Shown piece by piece: positions 1 to 64,000 of a stretch of 64,000 bases of DNA (position 1 is its first letter; each line of letters starts with the position of its first letter). The DNA is from Aequorivita todarodis (GTDB lineage Bacteria; Bacteroidota; Bacteroidia; Flavobacteriales; Flavobacteriaceae): contig NZ_JAQQTG010000009.1 in the NCBI RefSeq assembly GCF_028561335.1, positions 1,140-65,139 of the forward strand, read 5' to 3'. The position numbers and the translations under genes were made by a program. Under the pieces are notes generated by a model, which saw nothing but the letters and a program-made list of their open reading frames with translations, was not told the origin of the DNA and ran no database searches.

Positions 1-3000
1 GAGTCTGTCAACCACGCTCACCTCTGCAACGCAAGAGGCAATATTGCCACTGGTATCACTTACAAACACGGTAATCATTATGGTTGCCCCGATATCCGCA
101 CAGCTTACCGTTGGGACATCTACGGCGATGGTACTGATCCCACAGGCCTCGTCTATGTTGGAGAGTAGGCTATATGGGTCAACGGTGGTAGTCCCGTCAG
201 GACCGAGCTCGATTTCCACAACGTTGCCTGTTGGAATGGTCTCGTAGCTCAATGTGAAGTTGTCCACACCGGCGCCCCAGGCCCAGCCACCTTCGTCATC
301 GTAGGTAAAGCGCACTTGGAAGTCGGCATTCAGATAGGCAAGCATATCCAGGTTTCCTGAATTGGTAGGAGGGGTGTCCACATCAACAAACAATATCTGT
401 TGCCAAGCGGCACCGTCATAAACCTCAACGGTAAGGGTACCGTCGCCCGCAAATTCCTGCAATGAATAATCAAAGGAAAGGGAGGCAGAATCGGCGCCGC
501 TTATATCATAAACCGGAGAGATAAGGGTCGCGTTGTTCACTTGTCCACTACCGGCGGCATCATCATCAAAGATCGCCGCGTTTGTAGCGAACGCTGGGCC
601 GCCCGGCATAACGCCAGATCCGAATGTCCAATCCTGTGAACCTGCAGCAATGTCTGTTGACCATCCGGCAGGAATGGAAGCACCTTCAAAATCTTCTGTT
701 TCCGTAGTCGTCGTATTGGCAGGGCCACAAGTGATCACGGGAGAAATATTATCGATAACATTCACAACTGCCATACAGGTAGCAGAGTTTCCACTGTCGT
801 CTGTAACGGTAACCTCAACAAGGTTTTCGCCAAGATCGGCACAGGTAAATTCTAGACCAGAACTAGCAATAGTTTCATAATGAACGGTACCGTTCCAAAC
901 ACGAGGAGTAAATACTGATCCAGAAAACAATCCGGCTACAGCAGTTCCCAGAGACATTGACATATCCGCATTCGAGAAGTTTTGGTTTGTACCATCACCG
1001 TTTGTATAACGTTGTCCAACACCGGTTGTTACTACCGCAAAACCGTAAGTGGTATTTGCTGAAAGTACTACAGGCACATCCAGAACAACATTACTAGGCA
1101 AATCCGTACCCGCACCGACTCCAGAACCAGAGGCGGCAACAGCACCCCAAGCAGCTGCGTTGGTTTCATTACCTACATAAGTTCCTGTAAGAACATATAG
1201 GTCTAAATCAAACGCCGTTGTACTTGTAGTATTAATGTCTAGTTCAGTTACTTGAATATCAGCTGGGCCTACAGTTACGTCGTACATTACTGTCCAACCT
1301 GAAGCACCACCATTTGTTCCTATAAAGAAGGTGCTTAAAGAACCAGCAGTTCCTCCACCAACACCGCCAGCGGTAATTGTATATCCACAAGCTTCGTTAA
1401 CACCTGAAACAAGGTCGTTGGGATCTACGCTTGCCATTCCGTTTGCATCAAGGTAAACGTCAAGGCCTCCGCCTGAGGCAGCCTCATAGCTCAACAGGAA
1501 GTTGTCAACGCCAGCGCCCCAGCCCCATTCACCTCCGTTGTCATCATAGGTCCAACGCACTTGGAATGCCGCATTCACATAAGCGGAAACATCAATTGAC
1601 TCTGTCTGGATATCTGGATCTAAATCTTCATCGTATAATGCAATTTGTTGCCAAGCCGTACCGTCGAACACCTCAACCGTAAAGGTCTGTGTCCCGGATT
1701 CCTGGAAGGCCACGTCGTAGCCAACGGTTACGTTGGAAGCCGCGGTAAGGTCATATACCGCAGAAAGAAGCGATACGTTGCTCGCTGGTGCACCAGCACC
1801 ACAGTCGTCATCGTCAAATATCATTGCCAGGCTCGGGAAATCGTCCCCGGTAGGCATATCGCTGCTGTTCATCCAGTCGCAGGTTCCCGTATTCACTACG
1901 GTTGACCAGCCCGATGGAAGACCAGCTTCAAAATCCTCTGATTCGGTAAATACTCCAAAACCGCCTACACAGAATACCTCGGGAGCGGTAACGTCCTGAA
2001 CGGTAACGGTAGAAGTACAGGTTGATGAATTGCCAGCGTTATCGGTAACAGTAAGTGTTACTGTATTTGCACCGGTCATCGAGCAATCGAACGAAGATAC
2101 ATCCAAGGTCATAGAGGCGATGCCACAGTTGTCCGTAGAACCATTGTCCACATCAGCGCCCGTAATTGTTGCCATTCCCGTTACCGGATCAAGATCCACG
2201 GTAAGGTCTTGGCAGACTGCCACAGGGGCTTCGTTGTCAACCACGGTAACCATAAACGAGCAGGTTACGGTGTTGCCATCGCTATCGGTTACGGAAAGTT
2301 CAACCGTAGTATCACCCACAGGGAAAGTACTTCCGCTTGGAGGAGTAGCAATAATATTACCAGATATGTTACCATCTTCAACATCAAAGGCAACGCCGGC
2401 AAAGTTTGCTACTGCACCACAGGTGCCCGCAGCATTATCTATTGTAATATCTGCCGGACAAGCGATGGTTGGTGCATTACCAACAACGGTTATCAAAGAC
2501 ATATTAAGACAGAAAGAGTTTAAGGATCCACCATCGGCAAAACCTCCAAAATCAACAATCCTTAAAGTCCAAGCCCCATTCACGGCTTCACCTGCAAAAA
2601 AAGTATTTAACAGGCCGCCTTCTGGCAAGTAATCTGCAGCCGGGGCGCCACCTGTCCAACTAGTTACGGCATTACTTGAGCTATCCGTAAATGTTAAAGT
2701 CGCAGCAGTGTCCAATCCGCTTGAGCCTCCATTTCCAGAAGTAAGCACAAGTGTGGAAGATGAAGGAGCAATCAAGGTAATCTCAAGGTCTCCAACCCAT
2801 CCGTCTTGAGCGTTTAGTATTACATCATCAAAATGATAGTCGCCACTGGCTGTACCGATAACGCCAGTTTCCGTAACGTTGAGGGTCGAGCTAATGTCGT
2901 AGGGTGGGTCAAATGTTATTGGTGTGTCTGTAGCACATTCGTTGATGTCGCCACCTGGAGCACCAGCTGGAAAACCGCTTACGGTAAGTTCAAAAGCACC

Positions 3001-3411
3001 TGTAGCACCACCAAAGGCATGAACCAATACATAATATGTAGAAGAACCGTCTGATGTGAAATTCACAGCACTCTGAAGTCCACAGGAATCATCATTCCCT
3101 GCAACACAGGTTAATGAACCACAACTTCCTGTATATACGGAAAGCTTAGTGTCATAAGCTGTACCGGTACAAAGGCTCAAATCTACTACACTTCCTGTTC
3201 CAGAAGTATCAGTAAAAGTGTACCAAACCCCTGGAGATGAAATTGAAGTGCCACAAAATGGCGCCGTATCGGTTGTTGCTCCAACCGATGTACCCGGAAT
3301 TACACCATCCCCCGTAATGGTTATGGCATTCGCACATAAATCATTGGCAGGCTGGGCGAGCCCAACTGCGCAAATGAAAAACGTTAAGATTAAAAAGGTA
3401 ATTTTTCTCAT
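1..3411 (-). CDS. Large secreted multidomain adhesin-like protein, C-terminus beyond the window
   Basis: One uninterrupted frame of 1137 codons runs from an ATG at 3411 off the left edge, so the C-terminus is missing. The protein opens with a signal peptide (about residues 1-20, ending GLAQ). Then come a Cys-rich beta domain resembling bacterial pre-peptidase C-terminal domains (about 25-150), a domain like the proprotein convertase P-domain (about 180-310) and two HYR/Ig-like modules (about 310-480). A jelly-roll module of the cleaved-adhesin/MAM kind occurs twice (about 489-642 and 902-1055), each copy starting near 'EDFE' and ending with a 'WGAGVDNF' motif. More HYR-type segments separate and follow the copies. 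This architecture is usual for type IX secretion substrates displayed on or released from the flavobacterial surface; the sorting domain that would prove this should lie outside the window. Adhesion or polymer binding is inferred; no catalytic site is seen. Confidence 0.85.
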   Translation of the reverse strand, partial: MRKITFLILTFFICAVGLAQPANDLCANAITITGDGVIPGTSVGATTDTAPFCGTSISSPGVWYTFTDTSGTGSVVDLSLCTGTAYDTKLSVYTGSCGSLTCVAGNDDSCGLQSAVNFTSDGSSTYYVLVHAFGGATGAFELTVSGFPAGAPGGDINECATDTPITFDPPYDISSTLNVTETGVIGTASGDYHFDDVILNAQDGWVGDLEITLIAPSSSTLVLTSGNGGSSGLDTAATLTFTDSSSNAVTSWTGGAPAADYLPEGGLLNTFFAGEAVNGAWTLRIVDFGGFADGGSLNSFCLNMSLITVVGNAPTIACPADITIDNAAGTCGAVANFAGVAFDVEDGNISGNIIATPPSGSTFPVGDTTVELSVTDSDGNTVTCSFMVTVVDNEAPVAVCQDLTVDLDPVTGMATITGADVDNGSTDNCGIASMTLDVSSFDCSMTGANTVTLTVTDNAGNSSTCTSTVTVQDVTAPEVFCVGGFGVFTESEDFEAGLPSGWSTVVNTGTCDWMNSSDMPTGDDFPSLAMIFDDDDCGAGAPASNVSLLSAVYDLTAASNVTVGYDVAFQESGTQTFTVEVFDGTAWQQIALYDEDLDPDIQTESIDVSAYVNAAFQVRWTYDDNGGEWGWGAGVDNFLLSYEAASGGGLDVYLDANGMASVDPNDLVSGVNEACGYTITAGGVGGGTAGSLSTFFIGTNGGASGWTVMYDVTVGPADIQVTELDINTTSTTAFDLDLYVLTGTYVGNETNAAAWGAVAASGSGVGAGTDLPSNVVLDVPVVLSANTTYGFAVVTTGVGQRYTNGDGTNQNFSNADMSMSLGTAVAGLFSGSVFTPRVWNGTVHYETIASSGLEFTCADLGENLVEVTVTDDSGNSATCMAVVNVIDNISPVITCGPANTTTTETEDFEGASIPAGWSTDIAAGSQDWTFGSGVMPGGPAFATNAAIFDDDAAGSGQVNNATLISPVYDISGADSASLSFDYSLQEFAGDGTLTVEVYDGAAWQQILFVDVDTPPTNSGNLDMLAYLNADFQVRFTYDDEGGWAWGAGVDNFTLSYETIPTGNVVEIELGPDGTTTVDPYSLLSNIDEACGISTIAVDVPTVSCADIGATIMITVFVSDTSGNIASCVAEVSVVDRL

Positions 3412-3447
3412 AAATTGATAATTTAAAATTAATAGTTAAAATGTCGT

Positions 3448-3479
3448 TAAAAATACTGTAATTTATCTTAAAGTACAAA
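3448..3479 (-). promoter_or_regulatory. Bacteroidota-type promoter candidate for the large adhesin-like gene
   Basis: On the minus strand TTTG (3476-3479) is followed after 20 nt by TATTTTTA (3448-3455). This matches the Bacteroidota housekeeping pattern TTTG-N19-21-TAnnTTTG except for the last base. It lies about 40 nt upstream of the ATG, a sensible leader length. Prediction by eye only. Confidence 0.4.
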
Positions 3480-3591
3480 TAATTCCCTGAACTAAAATTT
3501 TATATATTTAGTAATTAATTCAACTAACCCAAAAAATATTTTTTTCTGTTATTTTAAACGCCTGTTTTTTAGTCAGTTAATACAATTCATT

Positions 3592-6500
3592 ATGAAGACA
3601 CTCATTGTAAGCCTCATTTTTTCAATGTTTTTATTTTCCTGCTCACAGCCTTCAAAAAAGGAAAATGCCACGGAATATACCGATAGCGCGACTACCTTAT
3701 ATTCAAAAATCACTTCTGAAACTTCGCAATTGAATTTCAAAAATGTAATAAAGGAAGATGTAGATTTTAACTTTTTAAATTATACCTATATCTATGTAGG
3801 TGGTGGCGTGGCTGTGGGCGATATTGACAATGACGGGTTGCAGGATCTTTATTTTGTTTCCAGTATGGGCCCCAATAAATTGTACAGAAACAAAGGCAAT
3901 CTCGTTTTTGAAGATATTACAACTACTTCAAAAGCGGAAGACTACAAAGGCTTTTCCACCGGAGCTAGCATGCTGGACATCAACAACGATGGCTGGTTGG
4001 ATATCTATGTGTGCAAAGCAGGATCTGTAAAGGACGATAACGCAAGAAGAAACCTACTGTTCATAAACCAAAAAGACGGTACTTTTAAAGAAGAAGCCAA
4101 AAAGTGGGGCCTGGACGACCCCGGTTATTCCACCCAAGCATACCAGTTAGACTATGATAAAGATGGCGACTTGGACCTATATGTTGTAAACTACCGCTAC
4201 GATTTCAAAAACAACACGACCATAAGCGCCGAGATTCAAAGCCAGATTGAAGAGATTACCAGCGACCAATTATACCGAAATGACGGCACTACTTTCACAA
4301 AAGTAACCGGCGAAGCAAGGTTATACAACAAAACTTGGGGCTTGGCCGCGGCCGTGGGCGATTTTAACAACGATGGCTGGGACGATATTTATGTTTCCAA
4401 CGATTTTCTGGAACCGGACCAGTTGTACATCAACCAAAAAGATGGCAGCTTCAAAAACGAAATAAACAGCCGTATAGACCACATTTCTTTTTATAGTATG
4501 GGTTCAGACTATGCCGATCTCAACAACGATCTTCTCCCAGATCTTTTAACCGTAGATATGACTGCGGAAAACTACAAGCGCAGCAAACAGAATATGGCTT
4601 CAATGGATACCGAAAATTTCTACAAAATGGTGGCCATTGGTTACAACCATCCCTATATGGCCAATATGCTCCATTACAACAAAGGCAACGGAAAATTCAA
4701 TGAAACCGCACTTCTCAGCGGAGTTGCCAAAAGCGACTGGAGCTGGGCGCCGCTCATCGCAGATTTTGACAATGACGGGATGAAGGATATTTTTATTACC
4801 AACGGCGTTATAAAAGATTATACCAATCAGGATTTCAGGACCGAGATGAAGAAAAAAATGGCCAATAAGGAACAGATGACCCTGGAAGCAGTACAAGCTA
4901 TGCTACCCTCCCAAAAACTGAACAATTATATCTATAAAAACAATGGCGACCTTACTTTTTCCAAAAAGATGGAGGAATGGGGAATGGAAGACCCAACTTT
5001 CTCAAACGGAGCAGCCTATGCCGATCTCGACAACGACGGCGATTTGGATTTAATAGTCAACAATATAGACGATGAAGTAGGGCTATACCGAAACAATGCC
5101 AACAATAATTTTCTACAAGTAAAACTGAAAGGCCCAAGCAATAATTCCTTGGGGATTGGCGCAAAAGTGTATGTGAAAAAAGCAGATACCATACAATTTC
5201 AGCAGTTGTATCTCGCCCGCGGTTTTCAATCTTCCGTTACCGATGTACTTCATTTTGGGCTTGGCAAGAATGATAAGGTTGACGAAGTGGTCGTGCAATG
5301 GCCCGATGGAAAAATTTCAAAACTCAACAGCCCGGCGAGTAACAAAATGTACAATTTGGATTATAGCACCGCCACTGCGGGAACCGTTGCGTATCAAAAT
5401 CCCATTTCCAAAAAAGTGAGCTTGGACCCTGCGAGTATTGGGATTGACTATGTGCAGAAAGAGAACGATTTTGACGATTTTACACTGCAACTTCTTATTC
5501 CCCAGAAACAATCCACCAAAGGCAGTGGCCTTGCGGTCGCAGATGTTAACGGCGATGGCTTGGAAGACTTTTTCGTGGGAAATGCCGCCGGAGCCGAAGC
5601 CGCTTTGTACATTCAAAAAACGGATGGCAGTTTTTCAAAAACAAATGAAGCACTTTGGAAAAACAACGCAAAATACGAAGACGCAAACGCACTCTTTTTT
5701 GATGCCGATGGCGATGGCGACCAAGACCTATATGTGGCAAGCGCTGGTTATGAACTGGATGAAAAGAGCCCACTCTTACAGGATAGGCTTTTTGTAAATG
5801 ACGGCAAAGGCAATTTTACTTATAAAAAAGAAGCTTTGCCACCTATGCTCGTTTCCAGCAAAAGCATTGCGGCCGCAGATTTTGACGGCGATGGCGATAT
5901 CGATTTGTTTGTTGGTGGCAATGTGGTTCCCAAAAAATATCCGCTTCCGCCACGCTCCTATCTGCTTAAAAACGAGAACGGAAACTTTATAGATGCAACC
6001 GAAGAAAATCCTTCACTTAAAGAAATCGGGATGGTTTCCGAAGCTGTCTTTACCGATTATGACAACGATAAAGACCTTGATCTTTTGGTAACCGGAGAGT
6101 GGATGGCTCCAACCATTTTTAACAACAACAACGGAAAGTTCACCAAAAATGAAAACATTGCCGGGCTTGAAAATACCGAAGGCTGGTGGTTCACGGTAAC
6201 TGCCGCAGATTTTGATGGAGATGGCGACGAAGATTATGTTTTTGGAAACATAGGCGGAAACAATAAATTCCATCCTTCCGCGGAAAAACCGCTTTTCATT
6301 TATGCCAAGGATTTTGACAGCAACGGCAGTTTTGATGTGGCGATGAGCAAAATAAACGACGGCAGGCTTGTTCCCGTTCGCGGCAAGGAATGCAGCAGCC
6401 AACAGAATCCATTTCTGCTCGATAAAATAAAAAGCTATAAGGAATTTTCCAACTTGGACATGAACGGTATTTACGGGGAGGAAGAACTTAAGGAAGCCTT

Positions 6501-6882
6501 TAAACTAACCTGCCATGATTTTGAAAGTATGTATGCCGAAAACCTGGGCGGCGGAAAATTCAAGGTGAAAAGATTGCCAAACGAAGCCCAGTTGGGCCCT
6601 ACCCTTTCCTTCGTTTCCCGCGATTTCAACAACGATGGAAATATGGATATTATGGGCATTGGCGCCATTTATGATGCCGAAGTGGAAACCATACGTTATG
6701 ACAGCAATTACGGGTATGTGCTGCTGGGCGACGGCAAAGGCAGTTTTAATTTTTCCAGAGAATATGTGCCGTTTATAGCCAGCGATTCAAAAAATATGAA
6801 GGCCATTAAAATAAACGGGAAGGAAATGTATATGGTTGTAAGCAATAATGCGCCCTTGCAAATTTTCAATTTTAAATCGTAG
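3592..6882 (+). CDS. FG-GAP/VCBS repeat lipoprotein with ASPIC/UnbV domain
   Basis: The 1096-residue product starts with a lipoprotein signal (lipobox LFSC, Cys 17), so it is probably anchored in the outer membrane. About 13 calcium-binding-like loops of the form DxDxDGxxDL are spread over its length (near residues 79, 127, 187, 257, 309, 390, 478, 650, 705, 763, 820, 870 and 1008), typical of integrin-like FG-GAP beta-propellers. An ASPIC/UnbV domain lies at about 506-585 ('GIGAKVYV', 'WPDGKISKL'). There are thus two propeller blocks around a central UnbV domain, as in CRTAC1-like proteins common in Bacteroidota, where they often accompany SusC/SusD systems. No SusCD pair is next to it here. 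It reads away from the adhesin gene across a 180-bp divergent spacer. The molecular function is not known; ligand or glycan binding at the surface is an inference. Confidence 0.9.
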   Translation: MKTLIVSLIFSMFLFSCSQPSKKENATEYTDSATTLYSKITSETSQLNFKNVIKEDVDFNFLNYTYIYVGGGVAVGDIDNDGLQDLYFVSSMGPNKLYRNKGNLVFEDITTTSKAEDYKGFSTGASMLDINNDGWLDIYVCKAGSVKDDNARRNLLFINQKDGTFKEEAKKWGLDDPGYSTQAYQLDYDKDGDLDLYVVNYRYDFKNNTTISAEIQSQIEEITSDQLYRNDGTTFTKVTGEARLYNKTWGLAAAVGDFNNDGWDDIYVSNDFLEPDQLYINQKDGSFKNEINSRIDHISFYSMGSDYADLNNDLLPDLLTVDMTAENYKRSKQNMASMDTENFYKMVAIGYNHPYMANMLHYNKGNGKFNETALLSGVAKSDWSWAPLIADFDNDGMKDIFITNGVIKDYTNQDFRTEMKKKMANKEQMTLEAVQAMLPSQKLNNYIYKNNGDLTFSKKMEEWGMEDPTFSNGAAYADLDNDGDLDLIVNNIDDEVGLYRNNANNNFLQVKLKGPSNNSLGIGAKVYVKKADTIQFQQLYLARGFQSSVTDVLHFGLGKNDKVDEVVVQWPDGKISKLNSPASNKMYNLDYSTATAGTVAYQNPISKKVSLDPASIGIDYVQKENDFDDFTLQLLIPQKQSTKGSGLAVADVNGDGLEDFFVGNAAGAEAALYIQKTDGSFSKTNEALWKNNAKYEDANALFFDADGDGDQDLYVASAGYELDEKSPLLQDRLFVNDGKGNFTYKKEALPPMLVSSKSIAAADFDGDGDIDLFVGGNVVPKKYPLPPRSYLLKNENGNFIDATEENPSLKEIGMVSEAVFTDYDNDKDLDLLVTGEWMAPTIFNNNNGKFTKNENIAGLENTEGWWFTVTAADFDGDGDEDYVFGNIGGNNKFHPSAEKPLFIYAKDFDSNGSFDVAMSKINDGRLVPVRGKECSSQQNPFLLDKIKSYKEFSNLDMNGIYGEEELKEAFKLTCHDFESMYAENLGGGKFKVKRLPNEAQLGPTLSFVSRDFNNDGNMDIMGIGAIYDAEVETIRYDSNYGYVLLGDGKGSFNFSREYVPFIASDSKNMKAIKINGKEMYMVVSNNAPLQIFNFKS

Positions 6883-6931
6883 ATTTTGCCTTCCGGCCTC
6901 CCTTTGGGGTGGAGTTTTCAATATAAAATGA

Positions 6932-6983
6932 TGATTTCAAACCAGTTCCTTTTAGGGTTTGGGCAAAAAATAGGTTGAAATCA
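6932..6983. terminator. Inverted repeat between convergent genes
   Basis: TGATTTCAAACC (6932-6943) and GGTTGAAATCA (6973-6983) can pair across a 29-nt loop in the short spacer between the lipoprotein gene and the convergent glycosylase gene. It could end both transcripts, but there is no clear T-run, so this is weak. Confidence 0.25.
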
Positions 6984-7024
6984 AAATCGCAAATTATACT
7001 GTAACAGGACCTCAATATTAATGT

Positions 7025-7684
7025 TCAGAAAAATGGCCTGTACTGCTCCACCCGAAAATCGATGGTGGTTTTTTTGGGAAATTCGGCCTTCATTTTTTTA
7101 TAGGCAGTAAGACTTCCCACCGCCCTATTTGCCGCTCCCGAGGGCGCAATCAAGGAAACGGTTTTTACAGTTCTACCACTATTTGGCATCAGAAATTTAT
7201 GGATGCGCGGCACTTTGTTGGATACCAATTGGAGCGAAATATCGTACTCTTTTAATTTTCTTCGGAAGAAATATTCGGGCCCATTTTTACTGTTTCCACC
7301 AGTAAAAAGGAGGGTATCAATTTTAGGGTTTTGCTGAAGGATGGCAACCAGATCGCGCAGTTCCACTTCCAACATCCCGATGTCCGAGGCATCTACCTTT
7401 TCGCGCTTTGCGGAAGCGACCATATCGCAAATGCCGATGCCTCTTTTTATGAGAAAATTCTCGCGCTGGAGAATAGCTTCAGCAGTCGTTTCAAACTTTA
7501 AATTTAAGTCGAATATTTTGTCCAAAATTGGCCACAGCTGCCCGTCGCGGCTGCCGTAGCAAAAATCCACATCGCCTTCCTTTAATTCCCCAGTTGTGAA
7601 ACGCGGCGGCGGAAGGGTTCCGACAATCAGCTTGGTTGCGGTGTTGGGAATATACGGCGGGTATGGGTGAACGTGGTGGAACAA
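7025..7684 (-). CDS. Uracil-DNA glycosylase superfamily protein (family 6-like)
   Basis: The 219-residue cytosolic protein has the two signature loops of the UDG superfamily in degenerate form. The N-terminal 'IVGTLPPPRF' (about 21-30) sits where family 2/6 enzymes have GxxPG or GSxPS. It is followed by 'FCYGSRDGQLWPIL', the counterpart of the FYYGHPxNRFW stretch of hypoxanthine-DNA glycosylases. The C-terminal 'APSGAANRA' is the DNA-intercalating NPSGLSR-like loop. Such enzymes remove deaminated bases to begin base-excision repair; substrate preference cannot be read here. It lies 47 bp downstream of yaaA on the same strand, which suggests co-transcription with an oxidative-stress gene. The start ATG (MFHHVHPYPPYIP) fits family members. 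Confidence 0.75.
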   Translation of the reverse strand: MFHHVHPYPPYIPNTATKLIVGTLPPPRFTTGELKEGDVDFCYGSRDGQLWPILDKIFDLNLKFETTAEAILQRENFLIKRGIGICDMVASAKREKVDASDIGMLEVELRDLVAILQQNPKIDTLLFTGGNSKNGPEYFFRRKLKEYDISLQLVSNKVPRIHKFLMPNSGRTVKTVSLIAPSGAANRAVGSLTAYKKMKAEFPKKTTIDFRVEQYRPFF

Positions 7685-7731
7685 AGGGAATGTCGATTTG
7701 CGATTTATGATTGACGATTTCAGTTTCGTTT

Positions 7732-8493
7732 TTACCGAATAAAAACTGGCTCCTGCTCCTTCTCGGTATATTTTTCACTAAAACCATAGCCGTCATAATC
7801 AAAAGCTTTCAGTTCATCCAAGGTTTTTACATTTTTATCAATTGCAAAACGACTCATACTGCCGCGCGCTTTTTTGGCAAAGAAGGAAATTATTTTAAGC
7901 TCGCCATTTTTGAAATCCTTGAAAACAGGCGAAATTACCGGAACCTTCAGTTTCTTTTCGTCAATGGCACTAAAATATTCCACGCTTGCAAGGTTTAGGA
8001 AAAGTTCGTCCTCTTTCAGTTCGTCGTTCAAGGTTTTGGTGAGTGTTTTTTTCCAAAAAGCATACAGATCCTTTTTTCGGTTTACGGGAAGCTTGGTCCC
8101 CATTTCCAACCGATAGGGCTGAATTAAGTCCAACGGGCGCAACAGCCCGTACATTCCCGAAAGTATTCGCAACGAATCTTGCAAAAGATCTATTTTTTCC
8201 GAAGGAATGGAATACGCATCCAGTCCCGTGTAAACATCGCCGGCAAAGGCATACACCGCAGGCCGGGCATTCTGTTTTGTGAAGGGGGTATTGAATTCTT
8301 TGTAGCGCTGGTAATTAAGCGCTGCCAATTTATCGCTGATGTCCATTAGTTTGCCAATGGCCTTTTTGCTTTTGCGCTCCAGCTTGTTGTTTATCATTTC
8401 GGCCTCTTCCAAAAATCGGGGTTGGGTGCCGCGGCCAGTGGGAAGTTTGGATTCAAAATCCAGCGTTTTTGCTGGGGAAATTACTATTTTCAT
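7732..8493 (-). CDS. yaaA: Peroxide stress protein YaaA (UPF0246/DUF328)
   Basis: The 253-residue protein starts at the ATG at 8493 ([13 protein letters not shown]), the standard N-terminus of the family. The longer open frame upstream is repeat-derived sequence and is rejected as coding. Family features are the 'ISPAKT' start, '[16 protein letters not shown]' in the middle, '[14 protein letters not shown]', and the '[14 protein letters not shown]' helix near the C-terminus. In Escherichia coli YaaA lowers intracellular free iron during hydrogen peroxide stress and so protects DNA from Fenton damage; the fold binds DNA in vitro. Here it is the upstream partner of a UDG-type glycosylase. Confidence 0.93.
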
Positions 8494-8533
8494 TAAATGC
8501 TTCTTTGCTTCAAAAATAATGAAAAGAATCGGG

Positions 8534-8619
8534 ATTTGGGCCCCGATAGATCGGGATGGGATTTGCGATGTGGAATTTGGAATTTGGGTCCCGATAGCTA
8601 TCGGGATGGGATTTGCGAT
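8534..8619. repeat. Two direct copies of a palindrome-centred repeat
   Basis: A unit of about 36-38 bp occurs at 8534-8569 and 8582-8619. Each copy starts ATTTGGG, carries a palindrome core and ends GATGGGATTTGCGAT. The core is CCCGATAGCTATCGGG at 8590-8605 (perfect 16-bp palindrome) and a shortened CCCGATAGATCGGG at 8542-8555. The same 16-bp palindrome recurs at 36195-36210, so it is a dispersed element. It fills the spacer upstream of yaaA. Confidence 0.8.
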
Positions 8620-8730
8620 TTGAAACATGGCTTTTACAAATGAAGTCAAAAAAATACCCTGAGCTGCCAGAAGAGGTTGCTTGTAAATTTTCCATTGAAC
8701 TTTCCGCATCGTTTTCCCCGCTTCATTCGC

Positions 8731-8758
8731 ACTTCGCATTTCGTACTTCGCATTTCGT
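8731..8758. repeat. 14-bp tandem repeat
   Basis: ACTTCGCATTTCGT is present twice head to tail (8731-8744, 8745-8758), just beyond the end of the DUF3124 gene. It is one of several intergenic iterated words in this window. Confidence 0.8.
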
Positions 8759-8762
8759 ATTT

Positions 8763-9302
8763 TCAATCAATCCTTCTTCCGATTGTGGTAAAACTCAATC
8801 CCTGTGCGCCGCGAAGTGAAGTCATAATTGCCTCAAAAAGAGGCTCGGGAGTGTTGGGCGCCGTAATCCATTCAAAAATAAAATTGGCGCCGCTTCCGCC
8901 GTGGTTGTCGGTTTCATCTATTACTATTTCCACGGTCTCCAAAGGTTTTAGGTAAATGGTTTTTTTAAAATAGCGGCGTATCAAATCGCCGTTGGTGCCA
9001 TAATAATCTGCTTTTGAGATGTAAATAGTATCCGTATCGCTCACATTTCGAAGACTTATCATTGCGGTAAGATTCTGGGTCTTTTTTAATGAGATACTAT
9101 AGATGTGTGAGTAAACGCTTAAGTACGTTTTTCCGGTTTGCAGGGAATCCTGTATGAATGCCGAGATTTTAGGCCCCACATAATGGTCCTCCCAATGGTT
9201 GGGGCTGTAGGAGCTAATTTCCTTTTCATCCTCGCAGGATACAAATATTCCGACAAGGAAAAGGAATGCTGCAATCTGTGATATTTTAAATAATTTTCCC
9301 AT
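8763..9302 (-). CDS. DUF3124 family lipoprotein
   Basis: The 179-residue product has a lipoprotein signal with lipobox FVSC (Cys about 23), so it is exported and lipid-anchored. The body shows the DUF3124 pattern: 'YSHIYSI', '[18 protein letters not shown]', '[13 protein letters not shown]', '[15 protein letters not shown]' and the hallmark '[11 protein letters not shown]'. The fold looks like an all-beta sandwich; its function is unknown. The gene lies 21 bp downstream of a secreted esterase and is probably co-transcribed with it. Confidence 0.85.
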
Positions 9303-9323
9303 TGTTAAATACTCCCTTTAAAA

Positions 9324-10565
9324 CTACTGCTTTTTATTGATTTCGGCTTTTGTTTCCAGCAATTCGTTGATTTGCCATTGGCGTGCCTGATGTTGGTTTG
9401 CCAAGTGCATCGCTTTGTCAATGGCTTCATTTGCTTCAGCTGCGTTGTTTTTTGCTAATTTAACTTTGGCCAAAACGTGGTACGTGTCAAAATTGTTCGG
9501 GTTTACCGCCAATGCCTCGTTTAAAAGCTGTTCGGCCTCCTCATATTTTTTCCCTTCCATAAGGTCGCCGGCTTGGGCATTATTGAACAGTACATAAGCA
9601 TCCGGGCTTATAATCTTAAAAGCATCGGCAACCTTTTTTCGCTCTTTATCGTTTTTTCTTAAAATATAATTTGTGTAGCCTATTACCGAAGGAGCACTGT
9701 TAAAAATATTGCCATACTGCTTTTGCACTTCGGCATAATGGGTTTTTAATTCTTCGGCATCGGAAAAATACAGCTTGTCCAAATACCAGTTTTTAAAAAT
9801 TTCGCCCAAGGCCCATTTATAGGTTGGAAGCCCCACCGAGTTGTGGGTTTCATCGGGAAACTCTTTAAACGTCACGTTTTTGTCCATAATGCTTTTGGGC
9901 ACTTTTTTCAGGAATTCGACCACGCCCATTCCTTTTTCATTGGCAAGCGAAATATACACGCTCGCGGGGGTGCTTCCGGTTTTGCCCCAAGTGTTTTTTA
10001 GCACATCCTCCATTGCATTGTCTGCCCACCACAGCGCGGGGCTGATGGCGATGTAATCATTAAAAAGGTTGGGATGGTTGATGGCGGTATTGATGACAAA
10101 TATTCCGCCAACGGAATGGCCGCCCAAGATTTTATAATCTGCCGTTTTGTAGTTTTTATTTACGTAGGGAATCAATTCCTTTTCAAAAAAACCTGCCATT
10201 TCCTCCGCATTGCCGCTATCTTCCACGCCTTCAATACTGGGCTTGCAGTTTCTGCGGTATTCCTTGGTTCCCTTTCCCGAAAGGGCCACCAAAATCATTT
10301 CGGGAATAAGTTCACTTATCGCACCCTGCAGTTCCAAAAAGCCAGCTACGTACTGAAAGTTATAATCGCCGTCCAAAATATATAGCACGGGATACTTTTG
10401 GTTTATGGAGGTATTATATGAAGGGGGAAGATATACCGAGAATTCCCTGTCCTGTTGCAGTATTTCAGAATAAACCTTGTCCCGTTTTCCGATGGAAATA
10501 TCCTGGGCAAAAACAATTGCCGAACAAAACATTACCAGAAGCAATAGCAATTTTTGATTTTTCAT
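9324..10565 (-). CDS. Secreted esterase (esterase D/Fes-like alpha/beta hydrolase) with C-terminal TPR
   Basis: The 413-residue protein has a cleavable signal peptide (ending VFAQ). An alpha/beta-hydrolase domain of the putative-esterase family (PF00756) follows at about 25-275: 'YPVLYILDGDYNF', nucleophile elbow 'GHSVGG' with Ser near residue 152, and a likely His in 'ETHNSVGLPTY'. The last 100 residues hold TPR-like helices ('AYVLFNNAQAGDLMEGKKYE', 'NFDTYHVLAKVKLAKNN'). Relatives include enterobactin esterase (Fes/IroE) and esterase D, but TPR-tailed flavobacterial versions are mostly uncharacterised. A periplasmic or surface ester hydrolase is likely; a siderophore substrate is only a guess. 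Confidence 0.85.
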   Translation of the reverse strand: MKNQKLLLLLVMFCSAIVFAQDISIGKRDKVYSEILQQDREFSVYLPPSYNTSINQKYPVLYILDGDYNFQYVAGFLELQGAISELIPEMILVALSGKGTKEYRRNCKPSIEGVEDSGNAEEMAGFFEKELIPYVNKNYKTADYKILGGHSVGGIFVINTAINHPNLFNDYIAISPALWWADNAMEDVLKNTWGKTGSTPASVYISLANEKGMGVVEFLKKVPKSIMDKNVTFKEFPDETHNSVGLPTYKWALGEIFKNWYLDKLYFSDAEELKTHYAEVQKQYGNIFNSAPSVIGYTNYILRKNDKERKKVADAFKIISPDAYVLFNNAQAGDLMEGKKYEEAEQLLNEALAVNPNNFDTYHVLAKVKLAKNNAAEANEAIDKAMHLANQHQARQWQINELLETKAEINKKQ

Positions 10566-10627
10566 GGTTCCCTGAACTAGTGGCTGCTACGAATATAATT
10601 CATTTTTATGAATCTATTCCTGTAAGG

Positions 10628-12106
10628 TTATGCGGCTGAAAATTCCAGAATGTTCAAAGCCTTGTACACTTTTTTTATTCCCTTTTTATTTTCCGAAAGT
10701 ACTATTAGCACGTCATCGGCATTAATTACAGTGCTTCCATTGGGGGTAATGTATTTTTCATCTCTTTTTATCATTGCGATAATGGCGGTTTTGGGGAATT
10801 CAATCTCCACAATTTTTTTGCCCACAACTTTGTTTCCGCTTGCAATGCCAATCTCCCGCATTTCGGTTTTGGGATGTTCCTCCAAAAACTTTTCTGAAGG
10901 TGTCCTGATTTTCTCGGCAGCGGGAATACTTACTTTTAGCCATTTTGCAACTATGGAAAGCGTAGTTCCCTGAATTAAAATGGAGGTAAGGGAAATGAAA
11001 AACACGATGTTGAATATCATATTCGCCTTATCAATTCCGGCCAATAACGGATAGGTTGCAAATACGATGGGCACAGCACCCCGCAAGCCCACCCACGAAA
11101 TGTAAAACCGCCTGCGCAATTTCATTCTGAAGGGAATCAAGCTTATAAAAACCGCAGCAGGGCGCGCCACAAAAATCAAGAACAGCGATATTAGGAGCCC
11201 GATGCCAATTACAGGAACAATTTGCGAAGGAAACACCAAAAGTCCCAAGGTCAGGAAGAGTACAATCTGCATAAGCCACGCCAGACCGTCATACATTTTA
11301 AGGATGGTTTTTTTGTGAATCAGGTATTGGTTGCCCAAAAAGAGTGCGCAAATATAAATTGCCAAAAATCCATTGCCGCCCACAAAATCGGTTACTGAAA
11401 AGGTGATGAACATCAACGCAATTACGAGCACCGGGTATAGCCCTTCAAAATCTAAATTTATTTTATTGATAATAATCTTGCTGAGTTTGCCAAAGCCAAA
11501 ACCAGCTATGGTTCCAATAATCATTTGCTGAAAAAACAACGGAATCATCGAGGCCAGCCCTTTGTCCTGGTTGATTACCAACCCCAAAAAGGCAATGGTC
11601 AGCACATACGCCATGGGGTCGTTGCTACCACTTTCCATTTCCAGGGTAGGGCGTAAATTAGTGCGGAGCGCAAGATTTTTGGAACGCAAAATGGAAAACA
11701 CTGCGGCCGCATCGGTAGAAGAAACAATACTTCCCAAGAGCAAACTTTCATAAATGGTAAAATCGGTAACGTAATAAACAAAGGTCCCCAGGCCTACAGC
11801 CGTCAATAAAACCCCAAGGGTGGAAAGCGCGAAACCTTCTTTCATAATGGGCTTTACCGCTTTCCAGTCAGTATCAAGGCCGCCTGAAAAAAGGATAAAG
11901 TTCAATGAAATTATGCCTATCAATTGTGCGAGCTGCGGATCGTTAAAGCTGATGCCGCCTATGCCATCTTCACCTGCAAGCATTCCAATTCCCAAGAAAA
12001 GCACTAAAGTGGGAACACCGAATTTATAGGAGGTTTTGCCCGCAATAATACTTATTAAAAGTAGGATGGAACCAACAAGCAGAATGTTTTCAATGGTTAA
12101 ATTCAA
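10628..12106 (-). CDS. Potassium/proton antiporter, CPA1/NhaP2 type with TrkA-C domain
   Basis: The 492-residue membrane protein has about 12 hydrophobic segments in residues 1-395, starting with a TM helix and the Na/H-exchanger pattern 'FGVPTLVLFLGIGMLAGEDG'. The core motif 'GSIVSSTDAAAVFSILR' and 'LEMESGSNDPMAY' hold the acidic and Asn residues of the ion site. A soluble RCK_C/TrkA-C regulatory domain follows at about 410-490 ('GNKVVGKKIVEIEFPKTAII', 'DVLIVLSE'). This architecture is that of the cell-volume and K+ efflux antiporters NhaP2/CvrA. It probably exports K+ (or Na+) in exchange for protons at the inner membrane. Confidence 0.92.
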   Translation of the reverse strand: MNLTIENILLVGSILLLISIIAGKTSYKFGVPTLVLFLGIGMLAGEDGIGGISFNDPQLAQLIGIISLNFILFSGGLDTDWKAVKPIMKEGFALSTLGVLLTAVGLGTFVYYVTDFTIYESLLLGSIVSSTDAAAVFSILRSKNLALRTNLRPTLEMESGSNDPMAYVLTIAFLGLVINQDKGLASMIPLFFQQMIIGTIAGFGFGKLSKIIINKINLDFEGLYPVLVIALMFITFSVTDFVGGNGFLAIYICALFLGNQYLIHKKTILKMYDGLAWLMQIVLFLTLGLLVFPSQIVPVIGIGLLISLFLIFVARPAAVFISLIPFRMKLRRRFYISWVGLRGAVPIVFATYPLLAGIDKANMIFNIVFFISLTSILIQGTTLSIVAKWLKVSIPAAEKIRTPSEKFLEEHPKTEMREIGIASGNKVVGKKIVEIEFPKTAIIAMIKRDEKYITPNGSTVINADDVLIVLSENKKGIKKVYKALNILEFSAA

Positions 12107-12306
12107 TAGCTTTTCGGTTTAAATTCGCATACTCGCAAAATACGAATTTTAGTTTTTAAAAATAACCGCAATTTGCTTTTTAAATTCAAAGGAAACATTT
12201 CCAAAAAATACGAGTGCCCGATTCACAAATAAGCCTAAATTTTGCAAGCAATGGCAACTTACAAAATTGAACTGCCAACGGGCATTGAAATAAAAGGAGT
12301 GCCGTC

Positions 12307-15027
12307 TTATTCGAGGAAAACCTTTTTGGTCATTATTTCACCCTGAATGTCCACCTTAACAATAAGCATTCCCGCGGAAAAGTAATCAGTGGGCATTTCA
12401 ACTTCGTTTGCCCCTTTTTTGAGGTCGAATTCCTTGTTTGCGATCATTTTTCCTTGTATGTCAAAAATCGCTACTGAAGCGCGCCGGTCTTCGGGCAACT
12501 GAAGGCCCACTTTTATAGGGTTTCCATACTTGCTCGGATTGGGATAAACCGATAGAGCATATTTTTTCGACGCTTCACTTAATTTTCCCACTGACGAATT
12601 TGTTTGATTGGAAGCGTTTCTTCCAGAATTTTGGGTCAATGTTCCATAGGCTTCAAATTCAATGATATGCACCCCTATATTCGCTGAATTGTAATTCATA
12701 TTTACCCGTAAATAACGCGCTGAGGGGTTGTTGAGGTTAAAGGAGTTTCCTTGGTTAGTTGCGGGTGTTGTGTTTGCATTGAAATCGACCAAAGTTGTCC
12801 AAGTTGTCCCGTCCAGCGACCCTTGAATATCGTATTGATAATACCTGCTACCGTCATAATAGTTAAAAACAACCAATTGGCTAAGATCGTATTCAGCCCC
12901 CAAATCCACGCTCCACCATTGTGGGAAAGGACTGGCCCCCCACCAATTATCTATTGTATATATACCATCAACCGCCTTAGAGCTCGCTGTTTCGGAACCA
13001 CTGGAGGAAGAGGTTGGTTTGTTTAAAGCCAGATTTCCACTAGGTGGTGCAAGGTCGTCACTTATAATATTTACAGTGGCACTAAAAGGCGTACCCACCG
13101 TATAACCGGCACCCGATGAAAGTGTTAGGATTACGGTTTCAACAGGCTCCACCTCTGTATCATCAACAGGAATTACCGTTATGGTGCCACTCTGCTGCCC
13201 ATTGGGGATGGTTACAGTTCCCGAAAGGGCCGTATAATCAGAACCCGAAGAAGCTGTACCTCCCACGGTATAATTTACCGTAAGCGGGCCGTTGTTGTTT
13301 ACTGCATCGAGACTTACCGTAAAAGTTCCATTGTCCAACGGATTCTCGGCAGCCGATGCATCTGTTGCAGTTATGGTTGCTTGGGGATTATTGGAACCGG
13401 ACAAAACCCCATAAGCCTCAAACTCGATGATATGCACGCCAAAATTCGCGGAATTGTAATTCATATTTACTCTTAAATAACGGGCTTTCGGGTTATTGAG
13501 GTTAAACGTATTTCCCTGGCTCGTAGCTGGGGTCGTATTTGCATTAAAATCAACCACGGTTGTCCAATTGTTTCCGTCTGTGGAAGCTTGAATGTCATAT
13601 TGATAGTAGCGATTATTGCCATAATAAGTTATGACTACCAATTTGCTGATGTCAAACTCATTCCCAAGATCCACCTGCCACCATTGGGGGTATGGAATTC
13701 CCTGCCAATAGTTGCTTTTGGAATAGTTACCATCAACGGCCTTATCCTTTGTAGAAAATCCGTTCGATGCTGTGGTAGGTTTTAAAAGCGCAATGTTTGT
13801 TCCAGGGGGAATAACGTCCTCACTACTAATGTTTACCGTTGCAGTTGCAGGAGAACCAACATTATAACCAGTGCCCGAAGCCAAGGTAAGGACAACGGTT
13901 TCGAGTGGTTCCACCTCCGTATCATCAATTGGGGTAACCGTAATGGTTTTGCTTTGCTGCCCAGTGGCTATGGTTACTGTTCCCGGGAGGGAAGTATAAT
14001 CAGCCCCGGGCGTTGCCGTGCCACTTATGGTATAATTTACTACAATTGGGCCGCCAGTATTTACTGCATTTAAACTTACAGTGAAGGTGCCCGTATCCAA
14101 GGGATTCTCCCCGGCATTGGCATCAGTGGCAACGACCGAAGCTATCGGATAGTTATTTGCGGGAACCGTTCTGAAATATTGCCTATACAACCATACATTG
14201 TGGTCATTGTCCCAAGTGCTGAAAAATGAATTATCCGAAATACCCGAAGCAGTAGCACCCCAGGTCCCGGCATTAACCATAAAATCATTATTGAAAACAT
14301 TTACCGGCCGAATGGCGGTATCATATTCGCTATACAAATTCAAGGTTACCCCTCCAATGCTATTGGCAACATCCTGCATTATGAGGGAAGAATGAACATG
14401 GTCTGAATGGTCATCGGGATTTATTGAAGCATCATGATCGGCCAAATTAAACTTTATGTTCCCGATGGATTCTGTTTGAACAATGGATTTCAGCGTATTT
14501 TCCAAATCTGCCAATGAAGAATAGGTAGCAGTGCCATCAATTGCCGAAATGGAAGGAATGGAACCATTGTATAATTTTTGTAAGCTCTGGTCGTTTGTGC
14601 CCGAATATCCGGTCCCTCTATAATTCCCATCAGGCAATCGCAGAAAATAGATTACTGCATTTCTATAGCTTAATTTTAAAATTTGATGCCCATTTACGTT
14701 TACCGTAGTTTGATTCATATTTGTGCCGGGCGCGCCTTGGTTGGTAAAAGTATTGGACATAAACCTAATTGCGCGTAAACTGCCCTCTTCTCGCGCCAAA
14801 TAATAGTTGTTTGTAATGCCATTCCCGGCATCTCCCGCAGTGGTATGTATAAAAACCACTTTTTCATTGGTGCCTTTTATACTGTTGTAGGCATTCGGAT
14901 TCATAAATAATTGCCAATCATCAGGATGGGCCGAAACATATACACTGGTAGTTTGTGCAGTCAAACTTGGGAAACCGACAAATGCAATCAGTCCAATTAT
15001 AAATACAAATTTGCTTATAGTTTTCAT
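12307..15027 (-). CDS. Secreted PIG-L/LmbE deacetylase with two Calx-beta and two discoidin modules, T9SS sorting domain
   Basis: The start is the ATG at 15027; a TTG two codons earlier is less likely. The 906-residue protein has a signal peptide (to about 26). A PIG-L N-acetylglucosaminyl deacetylase domain covers about 27-290, with the zinc motif 'AHPDD' and the distal 'HSDHVHSS'. Then come Calx-beta (about 292-407), F5/8 type C discoidin (about 409-539), a second Calx-beta (about 544-664), a second discoidin (about 666-794) and a type IX sorting domain (about 822-906, 'VYPNPSKYGNP'). The second halves of the two discoidin copies are almost identical ('YLRVNMNYNSAN', 'GVHIIEFEAYG'), so the pair is a recent duplication or is kept alike by conversion. 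The protein probably deacetylates a GlcNAc-type glycan outside the cell while the discoidins bind carbohydrate. Confidence 0.92.
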   Translation of the reverse strand: MKTISKFVFIIGLIAFVGFPSLTAQTTSVYVSAHPDDWQLFMNPNAYNSIKGTNEKVVFIHTTAGDAGNGITNNYYLAREEGSLRAIRFMSNTFTNQGAPGTNMNQTTVNVNGHQILKLSYRNAVIYFLRLPDGNYRGTGYSGTNDQSLQKLYNGSIPSISAIDGTATYSSLADLENTLKSIVQTESIGNIKFNLADHDASINPDDHSDHVHSSLIMQDVANSIGGVTLNLYSEYDTAIRPVNVFNNDFMVNAGTWGATASGISDNSFFSTWDNDHNVWLYRQYFRTVPANNYPIASVVATDANAGENPLDTGTFTVSLNAVNTGGPIVVNYTISGTATPGADYTSLPGTVTIATGQQSKTITVTPIDDTEVEPLETVVLTLASGTGYNVGSPATATVNISSEDVIPPGTNIALLKPTTASNGFSTKDKAVDGNYSKSNYWQGIPYPQWWQVDLGNEFDISKLVVITYYGNNRYYQYDIQASTDGNNWTTVVDFNANTTPATSQGNTFNLNNPKARYLRVNMNYNSANFGVHIIEFEAYGVLSGSNNPQATITATDASAAENPLDNGTFTVSLDAVNNNGPLTVNYTVGGTASSGSDYTALSGTVTIPNGQQSGTITVIPVDDTEVEPVETVILTLSSGAGYTVGTPFSATVNIISDDLAPPSGNLALNKPTSSSSGSETASSKAVDGIYTIDNWWGASPFPQWWSVDLGAEYDLSQLVVFNYYDGSRYYQYDIQGSLDGTTWTTLVDFNANTTPATNQGNSFNLNNPSARYLRVNMNYNSANIGVHIIEFEAYGTLTQNSGRNASNQTNSSVGKLSEASKKYALSVYPNPSKYGNPIKVGLQLPEDRRASVAIFDIQGKMIANKEFDLKKGANEVEMPTDYFSAGMLIVKVDIQGEIMTKKVFLE

Positions 15028-15104
15028 GGTCAATTATATTTCAAAATCTTTCCTATTGGTTAAAGGAAAGAAATATTTAATTCGTGTGTTGTTTTATACC
15101 CTAA

Positions 15105-15150
15105 TAAAAAAGCCCCACCCAACTTTTTTGTTAAAAAAGTCAGAATGGGG
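15105..15150 (-). terminator. Rho-independent terminator after the DUF4251 gene
   Basis: The hairpin combines an 8-bp AT stem (ACTTTTTT/AAAAAAGT, 3-nt loop) with an outer CCCCA/TGGGG stem. On the minus strand it is followed by CTTTTTTATT, as expected for a terminator of the gene ending at 15275. Confidence 0.7.
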
Positions 15151-15274
15151 GATAGGCGGTAAAGGTAATAAAAATTATCTTACCCTATTGTGTGTGGCTT
15201 TTTATAAATATCAAATCCTCGACGCATTTAAAGGACTGGTAATAACCGTTATACGTTTTTTTAATGAGAAATGT

Positions 15275-15781
15275 TCAATCTTTTCTATAGGGCAAAATTT
15301 CCCCTTGGAAATTAATAGTACCACGAGCATTACTGCTGATGGAAAGCGAAGCATATCCCGAATCACTCACGGACAACGTTATTCCATAGGTATTCCCGTT
15401 CTCGTTTACAATTGTGTTTACTTGGTATTCCTTATTCTTCGCAATCGTAAAATTTTCAGGCTTTCCTTGAAAACGCATCCCCTTGTCTGGCCCCGAAGCC
15501 ATTCCGCTATAGGCTCTTCCGTAAAAGGGAAGGTTACTTACAATCTTCTCTGGCGAAAAGGTTACGGAATAACCACTTCCCACTAAATTTTTAGGCGTTC
15601 CACCCGTGGGAAATGCAGTGTTGGCAATAAATTCAAAGGACTTGGAATTCAACAATCGTTCAATGTTGCTGCTATTTTCAGTTACTTGGTTTGCGTTCAC
15701 TTTTAAATCCTTCTCTTGTGCCGAAGCATTTCCAAGTGTAAAACAAAATAATGCAATGACTAAAAGACTTTGTATTTTCAT
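15275..15781 (-). CDS. DUF4251 family exported protein
   Basis: The ATG at 15781 gives 168 residues and a clean signal peptide (MKIQSLLVIALF to NASAQ); the longer frame upstream adds 28 residues with no family likeness and is not preferred. The mature part matches DUF4251: 'SKSFEFIANTAFPTGG', 'YSVTFSPEKIVSNLPFYGRA', 'RFQGKPENFTI' and the final 'INFQGEILP'. The domain is common in Bacteroidota, is periplasmic or outer-membrane associated, and has no known function. It stands alone, with its own terminator downstream. Confidence 0.85.
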   Translation of the reverse strand: MKIQSLLVIALFCFTLGNASAQEKDLKVNANQVTENSSNIERLLNSKSFEFIANTAFPTGGTPKNLVGSGYSVTFSPEKIVSNLPFYGRAYSGMASGPDKGMRFQGKPENFTIAKNKEYQVNTIVNENGNTYGITLSVSDSGYASLSISSNARGTINFQGEILPYRKD

Positions 15782-16018
15782 CGGTATAAAATATTTGAGA
15801 AATAGAAAGATGGAATGCCCTAACATATATTCATCTGGTTTACAATTTGTTAACGGACGTTTCATAATTCATTATTTTTTTTGAAAGAAATTAAATCAAG
15901 GTCCGTGCCGAAAAACGAATGTTTCCGTTAACTATCGACCACAAAAAACGCAAAGGAATATTCATCGAATTGCGCACCTTAAAAGCGGGCCAACTGAACA
16001 CTGAACACTGAAAAAAAA

Positions 16019-16771
16019 TTACGGTTTCCAGTCCTGCAATTCTTTCAAATAAAGGTAAGATTCCACAAAATCAACCTGCTCCTGCCCTGCCATTTTTTTC
16101 AATAGATTCAATGCGGAAACATAGCTGATTAGATTTCCGTTGGACGAGAGAAACTTGCCGTCCTCCACATATCTAACTACGCTATCATCTTGAACTTTTA
16201 GGTTTGGATAGTCTTTTTGAAGCTGCTCTCCCCCGCCAATGTAGGTCACAATTTTTTTCCCATCGGCAATTCCGCTCGCGCCGATGAGTTGTGCACCGGC
16301 ACAATTGCTCACGGTATATTTTGTGTTTTCGTTCTGCTGCTTTATAAAGTCCACAATTTTCTTATTATGGACCTGGGCGTACATATCATAGGCACTGGGC
16401 ACAAAAAGCACGTCTAATTTTGGGCAATTTTCAAAGGTATAATCGGGAACTATTTTTAAACCTTCCTCGCTTACAATTGGATCAGAGGTTTCTGCAATAG
16501 TTATTACATTGAACAGCTGTTTTCCACTTTCTGTCGGTTTTGTAAAAACGTCGGTAGTGGCGGTAACTTCGGTGGTCAAAACGCCATTGTACATTAACAG
16601 ACCAATAATTGGCAAGCTGTCGTTCAGGGGTTTTAGGGCTTCCCGCTCCATTGCCGCAACCACTTCTGGGTCTGCCGGGCTCGATTCTGGACCGGTAGAT
16701 TTATCGGTGTTTGAAATGCAGCCCACAAGAATAAGGGAAAGGACGATAAACGGGATGCTTAATTTTTTCAT
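16019..16771 (-). CDS. DJ-1/PfpI family lipoprotein
   Basis: The 250-residue product has lipobox LVGC (Cys about 18) followed by a DJ-1/PfpI (class I glutamine amidotransferase-like) domain. 'IIGLLMYNGVLTTEV' forms the first strand and an acidic residue. 'DVLFVPSAYDM' and the nucleophile elbow 'VSNCAGAQLIGASGI' place the reactive Cys near residue 158. Later 'KKIVTYIGGGEQLQKDYPNL' and 'YVEDGKFLSSNG' match the family ('VVRDGNLITSRG' type). Most DJ-1 relatives are cytosolic; an exported lipid-anchored form is less usual but is found in Bacteroidota. Reaction unknown; protease, glyoxalase or chaperone roles are all possible. Confidence 0.85.
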   Translation of the reverse strand: MKKLSIPFIVLSLILVGCISNTDKSTGPESSPADPEVVAAMEREALKPLNDSLPIIGLLMYNGVLTTEVTATTDVFTKPTESGKQLFNVITIAETSDPIVSEEGLKIVPDYTFENCPKLDVLFVPSAYDMYAQVHNKKIVDFIKQQNENTKYTVSNCAGAQLIGASGIADGKKIVTYIGGGEQLQKDYPNLKVQDDSVVRYVEDGKFLSSNGNLISYVSALNLLKKMAGQEQVDFVESYLYLKELQDWKP

Positions 16772-16881
16772 GAGAATTATATTTTGAGGATTTAAAATTA
16801 CAGTTTACACGGCAGATCCATTCATAAACAAGCGTTAAAAACACCTAAACGCCCAAACCTCAAAACTAATCGACTCATCGA

Positions 16882-18519
16882 CTATGCCTTCAAATCAATC
16901 TCCTTCAAATTTTCAATTCTATTGCGCTGAAGGAAATCGTCTATGGTTTCAAAATGTTCAATAACCCGTTTGTCCTTAAATTCGAAAACTTTTTCTGAAA
17001 GGCCCTGAAGGAAATCGCGGTCGTGCGAAACCAGAATCAAAGTGCCATCAAACTGAAGCAGGGCTTCTTTCAGCACATCTTTCGATTTTAAATCCAAGTG
17101 GTTCGTAGGCTCATCGAGAATCAAGACGTTTACGGGTTCCAGCAATAGTTTTACCATCGCCAAACGGGTCCGTTCCCCTCCCGAAAGTAAACCGACTTTT
17201 TTGTCAATATCGTCTCCGCTGAACATAAACCGGCCAAGAATATTTTTTATTTGGGTGCGGATTTCGCCCTTGGCAACCTCATCTACGGTCTGGAAAACGG
17301 TGAGTTCCTTATCCAAAAGCGCGGCTTGGTTTTGGGCGAAATAGCCAACCTTGGCATTGTGGCCCAAAGTACATTTTCCCTCAAAATCAATCTCGCCCAT
17401 AATGGCTTTTATCATCGTGGATTTTCCTTCGCCGTTTCTCCCTACAAAACTCACTTTTTCGCCTCGTGAAATACTCATATTGGCATCCTTAAAAACCACA
17501 TGGTCACCGTATTTCTTTGTAAGCCCTTCCGCAACAACCGGATAATCGCCACTGCGCTGTGCGGGCGGAAAACGGAGTGCCAAGGCTGAAGTGTCGATCT
17601 CATCAATTTCAATAATTTGAAGTTTCTCCAGCATCTTTTCCCGCGAATTCACTTGATTGGTCTTGGAATACGTTCCCTTAAAACGCTCTATAAATTGCTG
17701 TGTTTCCGCTATGAATTTCTGTTGTTCTTCGTACGCTTTTATTTGATGCGATCTTCTATCGGCGCGCAATTGCAAATAGTGGCTATAATTGGCTTTGTAA
17801 TCGTAAATACGGCCCATGGTAACTTCAATGGTCCGGTTGGTGATATTGTCAATAAAAGCCCTGTCGTGCGAAATCACGATCACGGCCTTTGCTTTATTCA
17901 ACAGGAAATCTTCCAGCCAAATCACCGATTCAATATCCACGTGGTTTGTGGGCTCATCCAGCAAGATCAAATCCGGTTTTTGAAGCAGCAGTTTTGCCAA
18001 TTCAATCCGCATGCGCCATCCCCCGCTGAATTCACTGGTTTGGCGGTGCAGGTCGCTGCGTTTGAAACCAAGGCCTCGCAGGGCTTTCTCTACTTCGGCC
18101 TCGTAGTTTATTTCTTCCAAGGCGTAATATTTCTCTCCGAGCTCCGCTACTTTGGAAATGACGTTCATATAGGCATCGCTTTCATAATCGGTGCGGGTTT
18201 CCAGTTCTTTGTTCAACCGGTCCATTTCGTCACGCATTTCAAAAATCTGCTTAAAAGCCTTGGAGGCTTCCTCAAAAACGGTGCAACTATCATCTGTCAA
18301 CAAATGCTGCGGCAGGTATGCAATCACGGCATCTTTTGGCGCTCGCACGTTGCCGCGGGTGGGAGTCTGCTCGCCGGCTATTATCTTCATCATCGTACTT
18401 TTTCCCGCGCCGTTTTTCCCCATTAGGGCTATTTTATCGTTTTCGTTCACAACAAAGGAAACATCGCTGAAAAGGGTATCGCCACTAAACTCAACTGCCA
18501 AACCGTCTATTGAAATCAT
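16882..18519 (-). CDS. ABC-F family ATPase (Uup/EttA-like translation factor)
   Basis: The 545-residue cytosolic protein has two nucleotide-binding domains and no membrane segment. The first has Walker A 'GKNGAGKST' (about 36-44), signature 'FSGGWRMR' and Walker B with 'DEPTNHVD'. A linker rich in charged residues (about 240-310) precedes the second domain with 'GRNGEGKST', 'LSGGERTR' and 'DEPTNHLD'. The EQ-type catalytic positions and the DEPTNH motif mark the ABC-F class, whose members bind the ribosome and regulate or rescue translation rather than transport. Which subfamily it belongs to cannot be settled; antibiotic resistance is not implied. It is a single-gene unit with a 367-bp leader region. 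Confidence 0.93.
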   Translation of the reverse strand: MISIDGLAVEFSGDTLFSDVSFVVNENDKIALMGKNGAGKSTMMKIIAGEQTPTRGNVRAPKDAVIAYLPQHLLTDDSCTVFEEASKAFKQIFEMRDEMDRLNKELETRTDYESDAYMNVISKVAELGEKYYALEEINYEAEVEKALRGLGFKRSDLHRQTSEFSGGWRMRIELAKLLLQKPDLILLDEPTNHVDIESVIWLEDFLLNKAKAVIVISHDRAFIDNITNRTIEVTMGRIYDYKANYSHYLQLRADRRSHQIKAYEEQQKFIAETQQFIERFKGTYSKTNQVNSREKMLEKLQIIEIDEIDTSALALRFPPAQRSGDYPVVAEGLTKKYGDHVVFKDANMSISRGEKVSFVGRNGEGKSTMIKAIMGEIDFEGKCTLGHNAKVGYFAQNQAALLDKELTVFQTVDEVAKGEIRTQIKNILGRFMFSGDDIDKKVGLLSGGERTRLAMVKLLLEPVNVLILDEPTNHLDLKSKDVLKEALLQFDGTLILVSHDRDFLQGLSEKVFEFKDKRVIEHFETIDDFLQRNRIENLKEIDLKA

Positions 18520-18886
18520 GCTTTAATGTGTTATTATAAATGAATTAGGACCTTAGGACATAAGAGGTAAGACAACTGTTTCGAAACAATCAGCCCGCTT
18601 TTTCTGTCTTACGTTTTAAATCTTTTCGTCTTAGGTCTTTTTTTAAGGCTGCAAAACTATTAAAAAGAAGTGGATTAAAAATTAATTGAAAGGAAGTTGT
18701 TCGATGAATTTTGAAGGAATAAAACTTCAATTTTTTACGGGTTTGGTAGCTATCTTCGCACAGGTTTTACGGCTTTAAATTCAGATTCATTTTGTAAATT
18801 CACACTTCGAAATACTCCCTGAATTAAATTCGCCCTTAAATTCCTACGCAAAACCTATGTGATCCTTAATTTAAAATCACATTAGT
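18520..18886. other. Non-coding spacer between divergent ABC-F and STAS-like genes
   Basis: No credible gene is seen in these 367 bp. TTAGGAC is iterated (18545-18559), with a related inverted word near 18627-18640. GTAAGACA (18567-18574) and TGTCTTAC (18605-18612) form an 8-bp inverted repeat around an inner GTTTCGAAAC palindrome. ATGTGAT (18857-18863) and ATCACAT (18876-18882) form a second inverted repeat 4 nt before the STAS start codon. Promoters for both genes must lie here. Confidence 0.6.
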
Positions 18887-19195
18887 ATGCCATTTCACCG
18901 TTTTTTAAACAATCATTTATTTCGATTAGAGGGAAGGCTTTACAGTGGAAACTTATCGGAAGTCCAATTCAAAATAGAATCTGCATTGGATCGGACCCAA
19001 TCGTTGATTGTAGATTTGGACCCACTTGAAAAAATTGATGTTGCCGGGGCATATATGCTTTACATCGCTTCGGAAAAAGCAAGGGAAAACAACAAACGGA
19101 TTATCCTGTTCTGCAAGGAAAATGAAATTGTGAAACTTGTTTTTTCGTACGCTGGCATCCATTATTCAAGTAAGCTTCCAAGAACAGCTTTTTAA
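18887..19195 (+). CDS. Small STAS-like domain protein
   Basis: The 102-residue protein has no signal peptide. 'LFRLEGRLYSGNLSEVQFKI', 'QSLIVDLDPLEKIDVAGAYML' and 'ENNKRIILFCKENEIVKLVF' follow the beta-alpha pattern of STAS domains (anti-sigma factor antagonist type). At the switch site where anti-anti-sigma factors have Asp-Ser/Thr-(Ser/Thr)-Gly, this protein reads Asp-Val-Ala-Gly, so it cannot be phosphorylated in the usual way. It may be a constitutive partner-binding domain. It is the only gene on its strand before the 38-residue gene. The assignment rests on pattern likeness, so confidence is moderate. Confidence 0.65.
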   Translation: MPFHRFLNNHLFRLEGRLYSGNLSEVQFKIESALDRTQSLIVDLDPLEKIDVAGAYMLYIASEKARENNKRIILFCKENEIVKLVFSYAGIHYSSKLPRTAF

Positions 19196-19514
19196 GGCTG
19201 TTTTATTTGCTTTTCACACAATAATTGGATATGTTTACCAAGTAATCAATAATTGCCGCTATGCTTGGTTTTTATTCATTTTGTAAGAGCAATTGTAACC
19301 TAACCGGATTACGGAAATCTTTGGTTGCATTCTTTAAACTGAAAATCATCTTCCCGAATTAAGGCGCACCCGCGAGTGTGCCGTAACGGTTTCCCTTTTT
19401 TTAAGCGTACATCCACCCCAAACACCAAAACTTTTGGTGTTGCCAGCTCGCTATATGGTTTAATCTGAAAAGGGAACCGGGATGTCAACTTTCTAAATTT
19501 TAAAGAATTGTATC
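19196..19514 (+). other. Spacer holding the leader of the 38-residue gene
   Basis: These 319 bp hold no gene. The first half (19196-19360) is AT-rich and unstructured by eye. The second half is the folded element described separately. Promoter elements for the small gene should lie around 19260-19350. Confidence 0.5.
19362..19485 (+). promoter_or_regulatory. Structured leader RNA candidate with possible pseudoknot
   Basis: Pairings visible by eye are: GGCGCAC (19362-19368) with GTGTGCC (19375-19381); CGGTTTCCCTTTT (19387-19399) with AAAAGGGAACCG (19468-19479), one bulge; ACACCAAAA with TTTTGGTGT as a local hairpin (19422-19440); and ACATCC (19409-19414) with GGATGT (19480-19485). The last pairing crosses the long stem, giving an H-type pseudoknot or an alternative fold. 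The element ends 29 nt before the ATG of the 38-residue gene. It could be a cis-regulator or a separate small RNA; no known family was recognised. Confidence 0.5.
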
Positions 19515-19631
19515 ATGGCTAAAGGAAGAAACCTTAGAACCTCCTCTAAAGATGCAAAGGCATTGAAACAGGAAAAAATATTGAGAAAACTGGAAGAAAA
19601 AAAGATGAAAAAACGCAAATCGCGCGTATAG
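19515..19631 (+). CDS. 38-residue highly basic small protein
   Basis: ATG at 19515 to TAG at 19629-19631 encodes 38 residues, starting MAKGRNLRTSSKDAK and ending KKMKKRKSRV. About 16 of 38 residues are Lys or Arg, and the middle ('ALKQEKILRKLEEKKMKK') would form an amphipathic helix. This looks like a ribosome- or RNA-associated peptide. Support that it is real: it starts with a typical MAK, is preceded by a structured leader and is followed 35 nt later by a strong rho-independent terminator. The product family was not recognised. Confidence 0.65.
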   Translation: MAKGRNLRTSSKDAKALKQEKILRKLEEKKMKKRKSRV

Positions 19632-19665
19632 TTTTTGTTTTTGAATAGTTGGTTTGATGACGAAG

Positions 19666-19708
19666 AAGGGCCGTGTCCGTGCCAAATTTTTAGGACCGGC
19701 CCTTTTTC
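19666..19708 (+). terminator. Rho-independent terminator after the 38-residue gene
   Basis: AAGGGCCG (19666-19673) pairs with CGGCCCTT (19697-19704), extended by TCC/GGA inside. It is followed by a T-run. It ends the small-gene transcript. Confidence 0.8.
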
Positions 19709-19749
19709 TATTTCTGTTAAAAGCAAGAAAGCTTTACAAAGAAAAATCA

Positions 19750-19779
19750 AAAACCCGCACTCCTAAAGCGCGGGTTTTA
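19750..19779 (-). terminator. Rho-independent terminator after the TonB receptor gene
   Basis: AAAACCCGC and GCGGGTTTT form a 9-bp stem with an 11-nt loop. On the minus strand a T-run follows, fitting the receptor gene that ends at 19887. Confidence 0.75.
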
Positions 19780-19886
19780 TCAAATTAATTGGGGAGAAAT
19801 AAGCCAGTGGCTCAGTTCAAATATAATAAAAATCTAAAAACCGACAACCCCTTGTTCAAAACATACTGGATTGTACGTTTTAGCCT

Positions 19887-22292
19887 CTAAAAATGCGCCG
19901 TCAAGGCGAGAATAAAATTTCTTCCGGCACCCGAAATCCCCGAGCTGTATGGTCGGTAACGTTGGTCTGTCAGGTTCTCAATGCCCCCGCCCACATCAAA
20001 GGTATCGGTGAGCTTGTACAGTGCTTTATAGTTAAGCGTGTACCAAGCCGGCGAATAGGGGTTTCCATTTTCGTCCAAGGCATAGATTTCGGTTTTTCCT
20101 TTTTCACCTTCCGGCAGATCCTCAAAACCGCGTTTTCCTTGATAGTTCAGGTTCAGTTCCATACTTAATTTGTTCGCTTTGTAATTTAAGCGTGAAACAC
20201 CAAAAAACGGGGAAGCGTGGCGCGATGGGCTAGTGTCTCCATTGTCCAGTTCCTCTTCGCCTTTTTGAAAATTCACATCCGTGGAAAAGCCAAAACCTTT
20301 TGGCAGCTTCACCTCAACGCCAGCCTGCACTCCATAAACATGGGCAACGGCAGCATTTTGGATTGCTTGTACCCGGCTCATTTCACCTTGGTACACAATG
20401 CTGTCCTGTCCGTTCAGTTTATAATCCCGCCGCACCATGGCATCTTTCAATGTTGTGTAATAGCCCGTGATATCAACTTTTACAATACCTGCAAAAATCT
20501 TGGCGACCCCCAAATCTGCATTATAGGCATATTCGGGTTTTAGATCAGGATTTGGAACTACCACACTTCCGGGCTCAGAGTCGAACACCTTTCCCACATC
20601 ATCAACATTGGGCGCTCTAAAGGCACTGCCCAAGTTTGCGCTTACCACCCAAGATTCAGTGGGGCGATAAACCCCTCCAAGGCTTCCGGTAAGCGCACCT
20701 TTGCTCAAGTTTGCCTCGGTAAATGGAAAGGGATAAAAGGTAGTGTCAAATTCAGAATCCAACATAACAAGGTTATAGCGCGCACCTGCACTCAGGGTGA
20801 ATTTATCCGCTACTTTATATTCATCGGTAACATAGGCCGCCAAAGACTGCCACTTGGATTGCGGATAGCGGGCAGGGCCAACCTCTGAAATACCTGTAGA
20901 AATATCGGTCAGTTCCCCTTTGGAATTTACGTCGTTCAACACATATTCCACGCCGTAGAAAAAAGTATTTTTTTCACCTGTTGCCTTTATAAAATCGAGA
21001 TTAAAGGAATAGGCGCCCACTTCTTCGTTTTGTGTGCTGCGCTCGGTTTTGTTGAAAGTTCGGTCAATTCTGCTTTCTTCAAACCATTGGTGTGCCAGGC
21101 GCAAACTCATTTGATCAAAAACTGAATTGTTGGCCGTATAATTTATATTCAGGGTGTTCATCATCCATATTTGTGGGCCGTAGTCCCATTCGGCATAACG
21201 GGGCAATCCATTGCGAACTCGTTGGTGCCTGTCATATCTTCCATAGGGAGAGGTTTCCGAGAAGTGGAACCCGTATTGAAAATCCCAATTTTCAGTTGGT
21301 TGAAAGCGTATTTTTTGCATCATATTTATCTGCGAATATGCCGAAGGAATCTGCAACAATTTGTCTTTCTGCGTTATTACAACATCTGCGCTGTCCTGTC
21401 TTTCCACGTAATAATCCTTAATATAATCTTCGGGACCGTGACTTCCTTGGCGAAGATTATCGTAATCCCACGAACTGATACTGGTAACGAACGCCCACTT
21501 TTTAAAACCCAGGTTCACGTCAAAATGGCCCGTTTTTTCCTTATTGGCAGAGGAATAGCGCGCACTGGCCTTTCCTGTAATTAAAGGTTTGTCCGTCAAG
21601 GAAAGTTGCGGCGTAAGAGTTTGGAAACTCATCACTCCGCCAATGGCGTCGCTGCCATAAATTACGGAACCGGGACCAAAAAGCACTTCCGTACTTTCTA
21701 TGGCGAAGGGATCCAGATTGATAACATTCTGAAGGTTCCCCGAGCGGAAGATGGCCGTGTTCATGCGCACTCCGTCCACGGAATACAACAGCCTGTTTGT
21801 CGCAAAACCGCGGATCATTGGGCTGCCTCCGCCCTGCTGGCTCTTTTGGATAAACACTTTCCCCGAAGCACTTAAAAGATCTGCCGCTGTCTGTGGGTTT
21901 TGCAGGGCCACCTCTTTTGCTGAAATGGAAATGATTTTTGAGGGCACATCATCGCTGCTCTGTCGCCAACGCGAGCCAGAAATGACCACTTCATCTAAGC
22001 TGAGATTGGAAGTTTCAAGTGAAATTTTAAACCCTTCCTCTTCCAATTCCGCATAACTTGTTATCAGCGTTTTATAACCCAGGCTTCGTATTTCAATCCT
22101 TTCCACATTTTTAAATGCTGAAATATCTGCCTGTCCCTTGGAGTTGGTCGTGGCATAAAGGTTGGATTTTGCATTTGTAAGCGTTGCCAAATCTATGGGT
22201 TCGTTGGTCTGTTGCTCCGTGATGGTTATGGTCTGGCCATAAATACCGCCCACAAAACCGAACAACATCCAAAGTATGAATAGTTTTTTCAT
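19887..22292 (-). CDS. TonB-dependent outer-membrane receptor, heme/hemoglobin-receptor-like
   Basis: The 801-residue protein has a signal peptide (to GIYGQ) and an N-terminal carboxypeptidase-regulatory-like domain (about 20-100). A plug follows at about 105-225: 'DVPSKIISISAKEV', 'GGGSPMIRGFATNRLLYSVD', 'STEVLFGPGSVIYGSDAIGG'. The rest is a 22-strand barrel ending in an aromatic residue (ALTAHF). The plug wording is that of the hemin/hemoglobin-type receptors, and the final 'NLTDQRYRPYSSGISGAGRN' is also common there. It moves a bulky ligand through the outer membrane using TonB energy; heme is the best guess, but other iron or cofactor ligands are possible. A small membrane-anchored protein is encoded 102 bp upstream on the same strand. 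Confidence 0.9.
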   Translation of the reverse strand: MKKLFILWMLFGFVGGIYGQTITITEQQTNEPIDLATLTNAKSNLYATTNSKGQADISAFKNVERIEIRSLGYKTLITSYAELEEEGFKISLETSNLSLDEVVISGSRWRQSSDDVPSKIISISAKEVALQNPQTAADLLSASGKVFIQKSQQGGGSPMIRGFATNRLLYSVDGVRMNTAIFRSGNLQNVINLDPFAIESTEVLFGPGSVIYGSDAIGGVMSFQTLTPQLSLTDKPLITGKASARYSSANKEKTGHFDVNLGFKKWAFVTSISSWDYDNLRQGSHGPEDYIKDYYVERQDSADVVITQKDKLLQIPSAYSQINMMQKIRFQPTENWDFQYGFHFSETSPYGRYDRHQRVRNGLPRYAEWDYGPQIWMMNTLNINYTANNSVFDQMSLRLAHQWFEESRIDRTFNKTERSTQNEEVGAYSFNLDFIKATGEKNTFFYGVEYVLNDVNSKGELTDISTGISEVGPARYPQSKWQSLAAYVTDEYKVADKFTLSAGARYNLVMLDSEFDTTFYPFPFTEANLSKGALTGSLGGVYRPTESWVVSANLGSAFRAPNVDDVGKVFDSEPGSVVVPNPDLKPEYAYNADLGVAKIFAGIVKVDITGYYTTLKDAMVRRDYKLNGQDSIVYQGEMSRVQAIQNAAVAHVYGVQAGVEVKLPKGFGFSTDVNFQKGEEELDNGDTSPSRHASPFFGVSRLNYKANKLSMELNLNYQGKRGFEDLPEGEKGKTEIYALDENGNPYSPAWYTLNYKALYKLTDTFDVGGGIENLTDQRYRPYSSGISGAGRNFILALTAHF

Positions 22293-22394
22293 TTTTATTC
22301 TTTGCTTTTATAGTTAACGTGTCCTGAAAGAACACAATAGTCCAAGTTGCCATTTGTTGATGACAACTGTATAAGGTTTTGATCTATATAAATG

Positions 22395-22934
22395 TTAACG
22401 TAGCCTGGGAGGAGGCGTGAGTGGCGAGATAAGAACGGAATTGAAAATAGTGCTATGCATCGTATCCTGATAAGCTATTCCTGCTTTTTGCAGCGGTGTG
22501 GCCTGCCAACTAAACGGGGCTGTGCAGAAAAAAGACCATAAATACTTGTGAAGGTTTTTTTTGGCTTTTTGGGTATCCTCATCTCGATCAAAGGCAGAAG
22601 CAACCAGTTTTTTAAGTTTCTTGTTCAGATTGGTTTCTTCGTAATCCCACCAGCAACGGTAAAAAATTGAATCGCCTCTTATTTCTGCGGAAACAATATC
22701 GTACATCTGCCCCTTGTATTCAAACTCTTTGGCATGTTCCCAGCGCAGTTTGGTTTCTGCATCCTTTTTTGAAAACTTCAGAAGCACCAATTCCTCCTGA
22801 TCCATTCCGGCGATCATCTTCCATTTTATTTCGCGTTTGAGAGCGGATTTTTCAAATTGCATATAAAGATACAGTGTTGCAACTGGTGCAACCAAAATAA
22901 GCAATAGCGATATGGCGATTATTCTTTCTTTCAA
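22395..22934 (-). CDS. Membrane-anchored protein of unknown function linked to the TonB receptor
   Basis: The 179-residue protein has one N-terminal hydrophobic segment (about 7-26) that serves as a signal anchor or uncleaved signal. The body is charged ('KREIKWKMIAGMDQEELVLL', 'EHAKEFEYKGQMYDIVSAEI') and ends in a proline-rich tail (SPLTPPPRLR). Related flavobacterial proteins with a PPPR tail are often encoded just upstream of TonB receptors, so it may help ligand handling or energy coupling. That context link is from memory and the function is unknown. It is transcribed toward the receptor gene with a 102-bp gap. Confidence 0.7.
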   Translation of the reverse strand: MKERIIAISLLLILVAPVATLYLYMQFEKSALKREIKWKMIAGMDQEELVLLKFSKKDAETKLRWEHAKEFEYKGQMYDIVSAEIRGDSIFYRCWWDYEETNLNKKLKKLVASAFDRDEDTQKAKKNLHKYLWSFFCTAPFSWQATPLQKAGIAYQDTMHSTIFNSVLISPLTPPPRLR

Positions 22935-23010
22935 TGGAAAAATTAAGGATAGTCCAAATGTCGTAAAATTGAAAGTAATTGCGTGTCCATTTTAATCTTT
23001 TTTGTTCTTC

Positions 23011-23046
23011 AAAAAAAAAGACCATCCTATGTTACAGAATGGCCCT
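23011..23046 (-). terminator. Rho-independent terminator of the four-gene exported operon
   Basis: On the minus strand GGCCAT and ATGGTC pair (one G-U) and are followed by nine T. It lies 28 nt past the last gene of the operon. Confidence 0.75.
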
Positions 23047-23073
23047 TTGTTTATAATAATAAAATTTCAAAAA

Positions 23074-24009
23074 TCAATACCAGCCCCGTATATTATACAT
23101 AACGGTATTGGGTTGGTTTTTGGCATAGGCCATCAGCACGCTTTGCGCTCCTTTGGCAATTTCAATGTTCGCGTCCAATACTTTCAGTTTGTATTCCCAC
23201 GGACGGTCGCTAAGTGTCTTTACCCTACTTTCAATTTTGGAAAAAAGTGATTTTACCTTTGGATAACAAGAGGAAGAAGGTTCAATGCTCGCCAAAATGG
23301 CCCCGGCTTCATTAGCGGCAGCCAGATCTTGGTTTGCAGTCCAAATAGCGGTAGCCTCTGCCAGTTGCATTTCGCAATCGCGGTCTATGGTTTTTTGGTA
23401 CATGGTTTTTAAACTTTTTCCAACTTTGTCATAACAGGTGCTACTGACCGGAACGTTTACCAATAATCCCAAAGCTTCTTCAAAACGATTTTGGTTAGCC
23501 AAGGTATTGGCCTCTTTTTGGATCAGCTCGCAGTTGTCGTTGAAGAAATCAATGATCTTTTGTTTTCCCTCAGTAACAAACAGCTGCACATCCTCGCCAT
23601 TGGTCCTCATATTTTTGATGGCCGCAATGTAGGCTTTGGTCTCGTTGGAGCCCACACCTTTCACATTAAAGCTCTTACTGGTGTAAAGTGTACCATTTAC
23701 ACCATCACCAATATAGAGTGTTATATCAAGGTTAAGTGCAATTTTTGGTGGCGCTGATCCTATTACATCCTTGTTCATTACCGAAACATTCGGAGTAATA
23801 ATGAAACGTGAATTATAGGAAACATCGCTGATGCCGTTTTTAGTAACCATTTGTCCCAGTTTGGTTTCCAGGATTTGTCTGGCAGCTGCAGGCACTTCTG
23901 CCATTTCATAGGGAATGTATGTTCCCAATGCAATATTGGAACTGCTGTTCTGTGCCGTTCCTAGGACGACAGCAAGCAGTAAACAGATTGTAAAAAATAA
24001 TTTTTTCAT
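23074..24009 (-). CDS. Exported protein of unknown function, last gene of four-gene operon
   Basis: The 311-residue protein has a signal peptide (ending LGTAQ). Residues about 25-150 look like an alpha/beta domain of the CsgG/LpoB kind ('AARQILETKLGQMVTKNGI', 'FIITPNVSVMNKDVIGSAPP', 'IALNLDITLYIGDG'), where a short helix is followed by strands carrying the 'rfii' motif. Residues 160-275 form helical TPR-like repeats, with two similar units each holding 'SSTCYDKV' or 'SSSCYPKV'. Extra Cys residues in these units may form disulfides in the periplasm. It is 12 bp downstream of the DUF6175-like gene. CsgG-like similarity is a reading of pattern, not an established hit. No enzyme motif is seen. 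Confidence 0.75.
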   Translation of the reverse strand: MKKLFFTICLLLAVVLGTAQNSSSNIALGTYIPYEMAEVPAAARQILETKLGQMVTKNGISDVSYNSRFIITPNVSVMNKDVIGSAPPKIALNLDITLYIGDGVNGTLYTSKSFNVKGVGSNETKAYIAAIKNMRTNGEDVQLFVTEGKQKIIDFFNDNCELIQKEANTLANQNRFEEALGLLVNVPVSSTCYDKVGKSLKTMYQKTIDRDCEMQLAEATAIWTANQDLAAANEAGAILASIEPSSSCYPKVKSLFSKIESRVKTLSDRPWEYKLKVLDANIEIAKGAQSVLMAYAKNQPNTVMYNIRGWY

Positions 24010-24021
24010 AATGTGGTTTTT

Positions 24022-24978
24022 TTATTTTCCTCCTAAAATAATCGTTGCCCTTCCCAGTCCTTTCATGACCAGTTTGTTGGGTATATTGTAAGGGGCGCTG
24101 CTCAAGAACTTGCTCAAATCCCTCACATATCTTCTTGCGTCGATGGCATTTCCCTGTTCATTGTATAACGGAATTCTGACTTGTTCAAAAAGCGCCATAT
24201 TCTCGGTCATATCTGTAGTGTTGAAGCGGCCTTTAACCGTATTGTTCTGAAGCCAGTCCTCAATAACGAAACCAAGTTCGTCACCACCGCCGTATTCGGT
24301 TTCAAGATCACCGTCCCAGTCGTCCCATTTTTGGATGCGGACGATTATTTCACGTCCGTTTTCGAACATATCGTCAAAATGCGATTGCAATGAAGCCGTA
24401 AAATTGTCCATATGCGAAAGTACTGCTTCTGAAAGGAGCACAGGAGTTTCCGCAGAAAACGAAGGAGCCCCGGTACCTGTTGCCGTAGCAATTTGTTTAT
24501 CTGTATAGGAATCTAACCCCTGAAGGTTAAAGTTGATGGATTTTTTTGGTCCGGTCTTGTTTACCGTCCAAGTAAGTTGGATGATTATATCGGCTTTGGC
24601 AGCTTTTTTGAATTCATCAATGGGGCTTTCGGCTATATCCGACCCAGATTCCTTGGATTGTCTCAAATTGTCCTCGGCACTGTTTGATGATATTGTTTTT
24701 ATTACAGATTCCATGTTTTTCAGTGGAAAACCGCGATCCGCCATCATGCCGTTTATTTGGCTTATAACCTGCAAAACCTCAGGATTTTCCTGAAAGGCGC
24801 GTTTGTAATCGGCAATCTTTTCAGTAGAGCCTTGGTTTTCAAAGGTCATCGCATATCCGTTCTGAATGCACCAGGCATCGCTTGGCACTACCATTAAAGT
24901 CGGTTTTTTGGCCTGACTGAAGGCGATGGTAATGCTAAAAAATGCCAACAGGCAAAGTATTAATTTTGGTTGTTTCAT
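24022..24978 (-). CDS. DUF6175-like exported protein
   Basis: The 318-residue protein has a signal peptide (ending IAFSQ). The start of the mature part, 'KKPTLMVVPSDAWCIQNGY', and 'VISQINGMMADRGFPLKNME' resemble a Bacteroidota family I know as DUF6175. The middle 'AKADIIIQLTWTVNKTG' and 'DSYTDKQIATATGTG' read like the strand and helix layout of CsgG/LpoB-type outer-membrane assembly factors. The C-terminus contains 'KWDDWDGDLETEYGGGDEL', an acidic loop that may bind a metal. It is the third gene of a tight exported operon (12-bp gaps on both sides). Function unknown; a periplasmic structural or assembly role is inferred. Confidence 0.75.
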   Translation of the reverse strand: MKQPKLILCLLAFFSITIAFSQAKKPTLMVVPSDAWCIQNGYAMTFENQGSTEKIADYKRAFQENPEVLQVISQINGMMADRGFPLKNMESVIKTISSNSAEDNLRQSKESGSDIAESPIDEFKKAAKADIIIQLTWTVNKTGPKKSINFNLQGLDSYTDKQIATATGTGAPSFSAETPVLLSEAVLSHMDNFTASLQSHFDDMFENGREIIVRIQKWDDWDGDLETEYGGGDELGFVIEDWLQNNTVKGRFNTTDMTENMALFEQVRIPLYNEQGNAIDARRYVRDLSKFLSSAPYNIPNKLVMKGLGRATIILGGK

Positions 24979-24990
24979 TTGTATCTATTT

Positions 24991-25515
24991 TTAGAACCCG
25001 CTGGTCAGGGATTTGATAATATTTTCTTTTTCGAGTCTTTTTCGCAATTGGTCGCTCATTACGGTAACCACGGCCGCTATTTTATATTCGCGCTTACTTA
25101 CCTTCAACCGGTCTCCAGGGGCAATACTGCCATCGGTTGCGGCGGAAACATATTTTAAGTACTCGCCACCTTCGGCAAAAAAAGCATCAAAAAACGCTTG
25201 GTGCTCCGCTTCTATAGAGGGATCTTTTACCAATGGTTGAAAAGAGGTGCATCCTTGGCCGCCGCCGGCATACCCTTTAAAGATAATTCCGTGCACTGCA
25301 TTGCGCATTGCACTTGAAATGGCGTGTTTGGGATTTTTGGAATACGACCAAACTTTTACCAACTTGGCGCCTTGTTTTGCAATGCCTTCGCACTCTATGT
25401 CATAGCGCCAGATTTTAGTATCTTCCTTCGCCTTTTCCTTTTTCCATTGTGCCTGTGCGCTAAAACTGGCGACAAGCACAAATAAAATAGTTGTAAATAA
25501 ATAAGATGGTTTCAT
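24991..25515 (-). CDS. Small exported protein of unknown function in four-gene operon
   Basis: The 174-residue protein has a signal peptide (ending SAQAQ). 'IWRYDIECEGIAKQGAKLVK' and 'AISSAMRNAVHGIIFKGYAG' suggest a compact alpha/beta fold. The 'AMRNAVHGIIFKG' stretch recalls helices of TPM/CsgG-like domains in which repeated small residues line a surface. 'GCTSFQPLV' and 'CEG' offer two Cys that could pair. It lies 12 bp upstream of the DUF6175-like gene and 14 bp downstream of the first gene. No family could be named. Confidence 0.7.
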   Translation of the reverse strand: MKPSYLFTTILFVLVASFSAQAQWKKEKAKEDTKIWRYDIECEGIAKQGAKLVKVWSYSKNPKHAISSAMRNAVHGIIFKGYAGGGQGCTSFQPLVKDPSIEAEHQAFFDAFFAEGGEYLKYVSAATDGSIAPGDRLKVSKREYKIAAVVTVMSDQLRKRLEKENIIKSLTSGF

Positions 25516-25529
25516 AAATGTTAGTTGTT

Positions 25530-26750
25530 TTAGTTTATTTGTCTAATTAGCATTCCTGCGTAATATTTGTTTTTCGACCCACTGAATGTGGTATATTCAA
25601 GCTCAGAAGTATTTTCTTCATCAGCCATATAGCGATTGTCCCAAATCATATTTTTTTCTACTTTGATGACACCCACCTTATTGTATTCGGTTTTTCCTTC
25701 TTTGTTTATTACCTGTTCCAAAACTTCGTATTTATCGCCTTTCTCCAAACCTTCTTTCAAGCCAATTTTTGCAGAAATAGGATCGCCGCTTAGCAATGGA
25801 GTTTTGGTCCGGAAAACTTCATAGGCTCTTTGCAGTTTGGCAATAACGGCATCCCCAGCTTTTTTGGTGGCAATAGCTATCAATTCGTCATCAGATTTTT
25901 TTGTAAATGCAGTGCTCTGCAAATCGGCCCAAGCGGTCTCAGTTCCAATATATTCAAGTTTAAAGATACTTGAATTTTCAAAGGCTGCAACTTTTTCTGG
26001 ATCCAGTGATGCATCTTCGGTCCAATAATCGTTGTAGAAAATAGCCGCAGTTTCCTCATCCCAAACAAGTCTGTACAAATGTGCGTCTGTTTTGATTACG
26101 TACCCCTTTCCAACTACACCAACTCCCACACTTGTCGCATCGGCCGCCAAACTAACACCGCCTGCTCCTGCTGCAGAAGCTGCTGAGGAAACTGCCGACA
26201 ACAATCCAGTTGCTTTTTTTGCAACTTCTTCTTTGTTAGTGTACTTAAAATTGTTGACCACAACAAAAGTGTTCTTTAAAAGCTCTTCGCCAGCATCGGC
26301 AACCATAGCCAAGCCACGCTCGCTCTGTTTTGCTATTTTAATATCGATATCGGAAGCGCTATAGGAACCCCGTGCCGCAACCAAATCCATATTGAATCCT
26401 CCTGCCTCACTTCTGTTGAACCATTTGGCCACCATGGTCTTTGCTATGGCATTGTTGGCCAGAAATTGGGTAATGGAATCTTTTTGGAGTTCGTTGATTT
26501 CCTTTTTCGACAAACTTTCATCAACCAATTTAGGCAGGGTACGCAACTCAGCGTTGTGATCGTTGAATTTGTCGGGAATTGGGTAATTGATAAACGCTTC
26601 CTGAATCGTCTGGCTGTGCTCTTGTTGCAGGTCGGAAACCATAAAAGTGTACAGGGAGCTTCTTTTGTAATTGTTCAGATTGGCCGCATCTTGACCAAAA
26701 ATAACGGAACTGGCGCCAAAAAATATGGCGAGCGTAAGTAGTCTTTTCAT
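25530..26750 (-). CDS. Exported protein of unknown function, first gene of four-gene operon
   Basis: The 406-residue protein has a signal peptide (ending VIFGQ). The front half is mixed helix and strand. A Gly/Ala/Ser-rich hydrophobic stretch at about 180-215 ('SAVSSAASAAGAGGVSLAAD') is flanked by charged segments and could insert in or cross a membrane. The C-terminal half has 'KIGLKEGLEKGDKYEVLEQV' and 'VGVIKVEKNMIWDNRY', a strand-rich module like the LpoB/FlgT C-terminal domains that end in an outer-membrane-facing SH3-like barrel. The gene begins the operon, and a nested palindromic region lies upstream. Family unknown. Confidence 0.75.
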   Translation of the reverse strand: MKRLLTLAIFFGASSVIFGQDAANLNNYKRSSLYTFMVSDLQQEHSQTIQEAFINYPIPDKFNDHNAELRTLPKLVDESLSKKEINELQKDSITQFLANNAIAKTMVAKWFNRSEAGGFNMDLVAARGSYSASDIDIKIAKQSERGLAMVADAGEELLKNTFVVVNNFKYTNKEEVAKKATGLLSAVSSAASAAGAGGVSLAADATSVGVGVVGKGYVIKTDAHLYRLVWDEETAAIFYNDYWTEDASLDPEKVAAFENSSIFKLEYIGTETAWADLQSTAFTKKSDDELIAIATKKAGDAVIAKLQRAYEVFRTKTPLLSGDPISAKIGLKEGLEKGDKYEVLEQVINKEGKTEYNKVGVIKVEKNMIWDNRYMADEENTSELEYTTFSGSKNKYYAGMLIRQIN

Positions 26751-26784
26751 AATAGATAATTTGGTTAGTATTTTTTTTAAAGTT

Positions 26785-26851
26785 CCAATATTACGAAAAT
26801 CTTCATACTAATGATTACGGAAAACCGTAAAGCGGATAAAAAAATCGTAAT
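26785..26851 (-). promoter_or_regulatory. Nested palindromic control region upstream of the exported operon
   Basis: ATTACGA (26790-26796) and TCGTAAT (26845-26851) form an outer inverted repeat. TTACGG (26815-26820) and CCGTAA (26825-26830) form an almost concentric inner hairpin. On the minus strand TAATATTG (26785-26792), one base off the Bacteroidota -7 consensus TAnnTTTG, overlaps the downstream half-site. The four TTACG-type half-sites are about 40-100 bp before the ATG, as expected for a repressor or LytTR-type regulator. The regulator is unknown. Confidence 0.5.
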
Positions 26852-27017
26852 CTATTCAATAGTGTGCTGATTACTACCTAATTGGAAGAAGTAATTATTT
26901 GAAAAAAGTATTGGTGAAAACTATTTATTAGAAATAAGCCATTCCAATCGTTCCCATGGCCCTAAAAAAGGATTCGATTTTTTAAACGAACATATTAATG
27001 GCTTCTACTATCATAAT

Positions 27018-27899
27018 TTAGCTTGCCATTTTAAGCAACCTCCATAGCTTTTTGGAGGCCATCACGGTCACTAAACAAACAAACCCAACCACCAGCCCCA
27101 CAACAAATTCCAAAATAAAGGAAGGCAGTTGCGGCAAAAAATGGTGAAAGAAATCAACATTATGGACAAAAATTCCCCCCGAAACCAAAATTAGGGCTAT
27201 AGTACCAATAACGCTGAGGCTCTTTATTACCTTTGGAAGCGCTTGCACCAAAAAAGTGCCCAGGATTTTTAAAAACCCCTTTTCTTTTTTGCTGCGCTTT
27301 ATCAAATTATAACCCGCCTCATCCATACGTACAATCAGCATCACGATGCCGTAAACGCCTATCGTGGCCAAAATAGCAATAATGCTCACCACTATAATTT
27401 GGGTGCCGATAGGCTCCTTAACAACAGTTCCCAAAGCGATAATCACAATTTCCAGGGAAAGGATGAAATCGGTTACTATGGCAGATTTTACACGTACCTT
27501 TTCAATCGCCAAAATTTCACTTTCAGTAAGCCCTTCGTCCACAACTGAATCTTCGGAATGTGTATGCGGAAAAAAGAACTCTTGTATTTTTTCTGCGCCT
27601 TCATAGGCCAAATAAAGCCCCCCAAGAATTAAAACCACGGTTACGGCCACTGGCAGAAAGGCACTCAGCAAAAAAGCTATTGGAAGGATGATAAGTTTGT
27701 TTAGGAACGAACCTTTTGTAATGGCCAACAGGACGGGTATTTCGCGTGAAGAAGCAAAGCCCGAAGCTTTTTCGGCGTTCACCGCCAAATCATCCCCCAA
27801 AATTCCCGCTGTTTTTTTCGCAGCCACTTTGCTCATCATTGCCACATCGTCCATCAGTGCGGCTATGTCGTCCAGTATTGCGAAAAATCCTGATGCCAT
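27018..27899 (-). CDS. DUF808 (YedI-type) inner-membrane protein
   Basis: The ATG at 27899 gives 293 residues starting MASGFFAILDDIAALMDDVA, the family's conserved N-terminus; nine extra codons upstream are not needed. Other family marks are 'SKVAAKKTAGILGDDLAVNA', 'REIPVLLAITKGSFLNKLII' and 'GGLYLAYEGAEKI'. About seven hydrophobic segments follow from residue 75 to the end. DUF808 proteins (YedI in Escherichia coli) are inner-membrane proteins of unknown function. It is a monocistronic unit. Confidence 0.92.
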   Translation of the reverse strand: MASGFFAILDDIAALMDDVAMMSKVAAKKTAGILGDDLAVNAEKASGFASSREIPVLLAITKGSFLNKLIILPIAFLLSAFLPVAVTVVLILGGLYLAYEGAEKIQEFFFPHTHSEDSVVDEGLTESEILAIEKVRVKSAIVTDFILSLEIVIIALGTVVKEPIGTQIIVVSIIAILATIGVYGIVMLIVRMDEAGYNLIKRSKKEKGFLKILGTFLVQALPKVIKSLSVIGTIALILVSGGIFVHNVDFFHHFLPQLPSFILEFVVGLVVGFVCLVTVMASKKLWRLLKMAS

Positions 27900-28095
27900 A
27901 CGTTTTTTACTATAAATTTTGAGCAAAAATAAACAAGTTGCCTTGAAGAAGTTTAATTTATAGCAGCGAATTATATGGCTCGGAAAAAACTACTTCCAAA
28001 TGCTGTTTTCGCAAGGCCCAATTTAAAAGTGCTCAAATGCCATTTCTTAAGCAACGGCTCAAAATTTTGCAAGGGAAGGCCTGAAATATAAGCAA

Positions 28096-28139
28096 TTAAA
28101 AAACCAGCTTTACCTTCAACCTAAAAGGTAAAACTGGTT
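28096..28139 (-). terminator. Rho-independent terminator after the baeRF gene
   Basis: ACCAGCTTTACCTT (28103-28116) pairs with AAGGTAAAACTGGT with a single mismatch. On the minus strand it is followed by TTTTTTAATT. Confidence 0.8.
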
Positions 28140-28161
28140 GTGTAAAACGGAAAATTAATCT

Positions 28162-29235
28162 TTAATACCGCGTTATTGCACCAAATCCATTAAACTTTGT
28201 CAATTCTCCTTTCGGAAGGAAAACAACATCGCCCCCAAAATCCATATTGGCCTCAATCATTTCGTCGTAGATGTCATCGATTACTCCTGTGTCATTTCTC
28301 TCTTCATCGGAAACATATTGAATTTCACCATTTTTCATGACCGCCGGTTGAAACAGACCTTGTTCAATAAATAAGGTTTGTATTCTTCCTTCAGAAATGG
28401 CATTCCATATTTCATTGGTATCACTTAGAAATTTGTTCTCGCCCACCGCTTTTTTCAATTCTTCTTTTCGCTCGTTATTCTTTTTGACCACGTAGTCCTT
28501 CACAATCTTCCAACTTTCATCAACAATGGAATGCGCGGTATCATTGATTTTATTCTTATTTAAGAATATGTTGAAAATACTGCGTTTGTTATCGGCAATT
28601 TTCAGGTATTCATTGTGATTTTCCTCAAGGCCACAAATCAATACTGGCAACGGGTTGTCTTTTCTAACCTCATTTACCTTTTTATCGGCTTGATTGAAAT
28701 ATTCCGCGATCAAACTGGTTTGTCTTGAAGCAATTGCTGCGGCAGCCCTATTTTTGGAAAAAAATTGGGTATTCTCAATTGGAAATGGATTTCCGATTTC
28801 CCGAATAATCTTATCGTTCATGGCTTCAATTAACCTAATTTTCTCCTGGCTCAAAACCAAAATATAGTAATGGGTCTCCAAGTGCATGGCTCGTACCAAA
28901 TCGCGGGTGGCGAAGGTTTCGTCAATTACCACGCGATCTTCAACCTTTATCGGCAAACGTGTGTATTGGGCAACCTCGTCATTCACAAAAAGCATCAAGC
29001 TTTCCAAATTTTGGCTATGGTCAATTTCGGCGGCAAGCGTATTTAATTTTTCCATCAAATGTGTTGCATTGCGTTTGCTGGTATCAGCCATCAATCTATC
29101 CTCCGCTTCCTTGATTAGATTCTTAAGACGCAGACCATCATTTAGATAGTCAGGTTTTGTTCGGTGTGTAGTGGCTATAATGGTAATACAGTTTTCCGAA
29201 CGTATGTCTTTGAGTTGTTTTAATGTGATGTTCAT
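28162..29235 (-). CDS. baeRF-type protein (bacterial archaeo-eukaryotic release factor-like, family 3)
   Basis: The 357-residue soluble protein has the layout of bacterial eRF1-like proteins. The N-terminal half (about 1-130) starts 'LKQLKDIRSENCITIIATTH' and contains 'LNTLAAEID'. A strand-rich core includes 'FATRDLVRAMHLETHYYILV', with 'LSQEKIRLIEAMND' as the stop-codon/ribosome-contacting-like segment of the family. A helical region follows, and the C-terminus has 'AVMKNGEIQYVSDEERN' and 'GDVVFLPKGEL', which resembles the L7Ae-like domain with its final conserved Gly-rich loop. The GGQ tripeptide of true eRF1 is not visible. Comparative genomics has proposed that baeRF proteins act on stalled ribosomes or in ribosome hibernation; direct tests are few. 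Confidence 0.75.
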   Translation of the reverse strand: MNITLKQLKDIRSENCITIIATTHRTKPDYLNDGLRLKNLIKEAEDRLMADTSKRNATHLMEKLNTLAAEIDHSQNLESLMLFVNDEVAQYTRLPIKVEDRVVIDETFATRDLVRAMHLETHYYILVLSQEKIRLIEAMNDKIIREIGNPFPIENTQFFSKNRAAAAIASRQTSLIAEYFNQADKKVNEVRKDNPLPVLICGLEENHNEYLKIADNKRSIFNIFLNKNKINDTAHSIVDESWKIVKDYVVKKNNERKEELKKAVGENKFLSDTNEIWNAISEGRIQTLFIEQGLFQPAVMKNGEIQYVSDEERNDTGVIDDIYDEMIEANMDFGGDVVFLPKGELTKFNGFGAITRY

Positions 29236-29577
29236 CTTATTTTTTTAATTGTTCATATACAAATACGATACAGGCATCAAAAAACAGCCTGTTGTTCAAT
29301 AACTTTACCGGTCTTCCTAAATAATTTAAACCTTCGGAAGACCTCTTAAAACGGTCTATCCACAATTAGATTTCAACCGAATTATAAGATGATTAAGATA
29401 CGCAATATATCTCTGAAAAACTATGATAAAGATCAGAATGGAGTTTATTTTAAAAAAGAAATTTCTAAAACTGAAAAAGATGGATGCCTTTGTAATCCTC
29501 CAAATACTTTCTGGCCATTTTATCGTTTCAAAATTGATTAAAACATCACCGAACAAGAAACGGCAGTTCACAATTGA
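29236..29577. other. Non-coding spacer between the hydrolase and baeRF genes
   Basis: These 342 bp contain no convincing gene. GGTCTTCC (29310-29317) and GGAAGACC (29336-29343) can form a hairpin that would lie in or just upstream of the baeRF leader. The region 29400-29577 is AT-rich. The promoter for baeRF should be within 100 bp of 29235. Confidence 0.5.
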
Positions 29578-30549
29578 TTACCGGGCCTCGTCAATACTTT
29601 TCATAAAATTCACGATTTTTTTATTGACGGTAGCTGCCTGATCTACCGATAGAAAATGGCCCGAGTTGGCAATAACCTCCCCCTTACCTTTTGGTATATG
29701 TCTTTCCACTAAACGAAGTGTGTGTTCGGTATTGAACATATCGTCATCTCCAATCAAAACAAGGACGGGCATTTTTAAAGATCGCAACGAACTATTGGGG
29801 AAAGGTTTCATCTGTATTGTGAATTTGTTCAAGGAATCATTTTCCAAAGCAATGCGATACTGCTCCAAGTACCTTTTATCGAGCTTGCTCGGATCTTTTG
29901 ACAAGGTTCCCATGGTACGTTTAGAACCTTCTTCCTTGGAATAGAAGATATTGAATATGTTTTTTAACAAGTCTGTACTTGGCGGAATCCACATAAAAGT
30001 CTGGACAGGACTCAACAGGATTAAACTTCTAATATCCCTTTTGCTTTTAAGGGCTATATCCGTGGCCAGCCAGCCGCCGCGGGAGGTTCCAATCAAATGG
30101 AAGGATTCTAATTTCAGCGCCCAGAATAGCTCTTCGTACCAAGCGGTCACTTCATCAATATTTTTAAAATCGGCTGTTTTATAGGATTTTCCGGGTTCAA
30201 TTATTAAATCGATCGCAAAAATGCGGTATTGCTTTGCCAAGGCTTTGGCATTGGGGTACCACATGGTGGAACTTGCGCACATTCCGTGCAGCAGAACGAC
30301 GGGCACTCCGTCTTTTGGGCCACTCATGATTACGTGGGCTATTCCCTTTGAAGTGGTTATATAGAGTTCTTCATAAGCAACGCCCCATAGTTGAAGTGTT
30401 TTATCATAAGCATCAAAATAGGGCTTATGTGCCCTATCCGGGTGAGCAATATACTCCGGTACTTTTTTAAACTTTTCGTATTCATCCTTCTTACAGCCAG
30501 CAAAAAAGACCAATAGAACTATAAGACTTAAAAGTTTACGATACTTCAT
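29578..30549 (-). CDS. Lipid-anchored alpha/beta hydrolase
   Basis: The 323-residue product has a lipoprotein signal (lipobox FAGC, Cys 19). An alpha/beta-hydrolase fold follows: oxyanion strand 'VPVVLLHGMCASSTMWY' (about 83-99), nucleophile elbow 'GTSRGG' with Ser near 154, acid in 'LVLIGDDDMF' and catalytic His in 'VIANSGHFLSVDQA'. The triad is complete. The Arg after the nucleophile (Ser-Arg-Gly-Gly) is common in BioH- and hydroxynitrile-lyase-like members. Natural substrate unknown; a small ester or lactone is plausible. It is monocistronic. Confidence 0.87.
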   Translation of the reverse strand: MKYRKLLSLIVLLVFFAGCKKDEYEKFKKVPEYIAHPDRAHKPYFDAYDKTLQLWGVAYEELYITTSKGIAHVIMSGPKDGVPVVLLHGMCASSTMWYPNAKALAKQYRIFAIDLIIEPGKSYKTADFKNIDEVTAWYEELFWALKLESFHLIGTSRGGWLATDIALKSKRDIRSLILLSPVQTFMWIPPSTDLLKNIFNIFYSKEEGSKRTMGTLSKDPSKLDKRYLEQYRIALENDSLNKFTIQMKPFPNSSLRSLKMPVLVLIGDDDMFNTEHTLRLVERHIPKGKGEVIANSGHFLSVDQAATVNKKIVNFMKSIDEAR

Positions 30550-30630
30550 CCTTAAATATTTCGATTAAAATGTATGTGATCAATGGCAATTCTACATAAA
30601 CACGCGTAATTTCTAATTCTAAAAAAACTA

Positions 30631-30669
30631 AAAACCCACAATTCCTATAAATTTAGAAGTGCGGGTTTT
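30631..30669 (-). terminator. Terminator after the S46 peptidase gene
   Basis: AAAACCC and GGGTTTT close a hairpin whose arms extend inward with two mismatches. It lies 27 nt past the stop of the peptidase gene. Confidence 0.6.
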
Positions 30670-30695
30670 AAATGCAACAATAGCGCTGCTAAAAT

Positions 30696-32837
30696 TTATT
30701 TCGATAAAGTCAGCTCATCAATAATATGACTTGCCCCCGCGTATTTATCTATCAAAAACAGCACATAACGAATGTCAACATTGATGGTGCGCTGCAGTTG
30801 GTCGTCAAAGATAACGTCTCCGGCCATGGCTTCAATGTTGCCGTCAAAGGCCAAGCCAATCAGCTCCCCTTTTCCGTTCAATACTGGGGAACCGGAATTT
30901 CCACCTGTAATGTCGTTGTCGGTCAAAAAGTTCACGGGTAAATAACCGTCCTTGTCCGCATACTGCCCAAAATCCTTTTTTTCATACAGATCGATCAGTC
31001 GTTTTGGCATATCAAATTCATCATCCCCTGGCTGGTATTTTGCTACGGTGCCTTTTAAGGTTGTGTAATAGTTTTTAGCGGCATCATTGCGCTTGTCGGC
31101 GGGAAGCGCAATCACTTTTCCGTAAGTTAAACGCAGGGTGCTGTTGGCATCCGGATAGTATTTTTTATCGGGATTCTGAAGCCGCATACCCTGCACCATC
31201 AATCTGTAGGCTTTTTCAAAATCGTTATCCAATTGCTTTTCTTCCTCAGATTTGTAACGGTACCGTTTTACCAAATCAGTTGAAAGCTGAAACAACGGAT
31301 CGTTCTGTAAAATGGCAGCATTGGGGTTTGCCATAAAAGCCAGTATTTTTTCCTTTGTTTCGAAAATACTGTTCTTAAAAACAGTACTCACATAGGTGTT
31401 CCAGCCTGCATCCGTTTTGTTATTTGCAGCAGCAACTTCGGCTACCATAGGCGCAATATTTTTTGCTTTTGTGGAATAAAGTTTAAGCTGTGCCGCCAAA
31501 ACATCTTTTTCCAAAGGAAGGTAAAGGCCTTCGTAAAAATCATCTATTTCGGCATCTATTTTAGGCTTCAATTCCGACTGTTTTGCTTCATTCTGTTGCA
31601 GATAATAGTCAATATCGTTGCCCAAACGGTATGGAATAATCGCCATTTGGGTTCTCAACAACAGACTCAAATAGTTGTTGTGCCTGCTATTTTCATTTGT
31701 TTTATTGTAATAATTGTTGATGACCGACATTACATTCGCATACTTTTCATTGCCTTTTTTGGAAGCCCATTTCTGGAAAGCTTTTTCATCGGCGCGTTTG
31801 CTTGCTGCTGTTTTGTGCTGCTTCAGTGCATCAATCATTCCTTGGCGGTTCTTCCAATAATTTGCGGTTGAAGCATAGCTGGAAGCATAGTCAAGTTTCA
31901 CCTGCTGGTCTTTATCCATATACTTCTTCATCACATCCATAGAAGTTTTTGAAGCTTCTACCCACGCGGGATATGCATAATCCACGTTTTGCTCAATACC
32001 TCCGGCCGGCATCCAACGGTTGGTCCTTCCCGGATAGCCCATAATCATCGCGAAATCACCTTCATCAAAGCCTTTCAAACTTGTGGTCAGGTGGTATTTC
32101 GGTTTTAGTGGAACGTTGTCTGGCGAATATTCTGCAGGATTTCCGTCTTTATCGGCATATACCCTAAAAAGTGAAAAATCGCCCGTATGTCTTGGCCATT
32201 CCCAGTTGTCGGTATCTCCACCGAATTTTCCAATGCTTGCAGGAGGTGTGCCCACCAAACGCACATCGTTATAATCTTGGTAAACGAAATAGTAAAATTC
32301 ATTGCCTTGATAAAAGGACTTCACCGAAACGGTGTATTTTCCACCTTCGTTGTTTTCCTGTTCAATCTTTGCAATTTCACGGTTTATGGTCGCTTCGCGT
32401 TCAGCCTCGGTCATAGTGTCGTTCAACAAGCTTAGGATGCGTTTGGAAACATCGTCCATTCTAACAAAGAAACGCACGGAAAGGCTTTTCGGTTTTAGCT
32501 CCTCACTATGGTTGGCCGCCCAATAGCCGTTGGTAAGATAGTCATTTTCCTCGGTAGAAAGTTCGGCAATCTGGCTATAGCCGCAATGGTGGTTGGTAAG
32601 CACCAAACCGCTGTCAGATATAATTTCTGCAGTACACCCACGGTTAAACTGCACGATGGCATCCTTAAGGCTGGAATGGTTTACACTGTAAATTTCTTCG
32701 GGCGTAAGCTGTAGCCCCATTTTTTGCATATCGCGGTAGTTCAACCGTTCAATGTGCATTAAAAACCACATGCCTTCGTTGGCCTGTACGGGCAGCACGA
32801 ACGCAGCAAGTAAAAAAGAAAGAATAAAATTTCTCAT
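30696..32837 (-). CDS. S46 family dipeptidyl peptidase, DPP7-type
   Basis: The 713-residue exported serine peptidase has a signal peptide (to about residue 19), then 'EGMWFLMHIERLN', the N-terminus-binding start seen in DPP7 and DPP11. Chymotrypsin-fold motifs are 'TNHHCGY' (catalytic His near residue 84), an Asp in the central region ('GDTDNWEWPRHTGDFSLFRV'), and 'GGNSGSPV' with Ser648 by my count. Eighteen residues after the Ser comes Gly ('LAFDGN'); in Porphyromonas gingivalis the equivalent is Gly in DPP7 and Arg in the acid-specific DPP11. This enzyme should therefore prefer hydrophobic rather than acidic P1 residues. It releases dipeptides in the periplasm or at the cell surface, feeding peptide importers such as the POT transporters at 43673-47066. 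It is monocistronic. Confidence 0.92.
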   Translation of the reverse strand: MRNFILSFLLAAFVLPVQANEGMWFLMHIERLNYRDMQKMGLQLTPEEIYSVNHSSLKDAIVQFNRGCTAEIISDSGLVLTNHHCGYSQIAELSTEENDYLTNGYWAANHSEELKPKSLSVRFFVRMDDVSKRILSLLNDTMTEAEREATINREIAKIEQENNEGGKYTVSVKSFYQGNEFYYFVYQDYNDVRLVGTPPASIGKFGGDTDNWEWPRHTGDFSLFRVYADKDGNPAEYSPDNVPLKPKYHLTTSLKGFDEGDFAMIMGYPGRTNRWMPAGGIEQNVDYAYPAWVEASKTSMDVMKKYMDKDQQVKLDYASSYASTANYWKNRQGMIDALKQHKTAASKRADEKAFQKWASKKGNEKYANVMSVINNYYNKTNENSRHNNYLSLLLRTQMAIIPYRLGNDIDYYLQQNEAKQSELKPKIDAEIDDFYEGLYLPLEKDVLAAQLKLYSTKAKNIAPMVAEVAAANNKTDAGWNTYVSTVFKNSIFETKEKILAFMANPNAAILQNDPLFQLSTDLVKRYRYKSEEEKQLDNDFEKAYRLMVQGMRLQNPDKKYYPDANSTLRLTYGKVIALPADKRNDAAKNYYTTLKGTVAKYQPGDDEFDMPKRLIDLYEKKDFGQYADKDGYLPVNFLTDNDITGGNSGSPVLNGKGELIGLAFDGNIEAMAGDVIFDDQLQRTINVDIRYVLFLIDKYAGASHIIDELTLSK

Positions 32838-33421
32838 GGGTTAAAGGGAGTTTAATAATTAAAATAAGAGTTGAAAAACCTACCGAAAAGCAGTAAAATT
32901 CATCAACTTGCAAATATAATCGGATTCCCTACTTTAAAGCCTGAAACCGTTCTAAAAAGCACTGATTGCTGCAACTTTAACTTTTTGTTAAGACTGAGTG
33001 TGCGTATTCCCCGCCCTGAAAGGGAGGGGTGCCCAAAGGGCGGGGTGGGTCCTCACGGTAAAGCCAAAAAGGCTAAAAACCCCTTCCGACCCCCGAATTT
33101 TACCTTTTTGCTTAAAATTGAATTACATCCTCGGGGGCCACCCTGCCAAAAAAAGGCAGGCAGGCTTCCCCTTAAAGAGGCTTCGAACTTTAAATTAAAA
33201 TAATTTCAAGGGGAAGGAGCGCAAACTATTGCCAACGATTAAGCCCAAGTAAGTGCTCCCCGCCCTGCAAGGGAGGGGTGCCCGAAGGGCGGGGTGGGTT
33301 TACAATGTAAAGCACCAAATCGCTTCCTACACCCTGAATCATAATATTTGGCTTAAAAATAAAATCACATACGGGAGCACGTGCTTTGCGAGTATTTCAA
33401 CTTACATACTATTTCCTATCC
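32838..33421. repeat. Repeat-filled spacer with two copies of a GC-rich element
   Basis: These 584 bp hold no real gene. Two copies of a GC-rich unit (33008-33050 and 33251-33299) share the pattern CCCCGCCCTG-AAGGGAGGGGTGCCC-AAGGGCGGGGTGGGT, which folds on itself (GCCC with GGGC). Each is followed by about 100 bp of diverged but alignable sequence (GTAAAGC, CTTCC, TTGGCTTAAAA, ACATnCGGG), so a unit of about 150 bp was duplicated. A third copy lies at 36033-36088. Open frames through these repeats have translations unlike any protein and are not called. Confidence 0.75.
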
Positions 33422-34060
33422 TTAATTATATTCCTCGGCTGTTATATTCTTAATTCTTAAGAGCCGAAACCCTACAATCCCACACCATAAAAATAAAGTA
33501 AGCAGCAACAGCCTTTGCCAAAGTCCAATAAACTCCCGGGATTCCAGAGAAGCAACCAAGGCAAGCAGGAATACAAAGGAAATAAGGCACGTAAATATAG
33601 AATACTTCCATAGCGCAAAGAAGTTTTTCATTTTTTTAAACGATAAACCAAGTAAACCTGTGCCCGCAATTGCTGATAGAAAAGCAATGGGCGCGACCGT
33701 GTTGTGGATTAGGTTTTCCATTGAGCCTGCCACAGGACAGCCCACATCACAGGAAACTAGACCATCAACGGAGATTCCCAACCCAAAAACTATGATCAAT
33801 ATGGAGCCAATGGCTGCGGGTTTTTGCTTTTTAAACTCCGTCAAAATTGAAATTCCGAAGACGGCAATCAAAATTCCCGAAGGTATAAAACCCACATAGT
33901 TCATCAAAAGGGAGTTTACCGTTCCCGTGGCTCCCAATTCACTTATAAATTGATTGCTATGACTGTAGCCCAATCGCATACTTCCACAAATGACAGTCAT
34001 TACAATAAAGATTATAGGCCCCGCAATTCCGCCCAGAGCAAAAATTTTGCCTGTTTTCAT
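33422..34060 (-). CDS. DUF998 membrane protein
   Basis: The ATG at 34060 gives 212 residues (MKTGKIFALGG); a TTG two codons earlier is less likely. Six hydrophobic segments are visible with the family motifs 'SHSNQFISELGATGTVNS' near the second segment and 'GLVSCDVGCPVAGS' in the central loop, then 'HNTVAPIAFLSAIAG'. DUF998 proteins are integral inner-membrane proteins of unknown function related in layout to the PAP2/CDP-like small membrane families. Divergent from a secreted FG-GAP protein across a 162-bp spacer with a large inverted repeat. Confidence 0.85.
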   Translation of the reverse strand: MKTGKIFALGGIAGPIIFIVMTVICGSMRLGYSHSNQFISELGATGTVNSLLMNYVGFIPSGILIAVFGISILTEFKKQKPAAIGSILIIVFGLGISVDGLVSCDVGCPVAGSMENLIHNTVAPIAFLSAIAGTGLLGLSFKKMKNFFALWKYSIFTCLISFVFLLALVASLESREFIGLWQRLLLLTLFLWCGIVGFRLLRIKNITAEEYN

Positions 34061-34128
34061 ATACAATTGATTCTTAGAATACTACACCCTACAATGTACA
34101 AATTTTTGAAATATAAATTTATATCGCG

Positions 34129-34179
34129 TTGGTTTTTCACATTAGCCAATCATCATATCAATCATATTGTGAAAACCAA
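34129..34179. promoter_or_regulatory. Operator-like inverted repeat between divergent genes
   Basis: TTGGTTTTTCACA (34129-34141) and TGTGAAAACCAA (34168-34179) pair with one extra T, spaced by about 27 nt, in the 162-bp spacer between DUF998 and the FG-GAP gene. Symmetric position between two divergent starts suggests a shared operator, or a hairpin in the leader of the FG-GAP gene. Confidence 0.45.
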
Positions 34180-34222
34180 TAATAATCAATAACTTTATAA
34201 ACAATCCTTTAAAACAAACCTC

Positions 34223-35980
34223 ATGAGAAAGACAATTACGCTATTATCGGTTTTGCTGTTGGGAATAATTACAACAGGCACCGCCCAGCAACAAGGTAAA
34301 AAAGCAAGCCTAAATGAAGACGGCACTATTTCCGTGGAAACCGTTACACTACCTGAAAACTATTACAATACAGAACAAAACCAGGTATTTGACCAACTTT
34401 GGCGTTTTGGCGAACCAGCGCACCCCAACTTCAAAAACAGTCGTGGAACCACTTTGGCAGATATAGATAACGATGGTGTGGACGAAATACTCTACGGAAT
34501 ATGGAATACACTTTATGCTCTAGAAGGCAATGGCGATGTACTTTGGGAAAAACCCGTGAGCGGTACTATCCTTCTCCCACCCACGGTTGTAGATTTGGAT
34601 GGCGACGGCACATTGGAAATCATCCTAAACACTGGCGGTGTACCCAATGCAGGCCGCGTCTATCTTTTAGACCCTGTGGGCAACGACCTGCCCGGATGGC
34701 CCTTAAATTTTGACGACCATTGGATGATAAATGCTCCAGCCGCCGCAGATGTAGATGGCGATGGTGTTTTAGATATTGTAACTGGTGAGCGCGTAACTGG
34801 CGGTCAAGGTTTTGTTCACGTCATTAAAATGGATGGTACTCCCCTTAATGCCAATTGGCCTGTGGAAGTTGCCGCTACACCAGCTTTCACTCCCTCCATA
34901 GCTGATGTTGACAATGATGAAAACAATGACGTAGTGATTGCCGCCTCCAGTGCTGGAATGTATATTTTTGATAATCAAGGTGCGGTTTTTCCAAACTTCC
35001 CTGTTTTTGATGCAAATGTGAATTACTCCTACCAATCCCCTATTCTTGCAGATCTAGATGATGACGGCGATCTGGAAATAATAGGAAGCAACCACGGTAA
35101 CGCTGCCGGCTTTTACGTTATGGAACACGACGGTAGTTACAAAGCTGGCTGGCCCATCGCTCTCAGCGGTTGGACCTACTCACCAGCAACCGTTTTGGAT
35201 ATAGATACTGATGGCACTTTGGATATCTTTATGTCAGACAGAATCACTAGCGGAACACCCGGCGAAGAATTGCCTGTTATTTATGGGCTAGACCCAGACG
35301 GCAATAACCTGCCAAACTTTCCCATAGAAAAATATGGCGGCACTGAAGGCGTAATCTCCATTGCAGATGTGAATAACGACAATGTATTGGATATAATTTT
35401 TCCCAGCGTAATGACTGATGCGGCAGGCGAAGGCTTTATTCACGCTTATTCTTTAGATGGCTCAGGAGAAATAGCCGGATTTCCTTTACGCCCACACGGA
35501 TTTACATTCTTAAACGGAGCTGTTTTGGGCGATGTTGATAATGATGGCCTTTTAGACCTTACTGCAAATAGCTATACCCAAACTTTCGGATCAGGAATAG
35601 ACTCTACTTTTGTAAGCGTTTATAACCTTAATGTTCCATACAATCCAGACACCATAAAACGCAATGGTTATAAAGGCGACAATACCCGCGACGGACTTGT
35701 GGAACTTGAAATCCCTATTGGAATATCAGAGTTTGACACTGCTTCATCTATAAATATATTTCCAAACCCTTCGGAAGGAATCTTGACATTTACAATCCCT
35801 TCTGCAGTGCATAACGCAAAAGTGAAGGTTTACAGCATAGATGGAAAGATGGTTTTTTCGGAAGAAAGAAATCTGGAAACAACTTCTACTTTTAATCTGA
35901 AGCATTTAAAGAGTGGGTTGTATTTCGTAACCGTTTCGGATGGAAAGCATACTTCCACCGCCAAGTGGGTGAAGAATTAG
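34223..35980 (+). CDS. Secreted FG-GAP propeller protein with T9SS sorting domain
   Basis: The 585-residue protein has a signal peptide (to about 22, ending TGTAQ). Eight DxDxDGxxEI-type loops are evenly spaced (for example 'DIDNDGVDEI', 'DLDGDGTLEI', 'DVDGDGVLDI', 'DLDDDGDLEI', 'DVDNDGLLDL'), giving one or two seven- or eight-bladed FG-GAP beta-propellers that probably bind calcium. A type A T9SS C-terminal domain covers about 505-585 ('INIFPNPSEGILTF', 'LKSGLYFVTVSDGKHTSTAK'). It should be exported through the type IX system and attached to the cell surface. The propellers have no catalytic signature, so it is probably an adhesin or polymer-binding protein. Confidence 0.9.
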   Translation: MRKTITLLSVLLLGIITTGTAQQQGKKASLNEDGTISVETVTLPENYYNTEQNQVFDQLWRFGEPAHPNFKNSRGTTLADIDNDGVDEILYGIWNTLYALEGNGDVLWEKPVSGTILLPPTVVDLDGDGTLEIILNTGGVPNAGRVYLLDPVGNDLPGWPLNFDDHWMINAPAAADVDGDGVLDIVTGERVTGGQGFVHVIKMDGTPLNANWPVEVAATPAFTPSIADVDNDENNDVVIAASSAGMYIFDNQGAVFPNFPVFDANVNYSYQSPILADLDDDGDLEIIGSNHGNAAGFYVMEHDGSYKAGWPIALSGWTYSPATVLDIDTDGTLDIFMSDRITSGTPGEELPVIYGLDPDGNNLPNFPIEKYGGTEGVISIADVNNDNVLDIIFPSVMTDAAGEGFIHAYSLDGSGEIAGFPLRPHGFTFLNGAVLGDVDNDGLLDLTANSYTQTFGSGIDSTFVSVYNLNVPYNPDTIKRNGYKGDNTRDGLVELEIPIGISEFDTASSINIFPNPSEGILTFTIPSAVHNAKVKVYSIDGKMVFSEERNLETTSTFNLKHLKSGLYFVTVSDGKHTSTAKWVKN

Positions 35981-36032
35981 GATATACATTAGCACACCTC
36001 CATTCTCAATAATCGGGAACCGAGTAAATGAG

Positions 36033-36088
36033 TAAGTGCTCCCCGCCCTGCAAGGGAGGGGTGGGCGCGTTAGCGATCGGGGTGGGTG
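36033..36088. repeat. Third copy of the GC-rich repeat
   Basis: The unit begins TAAGTGCTCCCCGCCCTG and ends GATCGGGGTGGGTGC, like 33251-33299, but the centre is replaced by GGGCGCGTTAGCGATC. It is in the short spacer between the FG-GAP gene and rluD, where it may also act as a bidirectional terminator. Confidence 0.7.
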
Positions 36089-36194
36089 CTCTAAAATTCA
36101 GTTTCCGCAAAAACCCCTTCCGGCACACAGTAATAAAAATTTAAAAAAATGGTTGTTCCCCGAACTTTTTGGAATTTGGTGTTTATAACTTGGT

Positions 36195-36210
36195 CCCGAT
36201 AGCTATCGGG
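36195..36210. repeat. Copy of the 16-bp palindrome CCCGATAGCTATCGGG
   Basis: A perfect palindrome, identical to 8590-8605, one nucleotide from the stop codon of rluD. It could help end or protect the rluD transcript. Confidence 0.75.
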
Positions 36211-36211
36211 A

Positions 36212-37258
36212 TTATTCAATCACATGTTGCGAATAATTCCGCCACTTCTCCAAACAAGCCTCCATATCTTCGGGAATGGGAGATTCAAAACGCATAAATT
36301 CTCCGGTGGTTGGATGCACAAATCCCAAGGTTCGGGCGTGCAATGCTTGGCGTGGCAATACTTTAAAACAGTTTTCCACAAACTGTTTGTATTTGGTAAA
36401 GGTTGTTCCTTTTAAAATCTTTTCGCCACCGTAACGCTCATCGTTGAAAAGGGTGTGGCCTATGTGCTTCATATGCACCCGGATTTGGTGGGTACGCCCT
36501 GTTTCCAACCTACACGAAACAAGGGTTACATAGCCCAACCTTTCCAAAACTTTATAATGGGTAACGGCTGGCTTTCCCTTCTCCTCTTCATCGTTTTCGT
36601 AAACGGTGTTCTGCAAACGGTTTTTGGGGTGGCGGCCTATGTTGCCTTCAACGGTGCCTTCGTCTTCTTCCACATTTCCCCAAACAAGGGCTACGTATTC
36701 GCGCTCGGTGCTTTTGTCAAAAAACTGTTTGGCGAGGTGGGTCATGGCCTCCTCGGTTTTGGCAATAACCAACAGGCCGCTGGTGTCTTTGTCGATTCTG
36801 TGAACAAGTCCGGGACGATTACTACTATTATTGGGAAGATTGTCAAAGTGATAAGTCAACGCATTTATCAGCGTTCCGCTGTAATTGCCGTGACCGGGAT
36901 GCACCACCATTCCCGCGGGCTTGTTCACTACTAAAACTGCATCGTCCTCATAAACGATGTCAATTGGAATATTCTCGGGCACCAACAGAAACTCATACGG
37001 CGGATGCTCAAAAAGCACCGTTACCACATCATTGCCCTTTACTTTATAATTTGATTTTACGGGAACGCCGTTTACGTGGATATTTCCCGCAGTAGCGGCT
37101 TTTTGTATTTTGTTTCGCGTGGCCTTTTCAATCAGGTTCATCAGGTATTTATCTACCCTAAGTGCGCCCTGCCCCTTGTCTGCCTTAAAGCGGTAATGTT
37201 CGTAAAGATCATCACTGCCGTCGGTATCGTCAATTTCTTCCTCGTTAAAATTCGCCAT
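36212..37258 (-). CDS. rluD: RluA-family 23S rRNA pseudouridine synthase (RluD-like)
   Basis: Starting at ATG 37258 (MANFNEEE) the protein has 348 residues; an ATG at 37273 (five codons earlier) is also possible. An S4-like RNA-binding domain lies at about 20-85 ('LRVDKYLMNLIEKATRNKIQ'). The catalytic domain has 'HPGHGNYSGTLINAL' and the active-site motif 'GLVHRIDKDTSGLLVIAK' with the nucleophile Asp in HRIDKDTSG. 'GRTHQIRVHMKHIGH' is the RluA conserved C-terminal motif. The enzyme makes pseudouridines in helix 69 of 23S rRNA (RluD type), needed for normal 50S assembly. It overlaps the 3' end of the PASTA gene. Confidence 0.9.
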   Translation of the reverse strand: MANFNEEEIDDTDGSDDLYEHYRFKADKGQGALRVDKYLMNLIEKATRNKIQKAATAGNIHVNGVPVKSNYKVKGNDVVTVLFEHPPYEFLLVPENIPIDIVYEDDAVLVVNKPAGMVVHPGHGNYSGTLINALTYHFDNLPNNSSNRPGLVHRIDKDTSGLLVIAKTEEAMTHLAKQFFDKSTEREYVALVWGNVEEDEGTVEGNIGRHPKNRLQNTVYENDEEEKGKPAVTHYKVLERLGYVTLVSCRLETGRTHQIRVHMKHIGHTLFNDERYGGEKILKGTTFTKYKQFVENCFKVLPRQALHARTLGFVHPTTGEFMRFESPIPEDMEACLEKWRNYSQHVIE

Positions 37259-37877
37259 TGTTTTCTTCTTCATTTTGAACAGGCGCCTCTTGGTTTTCCT
37301 CGGAAGAATCTTCTTCAGATTGAATTCTGTTCAACGATTCATCACCCACGATTAAATCAATAACCGAAGTCTTTTGAAGCGGCGTGCCCGGTTCCAGCTT
37401 TTCGCCTTTGTAACGCAGTTCCAAAACGTTGTCGCTAATGTGCGGCCGGTAACTTATTTTTCCAATTTTAAAACCCATGGCCAAAAGTGTGGGCTCTGCC
37501 TGGCGGCGCGTGCGGCCCAAAACATCGGGCACCTCAATTTTCCGGTAGCCGGAAGGATTTAAGGTTAAATACAGTTTGCGGTCTTCCTTTACAAATTTGC
37601 CCGGTTTCGGAATTTGTTCAATTACCGAATATTTCGGGAAATCCGGATTGTAGTTTGCCGAATCGAGGATTTCGTAGCGCAGGTCCATTTCGTCCAACTT
37701 CTCCTCTACTTTGTCCAATGACATTTTTGCGAGGTTAGGTACTTCTATCGTTTCATTGTGGTTTGTACTAAAACGAAGCCACCACAATATCAAAAATGCC
37801 AAAACAAGCAAGGCAACGATGGCCAAGAGCAACTGTTTCAAAAATGCTTTGGAAAACACGAACTGGAAAAAAGTCAT
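37245..37877 (-). CDS. Membrane-anchored PASTA-domain protein
   Basis: The 210-residue protein has a single N-terminal TM segment (about 15-35), then two to three PASTA modules: 'ETIEVPNLAKMSLDKVEEKL' (about 45-115), 'KIEVPDVLGRTRRQAEPTLL' (about 115-180) and a Glu/Asn-rich tail. PASTA domains bind peptidoglycan fragments or the D-Ala-D-Ala end; in Flavobacteria this protein lies beside ddl and rluD as here. No kinase domain is attached, so it is not a PASTA kinase. It probably senses or organises cell-wall material in the periplasm. Its stop overlaps the rluD start by 14-29 nt, showing translational coupling. Confidence 0.85.
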   Translation of the reverse strand: MTFFQFVFSKAFLKQLLLAIVALLVLAFLILWWLRFSTNHNETIEVPNLAKMSLDKVEEKLDEMDLRYEILDSANYNPDFPKYSVIEQIPKPGKFVKEDRKLYLTLNPSGYRKIEVPDVLGRTRRQAEPTLLAMGFKIGKISYRPHISDNVLELRYKGEKLEPGTPLQKTSVIDLIVGDESLNRIQSEEDSSEENQEAPVQNEEENNGEF

Positions 37878-37936
37878 ACGTTTCTTTGTTACTACTTAAA
37901 AATATAAAAACCCAAAGGTAGTATCTTTTGTTGAAA

Positions 37937-37964
37937 GCCCCCTAACCCCCAAAGGGGGAATTTT
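37937..37964. repeat. CCCCCTAACCCCCAAAGGGGG element
   Basis: A pyrimidine-rich hairpin (CCCCC-AAA-GGGGG) followed by TTTTATTTTTT, in the spacer between divergent PASTA and ddl genes. A close copy lies at 51836-51860. It is a short dispersed repeat. Confidence 0.7.
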
Positions 37965-38055
37965 ATTTTTTGATATGTTTCTTGAAAATACAAATAAATT
38001 ACTATGTACTGCGACTGAATACTACCACTTGCAACTTTAGCGCACTTATTTTTAA

Positions 38056-38063
38056 TACTTTTG
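38056..38063 (+). promoter_or_regulatory. -7 element of a ddl promoter
   Basis: TACTTTTG is an exact TAnnTTTG match 25 nt before the ddl ATG at 38089. TTTA at 38036-38039 would be a weak upstream element at 16-nt spacing. Nothing better was seen. Confidence 0.45.
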
Positions 38064-38088
38064 TAAACGTAGATTTTAATAAATTGTT

Positions 38089-39066
38089 ATGGGTAAAAAG
38101 CATATTGCCGTGGCTATGGGCGGCTATTCCAGTGAGTTCGAGATTTCGCTTAACAGTGGCGGAGTGGTTTGCAACGCCCTCGATAAAAATAAATATGAAG
38201 TGTATCCCGTCCATATTTTGGAGGAAGGCTGGTATTTTGCTGCTAAAAATGGCACCAAACACCCCGTAAACAAAGCAGATTTTAGTTTTGACAACGGCAC
38301 CGAAACCATTCGTCCCGATGCCATCTTCAACACCATTCACGGAACGCCCGGCGAAGATGGCTATTTGCAGGCCTATTGGGAATTGCTGAAAATTCCGCAC
38401 ACGAGTACCGATTATTACCAAGCGGCACTGAGTTTTAACAAACGCGACTGCCTTTCGGTTTTGAAGAATTTTGGCGTTCGCGCAGCCAATTCGTATTATG
38501 TGAATGAAGGCACGGAAATCAATTTGGAGGAAATCGTAAAGAAAACGGGGCTGCCCTGTTTCGTAAAACCGAACCGTTCCGGCTCCAGTTTCGGCGTGAG
38601 CAAAGTCCACGAAATGGAAGAGCTGATGCCCGCCATTGAAAAGGCTTTTACCGAAGATTCCGAAATAATTATTGAAACCGCATTAGTGGGTGCTGAAATA
38701 GCAGTTGGCGTTTACAATAACGGAAACGAAATCATAGCGCTGCCCGCCACTGAAATTGTCTCGGAAAACGAATTTTTTGATTATGCGGCAAAATATCTCG
38801 GAAAATCACAGGAAATAACCCCCGCACGTATTTCGGAAGAAGAAACCCAATTGGTACAGCAAGAGGCCAAACGTATCTATAAACTACTGAATATGAAAGG
38901 TGTAACCCGAAGCGATTTTATCATTGAAAACGGAAAACCCTTTTTCTTGGAAATAAACACCAATCCCGGCCTTTCCACGGAAAGCATCGTTCCCAAACAA
39001 GTACGCGAAGCAGGGATGACGCTGACGGAGTTTTTTGATATATTGATTCAGAATGTACTAAAGTAG
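38089..39066 (+). CDS. ddl: D-alanine--D-alanine ligase
   Basis: The 325-residue ATP-grasp enzyme has 'AVAMGGYSSEFEISLNSG' at the N-terminus (the Glu and Ser of the first substrate site), 'NTIHGTPGEDGYLQAYWELL' and 'CFVKPNRSGSSFGVSKV' in the ATP-binding part. 'DFIIENGKPFFLEINTNPGLS' carries the Mg-binding Asp, Glu and Asn. It joins two D-Ala to make the dipeptide for peptidoglycan stem peptides in the cytoplasm. Length is normal for the family. It is divergent from the PASTA gene, which may recognise the product's ends in the wall. Confidence 0.97.
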   Translation: MGKKHIAVAMGGYSSEFEISLNSGGVVCNALDKNKYEVYPVHILEEGWYFAAKNGTKHPVNKADFSFDNGTETIRPDAIFNTIHGTPGEDGYLQAYWELLKIPHTSTDYYQAALSFNKRDCLSVLKNFGVRAANSYYVNEGTEINLEEIVKKTGLPCFVKPNRSGSSFGVSKVHEMEELMPAIEKAFTEDSEIIIETALVGAEIAVGVYNNGNEIIALPATEIVSENEFFDYAAKYLGKSQEITPARISEEETQLVQQEAKRIYKLLNMKGVTRSDFIIENGKPFFLEINTNPGLSTESIVPKQVREAGMTLTEFFDILIQNVLK

Positions 39067-39135
39067 TTGCAAGTTTCAGGTTACAAGTTGCAAGTTTTAT
39101 TGCACCACCACAACCTGTAACTTGCAACCTGCAAC
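39066..39135. repeat. Imperfect inverted repeat of a GTTGCAAGTT word between ddl and lpxB
   Basis: The arms at 39066-39090 and 39111-39135 match at 21 of 25 positions. The words GTTGCAAG and GTTACAAG recur inside each arm. The hairpin lies in the 85-bp gap and could end ddl transcription or process the message. Confidence 0.65.
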
Positions 39136-39151
39136 CCTTTAACCAAGACCA

Positions 39152-40270
39152 ATGAAATACTACCTCATAGCAGGCGAAGCCTCCGGCGATTTGCACGGAG
39201 CCAACTTGATGAAAGCCTTAAAAAAGGAAGATGCCGAAGCCGATTTCCGTTTTTGGGGCGGCGATTTGATGCGCGAGGTTGGTGGCACCGAGGTAAAGCA
39301 TTACCGCGAACTGGCCTTTATGGGCTTTGCAGAGGTTGTAATGAATCTGCGAACTATTTTTAAAAACATCAAATTCTGCAAAAAGGATATTGAAGCCTAC
39401 AATCCCGATGTCATCATTTTTATAGATTATCCCGGCTTCAACTTTCGGATTATGAAATGGGCACGGCAGAAAGGCTACAAGACACATTATTACATTTCGC
39501 CACAAATCTGGGCCTGGAAGGAAGGCCGCATCAAGGACATAAAACGCGATGTGGACCAGATGTATGTGATCCTTCCCTTTGAAAAGGATTTTTACGAAGA
39601 AAAGCACAACTTCCCCGTGCATTTTGTGGGCCATCCGTTGATTGACGCCATCTATAACAGAACCCAAGTTGATCCGAAGACTTTTAAGAAGGAAAACGGC
39701 TTGGACGACAGGCCAGTAATAGCATTGCTTCCGGGCAGCCGAAAACAGGAAATAAGGAAAATGCTGGAAATCATGATTTCCGTAGCCAAGGATTTTAAGG
39801 AATATCAATTCGTTATAGCGGGCGCGCCAAGTCAGGAAAAATCGTTTTACGAAACCTTTCTCAGCACAAAAAACGTGCATTTTGTAACCAACAAAACATA
39901 CGATCTTTTGAGCATTTCGGAAGCCGCACTGGTTACTTCGGGCACGGCTACTTTGGAGACCGCACTGTTTAAGGTGCCGCAAGTGGTTTGCTATAAAGGT
40001 GGGCGAGTGAGCTATGAAATTGCAAAGCGCGTTATTAAACTAAATTATATTTCCTTGGTAAATTTAATCCTCAACAAAGAAGCGGTTACCGAGCTAATCC
40101 AAAACGATTTCAACACAAAAAGATTGAAGGAAGAACTCACCAAAATATTGGCCCCCTACAAAAGGGCCACGATGTTTTTGGATTATTACGATTTGGAAAA
40201 AGCCCTCGGCGGAAGAGGCGCCAGTGAAAACACGGCAAAACTTATCTATTCCACAATAAAGGAGAATTAA
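39152..40270 (+). CDS. lpxB: Lipid-A-disaccharide synthase
   Basis: The 372-residue GT-B glycosyltransferase condenses UDP-2,3-diacylglucosamine with lipid X to form the lipid A disaccharide at the inner-membrane face. Signature motifs are 'GEASGDLHGANLM' at the N-terminus, 'YYISPQIWAWKEGRIKDIKR', 'FVGHPLID', 'LLPGSRKQEIRKML' and 'TSGTATLETALF'. Length and start (MKYYLIAGEASGD) are normal. It follows ddl by 85 bp on the same strand. Confidence 0.97.
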   Translation: MKYYLIAGEASGDLHGANLMKALKKEDAEADFRFWGGDLMREVGGTEVKHYRELAFMGFAEVVMNLRTIFKNIKFCKKDIEAYNPDVIIFIDYPGFNFRIMKWARQKGYKTHYYISPQIWAWKEGRIKDIKRDVDQMYVILPFEKDFYEEKHNFPVHFVGHPLIDAIYNRTQVDPKTFKKENGLDDRPVIALLPGSRKQEIRKMLEIMISVAKDFKEYQFVIAGAPSQEKSFYETFLSTKNVHFVTNKTYDLLSISEAALVTSGTATLETALFKVPQVVCYKGGRVSYEIAKRVIKLNYISLVNLILNKEAVTELIQNDFNTKRLKEELTKILAPYKRATMFLDYYDLEKALGGRGASENTAKLIYSTIKEN

Positions 40271-40314
40271 ATAAAATTTTATATTTTTAACCTTAAATCT
40301 CCTATTCCCAATCG

Positions 40315-40899
40315 ATGCGAAAACTACTCTTTTTTTCCTTTTTGGTTTTATTCCTAATATCGTGTGGAAGCACAAAAAACACGGGAAAGGTTCCAGAGGC
40401 CATTATCGGAAAAACTGAAAGGAAGACGAAGCCTACCCGAAAAGTTAGCCCCAGCAAAATTACCGCAAAGGAAGACGAAAAAAACAACGAGCCAGCCAAT
40501 TCTGAAGCAAGTGCCAAAGAAATAAAAAAAGATATCATTGATTATGCTAAAACCTTTCAGGGCACGCGCTACAAATTTGGCGGAACCACAGATGCCGGGA
40601 TGGATTGCTCCGGTTTGGTATGTACGGCCTTCCAAAAGGAAAACATCACCCTGCCCCGTATATCGAGGGATATGGCAAAAAAAGGAATCCTGATTTCCCT
40701 TAAGGAAATTGAGGAGGGCGACCTTGTTTTTTTTAAGACCAGTAGCCGCAATGTTATAAACCACGTAGGTTTGGTAGTTGAGGCCAAACGCGGTGAGGTA
40801 AAGTTTATCCACTCCACGACCCGGGCCGGGGTCATCATTTCATCGCTTGATGAGGATTACTGGAAAAAAGCTTTTGTGGAGGTGCGGCGGATTATTTAG
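40315..40899 (+). CDS. NlpC/P60 (C40) cell-wall hydrolase lipoprotein
   Basis: The 194-residue product has lipobox LISC (Cys 18). A low-complexity basic linker (about 25-75, 'KTERKTKPTRKVSPSKITAK') spans the periplasm. A C40 peptidase domain follows, with catalytic Cys in 'MDCSGLVCTAF' (about 97-100), His in 'RNVINHVGLVVEA' and a third polar residue in 'KFIHSTTRAG'. Such enzymes cut the gamma-D-Glu to diamino-acid bond of peptidoglycan stem peptides. It is an exported remodelling enzyme next to ddl and lpxB. Confidence 0.92.
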   Translation: MRKLLFFSFLVLFLISCGSTKNTGKVPEAIIGKTERKTKPTRKVSPSKITAKEDEKNNEPANSEASAKEIKKDIIDYAKTFQGTRYKFGGTTDAGMDCSGLVCTAFQKENITLPRISRDMAKKGILISLKEIEEGDLVFFKTSSRNVINHVGLVVEAKRGEVKFIHSTTRAGVIISSLDEDYWKKAFVEVRRII

Positions 40900-40944
40900 T
40901 TGTTCGTTTAATCAAATTTCCTTAATTTTAAGTAATTCTTTTCT

Positions 40945-40979
40945 CCCCAGTACATTTTAAGTTTCACTTAAAATTGGGG
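40945..40979 (+). promoter_or_regulatory. Hairpin over the comEC translation start region
   Basis: CCCCA (40945-40949) pairs with TGGGG (40975-40979), with an inner ATTTTAAGT/ACTTAAAAT stem. The hairpin ends 2 nt before the ATG of comEC at 40982, so it covers the ribosome-binding zone. It may limit translation, or end the NlpC/P60 transcript, though it has no T-run. Confidence 0.55.
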
Positions 40980-40981
40980 AT

Positions 40982-43027
40982 ATGAAATTCATAAACTTCG
41001 TAGTTGTAAAGTTTTCCGGTTTTTTGGTTTTGGGAATTCTCGCTTCGCATTACTTCCCATTCTTCTTTTTTCTACTACCCTTTCTTCTAATGCTTTTCCT
41101 TCTTGTTTTTATCCTTTGGATATGGGCGCGCAACCAAATTTTTCAAACAGTTTACTTCGGAATTGCCACCTATCTCTGCTTTTTCGCCGTCGGTTATTTC
41201 AGCTACCAAATGCGGTTGCCGTGGTTTCAGCCGAGACATTATTCGAATAGTATAGCTGAAGAAACTCCTGCATTGCTTCAACTGAAAATCACACAGATGT
41301 TGAAACCGGATACATTCAACTATAAATATTTTGCCGCCGTGAGCGCCGTAAACGGGGTATCGACGGACGGAAAGATATTGCTGCACGTTTCAAAGGATTC
41401 TTTGAAGAAAGAATTTTCAGTCGATGAAATTTTATTGGTTTACGCCCCAATCACCCAAATCCAGAAACCGCTGAACCCGCAGCAGTTTGATTATTCCGAT
41501 TATATGAAATCTTTGGGCGTTTATGCACAATTGCGAATTTCTGAAAAGGAAATTTTAAAAATCCGAAACGGCACCCCGACACTAACTGGAGCTGCGCAAA
41601 ATTTCCGTGCAAGCATCGTTGAAAAACTGCAAAAAACAAAACTGAAAACCGACGAACGTGCAATAATACAAGCACTCGTTTTGGGGGAAAAGAAAGACAT
41701 TGACAAAAACCTTTACAACGAATATGCCGCCGCGGGAGCCGTCCACATCTTGGCTGTTTCGGGGCTGCACGTCGGGATTCTGTACGCTATACTCGCTTTT
41801 CTTTTGAAACCCCTTGCCCGGTGGAAATTCGGAAGCTATTTTCAAGCCGTTTCCATAGTGCTTTTGCTCTGGGGCTTTGCGTTGCTTTCGGGCCTTTCGC
41901 CATCGGTGACGCGGGCGGTAACCATGTTCAGTTTTTTTGCAGTTGCCAAAATTTTCAATCGGGAGACCAATGCCATAAACACCTTATTCCTTTCGTTTTT
42001 GGCGCTTTTGATCATCAATCCGCTGTGGCTTTTTCAGGTCGGGTTTCAGTTGAGCTATTTGGCGGTGTTCTTTATTGTTTGGCTGCAACCCCTTTTTTAC
42101 AAGGTTGGCTATTCAAAATATTGGCTCGTCCGGAAAATTTGGACCATAGTGGCCGTTACCTTATGCGCACAGATCGGGGTGTTGCCATTGAGCCTTTACT
42201 ATTTCCATCAGTTTCCGGGGTTATTTTTGGTGACCAATATTGTGGTACTTCCCTTTTTGACCATTTTGATGTGCGGCGGAATTCTGATAGTAATTTTAGC
42301 TTCTTTCGAAATCCTTCCAAATTGGCTCGCGGCCAGCTATAATTTTCTGATTGAGGGATTGAATGGCTTTATCCATTGGATCGCGGTGCAGGATGAATTT
42401 CTTTTTAAAAATATCCCTTTTTCAACTTTGAAAGTTTTGGGAGCATATCTTTTGATAATTGCTTTGGCCCTATTTCTGAAACCGTGCCTGCTGGCAGACA
42501 GGAAATTGAATTATCGCCGTTTGGTTGTTTCGCTATTGTCCGTTTCCGCCTTCATTGCCATCTATATTTATGATGAATTCCGAACTTCAGCGAACCAACT
42601 TATCGTTTTTCAGAAAAGCAAACAGACCTTGATTGGCTATAAAAACGGAAAGCACTTAACGGTTTTTAAAAGTGACACAACCAAGAACATTTCCGAGGAA
42701 TACCCCATAAAATCATTCCGAAGCGCGAGTAATATTGATACCTATTCCGAAGAAGGGCTGCCAAAAATATTTCAATATAAAAACAGGAAAATTTTGGTTT
42801 TGGATAGTTTGGGAATTGTTCCGAAACGGAAAAACATACACACCATTCTACTTACCAATAGTCCAAAAATAAACCTCAACAGGCTTATTGACAGCCTTAA
42901 ACCGAAACAGATAATTGCCGATGGCAGCAACTATTTTACCTATGCAAACCGCTGGGAAAAAACCTGCAAACTAAAAAAGCTCCCGTTCCGCTATACCGCG
43001 AAACAAGGAGCTTTCCCAATAGAATAG
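40982..43027 (+). CDS. comEC: ComEC/Rec2 family DNA-uptake channel
   Basis: The 681-residue inner-membrane protein has hydrophobic segments at the N-terminus (about 7-70), a soluble DUF4131/OB-like part (about 95-205, 'LQLKITQMLKPDTFNYKYFA'), and a competence domain with several TM helices (about 230-500) containing 'AGAVHILAVSGLHVGILYAI', the family's most conserved signature. The C-terminal about 130 residues occupy the place of the metallo-beta-lactamase-like domain, but its HxHxDH motif is not visible ('HTILLTNSPKINLNRL'). ComEC passes single-stranded DNA through the inner membrane during natural transformation. The reduced C-terminus is usual in Bacteroidota as far as I know. A hairpin covers its start codon region. 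Confidence 0.93.
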   Translation: MKFINFVVVKFSGFLVLGILASHYFPFFFFLLPFLLMLFLLVFILWIWARNQIFQTVYFGIATYLCFFAVGYFSYQMRLPWFQPRHYSNSIAEETPALLQLKITQMLKPDTFNYKYFAAVSAVNGVSTDGKILLHVSKDSLKKEFSVDEILLVYAPITQIQKPLNPQQFDYSDYMKSLGVYAQLRISEKEILKIRNGTPTLTGAAQNFRASIVEKLQKTKLKTDERAIIQALVLGEKKDIDKNLYNEYAAAGAVHILAVSGLHVGILYAILAFLLKPLARWKFGSYFQAVSIVLLLWGFALLSGLSPSVTRAVTMFSFFAVAKIFNRETNAINTLFLSFLALLIINPLWLFQVGFQLSYLAVFFIVWLQPLFYKVGYSKYWLVRKIWTIVAVTLCAQIGVLPLSLYYFHQFPGLFLVTNIVVLPFLTILMCGGILIVILASFEILPNWLAASYNFLIEGLNGFIHWIAVQDEFLFKNIPFSTLKVLGAYLLIIALALFLKPCLLADRKLNYRRLVVSLLSVSAFIAIYIYDEFRTSANQLIVFQKSKQTLIGYKNGKHLTVFKSDTTKNISEEYPIKSFRSASNIDTYSEEGLPKIFQYKNRKILVLDSLGIVPKRKNIHTILLTNSPKINLNRLIDSLKPKQIIADGSNYFTYANRWEKTCKLKKLPFRYTAKQGAFPIE

Positions 43028-43054
43028 CCCGAATATGAAACCGAAAATGCTATC

Positions 43055-43588
43055 CTAAAATGTGTATTTAAAGTTTTTTTGATAATCCTCCCAAGCTTCC
43101 GTTGTGGTAATTTTCAAATAATCATCGCTTTGGATCATTTTTAGGAAAATTTCAAGCTGTTGCGGTGTTCTATAACCAGGCACGGCCTGAATAAGGTCTC
43201 CGTTTTCCCTGAAAAAAACCACGGTTGGATATGCGGTTACCTTCATAGCATGCGCAAACAAATGCTGTGAATTCCTTCCTTTTCTGGCAGGATCATAATT
43301 AGGGTTGGTATAGACAAAATCCTGATAATTTATCTCTTCAGTCCCTTCAGCATTGAATTTAACGGCATAATAATTTTTGTTGATGTATTCAATAACCTTT
43401 TTATCGCTAAAGGTGTTTTTATCGAGCATCTTGCAGGGGCCGCACCAAGTGGTATAAACGTCCATAAAAATCTTTTTGGGTTCTTTCTTTTGGGCGGCGA
43501 TGGCCTCGTTCATCGTCATCCACTTAATTTCCTGTGAATTAACAGAGCCAATGGTAAATAAAAAAACAATCAGTAAAATATTTCTCAT
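43055..43588 (-). CDS. Exported thioredoxin-fold protein
   Basis: The 177-residue product has a signal peptide (to about 18) and a thioredoxin-like domain with the active site 'WCGPCKMLD' (about 48-56), cis-Pro in 'VTAYPTVVFF' and the C-terminal 'GYRTPQQLEIFLKMIQ'. The 'DVYTTWCGPC' start and the long insertion after the active site fit the Bacteroidota thioredoxin-7/DUF255-like group. It should reduce or isomerise disulfides in the periplasm. It is encoded convergent to comEC and ends 27 bp from it. Confidence 0.88.
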   Translation of the reverse strand: MRNILLIVFLFTIGSVNSQEIKWMTMNEAIAAQKKEPKKIFMDVYTTWCGPCKMLDKNTFSDKKVIEYINKNYYAVKFNAEGTEEINYQDFVYTNPNYDPARKGRNSQHLFAHAMKVTAYPTVVFFRENGDLIQAVPGYRTPQQLEIFLKMIQSDDYLKITTTEAWEDYQKNFKYTF

Positions 43589-43613
43589 TTAATTCTTTTT
43601 AAAATTCTAAAAT

Positions 43614-43653
43614 AATAAAACAAATAGCGTTCCACAAAAAAGGAACGCTATTT
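43614..43653 (-). terminator. Strong rho-independent terminator after the POT/DPP4 operon
   Basis: AAATAGCGTTCC (43622-43633) pairs with GGAACGCTATTT (43642-43653); on the minus strand GTTTTATTATTTT follows. It ends the operon whose last gene stops at 43673. Confidence 0.85.
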
Positions 43654-43672
43654 ATATATAATGTATTGTGTA

Positions 43673-45463
43673 TTAACGAATACCGTGCATTAATTTTTTT
43701 AGTACCGGGTTCAGCAACATCGAAATAACGCCAACCCCAATGGGGATTAACGTAAAGATCAAAAAGAAAGTCCCCATGGAATATTCCGCTGAAATTTTAT
43801 CGATCATCCCGCCCATTGTATTTGCCGCTTTTTGGCCAACGGCTATGGCCAGGTACCAAACCCCGAACATAAAGCCAATCATACGTGCCGGCACCAACTT
43901 ACTTAAATAGGACAGCCCCAATGGAGAAAGACAAAGTTCTCCCATTGTGTGTAATAAATACGCCAAAATAAGGAAAACCATACTCACTTTTGCCGTCATC
44001 GCTCCCGGAGGAATGTCTGATGCGCCATACGAAAGAATGGCAAAGCCCAGCCCCAAGAGTATGAGGCCGATTCCATATTTTACGGCCGCACTGGGGTTGT
44101 ACTTACTCTCCCACCATTTTGAAAATATAGGAGCAAGTGTAATAATGAAAAAGGAATTCAATATTCCGAACCACGTGGCATCCACTTGTAATTCGGTTTG
44201 ATTGAACTTATCGTACAATCTATAAATTACAAGCCCCCAGATACCGATAAAAGCGATTACCAAAGCTATATTGGACAGCGCAATTCTATGATGTGTTTTC
44301 TTGACCAATAAATAAATTACCCAAGAAATAATAATTAACGGAACGGTCGTTAACAGTGCATCTATAACTTTGAAAATCATGGCAGAATTTCCTGTTAGGT
44401 CCCTGTCTGTATAATCCTGCGCAAAAAGTGTCATGGAGCCAAGGGATTGTTCAAAAAAGGCGAAAAAGAAAACCGTAAAGAGCCCAAAGATGGAAACGGC
44501 AATCAGTCTATCTCTAACAATCGGTAAATAACGCGCAATACGGGTAACCAACAAAATGAGGAACATTGCCAAAGCGGCCAGCACTACAATATTGGTTCCG
44601 TTCATTCCCCAAAGTTCAAAAGGGACCAGCGATGTATCATAAATTTTTTCCAACGGATCGTTGAAAAGATAGAGCAATCCACCAATAGACGATAACACAA
44701 TTAAAGCATAGTCAAACATTGTGAATGGGTTCAGCTTTATGGGTGCCACTTCTACTCCGTCTTCACGTATTTCTGGTGCTTTTTCATTTATATTTTGCGG
44801 TATTTCAACTTCGTGAACCTTGGTAGGTTTTGCCCCAATGCCGCCGAATATTTTACCTGCCAATAAAAATTGAAGCATCCCGAAGAACATAAAAACACCT
44901 GCAAGCCCAAAGCCATAGGACCAACCGTAGTTTTCAGCCAAGTAACCGCAAAGCATCATCCCGAAGAAAGCGCCAGCGTTCACGCCCATATAAAAGATGG
45001 TATAAGCCCCGTCTTTTTTGGATTCCTTGCCTTTGTACATTTCTGAAATGATGGAAGTAATATTCGGCTTAAAAAAACCTGTTCCAATTACCAAAAGTGT
45101 GAGCCCCAAATAAAATGAGGCGGTTGTCTCCAACGCCATGGAAGCGTGGCCCAAGGTCATAATGACACAGCCCAAAACCACAGCCATTCTGTACCCGGTA
45201 ATTTTATCAGCTATCCAACCACCAATGATTGGGGTTAGATACAGCAACGAGGCATAGGTACCGATTAATGCCAATGCATGCTCGCGCGGCCAATCCCAAC
45301 CGGGATTGTCGCTAAGTAACGGCGCGGTCAAAAAGAGCACCAAAAGGATGCGCATTCCATAAAAGGAAAACCGCTCCCACATTTCGGTAAAGAAAAGGAT
45401 AAAAAGTCCCGCGGGATGCCCTAAAACCTTGTCCTTAAAAAGATTTTCTATATCGGTATTCAT
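43673..45463 (-). CDS. POT family peptide/proton symporter (first of two)
   Basis: The 596-residue inner-membrane protein has about 14 hydrophobic segments. The proton-coupling motif 'EMWERFSFYGMRILL' (ExxERFxYYG type, about 25-40) is present, as is the PTR2 signature 'GAYTIFYMGVNAGAFFG'. 'LGELCLSPLGLSYLSKLVP' is the conserved C-terminal motif. POT proteins import di- and tripeptides with protons. Its gene is the most downstream of an operon with another POT gene and DPP4, so products of DPP4 can be taken up at once. Confidence 0.93.
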   Translation of the reverse strand: MNTDIENLFKDKVLGHPAGLFILFFTEMWERFSFYGMRILLVLFLTAPLLSDNPGWDWPREHALALIGTYASLLYLTPIIGGWIADKITGYRMAVVLGCVIMTLGHASMALETTASFYLGLTLLVIGTGFFKPNITSIISEMYKGKESKKDGAYTIFYMGVNAGAFFGMMLCGYLAENYGWSYGFGLAGVFMFFGMLQFLLAGKIFGGIGAKPTKVHEVEIPQNINEKAPEIREDGVEVAPIKLNPFTMFDYALIVLSSIGGLLYLFNDPLEKIYDTSLVPFELWGMNGTNIVVLAALAMFLILLVTRIARYLPIVRDRLIAVSIFGLFTVFFFAFFEQSLGSMTLFAQDYTDRDLTGNSAMIFKVIDALLTTVPLIIISWVIYLLVKKTHHRIALSNIALVIAFIGIWGLVIYRLYDKFNQTELQVDATWFGILNSFFIITLAPIFSKWWESKYNPSAAVKYGIGLILLGLGFAILSYGASDIPPGAMTAKVSMVFLILAYLLHTMGELCLSPLGLSYLSKLVPARMIGFMFGVWYLAIAVGQKAANTMGGMIDKISAEYSMGTFFLIFTLIPIGVGVISMLLNPVLKKLMHGIR

Positions 45464-45497
45464 CGGTATATTTTTTGGTTAAATTGTTTTTTTGGAA

Positions 45498-47066
45498 TTA
45501 GTTGGCTTTGTTGATATCTGGGTCGGCAAGTTCATATGGTTCCTGCTCCAACATTTCGCGTTCATTGTCTTCCGCACCATGGGTAAGACGTTTGAGAGGT
45601 TTTAGGATGATGATAAACAGAGAACCTATTATAATTGTAAATACAAATATGCCCAAGAATACGGCGTATTCTCCAAAATCTGAAGCAGATTCTCCCACGA
45701 TTCCAGCCACCTTACTTCCCAATCCAGTTGCAGCGAAATAAACTCCCATCATTAGCGAAGCATATTTTATGGGTGATAATTTTGTGATGAAAGATAGCGC
45801 TACCGGCGAAAGACACAGTTCTCCAATAGTATGGAAAAAATATGCGAGCACTAACCATATCATACTTGATGTGCCAGACTGCTCAAATTGCATTGCTGCA
45901 AAAACCATAAAAACAAAACCAAAGCCCATAATAATAATACCCACTGCCATTTTGAAAAGGGACGACGCTTCTTTGCCTTTTAATTTCCTTTTTGCCCAAA
46001 TAGAAGCTACGAGCGTAGCAAATAAAATAATAAAGCCCGCGTTTAAACTTTGGAACATTACGGTAGGGATTTCCCATCCCAATAAAACCCTGTTAGTTTT
46101 TGAATCCGTATATAAGTTCATTAGGCCTCCTGCTTGCTCAAATGCACCCCAAAACACGATTACCATTATAAAGGATAATAATAATACCAAAAACCTATCT
46201 TTAAAAACTTGAGAGTCCAGTTCTTTATAAATCATCATTAACAAAGCGGTTATGGCGGTTAAAAAGAGGAACAATAAGCCATAAGCCCAACCCAATTCAT
46301 ACCACCCATATGCAGAAATCAACAAAAGAATTACTCCAATTATCAATTGCTTGGGAGAAACAAATAACTTTGAATATAATTGGCCATAGGATATTTCATT
46401 TACATCATCTTTGGTTGAGACGAGATTACCAACTTCTTTTAAATATTTTTGCCCGAACAAATAGTTGATTAACCCCAATAACATTACTACACCTGCAAGC
46501 CCAAAACCTGCATGCCAGCCCCATTCAGCAACAACTAAGCCTATAACAAGCGTTGCCAACATGGCTCCTGTATTTATGCCAATATAAAAAATACTAAATC
46601 CCTTGTCTCTTCTTATATCTCCTTCTTTGTATAGACCGCCCACCATTGTTGAAATATTAGGCTTTAACAATCCTACTCCCAAAATAACCAATCCCAGACC
46701 CGTATAAAATGCCCAAGTATCGGTAAGCACAAGCACTCCGTGTCCTAAACACAAAATGATGGCTCCTATCAATACGGCTTTTTTCTGCCCCAACAGTTTA
46801 TCTGCAATCATTCCTCCTGGAATTGACATAACGTACACTAACATTGTGTACCATCCATAAAGTGCCAAAGCCTCCTTTTCAGTCCAACCAAGACCAACTC
46901 CCCTATCATCCGTTCCAAGTGCGGAAGCTGTCATATACAAAACAAGAAGTGCTCTCATCCCATAATAGGAAAAACGTTCCCACATTTCAGTTAGAAATAA
47001 AATATAGAGACCTACCGGTTGGCCAAATAGTTCTTTTTGGTGCGCTTGTTTAATAGCTGTTGACAT
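45498..47066 (-). CDS. POT family peptide/proton symporter (second of two)
   Basis: The 522-residue inner-membrane protein shows about 12-14 hydrophobic segments. 'EMWERFSYYGMRALLVLY' is the ExxERFxYYG proton motif and 'GFSIFYIGINTGAMLATL' the PTR2 signature; 'IGELCLSPVALSFITKLSP' is at the C-terminal part. It has about 70 fewer residues than its neighbour and is clearly a diverged paralogue. The two transporters may differ in peptide preference. It lies 28 bp downstream of DPP4 and 34 bp upstream of the other POT gene. Confidence 0.93.
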   Translation of the reverse strand: MSTAIKQAHQKELFGQPVGLYILFLTEMWERFSYYGMRALLVLYMTASALGTDDRGVGLGWTEKEALALYGWYTMLVYVMSIPGGMIADKLLGQKKAVLIGAIILCLGHGVLVLTDTWAFYTGLGLVILGVGLLKPNISTMVGGLYKEGDIRRDKGFSIFYIGINTGAMLATLVIGLVVAEWGWHAGFGLAGVVMLLGLINYLFGQKYLKEVGNLVSTKDDVNEISYGQLYSKLFVSPKQLIIGVILLLISAYGWYELGWAYGLLFLFLTAITALLMMIYKELDSQVFKDRFLVLLLSFIMVIVFWGAFEQAGGLMNLYTDSKTNRVLLGWEIPTVMFQSLNAGFIILFATLVASIWAKRKLKGKEASSLFKMAVGIIIMGFGFVFMVFAAMQFEQSGTSSMIWLVLAYFFHTIGELCLSPVALSFITKLSPIKYASLMMGVYFAATGLGSKVAGIVGESASDFGEYAVFLGIFVFTIIIGSLFIIILKPLKRLTHGAEDNEREMLEQEPYELADPDINKAN

Positions 47067-47094
47067 AAGATTTATTATTAGTTAGTGTTGATTT

Positions 47095-49284
47095 TTATAA
47101 ATTATTTTTGATGAAGTCGGTCATTAAGGTATAAAGGTGCAAGCGGGTATTGCCACCGTATATACCGTGGTTCTTGTCTGGATAAATGCGCCAGTCAAAC
47201 TGCTTGTTGGCCTGTACCAGGGCTTCCACCAGGCGCATGGTGTTCTGCACGTGCACATTGTCATCGGCACTGCCGTGTACCAAGAGGAATTTGCCCTCCA
47301 ATCCCTGTACGTGCGAGAGGGGCGAGTTTTCGTCATAGCCCGAGGGGTTTTCCTGCGGGGTCTGCATGTAGCGTTCGGTATAGATGCTGTCGTAAAAACG
47401 CCAGCTTGTTACCGGGGCAACGGCAATGGCCATTTCAAAAACCTCGGGCGCCTGAAACAAGCAATTGGAAGCCATAAACCCACCATAGCTCCAGCCCCAA
47501 ATTCCGGTTCTAAAAGCATTAATATAGGGCAGTTCGCTCAGTTTTTTTGCAACGGCTATTTGGTCTTCCACTTCATATTTGCCCAATTCCTTTTGGGTCA
47601 TTTTCTTGAAATCCCTTCCCTTAAAACCTGTTCCGCGACCATCCACGCAAGCAATGACAATGCCCTGCTCATTTGCCAGCATTTGGTGCCAGTAATCATT
47701 TGTGCCTATCCAACTATTGGCAACCTGTTGCGAACCCGGCCCTGAATATTGAAAAAGAAACAACGGATATTGTTTTGTTTCGTCAAAATCCAACGGCTTA
47801 ATCACATACATATTCAAGTCTTCGCCATTGATGTTTATGGTTGAAAATTCCTTTGGCGAAATTTTATAGGAAGCCAATCGGTTCTTTAAATCGTTGTTGT
47901 TCTTTATCTCGCGCAGCACGTTTCCCGTTTTGGCCTCGTTAAGCGTGAAAACATAAGGCGTTGTAGCATCTGAAAAAGACCCGATATAATAACTATAATC
48001 CGCGCTGAAATCGGCATCATTGGTTCCGGTTTTTTGGGATAAACGGACTTTATTTTTTCCCGAAGGCAAAATGGAATACACATCGCGGTTGATGCTGCCG
48101 TTTTCGGTACTTTGGTAATAAACCCGTCCCGTATTTTGGTCAAAACCGTAATAGGTGGTAACTTCCCAAGGACCTTTGGTTACCTGGTTCAAAAGCTTTC
48201 CGTTTTTATCGTATTGGTAAATGTGGTTCCAGCCATCTTTTTCGCTGGTCCAGAAAAAACTGTTGTTGTTCAAAAAGGTAAGATTGTCCGTAACGTCAAC
48301 ATACGCGGCATCTTTTTCCTCTAAAATCAATTTTGAGGAATTGTTGGAAGCATCCACAAAAACCAAATCCAATATATTTTGATGGCGATTGGTTAATTGT
48401 ACGCTCAAAAAGTTGTTGTCTTTTGTCCAAAGCAACCGAGGAATGTAATAACTGTTGTATTTTGAAAGATCTACTGCGGAAGTTTTCCCACTGCCAAGGT
48501 CATACAGCTGAAGTGAAACCTTGGAATTGTTTTCGCCGGCCTTAGGATATTTAAAGGTTTCGGCAAAAGGATATAAATTATTGCCATAAATATCCATGGT
48601 ATATTCGGGCACATCGGTTTCATCAAATTTTATGTAGGCCAGTTTATCGCCATTTACGCTCCATTCAAAAGCGCGGACAAAGGCGAATTCTTCCTCATAA
48701 ACCCAATCGGTAATGCCGTTGATGATGCTGTTCTTTTTACCGTCCGTGGTAATCTGCTTGGTTTCGCCCGAATTCAGATCCTTTATGTAAAGGTTGTTTT
48801 GAAAACCGTACGCTATCTTGCTACCGTCATTGCTGAAAGTGGGTTCTTGTATTTTATGGGTTGAAACAAGGCTGAAATCCTTCGTTTTTACGTCGTAAAC
48901 ATAATAGGTGCCAAGCGAGGAACGACGATATATTTGCTCCAACTCAGTTGAAAAGAGAATCTTGGATTCGTCTTTGTTGAATTCATAGGAAATAATATAA
49001 TTTATTCCCTTTAAATCTGTACTGTTTAAAAGTGTGCGTACTTTTTCGCCACTTTTATAATCATACACATCTACTGTTGAGGCCTTGTTCTGCCTATCGT
49101 AATTCAAAACGGCATATTCCTTTCCATTATTTAGGGAGCGGAGCACATCGAGCCTTTCGGTTTTGAAAACACCGGAGCCGGGTTTCCAAATATCTTCTAA
49201 GGTTATGTTTTTTTGTTGGGCGGTAAGGGTAGAAAAGGCCGTTAAAAACAGCAGTAAAAAAGGTAGGGAGTTAAATCTTTTCAA
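47095..49284 (-). CDS. Dipeptidyl peptidase IV (S9B)
   Basis: The 729-residue exported serine peptidase has a signal peptide (to about 22) and an eight-bladed beta-propeller (about 45-480). The N-terminus-binding Glu motif of DPP4 is present in the propeller ('DWVYEEEFAF'). The catalytic domain holds 'WGWSYGGF' (Ser near 612), 'VHGSADDNVH' (Asp) and 'YPDKNHGIYGG' (His), the full triad. DPP4 cuts dipeptides after a penultimate Pro or Ala, in the periplasm or outer membrane. It heads the operon with two peptide transporters, so this is a peptide scavenging module. Confidence 0.95.
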   Translation of the reverse strand: MKRFNSLPFLLLFLTAFSTLTAQQKNITLEDIWKPGSGVFKTERLDVLRSLNNGKEYAVLNYDRQNKASTVDVYDYKSGEKVRTLLNSTDLKGINYIISYEFNKDESKILFSTELEQIYRRSSLGTYYVYDVKTKDFSLVSTHKIQEPTFSNDGSKIAYGFQNNLYIKDLNSGETKQITTDGKKNSIINGITDWVYEEEFAFVRAFEWSVNGDKLAYIKFDETDVPEYTMDIYGNNLYPFAETFKYPKAGENNSKVSLQLYDLGSGKTSAVDLSKYNSYYIPRLLWTKDNNFLSVQLTNRHQNILDLVFVDASNNSSKLILEEKDAAYVDVTDNLTFLNNNSFFWTSEKDGWNHIYQYDKNGKLLNQVTKGPWEVTTYYGFDQNTGRVYYQSTENGSINRDVYSILPSGKNKVRLSQKTGTNDADFSADYSYYIGSFSDATTPYVFTLNEAKTGNVLREIKNNNDLKNRLASYKISPKEFSTININGEDLNMYVIKPLDFDETKQYPLFLFQYSGPGSQQVANSWIGTNDYWHQMLANEQGIVIACVDGRGTGFKGRDFKKMTQKELGKYEVEDQIAVAKKLSELPYINAFRTGIWGWSYGGFMASNCLFQAPEVFEMAIAVAPVTSWRFYDSIYTERYMQTPQENPSGYDENSPLSHVQGLEGKFLLVHGSADDNVHVQNTMRLVEALVQANKQFDWRIYPDKNHGIYGGNTRLHLYTLMTDFIKNNL

Positions 49285-49463
49285 AGTGTTAAAATTTTAA
49301 TACGCCAAGTTTACTAATTTTTTGTGAAAGAGGGGGCGGAATTTTTGTTAAATAAGCCTTTGAAGTGCGATTTAATAACAATAACAATTAGTTACAATGG
49401 CTCACAAATTTCACACTTCCCGTAATTCGAAAAATAGCGTTTTTTAAAAGCGGAAAAAATACC

Positions 49464-50378
49464 TTAATCCCGCACCAAGGGCATAGTCGTACAGCGCAGC
49501 AGCCCCTCCTGCTTGGAGATTTCTGCATACGGGACCTCTTCAACCGTAAACCCTTGTTCGCGCAGCCACGTATTCAGGCGGGTAAAGTTCTTTTCTGAAA
49601 TGACCACATCGGGCGAAATACTGAAGATGTTGCTGTTCATATCATACATCTCGCGCTTGGTTATGTGAAAACAGTTTTCCTTTCCGAAGAAATCTATAAG
49701 CCACTGATATTCTTCTTCAATCAAAAAACCTTCCTTGTGGATGATGGCCTTCCCCCTTCCCAAAGGCTGAAAACAGCAATCCAGGTGCAGCGCGTTTTCA
49801 TCTGCAACCGTATTGCTCTTTCGAAGGTTGAAGGATTTTACCTTTTTATGCGGAAAAAGTTTCTGAAGATGTGCTACGGCTTTCAAATTGGTACGGGCGG
49901 TAATAAAACTGGGGTAATCTTCGCCGTAATAAGCACCCACAAAAATATAATCGCCCCAAGGCATCACATCGCCTCCCTCTATATGGGCATTTTCGGGAAA
50001 TTCTATGATTTTTGAAGGGTCAATCTGCTTGATAACGTGCTCAATGGCCTCAATTTCCATGGAACGGTCCTCAAGAATATTTGCAATGATGAATTTATCC
50101 TCAATCACAAAAGCTATGTCCCGCGAGAAAATTTGGTTATAATCCTTTATGGAATGCGGCCTATAAACCTTCACGTCATATTTTTTGAAGACTTCGGCCA
50201 CGGCGTCCATCTCCTTTACCATATCCTCATCTTTTGGATAGGTGCCGGCATTTATGTGTTCTGCCGATTTTGGGTCGTAGGCATCCTCCAGCTTTGGCAC
50301 GGGGCCATTGCTATCGGCACGGCCCAGCACTACCGCTCTTAATCTTGAAATTTCGTCGTTGATGTTTAAATGGATCAT
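49464..50378 (-). CDS. DDAH/arginine deiminase-superfamily hydrolase
   Basis: The 304-residue cytosolic protein has the guanidino-modifying layout. 'EYP/ENAHIEGGDVMPWGDYIF' (about 130-150) holds the EGGD acid; 'ENALHLDCCFQPLGRGKAI' carries the catalytic His; 'EGLLRCTTMPLVRD' at the C-terminus has the nucleophile Cys (RCTTMPL). These match dimethylarginine dimethylaminohydrolase and amidinotransferase relatives rather than full arginine deiminases. The reaction probably hydrolyses a methylated or substituted arginine to citrulline, but a free-arginine deiminase is not excluded. It lies downstream of the citrate synthase gene, with a terminator between. Confidence 0.82.
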   Translation of the reverse strand: MIHLNINDEISRLRAVVLGRADSNGPVPKLEDAYDPKSAEHINAGTYPKDEDMVKEMDAVAEVFKKYDVKVYRPHSIKDYNQIFSRDIAFVIEDKFIIANILEDRSMEIEAIEHVIKQIDPSKIIEFPENAHIEGGDVMPWGDYIFVGAYYGEDYPSFITARTNLKAVAHLQKLFPHKKVKSFNLRKSNTVADENALHLDCCFQPLGRGKAIIHKEGFLIEEEYQWLIDFFGKENCFHITKREMYDMNSNIFSISPDVVISEKNFTRLNTWLREQGFTVEEVPYAEISKQEGLLRCTTMPLVRD

Positions 50379-50388
50379 AGGGCAAATA

Positions 50389-50419
50389 TAGAAAAAGCAC
50401 CTCTATACGGAAGTGCTTT
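50389..50419 (-). terminator. Rho-independent terminator after citrate synthase gene
   Basis: AAAGCAC (50394-50400) pairs with GTGCTTT (50413-50419), 12-nt loop; on the minus strand TTTTTC follows. It is 22 nt past the gltA stop codon. Confidence 0.75.
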
Positions 50420-50441
50420 CAAATATATTAAAAATAAGTTT

Positions 50442-51728
50442 TTATCGTTTTTCCACGGGCACAAAGCTCCTTAGGGTCTCGCCAACATAAATCTGGCGCG
50501 GACGGCCTATTGGCTCTTTGTTCAGGCGCATCTCTCTCCATTGTGCGATCCAGCCCGGCAAGCGGCCCAAGGCGAACATTGGGGTAAACATTTCAACAGG
50601 AATACCTAAAGCGCGGTAAATAATTCCCGAATAGAAATCTACGTTTGGATATAATTTTCGATCCACAAAATATTGGTCTTCCAGTGCTTCTTTTTCCAAC
50701 GCTTTTGCGATGTCCAAAATTTCGTCGTCAATTCCTAGGTTCTCCAGAACATCATCCGCCGCTTTTTTAATGATTTTGGCGCGTGGGTCAAAGTTTTTGT
50801 AAACCCTATGGCCAAAGCCCATCAATCGGAACGGATCGTTTTTGTCTTTTGCCTTTGCCATAAATTTCTTGGTGTCGCCACCGTCTTCTTTAATAGCTTC
50901 AAGCATTTCAATAACCGCTTGGTTTGCCCCTCCGTGAAGTGGCCCCCAAAGCGCCGCGATTCCCGCAGAAATTGAAACGAACAACCCGGCATGTGAGGAG
51001 CCGACGATTCGCACCGTTGAAGTGGAACAGTTCTGCTCGTGGTCTGCGTGAAGGATCAATAATTTATCCAAAGCTTCCAAAACCGTTTCGTTGGTAGTGT
51101 ATTCCCCGCTTGGTTTTTTGAACATCATTTTTATAAAATTGTCCACATAGCCCAAGGAATCTCCACCGTAATCCAGTGGAAGGCCCATGCGTTTTCTATA
51201 GGTCCAAGCGGTCAAAACAGGGAATTTCCCAAGGATTTTAACGATGGCCTTGTACATATCTTCTTCGCTTTCCACGTTTACCGAAGAAGGATTAAACGCA
51301 ACCAGCGCCGAAGTCAAGGAAGACAGCACGCCCATTGGGTGAGCGGCTTTTGGAAAACCGTCCAAGATACGTTTCACGTCCTCATCAACGTGCGATTGTG
51401 CTTTTATATCGGTGTGGAATTTCTCCAATTGGGTTTTGGTTGGCAATTCCCCAAAAATAAGAAGGTAACAAACCTCCAGGAAATGTGCTTTTTCAGCAAG
51501 TTCTTCAATGGCATAGCCGCGGTAGCGCAATACGCCTTTTTCCCCATCCAAAAAAGTGATGGCGCTTTCGCAGGCCCCCGTATTTTTGTAACCAGGATCT
51601 AAGGTAACAACCCCGCCCGTGTCGCCACGAAGGCTTTTTATATCTATTCCTAACTCATTTTCAGTTCCTTCTACAATTGGAAAATCGTATTTTTTACCAT
51701 CTATTTCGAGGGTCGCCATCTTTGCCAT
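50442..51728 (-). CDS. gltA: Citrate synthase
   Basis: The ATG at 51728 (MAKMATLEIDGKKYDF) gives 428 residues, the normal length for the type II, hexameric form. Signature motifs are 'HAGLFVSISAGIAALWGPL' then 'HGGANQAVIEML' (catalytic His of the substrate-binding set), 'MGFGHRVYKNFDPRAKII' (catalytic His and following Asp) and 'YPNVDFYSGIIYRALGIP' (Asp). It condenses acetyl-CoA and oxaloacetate in the citric acid cycle. The cysteine and regulatory residues for NADH sensing cannot be judged. It follows enolase by 187 bp. Confidence 0.97.
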   Translation of the reverse strand: MAKMATLEIDGKKYDFPIVEGTENELGIDIKSLRGDTGGVVTLDPGYKNTGACESAITFLDGEKGVLRYRGYAIEELAEKAHFLEVCYLLIFGELPTKTQLEKFHTDIKAQSHVDEDVKRILDGFPKAAHPMGVLSSLTSALVAFNPSSVNVESEEDMYKAIVKILGKFPVLTAWTYRKRMGLPLDYGGDSLGYVDNFIKMMFKKPSGEYTTNETVLEALDKLLILHADHEQNCSTSTVRIVGSSHAGLFVSISAGIAALWGPLHGGANQAVIEMLEAIKEDGGDTKKFMAKAKDKNDPFRLMGFGHRVYKNFDPRAKIIKKAADDVLENLGIDDEILDIAKALEKEALEDQYFVDRKLYPNVDFYSGIIYRALGIPVEMFTPMFALGRLPGWIAQWREMRLNKEPIGRPRQIYVGETLRSFVPVEKR

Positions 51729-51835
51729 AAAATATCGTGTGTTTTTTAATTTATTCAGAAACGTAAAAGTACAAAATCTCAAGTTATTTTTTTAACATTT
51801 CTCGGGAATCTTAGGTTAAAAAATCCTTAATACGA

Positions 51836-51860
51836 GCCCCCTAACCCCCAAAAGGGGAAA
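51836..51860. repeat. Second copy of the CCCCCTAACCCCCAAA element
   Basis: GCCCCCTAACCCCCAAAA followed by GGGG, as at 37937-37964 (one-base shorter G-run). It lies between eno and gltA. Confidence 0.7.
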
Positions 51861-51915
51861 CGGAGAAGACGAAGAAAAAAATAATGGATATGGTTTTTCG
51901 AAAAAGTACCGCTTT

Positions 51916-53239
<1,324 letters not shown>

Positions 53240-53242
53240 TAA

Positions 53243-53275
53243 AGACCCCAAAGGTTTTTGAAACCTTCGGGGTCT
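53243..53275 (-). terminator. Rho-independent terminator after carA
   Basis: AGACCCC-AAGGTTT and AAACCTT-GGGGTCT pair almost fully (one mismatch) around a short loop; on the minus strand a T-rich tail (TTTACAATT) follows. Confidence 0.75.
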
Positions 53276-53283
53276 GGAAAATT

Positions 53284-54405
53284 TTAAGCGGTTTGTAGTT
53301 TATGTTTTTCAATACTTTCGATAAATTCATCAAAAAGATACGAAGCATCGTGCGGTCCGGGGCTTGCCTCAGGGTGATATTGAACTGAGAAAGCGGGTTT
53401 GTTTTTCAATCTAATTCCAGCCGCGGTGTTGTCGTTCAAGTGTAGGTGGGTTATTTCAATATTTGGATTGGCTTCGGCTTCCTCTCTATTAATCGCAAAA
53501 CCGTGATTTTGTGAGGTAATTTCGCCCTTGCCGGTTATCAAATTCATCACGGGATGATTGATTCCGCGGTGGCCGTTGTGCATTTTATAGGTTGAGACCC
53601 CGTTGGCCAGCGCCAGCATTTGGTGGCCCAAACAAATGCCGAACATAGGCTGTTCCTTGTCCAAAATAGTTTTTACCACTTCTATTGCGCTGTGCAGCGG
53701 CTCGGGATCGCCGGGCCCATTTGAGATGAAATATCCATCGGGATTGAAGGCTTCCATTTCAGAAAAAGTTGCATTGAAAGGGAAGACTTTTATGTAGCAA
53801 TCGCGTTCGGCGAGCCTGCGCAGGATGTTCTTTTTAATTCCCAAATCCAAAGCGGAGATTTTGTATTTGGCGTTCTCGTTTCCGAAGAAATAGGGCTCTT
53901 TTGTGGAAACTTTTGAAGCGAGCTCCAAACCGTTCATATCGGGTACGGCCGCCAACTGTTTTTTCAATCCCTCAATATTGTCAACTTCCGTGGAAATAAC
54001 AGCGTTCATCGCGCCATTGTCTCGAATGTAGCTTACCAGGGCGCGTGTGTCCACATCGCTTATGGCCAGCAGGTTGTTTCTATTTAAAAATTCTTCCAAG
54101 GAATCATCAGCTGCGGGGCGCGAATAATGGTAGCTGAAATTGCGCACCACCAAGCCTGCTATTTTTATGCCTTCAGATTCTACTTCGTCTTTATTGGTGC
54201 CGTAATTCCCGATGTGGGCGTTGGTGGCAACCATAATTTGACCGAAATAGGAAGGATCAGTAAAAATTTCTTGGTAACCCGTCATTCCGGTGTTGAAACA
54301 AACTTCGCCAAAGGCTGAGCCTTCTTTGCCGCCAACTGCTTTTCCGTAGAAAATGGTTCCGTCTGCCAATAAAATAAGTGCTTTTTTTCGTGTTTGGTAT
54401 TTCAT
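53284..54405 (-). CDS. carA: Carbamoyl-phosphate synthase small subunit
   Basis: The ATG at 54405 (MKYQTRKKALILLADGTIF) gives 373 residues; eight extra codons upstream are not needed. The N-terminal half has 'GEVCFNTGMTGYQEIFTDPS'; the C-terminal glutaminase has 'MFGICLGHQMLALANG' with nucleophile Cys, 'GINHPVMNL', and 'FSVQYHPEASPGPHDASYLF' with His and Glu. It feeds glutamine ammonia to the large subunit CarB, which is not in the window, for pyrimidine and arginine synthesis. It is downstream of a secreted T9SS protein gene and rplQ. Confidence 0.97.
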   Translation of the reverse strand: MKYQTRKKALILLADGTIFYGKAVGGKEGSAFGEVCFNTGMTGYQEIFTDPSYFGQIMVATNAHIGNYGTNKDEVESEGIKIAGLVVRNFSYHYSRPAADDSLEEFLNRNNLLAISDVDTRALVSYIRDNGAMNAVISTEVDNIEGLKKQLAAVPDMNGLELASKVSTKEPYFFGNENAKYKISALDLGIKKNILRRLAERDCYIKVFPFNATFSEMEAFNPDGYFISNGPGDPEPLHSAIEVVKTILDKEQPMFGICLGHQMLALANGVSTYKMHNGHRGINHPVMNLITGKGEITSQNHGFAINREEAEANPNIEITHLHLNDNTAAGIRLKNKPAFSVQYHPEASPGPHDASYLFDEFIESIEKHKLQTA

Positions 54406-54425
54406 TATTTGAAGGGTTTCAGGTT

Positions 54426-54450
54426 TCACCCTTCGACAAGCTCAGGGTGA
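54426..54450. repeat. TTCGACAAGCTCAGGG dispersed repeat
   Basis: TCACCC and GGGTGA form the stem and TTCGACAAGCTCA the loop. This word is known as a widespread short dispersed sequence in many bacterial genomes. It sits in the leader of carA. Confidence 0.7.
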
Positions 54451-54489
54451 CAATTTCAAATTTTTAAAATTCTTTGCAAAAATAGTATA

Positions 54490-54525
54490 AAAAAAAGGGA
54501 TAAACGAAAACGCTTATCCCTTTGT
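54490..54525 (-). terminator. Terminator copy 1 (downstream of the T9SS gene)
   Basis: AAAGGGATAA and TTATCCCTTT form a 10-bp stem with loop ACGAAAACGC. On the minus strand a T7 tail follows. The 36-bp sequence is identical to 55685-55720. Confidence 0.85.
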
Positions 54526-54567
54526 GAATTACTTCTGAAAACTTCTGACCATACAACGGGTTGATCC

Positions 54568-55542
54568 TTAGGATTGCTTTATGAATTTTTTAGTACCAGC
54601 GCCTGTTTCGGTTTCAATCTTCAGGAAATATATTCCGTTGGAAAGGTTTGAAATGTCAATTTTATTTTCAGATAAAGTGGCATTTACTTTTTGGCCAAGG
54701 GAATTGTAGATACTGCAATTGTAATTGCTCAATTGGGTCTTGATATGCAAATATTCCGAAGCCGGGTTTGGATAGATTTGGAAATCATTTTGTGAGAAAT
54801 CTTCAACGGAAAGTGGTTGTGGTCTAAAACGGTAAACTGTTCCATCGGGGATGGCACCTTGAAGTTCTCCTCCATCATAATCATCGCCAGCCTGAAACAC
54901 TAAAACGGTTGGGTTTGCTGTGTTTCCCGTTAAAACAAATCCAACATCCAACAATTCATCGTTATCAATATCCAAAGAAGTTAACAGTCCAACATCCGGT
55001 CCTGTTCCTCCTTCAAAAGATTCGCTTGGGTTATTTATTGAATTTGGCCCATAACGATATTCGATAATATTTGAACTTTCATACAACCACATTTGTATGT
55101 TCATAAAATCATTTTGAGTAGAATCATCAATAAAGCCTAAATTTTGCCATTCAATTTTCAGGATTCTGTTTCCTGCCGACCCTTCAGTTTTATATGACAA
55201 AGGAGATGTTGAAATTCCGCTACTGTTATATTTGCTAACAATATCTTGGCCTATGGGCACAAAGAGTGGGAGAATTCCATTGTCTTGAACTTTTGAGGAG
55301 AGAACACCGCCCGCACTCCATTCCACTATAAATATGGTATTAAAAGTATGTGTGCTAATCGTAAAATTGAAGCCCAATGGAATGGCGTATTCGGGGTCGT
55401 CCCAAACTTCTCCATTGTTGAGCGATGTGCTTCCTATTAAATTCTGATATGCACTGTTTTCCGCTTCAAAATTATAAACGCTCTGCGCATTTATAAAAAT
55501 TCCAAAAAGCAGAAATATGGGCGTTAGTAATTTCTTTATCAT
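54568..55542 (-). CDS. Secreted protein with T9SS sorting domain, N-domain unknown
   Basis: The 324-residue protein has a signal peptide (to about 19, ending INAQ). The body (about 20-245) is beta-rich with short motifs ('FNFTISTHTFNTIFIVEWSA', 'QMWLYESSNIIEYRYGPNS', 'GLLTSLDIDNDELLDVGFVL'), like galactose-binding or LamG-type jelly rolls; no family could be named. The C-terminal 245-324 is a type IX sorting domain ('FQIYPNPASEYLHIKT', 'LSNGIYFLKIETETGAGTKK'). It is flanked by two identical 36-bp terminators, between rplQ and carA, genes usually adjacent in Flavobacteriaceae. This suggests an insertion. Confidence 0.85.
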   Translation of the reverse strand: MIKKLLTPIFLLFGIFINAQSVYNFEAENSAYQNLIGSTSLNNGEVWDDPEYAIPLGFNFTISTHTFNTIFIVEWSAGGVLSSKVQDNGILPLFVPIGQDIVSKYNSSGISTSPLSYKTEGSAGNRILKIEWQNLGFIDDSTQNDFMNIQMWLYESSNIIEYRYGPNSINNPSESFEGGTGPDVGLLTSLDIDNDELLDVGFVLTGNTANPTVLVFQAGDDYDGGELQGAIPDGTVYRFRPQPLSVEDFSQNDFQIYPNPASEYLHIKTQLSNYNCSIYNSLGQKVNATLSENKIDISNLSNGIYFLKIETETGAGTKKFIKQS

Positions 55543-55684
55543 AATTTTTTAAAAAATTTAAGTTTTTAAACCCTTGATTTATAGCGCGCAAATGTGTGTT
55601 GAAAATTTTTATTTGAAAGTTAAAAAAAAGTTTTTTTGTAATTATTATAATAGTAATTTGCAACTATTCCAAAAAATAAGAAAC

Positions 55685-55720
55685 AAAAAAAGGGATAAAC
55701 GAAAACGCTTATCCCTTTGT
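55685..55720 (-). terminator. Terminator copy 2 (end of the ribosomal operon)
   Basis: The same 36-bp hairpin as 54490-54525. It lies 24 nt past the rplQ stop and ends the spc/alpha operon. Confidence 0.85.
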
Positions 55721-55743
55721 TATTTATTGAATTAGAATTTTTT

Positions 55744-56274
55744 TTATTCCTCTTCTTTCTTCGCTTCTTTTTCAGCCCCGCCTGCCTTTTCGGTAGGTTT
55801 TGCTGGAGCGGCTTTTGCAGCGGGCGCAGCAGCGGCAGCTTCAGTTCCTGAACCACTTCCACGACGACTTCTACGGGTAGATTTCTTCTTGGTAGCTTTG
55901 CCAGCGTTGTAAAGTTCGTTGAAATCAACAAGCTCTATCATTGCCATATCAGCGTTATCACCTAGACGGTTACCTAATTTAATGATTCGGGTATAACCTC
56001 CCGGACGGTCACCAACTTTTGGCGCAACCGTTCTGAAAAGTTCCGCAACTGCATCCTTTTGGCGCAATTTCGCATAAACCAAACGACGGTTGTGCGTGGT
56101 GTCTTCCTTAGACTTTGTTACCAATGGCTCCACAAATTGCTTCAACGCTTTTGCTTTTGCAACAGTGGTGTTGATGCGTTTGTGCTCTACAAGGGAACAA
56201 GCCATATTGGCCAACATGGAGTGTCTGTGGGCAGTTTTTCTACCGAGGTGATTGTGTTTTTTTCCGTGTCTCAT
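55744..56274 (-). CDS. rplQ: 50S ribosomal protein bL17, with extended C-terminus
   Basis: The core (about 1-120) is a normal bL17: '[20 protein letters not shown]', '[20 protein letters not shown]' and '[20 protein letters not shown]'. The last 55 residues are an Ala/Lys/Glu-rich tail ('[20 protein letters not shown]', 'EKEAKKEEE'), longer than in Escherichia coli (127 residues). Such tails are usual in Bacteroidota. The protein sits near the peptide exit tunnel. It ends the operon. Confidence 0.97.
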
Positions 56275-56339
56275 GACGTTTTTGTTTTAATCATCATCTT
56301 GCATCAACCCATTTTGGGGAGCAAAATATGACGTATTAA

Positions 56340-57332
56340 CTAATCTTTATCTAATTTATATTTTGCAAGATCCATCCCGAAGTTTAGGCCTTTCACGTTT
56401 ACAAGCTCTTCAAGCTCTGTAAGCGATTTTTTACCGAAGTTACGGAACTTCATCAAGTCGTTTTTATTGAAGGAAACAAGGTCTCCCAAAGTATCAACCT
56501 CTGCGGCTTTCAAACAGTTTAGCGCACGAACCGACAGGTCCATATCTACCAATTTTGTTTTAAGCAACTGACGCATGTGAAGGGATTCTTCATCATAAGT
56601 CTCCGTTTGTGCAATCTCATCTGCCTCCAAGGTAATGCGCTCATCGCTGAACAGCATAAAGTGGTGGATCAAGGTTTTTGCAGCTTCGGTCAAGGCATCT
56701 TTTGGATGGATTGATCCATCTGTTACGATTTCGAAAACCAATTTTTCGTAATCTGTTTTCTGCTCTACACGGAAGTTTTCAATGCTGTACTTCACGTTTT
56801 TTATAGGAGTGTAGATAGAATCTGTAAAGATGGTTCCCAAAGGCGCGTTCGCTTTTTTGTTCTCTTCAGCAGGAACATAACCGCGGCCTTTTTCGATGGT
56901 GATTTCGAAATTAAGGTTCACTTTTTTGTCCATATTGCAAAGAACCAAATCTGGGTTCAATACTTGGAAACCTGAAATGAACTTTTGGAAATCACCAGCG
57001 GTTAACTGATCTTTTCCGGAAACGGAAATAGTAACGGTCTCGTTATCTACCTCGTCAATCTGTCTTTTGAAACGAACTTGTTTCAGGTTCAAAATAATTT
57101 CGGTAACATCTTCCACTACGCCTGCAATGGTTGAAAATTCGTGGTCCACGCCTTCGATGCGAACCGAAGTAATGGCGAATCCTTCCAAAGAGGAAAGTAG
57201 TACGCGTCTTAATGCGTTACCAACGGTAAGTCCGTAACCGGGTTCCAAAGGGCGAAATTCAAATTTCCCTTCGAAATCGGTAGAGTTTACCATTATAACT
57301 TTATCAGGCTTCTGAAAACTAAATACTGCCAT
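56340..57332 (-). CDS. rpoA: RNA polymerase alpha subunit
   Basis: 330 residues. The N-terminal assembly domain has '[20 protein letters not shown]' and '[19 protein letters not shown]'; the C-terminal domain (about 255-325) has '[20 protein letters not shown]' and '[19 protein letters not shown]', used for upstream DNA and activator contact. It lies 21 bp downstream of rpsD in the alpha operon. Confidence 0.98.
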
Positions 57333-57353
57333 AATTGACTTTCTGTGTTTTTA

Positions 57354-57959
57354 TTATTTAGAATATAATTCGACGATAAACTGCTCGTTGATGTTTTCTG
57401 GGATTTGGATACGCTCAGGCACGGAAACGAAAGTTCCTTCCTTTTTATCGCCGTTCCAAGTGATCCACTCATACACATGACTTGCATTTGCCAACGAATC
57501 GTTGATTGCGCTAAGGGATTTTGACTTCTCCCTAACGGCCACTACATCTCCAGGTTTCAACTGGTACGATGGAATGTTTACTTTTTCACCATTAACGGTG
57601 ATGTGGCGGTGAGACACCAATTGTCTGGCACCCGAGCGGCTTGGGGAAATTCCCATACGGTACACTACGTTGTCAAGACGCGACTCACACATTTGAAGCA
57701 AAACCTGACCTGTAATTCCAGGGGCTGCGGTTGCTTTTTTGAATATATTTCTGAACTGGCGCTCCAAAATACCATAGGTGTATTTTGCTTTTTGCTTTTC
57801 AGCAAGTTGGATTGCATATTCAGATTTTTTACCACGGCGACGTGCGTTCCCGTGTTGCCCTGGAGGGTAGTTTCTTTTTTCGAAAGACTTATCGTCTCCG
57901 AAGATTGCTTCCCCGAACTTACGGGCGATTTTAGTTTTTGGACCAGTATATCTTGCCAT
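57354..57959 (-). CDS. rpsD: 30S ribosomal protein uS4
   Basis: 201 residues. '[20 protein letters not shown]' starts the protein, then '[20 protein letters not shown]', and the S4 RNA-binding domain '[20 protein letters not shown]' and '[20 protein letters not shown]'. uS4 starts 30S assembly by binding 16S rRNA and in some bacteria represses the alpha operon. A 117-bp gap with a palindrome precedes it. Confidence 0.98.
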
Positions 57960-58008
57960 TTCTAATTTAAGGTTATGAAGGAAAACTAAATTAAGGTCTA
58001 TATTGTGG

Positions 58009-58028
58009 AGGCAGGATATATCCTGCCT
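58009..58028. repeat. 20-bp palindrome between rpsK and rpsD
   Basis: AGGCAGGATATATCCTGCCT is a perfect palindrome in the 117-bp gap between rpsK and rpsD. Its core CAGGATATATCCTG recurs at 63259-63272. Confidence 0.8.
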
Positions 58029-58076
58029 TTACTATCCTTTAGCTTTTGATCCCTTCAGATTGATATTTATAATTAA

Positions 58077-58478
58077 TTAAACTCTTCTTCTTTTTGGAGG
58101 ACGGCATCCGTTGTGCGGCATTGGGGTAACGTCGATGATTTCGGTTACTTCAATTCCTGCGTTGTGGATGGAACGTATTGCAGATTCCCTTCCGTTTCCT
58201 GGCCCTTTTACGTACACTTTTACCTTACGCAATCCGGCATCGTGTGCAACTTTTGCGCAATCTTCTGATGCCAATTGAGCTGCATAGGGAGTGTTTTTCT
58301 TAGATCCACGGAAGCCCATTTTACCGGCTGAGGACCAAGAGATGACATCTCCGTTCTTATTTGTCAACGAAACGATAATGTTATTGAAGGAAGCATTGAT
58401 GTGCGCTTCGCCCACCGATTCCACATTAACCTTGCGTTTCTTAACTGTTTTTGTAGTCTTAGACGTTGTCTTTGCCAT
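58077..58478 (-). CDS. rpsK: 30S ribosomal protein uS11
   Basis: 133 residues with a basic Lys/Thr-rich N-terminal extension ('[17 protein letters not shown]'). The core has '[20 protein letters not shown]', '[20 protein letters not shown]' and the C-terminal '[17 protein letters not shown]'. Normal for Bacteroidota; it forms part of the 30S platform. Confidence 0.98.
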
Positions 58479-58489
58479 AACTCTAGGTT

Positions 58490-58864
58490 TTATTTAGTTG
58501 CTTTTTTCTTGTTAGCAACAGTTTTACGTTTTCCTTTTCTTGTACGCGAGTTATTCTTAGTACGTTGTCCTCTTAGTGGAAGACCCGATCTGTGACGAAT
58601 ACCTCTGTAACAACCAATATCCATTAAGCGTTTGATGCTCAATTGAACTTCACTACGTAATTCACCTTCGATTTTGAAAGACGACACAGCATCACGAATA
58701 GCACCGATTTCATCATCGCTCCACTCGCTTACTTTTTTGTCTTCGCTAACCTCGGCTTTTTTCAGAATATCCTGGGCACGGCTCTTGCCGATTCCGAAGA
58801 TATACGTTAACGCGATTACACCCCTTTTGTGCTTCGGGATATCTACACCTGCGATTCTTGCCAT
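58490..58864 (-). CDS. rpsM: 30S ribosomal protein uS13
   Basis: 124 residues: '[20 protein letters not shown]' start, '[19 protein letters not shown]' and '[20 protein letters not shown]' with '[20 protein letters not shown]' at the end. It is in the 30S head and contacts the P-site tRNA. It is 11 bp from rpsK. Confidence 0.98.
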
Positions 58865-58867
58865 AAC

Positions 58868-58984
58868 TTATCCTTGTCTTTGTTTGAACTTTGGGTTCTT
58901 TTTGTTAATTACATATAATCTGCCCTTTCTGCGAACAATCTTGCAGTCGGCACTTCTTTTCTTTACGGATGCTCTTACTTTCAT
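58868..58984 (-). CDS. rpmJ: 50S ribosomal protein bL36
   Basis: A 38-residue protein, [20 protein letters not shown] then [18 protein letters not shown], identified by translating the gap between infA and rpsM. One Cys in 'SADCKIV' and none of the later zinc ligands mark a C- (zinc-free) form with a partly lost ribbon. It is too short for a usual gene-length cut-off. It is in its standard place. Confidence 0.97.
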
Positions 58985-59024
58985 CTCTTTTGAATATTTG
59001 TTTTGAACCTTTAGGTCCGTTGTA

Positions 59025-59240
59025 TTAGTATCTATAGGTTATTCTTGCCTTCGTTAAATCGTAAGGACTCATTTCCAGCTTCACTTTATCGCCTGGCAAC
59101 AATTTAATGTAGTGCATTCGCATCTTCCCAGAAATATGTGCGGTAACTACGTGACCGTTTTCCAGTTCTACACGGAACATTGCGTTTGATAGTGCTTCCA
59201 CTATGCTTCCATCTTGTTCTATTGCGCTTTGTTTTGCCAT
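59025..59240 (-). CDS. infA: Translation initiation factor IF-1
   Basis: 71 residues: '[20 protein letters not shown]', '[20 protein letters not shown]', '[20 protein letters not shown]' and '[11 protein letters not shown]'. This is a single OB-fold as in all IF-1; it blocks the A site during initiation. It is between secY and rpmJ. Confidence 0.98.
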
Positions 59241-59311
59241 TTAATTTATTGTCTATTCTTTATTGTTATTGTTTATTACTGCCCACTGCGACTGTAAACT
59301 GTTTACTTTTT

Positions 59312-60655
59312 TTAGGCTACTGCCTTTCTGTTTTTACCTGTTTTCATCAAACCATCGTAATGACGGTTCAACAAATACGAGTTTACTTGTTGCATGGTAT
59401 CGATGGCCACACCCACCATAATAAGGAGTGATGTACCACCGTAGAACAATGCCCAACCTTGCTGGATACCCATCAATTTAACCACAAATGCCGGAAAAAT
59501 AGCAATCAAGGCCAAAAAGACAGAACCTGGAAGGGTTATTTGGGACATGATTCGGTCTAAATATTCTGCGGTTTGTGAACCTGGTTTAATACCGGGAATA
59601 AACCCACCGCTACGTTTAAGATCGTCTGCCATTTTGTTGGTTGGTACCGTAATAGCGGTATAGAAATAGGTAAATATGATAATCAATACCGCAAATACTA
59701 AGTTGTACCAGAATCCAAATATATCGCTGAAAGTAGCTTGAATTCCCTGAGCAAAATCGCTTTCGGAAAGACTGGCTACCGCAGAAGGCACAAACATAAT
59801 TGCCTGGGCAAAGATGATTGGCATTACCCCGGAAGCGTTCAACTTTAAGGGAATGAACTGGCGCGCACCGAAAATATTTTTTTCGTAACCACCACTCGCG
59901 GTTCTTCTTGCGTATTGAACAGGTATCTTCCGCACTGCCATTACCAACATAATTGAAAGCAATATGATTACAAACCAGATAACCAATTCAATAAGTATCA
60001 TAATCAAACCACCGTTTGATTCCATTACCCTTGAAACGAATTCCTGGGCAAAAGACTGTGGCAAACGTGCAATGATACCAACCATAATCAATATGGAGAT
60101 ACCGTTTCCTATACCCTTATCGGTAATTTTTTCACCCAACCACATGGCGAATATGGTTCCGGTTACAAGTATAATTACTGAAGAGAAATAGAACATAAAA
60201 CTCTGTCCCATTACAAAAGCTTCAGCCGGAACTCCCATTGCCGGAAGCCCTGCAAGATAACTCGGCGCTTGTACCAAACAGATACCGATGGTTAACCAAC
60301 GGGTAATCTGATTGATTTTCTTACGGCCGCTTTCGCCTTCCTTCTGTAATTTTTGAAGGTATGGCACCGCAATTTGCATCAACTGCACTACAATAGAGGC
60401 AGAAATGTAGGGCATAATACCCAATGCAAAAACAGAAGCATTGGCAAAGGCCCCTCCCGTAAATGCGTTCAGCAAACCGCCAATACCACCGGCATTGAAT
60501 TTACCTGCGAACTGGGCCAACATATCTGCATCAATCCCCGGAAGTACTACCTGTGCTCCAAAACGGTACACCAATAGCATCCCCAAGGTTAGAATAATGC
60601 GGTTACGCAGCTCTTCTATTTTCCAAACATTTTTTAAGGTTTCGATAAATTTCAT
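59312..60655 (-). CDS. secY: Preprotein translocase subunit SecY
   Basis: 447 residues with ten TM segments. Family motifs are 'LVYRFGAQVVLPGIDADML', 'VFALGIMPYISASIVVQLM', 'EGESGRKKINQITRWLTIGI', 'EKITDKGIGNGISILIMVGI', 'FIPLKLNASGVMPIIFAQAI' and 'KRSGGFIPGIKPGSQTAEYL'. It forms the Sec channel with SecE and SecG. It sits in the spc operon as usual; the 71-bp gap to infA includes an iterated word (ACTGCGACTG type). Confidence 0.98.
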   Translation of the reverse strand: MKFIETLKNVWKIEELRNRIILTLGMLLVYRFGAQVVLPGIDADMLAQFAGKFNAGGIGGLLNAFTGGAFANASVFALGIMPYISASIVVQLMQIAVPYLQKLQKEGESGRKKINQITRWLTIGICLVQAPSYLAGLPAMGVPAEAFVMGQSFMFYFSSVIILVTGTIFAMWLGEKITDKGIGNGISILIMVGIIARLPQSFAQEFVSRVMESNGGLIMILIELVIWFVIILLSIMLVMAVRKIPVQYARRTASGGYEKNIFGARQFIPLKLNASGVMPIIFAQAIMFVPSAVASLSESDFAQGIQATFSDIFGFWYNLVFAVLIIIFTYFYTAITVPTNKMADDLKRSGGFIPGIKPGSQTAEYLDRIMSQITLPGSVFLALIAIFPAFVVKLMGIQQGWALFYGGTSLLIMVGVAIDTMQQVNSYLLNRHYDGLMKTGKNRKAVA

Positions 60656-60667
60656 CCTTAGCTGTTG

Positions 60668-61120
60668 TTACAATGTTACTACTTCACCTCCGGCAGCTTC
60701 AATAGCTTCTTTTGCCGAGGCAGTAAACTTGTGCGCAGATACTTTCAGTTTTGCCTTTATCTCTCCTCTTCCTAAAATCTTAACCATTTCGTTCTTTCCG
60801 GCAAGACCCAAACCTACCAAGGTTTCAAAGTCAACGGCATCTTTTATTTTCTTGTCGTCAACCAATTGTTGTAGGGTATCTATGTTGATACCTTTATACT
60901 CTTTACGGTTGATGTTTGTAAATCCAAACTTAGGAACACGACGTTGTAGGGGCATTTGTCCACCTTCAAATCCAATTTTCTTGGAATATCCTGAACGTGA
61001 TTTTGCTCCTTTGTGTCCGCGGGTGGCAGTACCACCTTTACCCGAACCTTGTCCGCGACCTACTCGCTTGCCTTGATTTTTTACCGACCCTGGAGCCGGT
61101 TGTAAGTTACTTAAATCCAT
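60668..61120 (-). CDS. rplO: 50S ribosomal protein uL15
   Basis: 150 residues. The Gly/Arg-rich start ('GSVKNQGKRVGRGQGSGKGG', 'GHKGAKSRSGYSKKIGFEGG') and 'MPLQRRVPKFGF' are typical; the C-terminal part has 'LVDDKKIKDAVDFETLVGLG' and 'HKFTASAKEAIEAAGGEVV'. It binds 23S rRNA in late assembly. It is 13 bp from secY. Confidence 0.97.
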   Translation of the reverse strand: MDLSNLQPAPGSVKNQGKRVGRGQGSGKGGTATRGHKGAKSRSGYSKKIGFEGGQMPLQRRVPKFGFTNINRKEYKGINIDTLQQLVDDKKIKDAVDFETLVGLGLAGKNEMVKILGRGEIKAKLKVSAHKFTASAKEAIEAAGGEVVTL

Positions 61121-61132
61121 TATCGTGTTTTC

Positions 61133-61312
61133 TTAGTTGGTTTCAACTGAAACCAAGTGGTTAACTTTATTGATCATACCAAGAATGTTTGGCGTATCTT
61201 CATGCTCAACCGTTTGGTTCATCTTGTGAAGCCCTAACGATTCCATGATTCTCTTTTGGTTTTTTGGGCGCTTTATAACGCTTCTTACCTTTGTTACTTT
61301 AATTTTTGCCAT
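61133..61312 (-). CDS. rpmD: 50S ribosomal protein uL30
   Basis: A 59-residue protein read from ATG 61312 to TAA 61133-61135: '[20 protein letters not shown]', '[20 protein letters not shown]' and '[19 protein letters not shown]'. It lies between rpsE and rplO, its standard position, 12 bp from each. It is just short of the usual length cut-off. Confidence 0.97.
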
Positions 61313-61324
61313 CGTTCCTATTGT

Positions 61325-61849
61325 TTATCCTTTGAATACTTTGTCAAGTGAAATTCCACGTTGGTTGGCAACGGTTTGTGCACTTCGCATTTGCAAAAGG
61401 GCATCAAAAGTTGCCTTTACCACGTTGTGTGGGTTGGAAGATCCTTGCGATTTTGACAATACATCGTGAACTCCTACTGCCTCCAATACGGCACGTACGG
61501 CACCACCGGCAATTACTCCGGTACCGGGCGCAGCTGGAAGAAGGTTAACGCGGGCTCCGCCGTATTTTCCTTTTTGTTCGTGCGGAAGTGTCACTTTGTT
61601 AAGTGGAATGCGAACCAAGTTTTTCTTGGCATCCTCAATAGCTTTTGCTATCGCGCTGGCTACATCCTTGGATTTTCCAAGACCGTGGCCTACCACTCCT
61701 TTTTCGTCACCAACAACTACAATAGCTGAAAATCCGAAGGCACGACCCCCTTTGGTCACCTTGGTTACACGTTGTACACCTACCAAACGGTCTTTCAATT
61801 CAAGACCTCCTGGTTTTACTAATTCTACGTTTTTATAATCTTGATACAT
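61325..61849 (-). CDS. rpsE: 30S ribosomal protein uS5
   Basis: 174 residues. '[20 protein letters not shown]' and '[20 protein letters not shown]' form the dsRNA-binding domain; '[20 protein letters not shown]' and '[20 protein letters not shown]' follow. It acts in decoding accuracy on the 30S. Confidence 0.98.
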
Positions 61850-61857
61850 AATACTAC

Positions 61858-62214
61858 TTAGAATTTAAGGCCACCTTCACGTGCACCTTCAGCTAATGAT
61901 TTTACTCTTCCGTGGTATAGGTAACCGCCTCTGTCGAAAGCGATGGCTTCAACGCCAGCCTTAACAGCTTTTTCTGCGATTGCTTTTCCTACCAATTTTG
62001 CAGCTTCAACTTTGTTTACTTTTGAAGCGTCAATATCTTTATCTCTTGAAGATGCAGCGGTAATGGTCTTTCCATTTACATCGTCAATAATTTGAGCGTA
62101 TATTTCTTTGTTGCTGCGGAAAACAGCCAAACGTGGGCGACTTTCGGTCCCCTCAACCGTTTTTCTGATTCGCATGCGCAAGCGCTCTCTTCTTTCGTAC
62201 TTTGATAATGCCAT
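61858..62214 (-). CDS. rplR: 50S ribosomal protein uL18
   Basis: 118 residues: '[20 protein letters not shown]', '[20 protein letters not shown]', '[20 protein letters not shown]' and 'EGGLKF'. It binds 5S rRNA with uL5 and bL25. Standard position between rplF and rpsE. Confidence 0.98.
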
Positions 62215-62225
62215 AACTCTATTTG

Positions 62226-62771
62226 TTATGCAGATTTACCTGCTTTTCTTCTTAATTGTTCACCTACAAACTTGATACCTTTTCCTTTGTACGGCTCTGG
62301 CTTACGGAAGCCGCGGATCTTTGCCGCCACTTGCCCTACCAATTGCTTGTCGTGAGAAGTTAATTTTACGATTGGGTTTTTACCTTTGTCTGATACAGTT
62401 TCCACTTTCACTTCTGGCGCGATGTCCAAAATGATGTTATGTGAAAATCCTAAGGCCAAATCCAATTTTTGTCCTTGGCTGCTGGCGCGGTAACCCACAC
62501 CTACCAATTCCAGTTCCTTGGTCCATCCTTTGCTAACACCTTCAATCATGTTATTGATCAATGATCTGTAAAGACCGTGCTTTGCAGTGTGGTCTTTAGA
62601 ATCTGAAGGACGCTCTACCAATACGTTTCCGTCTTCTACTTTCACGGTTAGATCAGAATCAAACTCCTGAGTTAACTCGCCTAATTTTCCTTTTACGGTA
62701 ATTACGTTGTCTTTTACATCAACTGTAACTCCTTGTGGGATTGCTACCGGGTTTTTACCTATTCTTGACAT
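62226..62771 (-). CDS. rplF: 50S ribosomal protein uL6
   Basis: 181 residues. '[20 protein letters not shown]' at the start; the second domain has '[20 protein letters not shown]', '[18 protein letters not shown]' and the motif '[20 protein letters not shown]'. It lies by the factor-binding site. Confidence 0.98.
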
Positions 62772-62786
62772 TTCTTTGTCTATTTT

Positions 62787-63188
62787 TTAGTAAACGTAAC
62801 ACAATACTTCACCACCTACGTTCTGTGCTTTTGCTTGTTTGCCTGTCATAACTCCTGATGAAGTTGAAACAATGGCAATACCAAGACCGTTAAGCACGCG
62901 AGGAAGTTCTGTTGAACCTGCGTATTTACGTAAACCGGGTTTACTGATTCTTTGAATTTTCTTGATTACCGATTCTTTGGTAAGCTTGTCGTATTTCAAC
63001 GCAATTTTGATGATACCCTGTGGGGTGCTTTCGTCATCAAATTTGTAGCTTAAGATGTAACCTTGGTCAAAAAGGATTTTTGTGATCTCCTTTTTAAGAT
63101 TTGAAGCTGGAATCTCTACAACGCGATGTCCGGCTTTCGCAGCATTTCTAACTCGCGTTAGATAATCTGAAATTGGATCTGTATTCAT
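62787..63188 (-). CDS. rpsH: 30S ribosomal protein uS8
   Basis: 133 residues: 'MNTDPISDYLTRVRNAAKAG', 'SNLKKEITKILFDQGYILSY', 'RISKPGLRKYAGSTELPRVL' and 'NGLGIAIVSTSSGVMTGKQA'. uS8 binds 16S rRNA and in Escherichia coli represses the spc operon by binding near rplE. The gap just upstream is 128 bp and holds a palindrome. Confidence 0.98.
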   Translation of the reverse strand: MNTDPISDYLTRVRNAAKAGHRVVEIPASNLKKEITKILFDQGYILSYKFDDESTPQGIIKIALKYDKLTKESVIKKIQRISKPGLRKYAGSTELPRVLNGLGIAIVSTSSGVMTGKQAKAQNVGGEVLCYVY

Positions 63189-63258
63189 TTATTTGAATTT
63201 GCGGAAGTGGTTTTCTTTTCAGAACCTTCAACCAATTAATATTTACATTATGTGAAGC

Positions 63259-63300
63259 CAGGATATATCCTGTCTTTTCAATTGCGAGATGCGAGGCATC
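63259..63300. repeat. CAGGATATATCCTG palindrome and GATGC/GCATC hairpin upstream of rpsH
   Basis: The 14-bp palindrome (63259-63272) is the core of the 20-bp one at 58009-58028. A second hairpin, GATGC (63288-63292) with GCATC (63296-63300), follows. Both lie in the 128-bp gap between rpsN and rpsH. Confidence 0.7.
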
Positions 63301-63316
63301 GCGCGCTTCATTACCG

Positions 63317-63586
63317 TTACCAAGATGCTTTGCGCACTCCCGGAATTAACCCTGAATTTGCCATTTCACGGAAAGTTACACGTGAAATTCCAAAAGTTCT
63401 CATATACCCTCTTGGTCTTCCGGTAAGTTTGCAACGGTTGTGCAAACGTACTGGTGAGGCATTTTTTGGTAGTTTTTGCAAACCTTCCCAATCGCCAGCT
63501 TCTTTCAAAGCTTTGCGCTTGGCCGCATATTTTGCTACCGTTTTTTGTCTCTTAACCTCGCGGGCCTTCATTGATTCTTTAGCCAT
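63317..63586 (-). CDS. rpsN: 30S ribosomal protein uS14, zinc-free form
   Basis: 89 residues: '[20 protein letters not shown]', '[20 protein letters not shown]' and '[20 protein letters not shown]'. It has no CxxC pairs, so this is the longer zinc-independent form. It is 3 bp from rplE, a standard neighbour. Confidence 0.97.
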
Positions 63587-63589
63587 CTC

Positions 63590-64000
63590 TTAGTTTTTTT
63601 TAAAGGGTAATCCCAATTCTTGTAATAATGATTTCGCTTCTTTATCGGTAGTAGCCGAAGTGATAAACGTAATGTTCATCCCTTCAATTTTCTTCACTTT
63701 ATCGATGTCGATTTCAGGGAAGATAATTTGCTCGGTAATTCCCAAAGAGTAGTTTCCTCTTCCGTCAAAACCGGTTGCTTTAATTCCGTTAAAGTCACGT
63801 ACCCTTGGCAAAGCCGAAGTAACCAATCTGTCCAAAAACTCGTACATACGCTCTCCGCGCAACGTAACCTTCACACCGATGGGCATGCCTTTACGAAGTT
63901 TGAAGTTTGCAACGTCTTTTTTGGATATGGTAGCTACCGCCTTTTGCCCGGTTATCTTTGTAAACTCATCAACCGAATAGTCAATAAGTTTCTTGTCAGC
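63590..64000 (-). CDS. rplE: 50S ribosomal protein uL5 (5' part beyond the window)
   Basis: The frame is open to the right edge: 136 residues plus stop are visible, beginning '[20 protein letters not shown]' then '[20 protein letters not shown]'. The apparent ATG at 63886 is internal ([17 protein letters not shown]). The rest has '[20 protein letters not shown]' and '[20 protein letters not shown]'. About 45 N-terminal residues are missing. uL5 contacts 5S rRNA and the P-site tRNA. Confidence 0.97.

Follow-up and report, generated by a model that had tools for sequence, protein, structure and literature searches.

Do four neighboring genes for exported proteins, one belonging to a DUF family and three to unnamed families, produce a single structure in the bacterial envelope? 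An earlier note on the 64,000-nucleotide stretch of Aequorivita todarodis DNA analyzed here (the window) read these genes as possibly encoding a periplasmic or outer-membrane complex with its own regulation, and taken as a whole that reading is partly supported by our results. We tentatively favor a model in which the four proteins, G1 to G4, make up an inducible, exported, outer-membrane-associated periplasmic complex.

A conserved four-gene operon

The open reading frames of the window include four in a row on the minus strand, encoding proteins of 406 (G1, 25530..26750), 174 (G2, 24991..25515), 318 (G3, 24022..24978) and 311 amino acids (G4, 23074..24009). The intervening gaps of 12, 12 and 14 bp described earlier are correct in strand order, and read 14, 12 and 12 in the order of transcription. 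The single terminator reported at the operon end is a Rho-independent-type stem of 15 pairs with a T-run (23048-23016, minus strand). This stem is the longest among seven terminator-like sites in the region, where shuffled sequences average 4.8 sites, and its folding stability has a z-score of -3.2, with equally stable structures in 1 of 200 shuffles. As also proposed, all four N-termini resemble Sec signal peptides when judged by eye, ending near a Q, and inspection by eye revealed no lipobox in any of the four window proteins.

The gene-neighborhood survey in Bacteroidota suggested by the earlier note found the operon kept. G1 to G4 lie on the same strand and in the same order in 69 of 72 loci, and the three exceptions lie at contig ends. 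G1 is present in 71 of the 72 loci, a second copy of G2 (G2b) occurs in 33, and the genes beside the operon are variable within at most 6 kb per side. The most conserved member is G3, with a mean column identity of 64% versus 35-47% for G1, G4 and G2. Its suspected membership in DUF6175 was borne out by a full-length match to PF19672 (E 1.4e-126; 422 bits, cut-off 23; model positions 1-293 of 293). Of 19 PF19672 loci drawn from the phylum, which include the window's own, 17 have a G2-like sequence beside or joined to the DUF6175 gene, and all 19 contain G4 or a distant relative of it. Because G2 and G3 are fused as one chain in nine distant genomes (L011-L019), they very probably bind each other as a pair. 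G1 to G4 are one conserved operon, and they constitute a strictly conserved, so far undescribed exported set in Bacteroidota.

Database searches returned few other clues. The name DUF6175 was not found in the literature searched, and searches of PDB sequences, run with G4 and G1 singly and with five profiles, yielded matches at chance level only. In NCBIfam, G2 and G3 again had nothing beyond chance-level matches, and G1 and G4 had no match at all. No PADLOC family of anti-phage defense proteins matched G1 to G4 at E 0.01. Pfam scans of all members of our protein sets A1, A2, A3 and A5 produced scattered weak matches, except for TPR-like models in the G4 family: ARM_TT21 matches 25 of 58 members (best 1.6e-5), the window's own G4 not being among them. 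G4 is thus read, from its relatives, as an N-terminal domain followed by a TPR-like helical part. G2 has no Pfam family; HTH_CodY matches 25 of the 59 G2 members (best 1.5e-4), but we discounted it because such a domain is implausible in a protein that is exported.

The predicted fold of G1 and the possible assembly

The AF2 model of G1 (pLDDT 77.1, pTM 0.73) contains a CsgG/TolB-N-like domain and a small C-terminal beta-barrel, an arrangement that may correspond to the middle and C-terminal domains of FlgT. In structure comparisons with this model, an LPHT-ring chain and FlgT hold the first two ranks, with 218 and 227 residues aligned across both domains; the alignment with FlgT is confined to residues 96-354 of 3w1e and leaves the FlgT N-terminal domain uncovered. 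CT253, CsgG, PelBC and TraT rank lower. We consider it moderately well supported by the model that G1 is a FlgT-like scaffold protein. The CsgG/LpoB-like patterns proposed earlier for two of the proteins may have a counterpart in the predicted domain of G1. At the level of Pfam, none of G1 to G4 matches CsgG (PF03783, up to E 10) or LpoB (PF13036); LPP20 (PF02169) is likewise unmatched among the four. The genome's own CsgG match is another gene (C8:124057).

FlgO, FlgP and FlgT surround the flagellar motor as a ring against the outer membrane. The set studied here resembles this H-ring, known from the sodium-driven polar flagella of Vibrio, in that the structures nearest to both domains of the G1 model are the LPHT-ring chain and FlgT, and in being a group of small exported envelope proteins. 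It differs in that no flagellin gene was found in its genome (no match to Flagellin_N, PF00669, in an assembly that is 99.87% complete; 4 of 14 control genomes were positive) and in its regulation as a separate inducible operon, and no FlgO or FlgP match was found for G1 to G4. The TPR-like G4 may be likened to PflA, a TPR-like scaffold member known in Campylobacter according to the excerpted text of PMC7990780.

By this analogy, and with less assurance than for the fold of G1, we suggest that G2 and G3, together with G4 as a TPR-like adaptor, would assemble on G1 into a ring or disk that lines the outer membrane from within and forms without a flagellum. Such a structure, comparable to that of FlgO, FlgP and FlgT, would perhaps brace or gate the envelope. 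With moderate confidence, we read G1 of some lineages as carrying a barrel-like C-terminal extension that would anchor it in the outer membrane. Extensions that read like a barrel by eye are present in L084 and L090, and the protein at the G1 position in L200 matches OMP_b-brl_2 (E 5.2e-4).

Rather unlikely, in our judgment, is a machine for export or for outer-membrane assembly in which G1, like CsgG, PelC or LptE, would act as gate or chaperone for a substrate encoded elsewhere, with G2 to G4 as accessory proteins. No conserved cargo gene was found within the at most 6 kb per side covered across the 72 loci, and CsgG scores about one Z unit below the LPHT-ring chain and FlgT against the G1 model. 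The window proteins differ from the outer-membrane lipoproteins CsgG, PelC and TraT in giving no CsgG match in Pfam and in their missing lipobox (by eye), which a crude pattern likewise failed to detect in 50 of 53 G1 family members.

We regard as unlikely the view that these are separate exported stress proteins that have only a promoter in common and form no complex. Each of the four carries its own export signal (by eye), and direct evidence for contact is limited to the G2-G3 fusion. That fusion nevertheless recurs in nine genomes, DUF6175 keeps its G2-like and G4-type partners throughout most or all of the phylum draw, and strict co-conservation and gene order persist over a wide phylogenetic distance.

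Some distant operons recall a cluster of LpoB, a TPR protein and LPP20 in Bacteroidota, which similarly brings exported small-domain proteins together with a TPR-like protein. The protein at the G1 position in L196 matches LpoB (2.8e-9) and CsgG (1.8e-8) in Pfam, and the G4-type proteins tested, L192 and L200, carry an N-terminal LPP20 domain, but G4 aligns with their C-terminal domain and not with LPP20. The window proteins match none of these families, and the gene set differs. Profile-profile tests against CsgG, LpoB and LPP20 families built from phylum genomes (inputs 8 of 19, 29 of 30 and 25 of 30 sequences, the LPP20 set in three length classes of 9, 10 and 6, the others being excluded by length) were weak for the most part. 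That G1 to G4 regulate peptidoglycan synthesis in the manner of LpoB is very unlikely. In its favor are the LpoB match in L196 and a link from G1 to that protein (E 6.6e-4 over the whole protein; 37.8% in profile comparison with that single protein). Against it, the link breaks up into two weak segments (i-Evalues of 0.87 and 0.068), the L196 gene may be a replacement, none of the window proteins matches LpoB, and G1 reaches only 0.5-0.6% against the LpoB family itself, for which the best other family is G2b (26% over 12 columns).

The promoter palindrome and its candidate regulator

Four TTACG/CGTAA half-sites fall within 26760-26900, a stretch picked afterwards, against 0.30 expected from the rate in the window. 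Read on the coding strand, the inner pair makes up the perfect 16-nt palindrome TTACGGTTTTCCGTAA (26815-26830), a candidate operator separated by 64 bp from the G1 start codon. The nested palindromes described earlier are accurate for this inner pair; the outer half-sites, TTACG at 26791..26795 and CGTAA at 26846..26850, are asymmetric about its center (31.5 versus 27.5 bp). In three Aequorivita-type relatives the outer half-sites are degenerate and the inner palindrome is better kept, with both arms intact in two and two changes in the third (L023).

The search for half-sites before orthologous operons had a mixed outcome. Counted across the relatives as a whole, half-sites are only a little denser upstream of G1 (2.07 versus 1.39 per kb), and operators with one mismatch are no more common than a reversed control (9 versus 8); only exact sites discriminate. 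Among the 71 loci with G1, two of which (L066 and L075) have almost no upstream sequence, five exact operators were found. Those of L021, L022, L079 and L089 sit upstream of G1 at a distance of 58-140 bp, and the one of L088 lies elsewhere. A control with the pattern written backwards is present in 28 of 149 family genomes, once in most.

In L079, a response-regulator gene directly precedes the exact operator and G1, and its product is 47% identical over its length to a response regulator of the A. todarodis genome, where a candidate pair of TPR-histidine kinase and response regulator is encoded on a separate contig (C40:4669-6990). The receiver domain scores 40.2 bits in the L079 regulator (cut-off 30.2) and 20.7 bits, below the cut-off, in the A. 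todarodis copy. Response-regulator genes lie within 1 kb of 22 of the 75 listed operator sites, versus roughly 0.05 expected for 3.5 Mb genomes and random site placement; the 12 kinase-regulator regions were picked for a nearby site and are not a sample.

The operon's TTACGG-4-CCGTAA is built like the sites of ComA-type (NarL/LuxR) regulators, with two inverted hexamers set 4 nt apart, the ComA site being TTGCGG-4-CCGCAA in the excerpted text of PMC4797271. For the regulators here, binding is deduced from gene neighborhood: Pfam GerE is unmatched in the DNA-binding part of those of L098 and L079 (the latter matches DUF5932 at 0.0046), and is found in the regulator beside the distant operon L195. 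From these arrangements, the operon is very probably turned on by the kinase/response-regulator pair, with a regulator dimer predicted to occupy TTACGGN4CCGTAA upstream of G1.

The earlier note had instead suggested a repressor or a LytTR factor. LytTR control is unsupported at this promoter. In L046 a regulator that we read as LytTR-like adjoins the operon together with a kinase, and matches to this regulator occur in L033, L034, L040 and L044. Two-component-like genes lie near the operon (within at most 6 kb per side) in 12 of 72 loci, a figure that comes without a background rate.

Implications

Operator sites in A. todarodis also precede cas1-cas2 and a gene resembling a type I restriction R subunit, and TerY/PP2C/kinase genes have such a site in a relative. 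A broader scenario, which we consider quite improbable, is that G1 to G4 are the envelope arm of an undescribed flavobacterial two-component regulon in which one TPR-kinase/response-regulator pair, through its TTACGGN4CCGTAA site, switches on interchangeable stress and genome-defense modules, and that G1 to G4 build an H-ring-like scaffold beneath the outer membrane, without a flagellum, which would protect the envelope from phage or envelope attack.

One DUF and three unnamed families now become a single testable unit, for which a FlgT-like architecture, a physical pairing of G2 with G3, and a regulator with its DNA site are predicted. If true, an H-ring-type ring without a flagellum would bear directly on the origin of flagellar outer-membrane rings. 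The regulon link, if real, would provide a handle on the induction of defense and stress modules in flavobacteria.

Conservation of the operon as one unit

The four genes of the operon lie on the minus strand of contig C51 of a 3.33-Mb, 99.87%-complete genome: G1 (FlgT-like model, 26750-25530), G2 (no Pfam family, 25515-24991), G3 (DUF6175, PF19672, 24978-24022) and G4 (with a TPR-like part, 24009-23074). Successive gaps of 14, 12 and 12 bp in transcription order, signal-peptide-like N-termini on all four proteins (by eye) and a single terminator with a 15-bp stem at the 3' end bear out the row of exported genes described in an earlier note. Among the relatives retrieved, Aequorivita antarctica is the nearest at this locus (98% in G3). 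The gene preceding the operon (27018-27926) encodes a DUF808 protein (PF05661, 1.4e-90), and just two of 72 loci (L022, L023) have a match to it next to the operon.

These 72 loci come from a G3 scan of an 84,980-species collection, which starts from conserved G3 peptides and is thus biased to good G3 relatives. The earlier note had proposed a gene-neighbourhood survey of Bacteroidota. In these loci the operon is conserved: phmmer detected G1 in 71 loci, G2 in 72 and G4 in 70, and in 69 the complete set is present with its order and strand unchanged. In the other three (L075, L084, L085) a contig edge falls inside the operon. Two G2-type genes are present in 33 of the 72. Clustering of ORFs of at least 90 aa in these loci revealed no other genuine family conserved next to the operon: antisense shadow ORFs rank next, followed by assorted ABC-type proteins in 14 loci (identities by eye). 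Tandem G1 paralogues lie upstream of G2 in Flavobacterium species (L051, L052, L055, L091; the second G1 of L091 is a short piece only). Downstream of G4, five loci (L032, L036, L041, L046, L079) share an exported gene pair, read by eye as a beta-helix-like protein and a repeat protein with a T9SS-like tail.

DUF6175 is present in 19 of 395 genomes drawn from the phylum. At E 0.01, 17 of the 19 loci (the window's own included) have a G2-like sequence next to the DUF6175 gene or fused to it, and G4 or a distant G4-type family accompanies all 19. That search found no G2-like sequence in L006 and left the G2-like part of L020 under threshold (this gene reached E 0.92 in another search). Based upon these occurrence and partner counts, the operon is patchy over the phylum yet travels nearly whole. 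In L006 a G1 piece directly precedes the DUF6175 gene, and operon order may be rearranged there.

Predicted protein partnership and cell location

Fusion of neighbouring genes is standard evidence for binding between the separate proteins. In nine genomes (L011-L019) a single protein of 411-485 aa joins a G2-like N-terminal part to a DUF6175 C-terminal part, and a tenth (L020) has the same look, its G2 part falling below threshold; this fusion into one chain in distant genomes argues for G2-G3 binding. A G4-type protein, some 450 aa long, adjoins the fusion protein. The two such proteins tested, in L192 (6.7e-6) and L200 (5.9e-10), carry an N-terminal LPP20 domain. A profile comparison from only three sequences matches the C-terminal domain of the distant G4-type family to the G4 N-terminal domain at 86-92%. 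Pfam HTH_CodY weakly matches 25 of 59 G2-family members (best 1.5e-4), which is odd for an exported protein. A parallel exported cluster with LpoB and LPP20 genes also occurs in Bacteroidota (L190, L191, L193, L194, L198, L199), in most cases together with a gene, lying between the two or next to them, that reads by eye as a TPR-like lipoprotein.

The G1 proteins of L084 (2790-4910) and L090 (3901-5457) have C-terminal extensions that read by eye as short outer-membrane beta-barrels. Pfam gave no match for the L084 protein. In L086 (2856-4469) and L088 (3281-4864) the G1 extensions, about 77 and 165 residues long, read less clearly as barrels. The protein at the G1 position in L200, whose own link to G1 is weak, matches OMP_b-brl_2 under Pfam's cut-off (5.2e-4). 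A crude lipobox pattern marks 11 of 27 proteins from the second G2 copy (G2b) as lipoproteins, but members of the other families rarely (1-4 of 53-59). The barrel-like extensions and the G2b lipobox favour a predicted site at the inner face of the outer membrane.

The likeness to the flagellar H-ring draws on PMC7990780, in whose available text FlgO and FlgP are outer-membrane lipoproteins, FlgT is periplasmic, and the three together make up a ring required for passage through the outer membrane and for anchoring. G1 does not cover the FlgT N-terminal domain and flagellin was not found in this 99.87%-complete genome, and we therefore do not class the operon as a FlgT system. No description of the operon appeared in the papers searched for DUF6175, nor among the titles listed for CsgG, LPP20, TolB and Bacteroidetes in combination or for the regulator, a scope outside which most subscription journals and preprints lie.

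The palindrome and its candidate regulator

The G1 promoter holds the exact palindrome TTACGGTTTTCCGTAA (26815-26830), 64 bp from the G1 start. The pattern TTACGGN4CCGTAA occurs five times in the whole genome, every copy with a TTTT core, whereas its reversed control occurs 0 times. The other copies, with unrelated flanks, are on contigs C40 (7321, 7992 and 9871; locus L098) and C38 (25437; L099, locus position 8938). L098 (C40 4669-11144) unites palindrome copies with a TPR histidine kinase and response regulator, which adjoin the sites (4669-6990). Downstream of the C40 palindromes lie a small ORF, a type I restriction R-subunit-like gene (HSDR_N, 3e-16) and cas1-cas2 (5.1e-27, 5.8e-17), and downstream of the C38 copy a small ORF read as a TM2-type membrane protein.

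In a Croceivirga MAG (L079), a matching kinase/regulator pair directly precedes the same palindrome and G1, its regulator being 47% identical over its length to that of the Aequorivita genome. In L089 the palindrome precedes G1 by 140 bp. A related kinase, truncated at the locus end, is found at a distance of 2 kb (31% identity across 439 positions), and the stretch of this locus examined showed no regulator gene. Among 149 genomes of the family, 56 have the site, 28 the reversed control and 61 the regulator. Among the 75 sites listed from a larger set, 22 have a regulator gene no more than 1 kb off, where roughly 0.05 would be expected; the listed sites come from 41 genomes, 10 of which gave no regulator match. 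The ComA site given in the available text of PMC4797271, TTGCGG-4-CCGCAA, has the same geometry of two 6-bp arms and a 4-nt spacer. From this geometry and the proximity of gene and site (L079, C40, the listed sites), we take the palindrome to be the probable binding site of the regulator.

Of the nested half-sites in the earlier note, the inner palindrome proved exact, whereas the outer half-sites, which may help regulator binding, are poorly conserved in relatives. The exact palindrome precedes G1 in only four of the 71 loci with G1; its control is therefore not general, and other lineages are under other control. Other two-component genes lie near the operon in L036, L042, L046, L083 and L195.

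Proposed mechanism and other possibly regulated gene sets

In the mechanism that we propose, a signal would reach the TPR kinase and activate the regulator, which on the palindrome would switch on transcription of G1-G4. All four proteins would be exported; G2 would pair with G3, G1 would supply a FlgT-like scaffold, and the TPR-like part of G4 would act as a bridge.

In 12 chosen regions (L239-L250) kinase, regulator and site are present while the surrounding genes vary, an arrangement resembling a regulated cargo slot of flavobacteria. G1-G4 themselves had no match among PADLOC models. A recurrent 240-aa exported protein appears in L241, L242, L248 and L249 (by eye). Genes for TerY (5.3e-54), PP2C (1.4e-26) and a protein kinase are found in L245, with a DUF4407 gene further on; L250 has a TerB-like gene (just under Pfam's cut-off), L242 a kinase-AAA gene, and DUF4407 recurs downstream of the C38 site in the Aequorivita genome. 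The presence of regulator and site near such genes suggests that this regulator may govern a stress or defence regulon.
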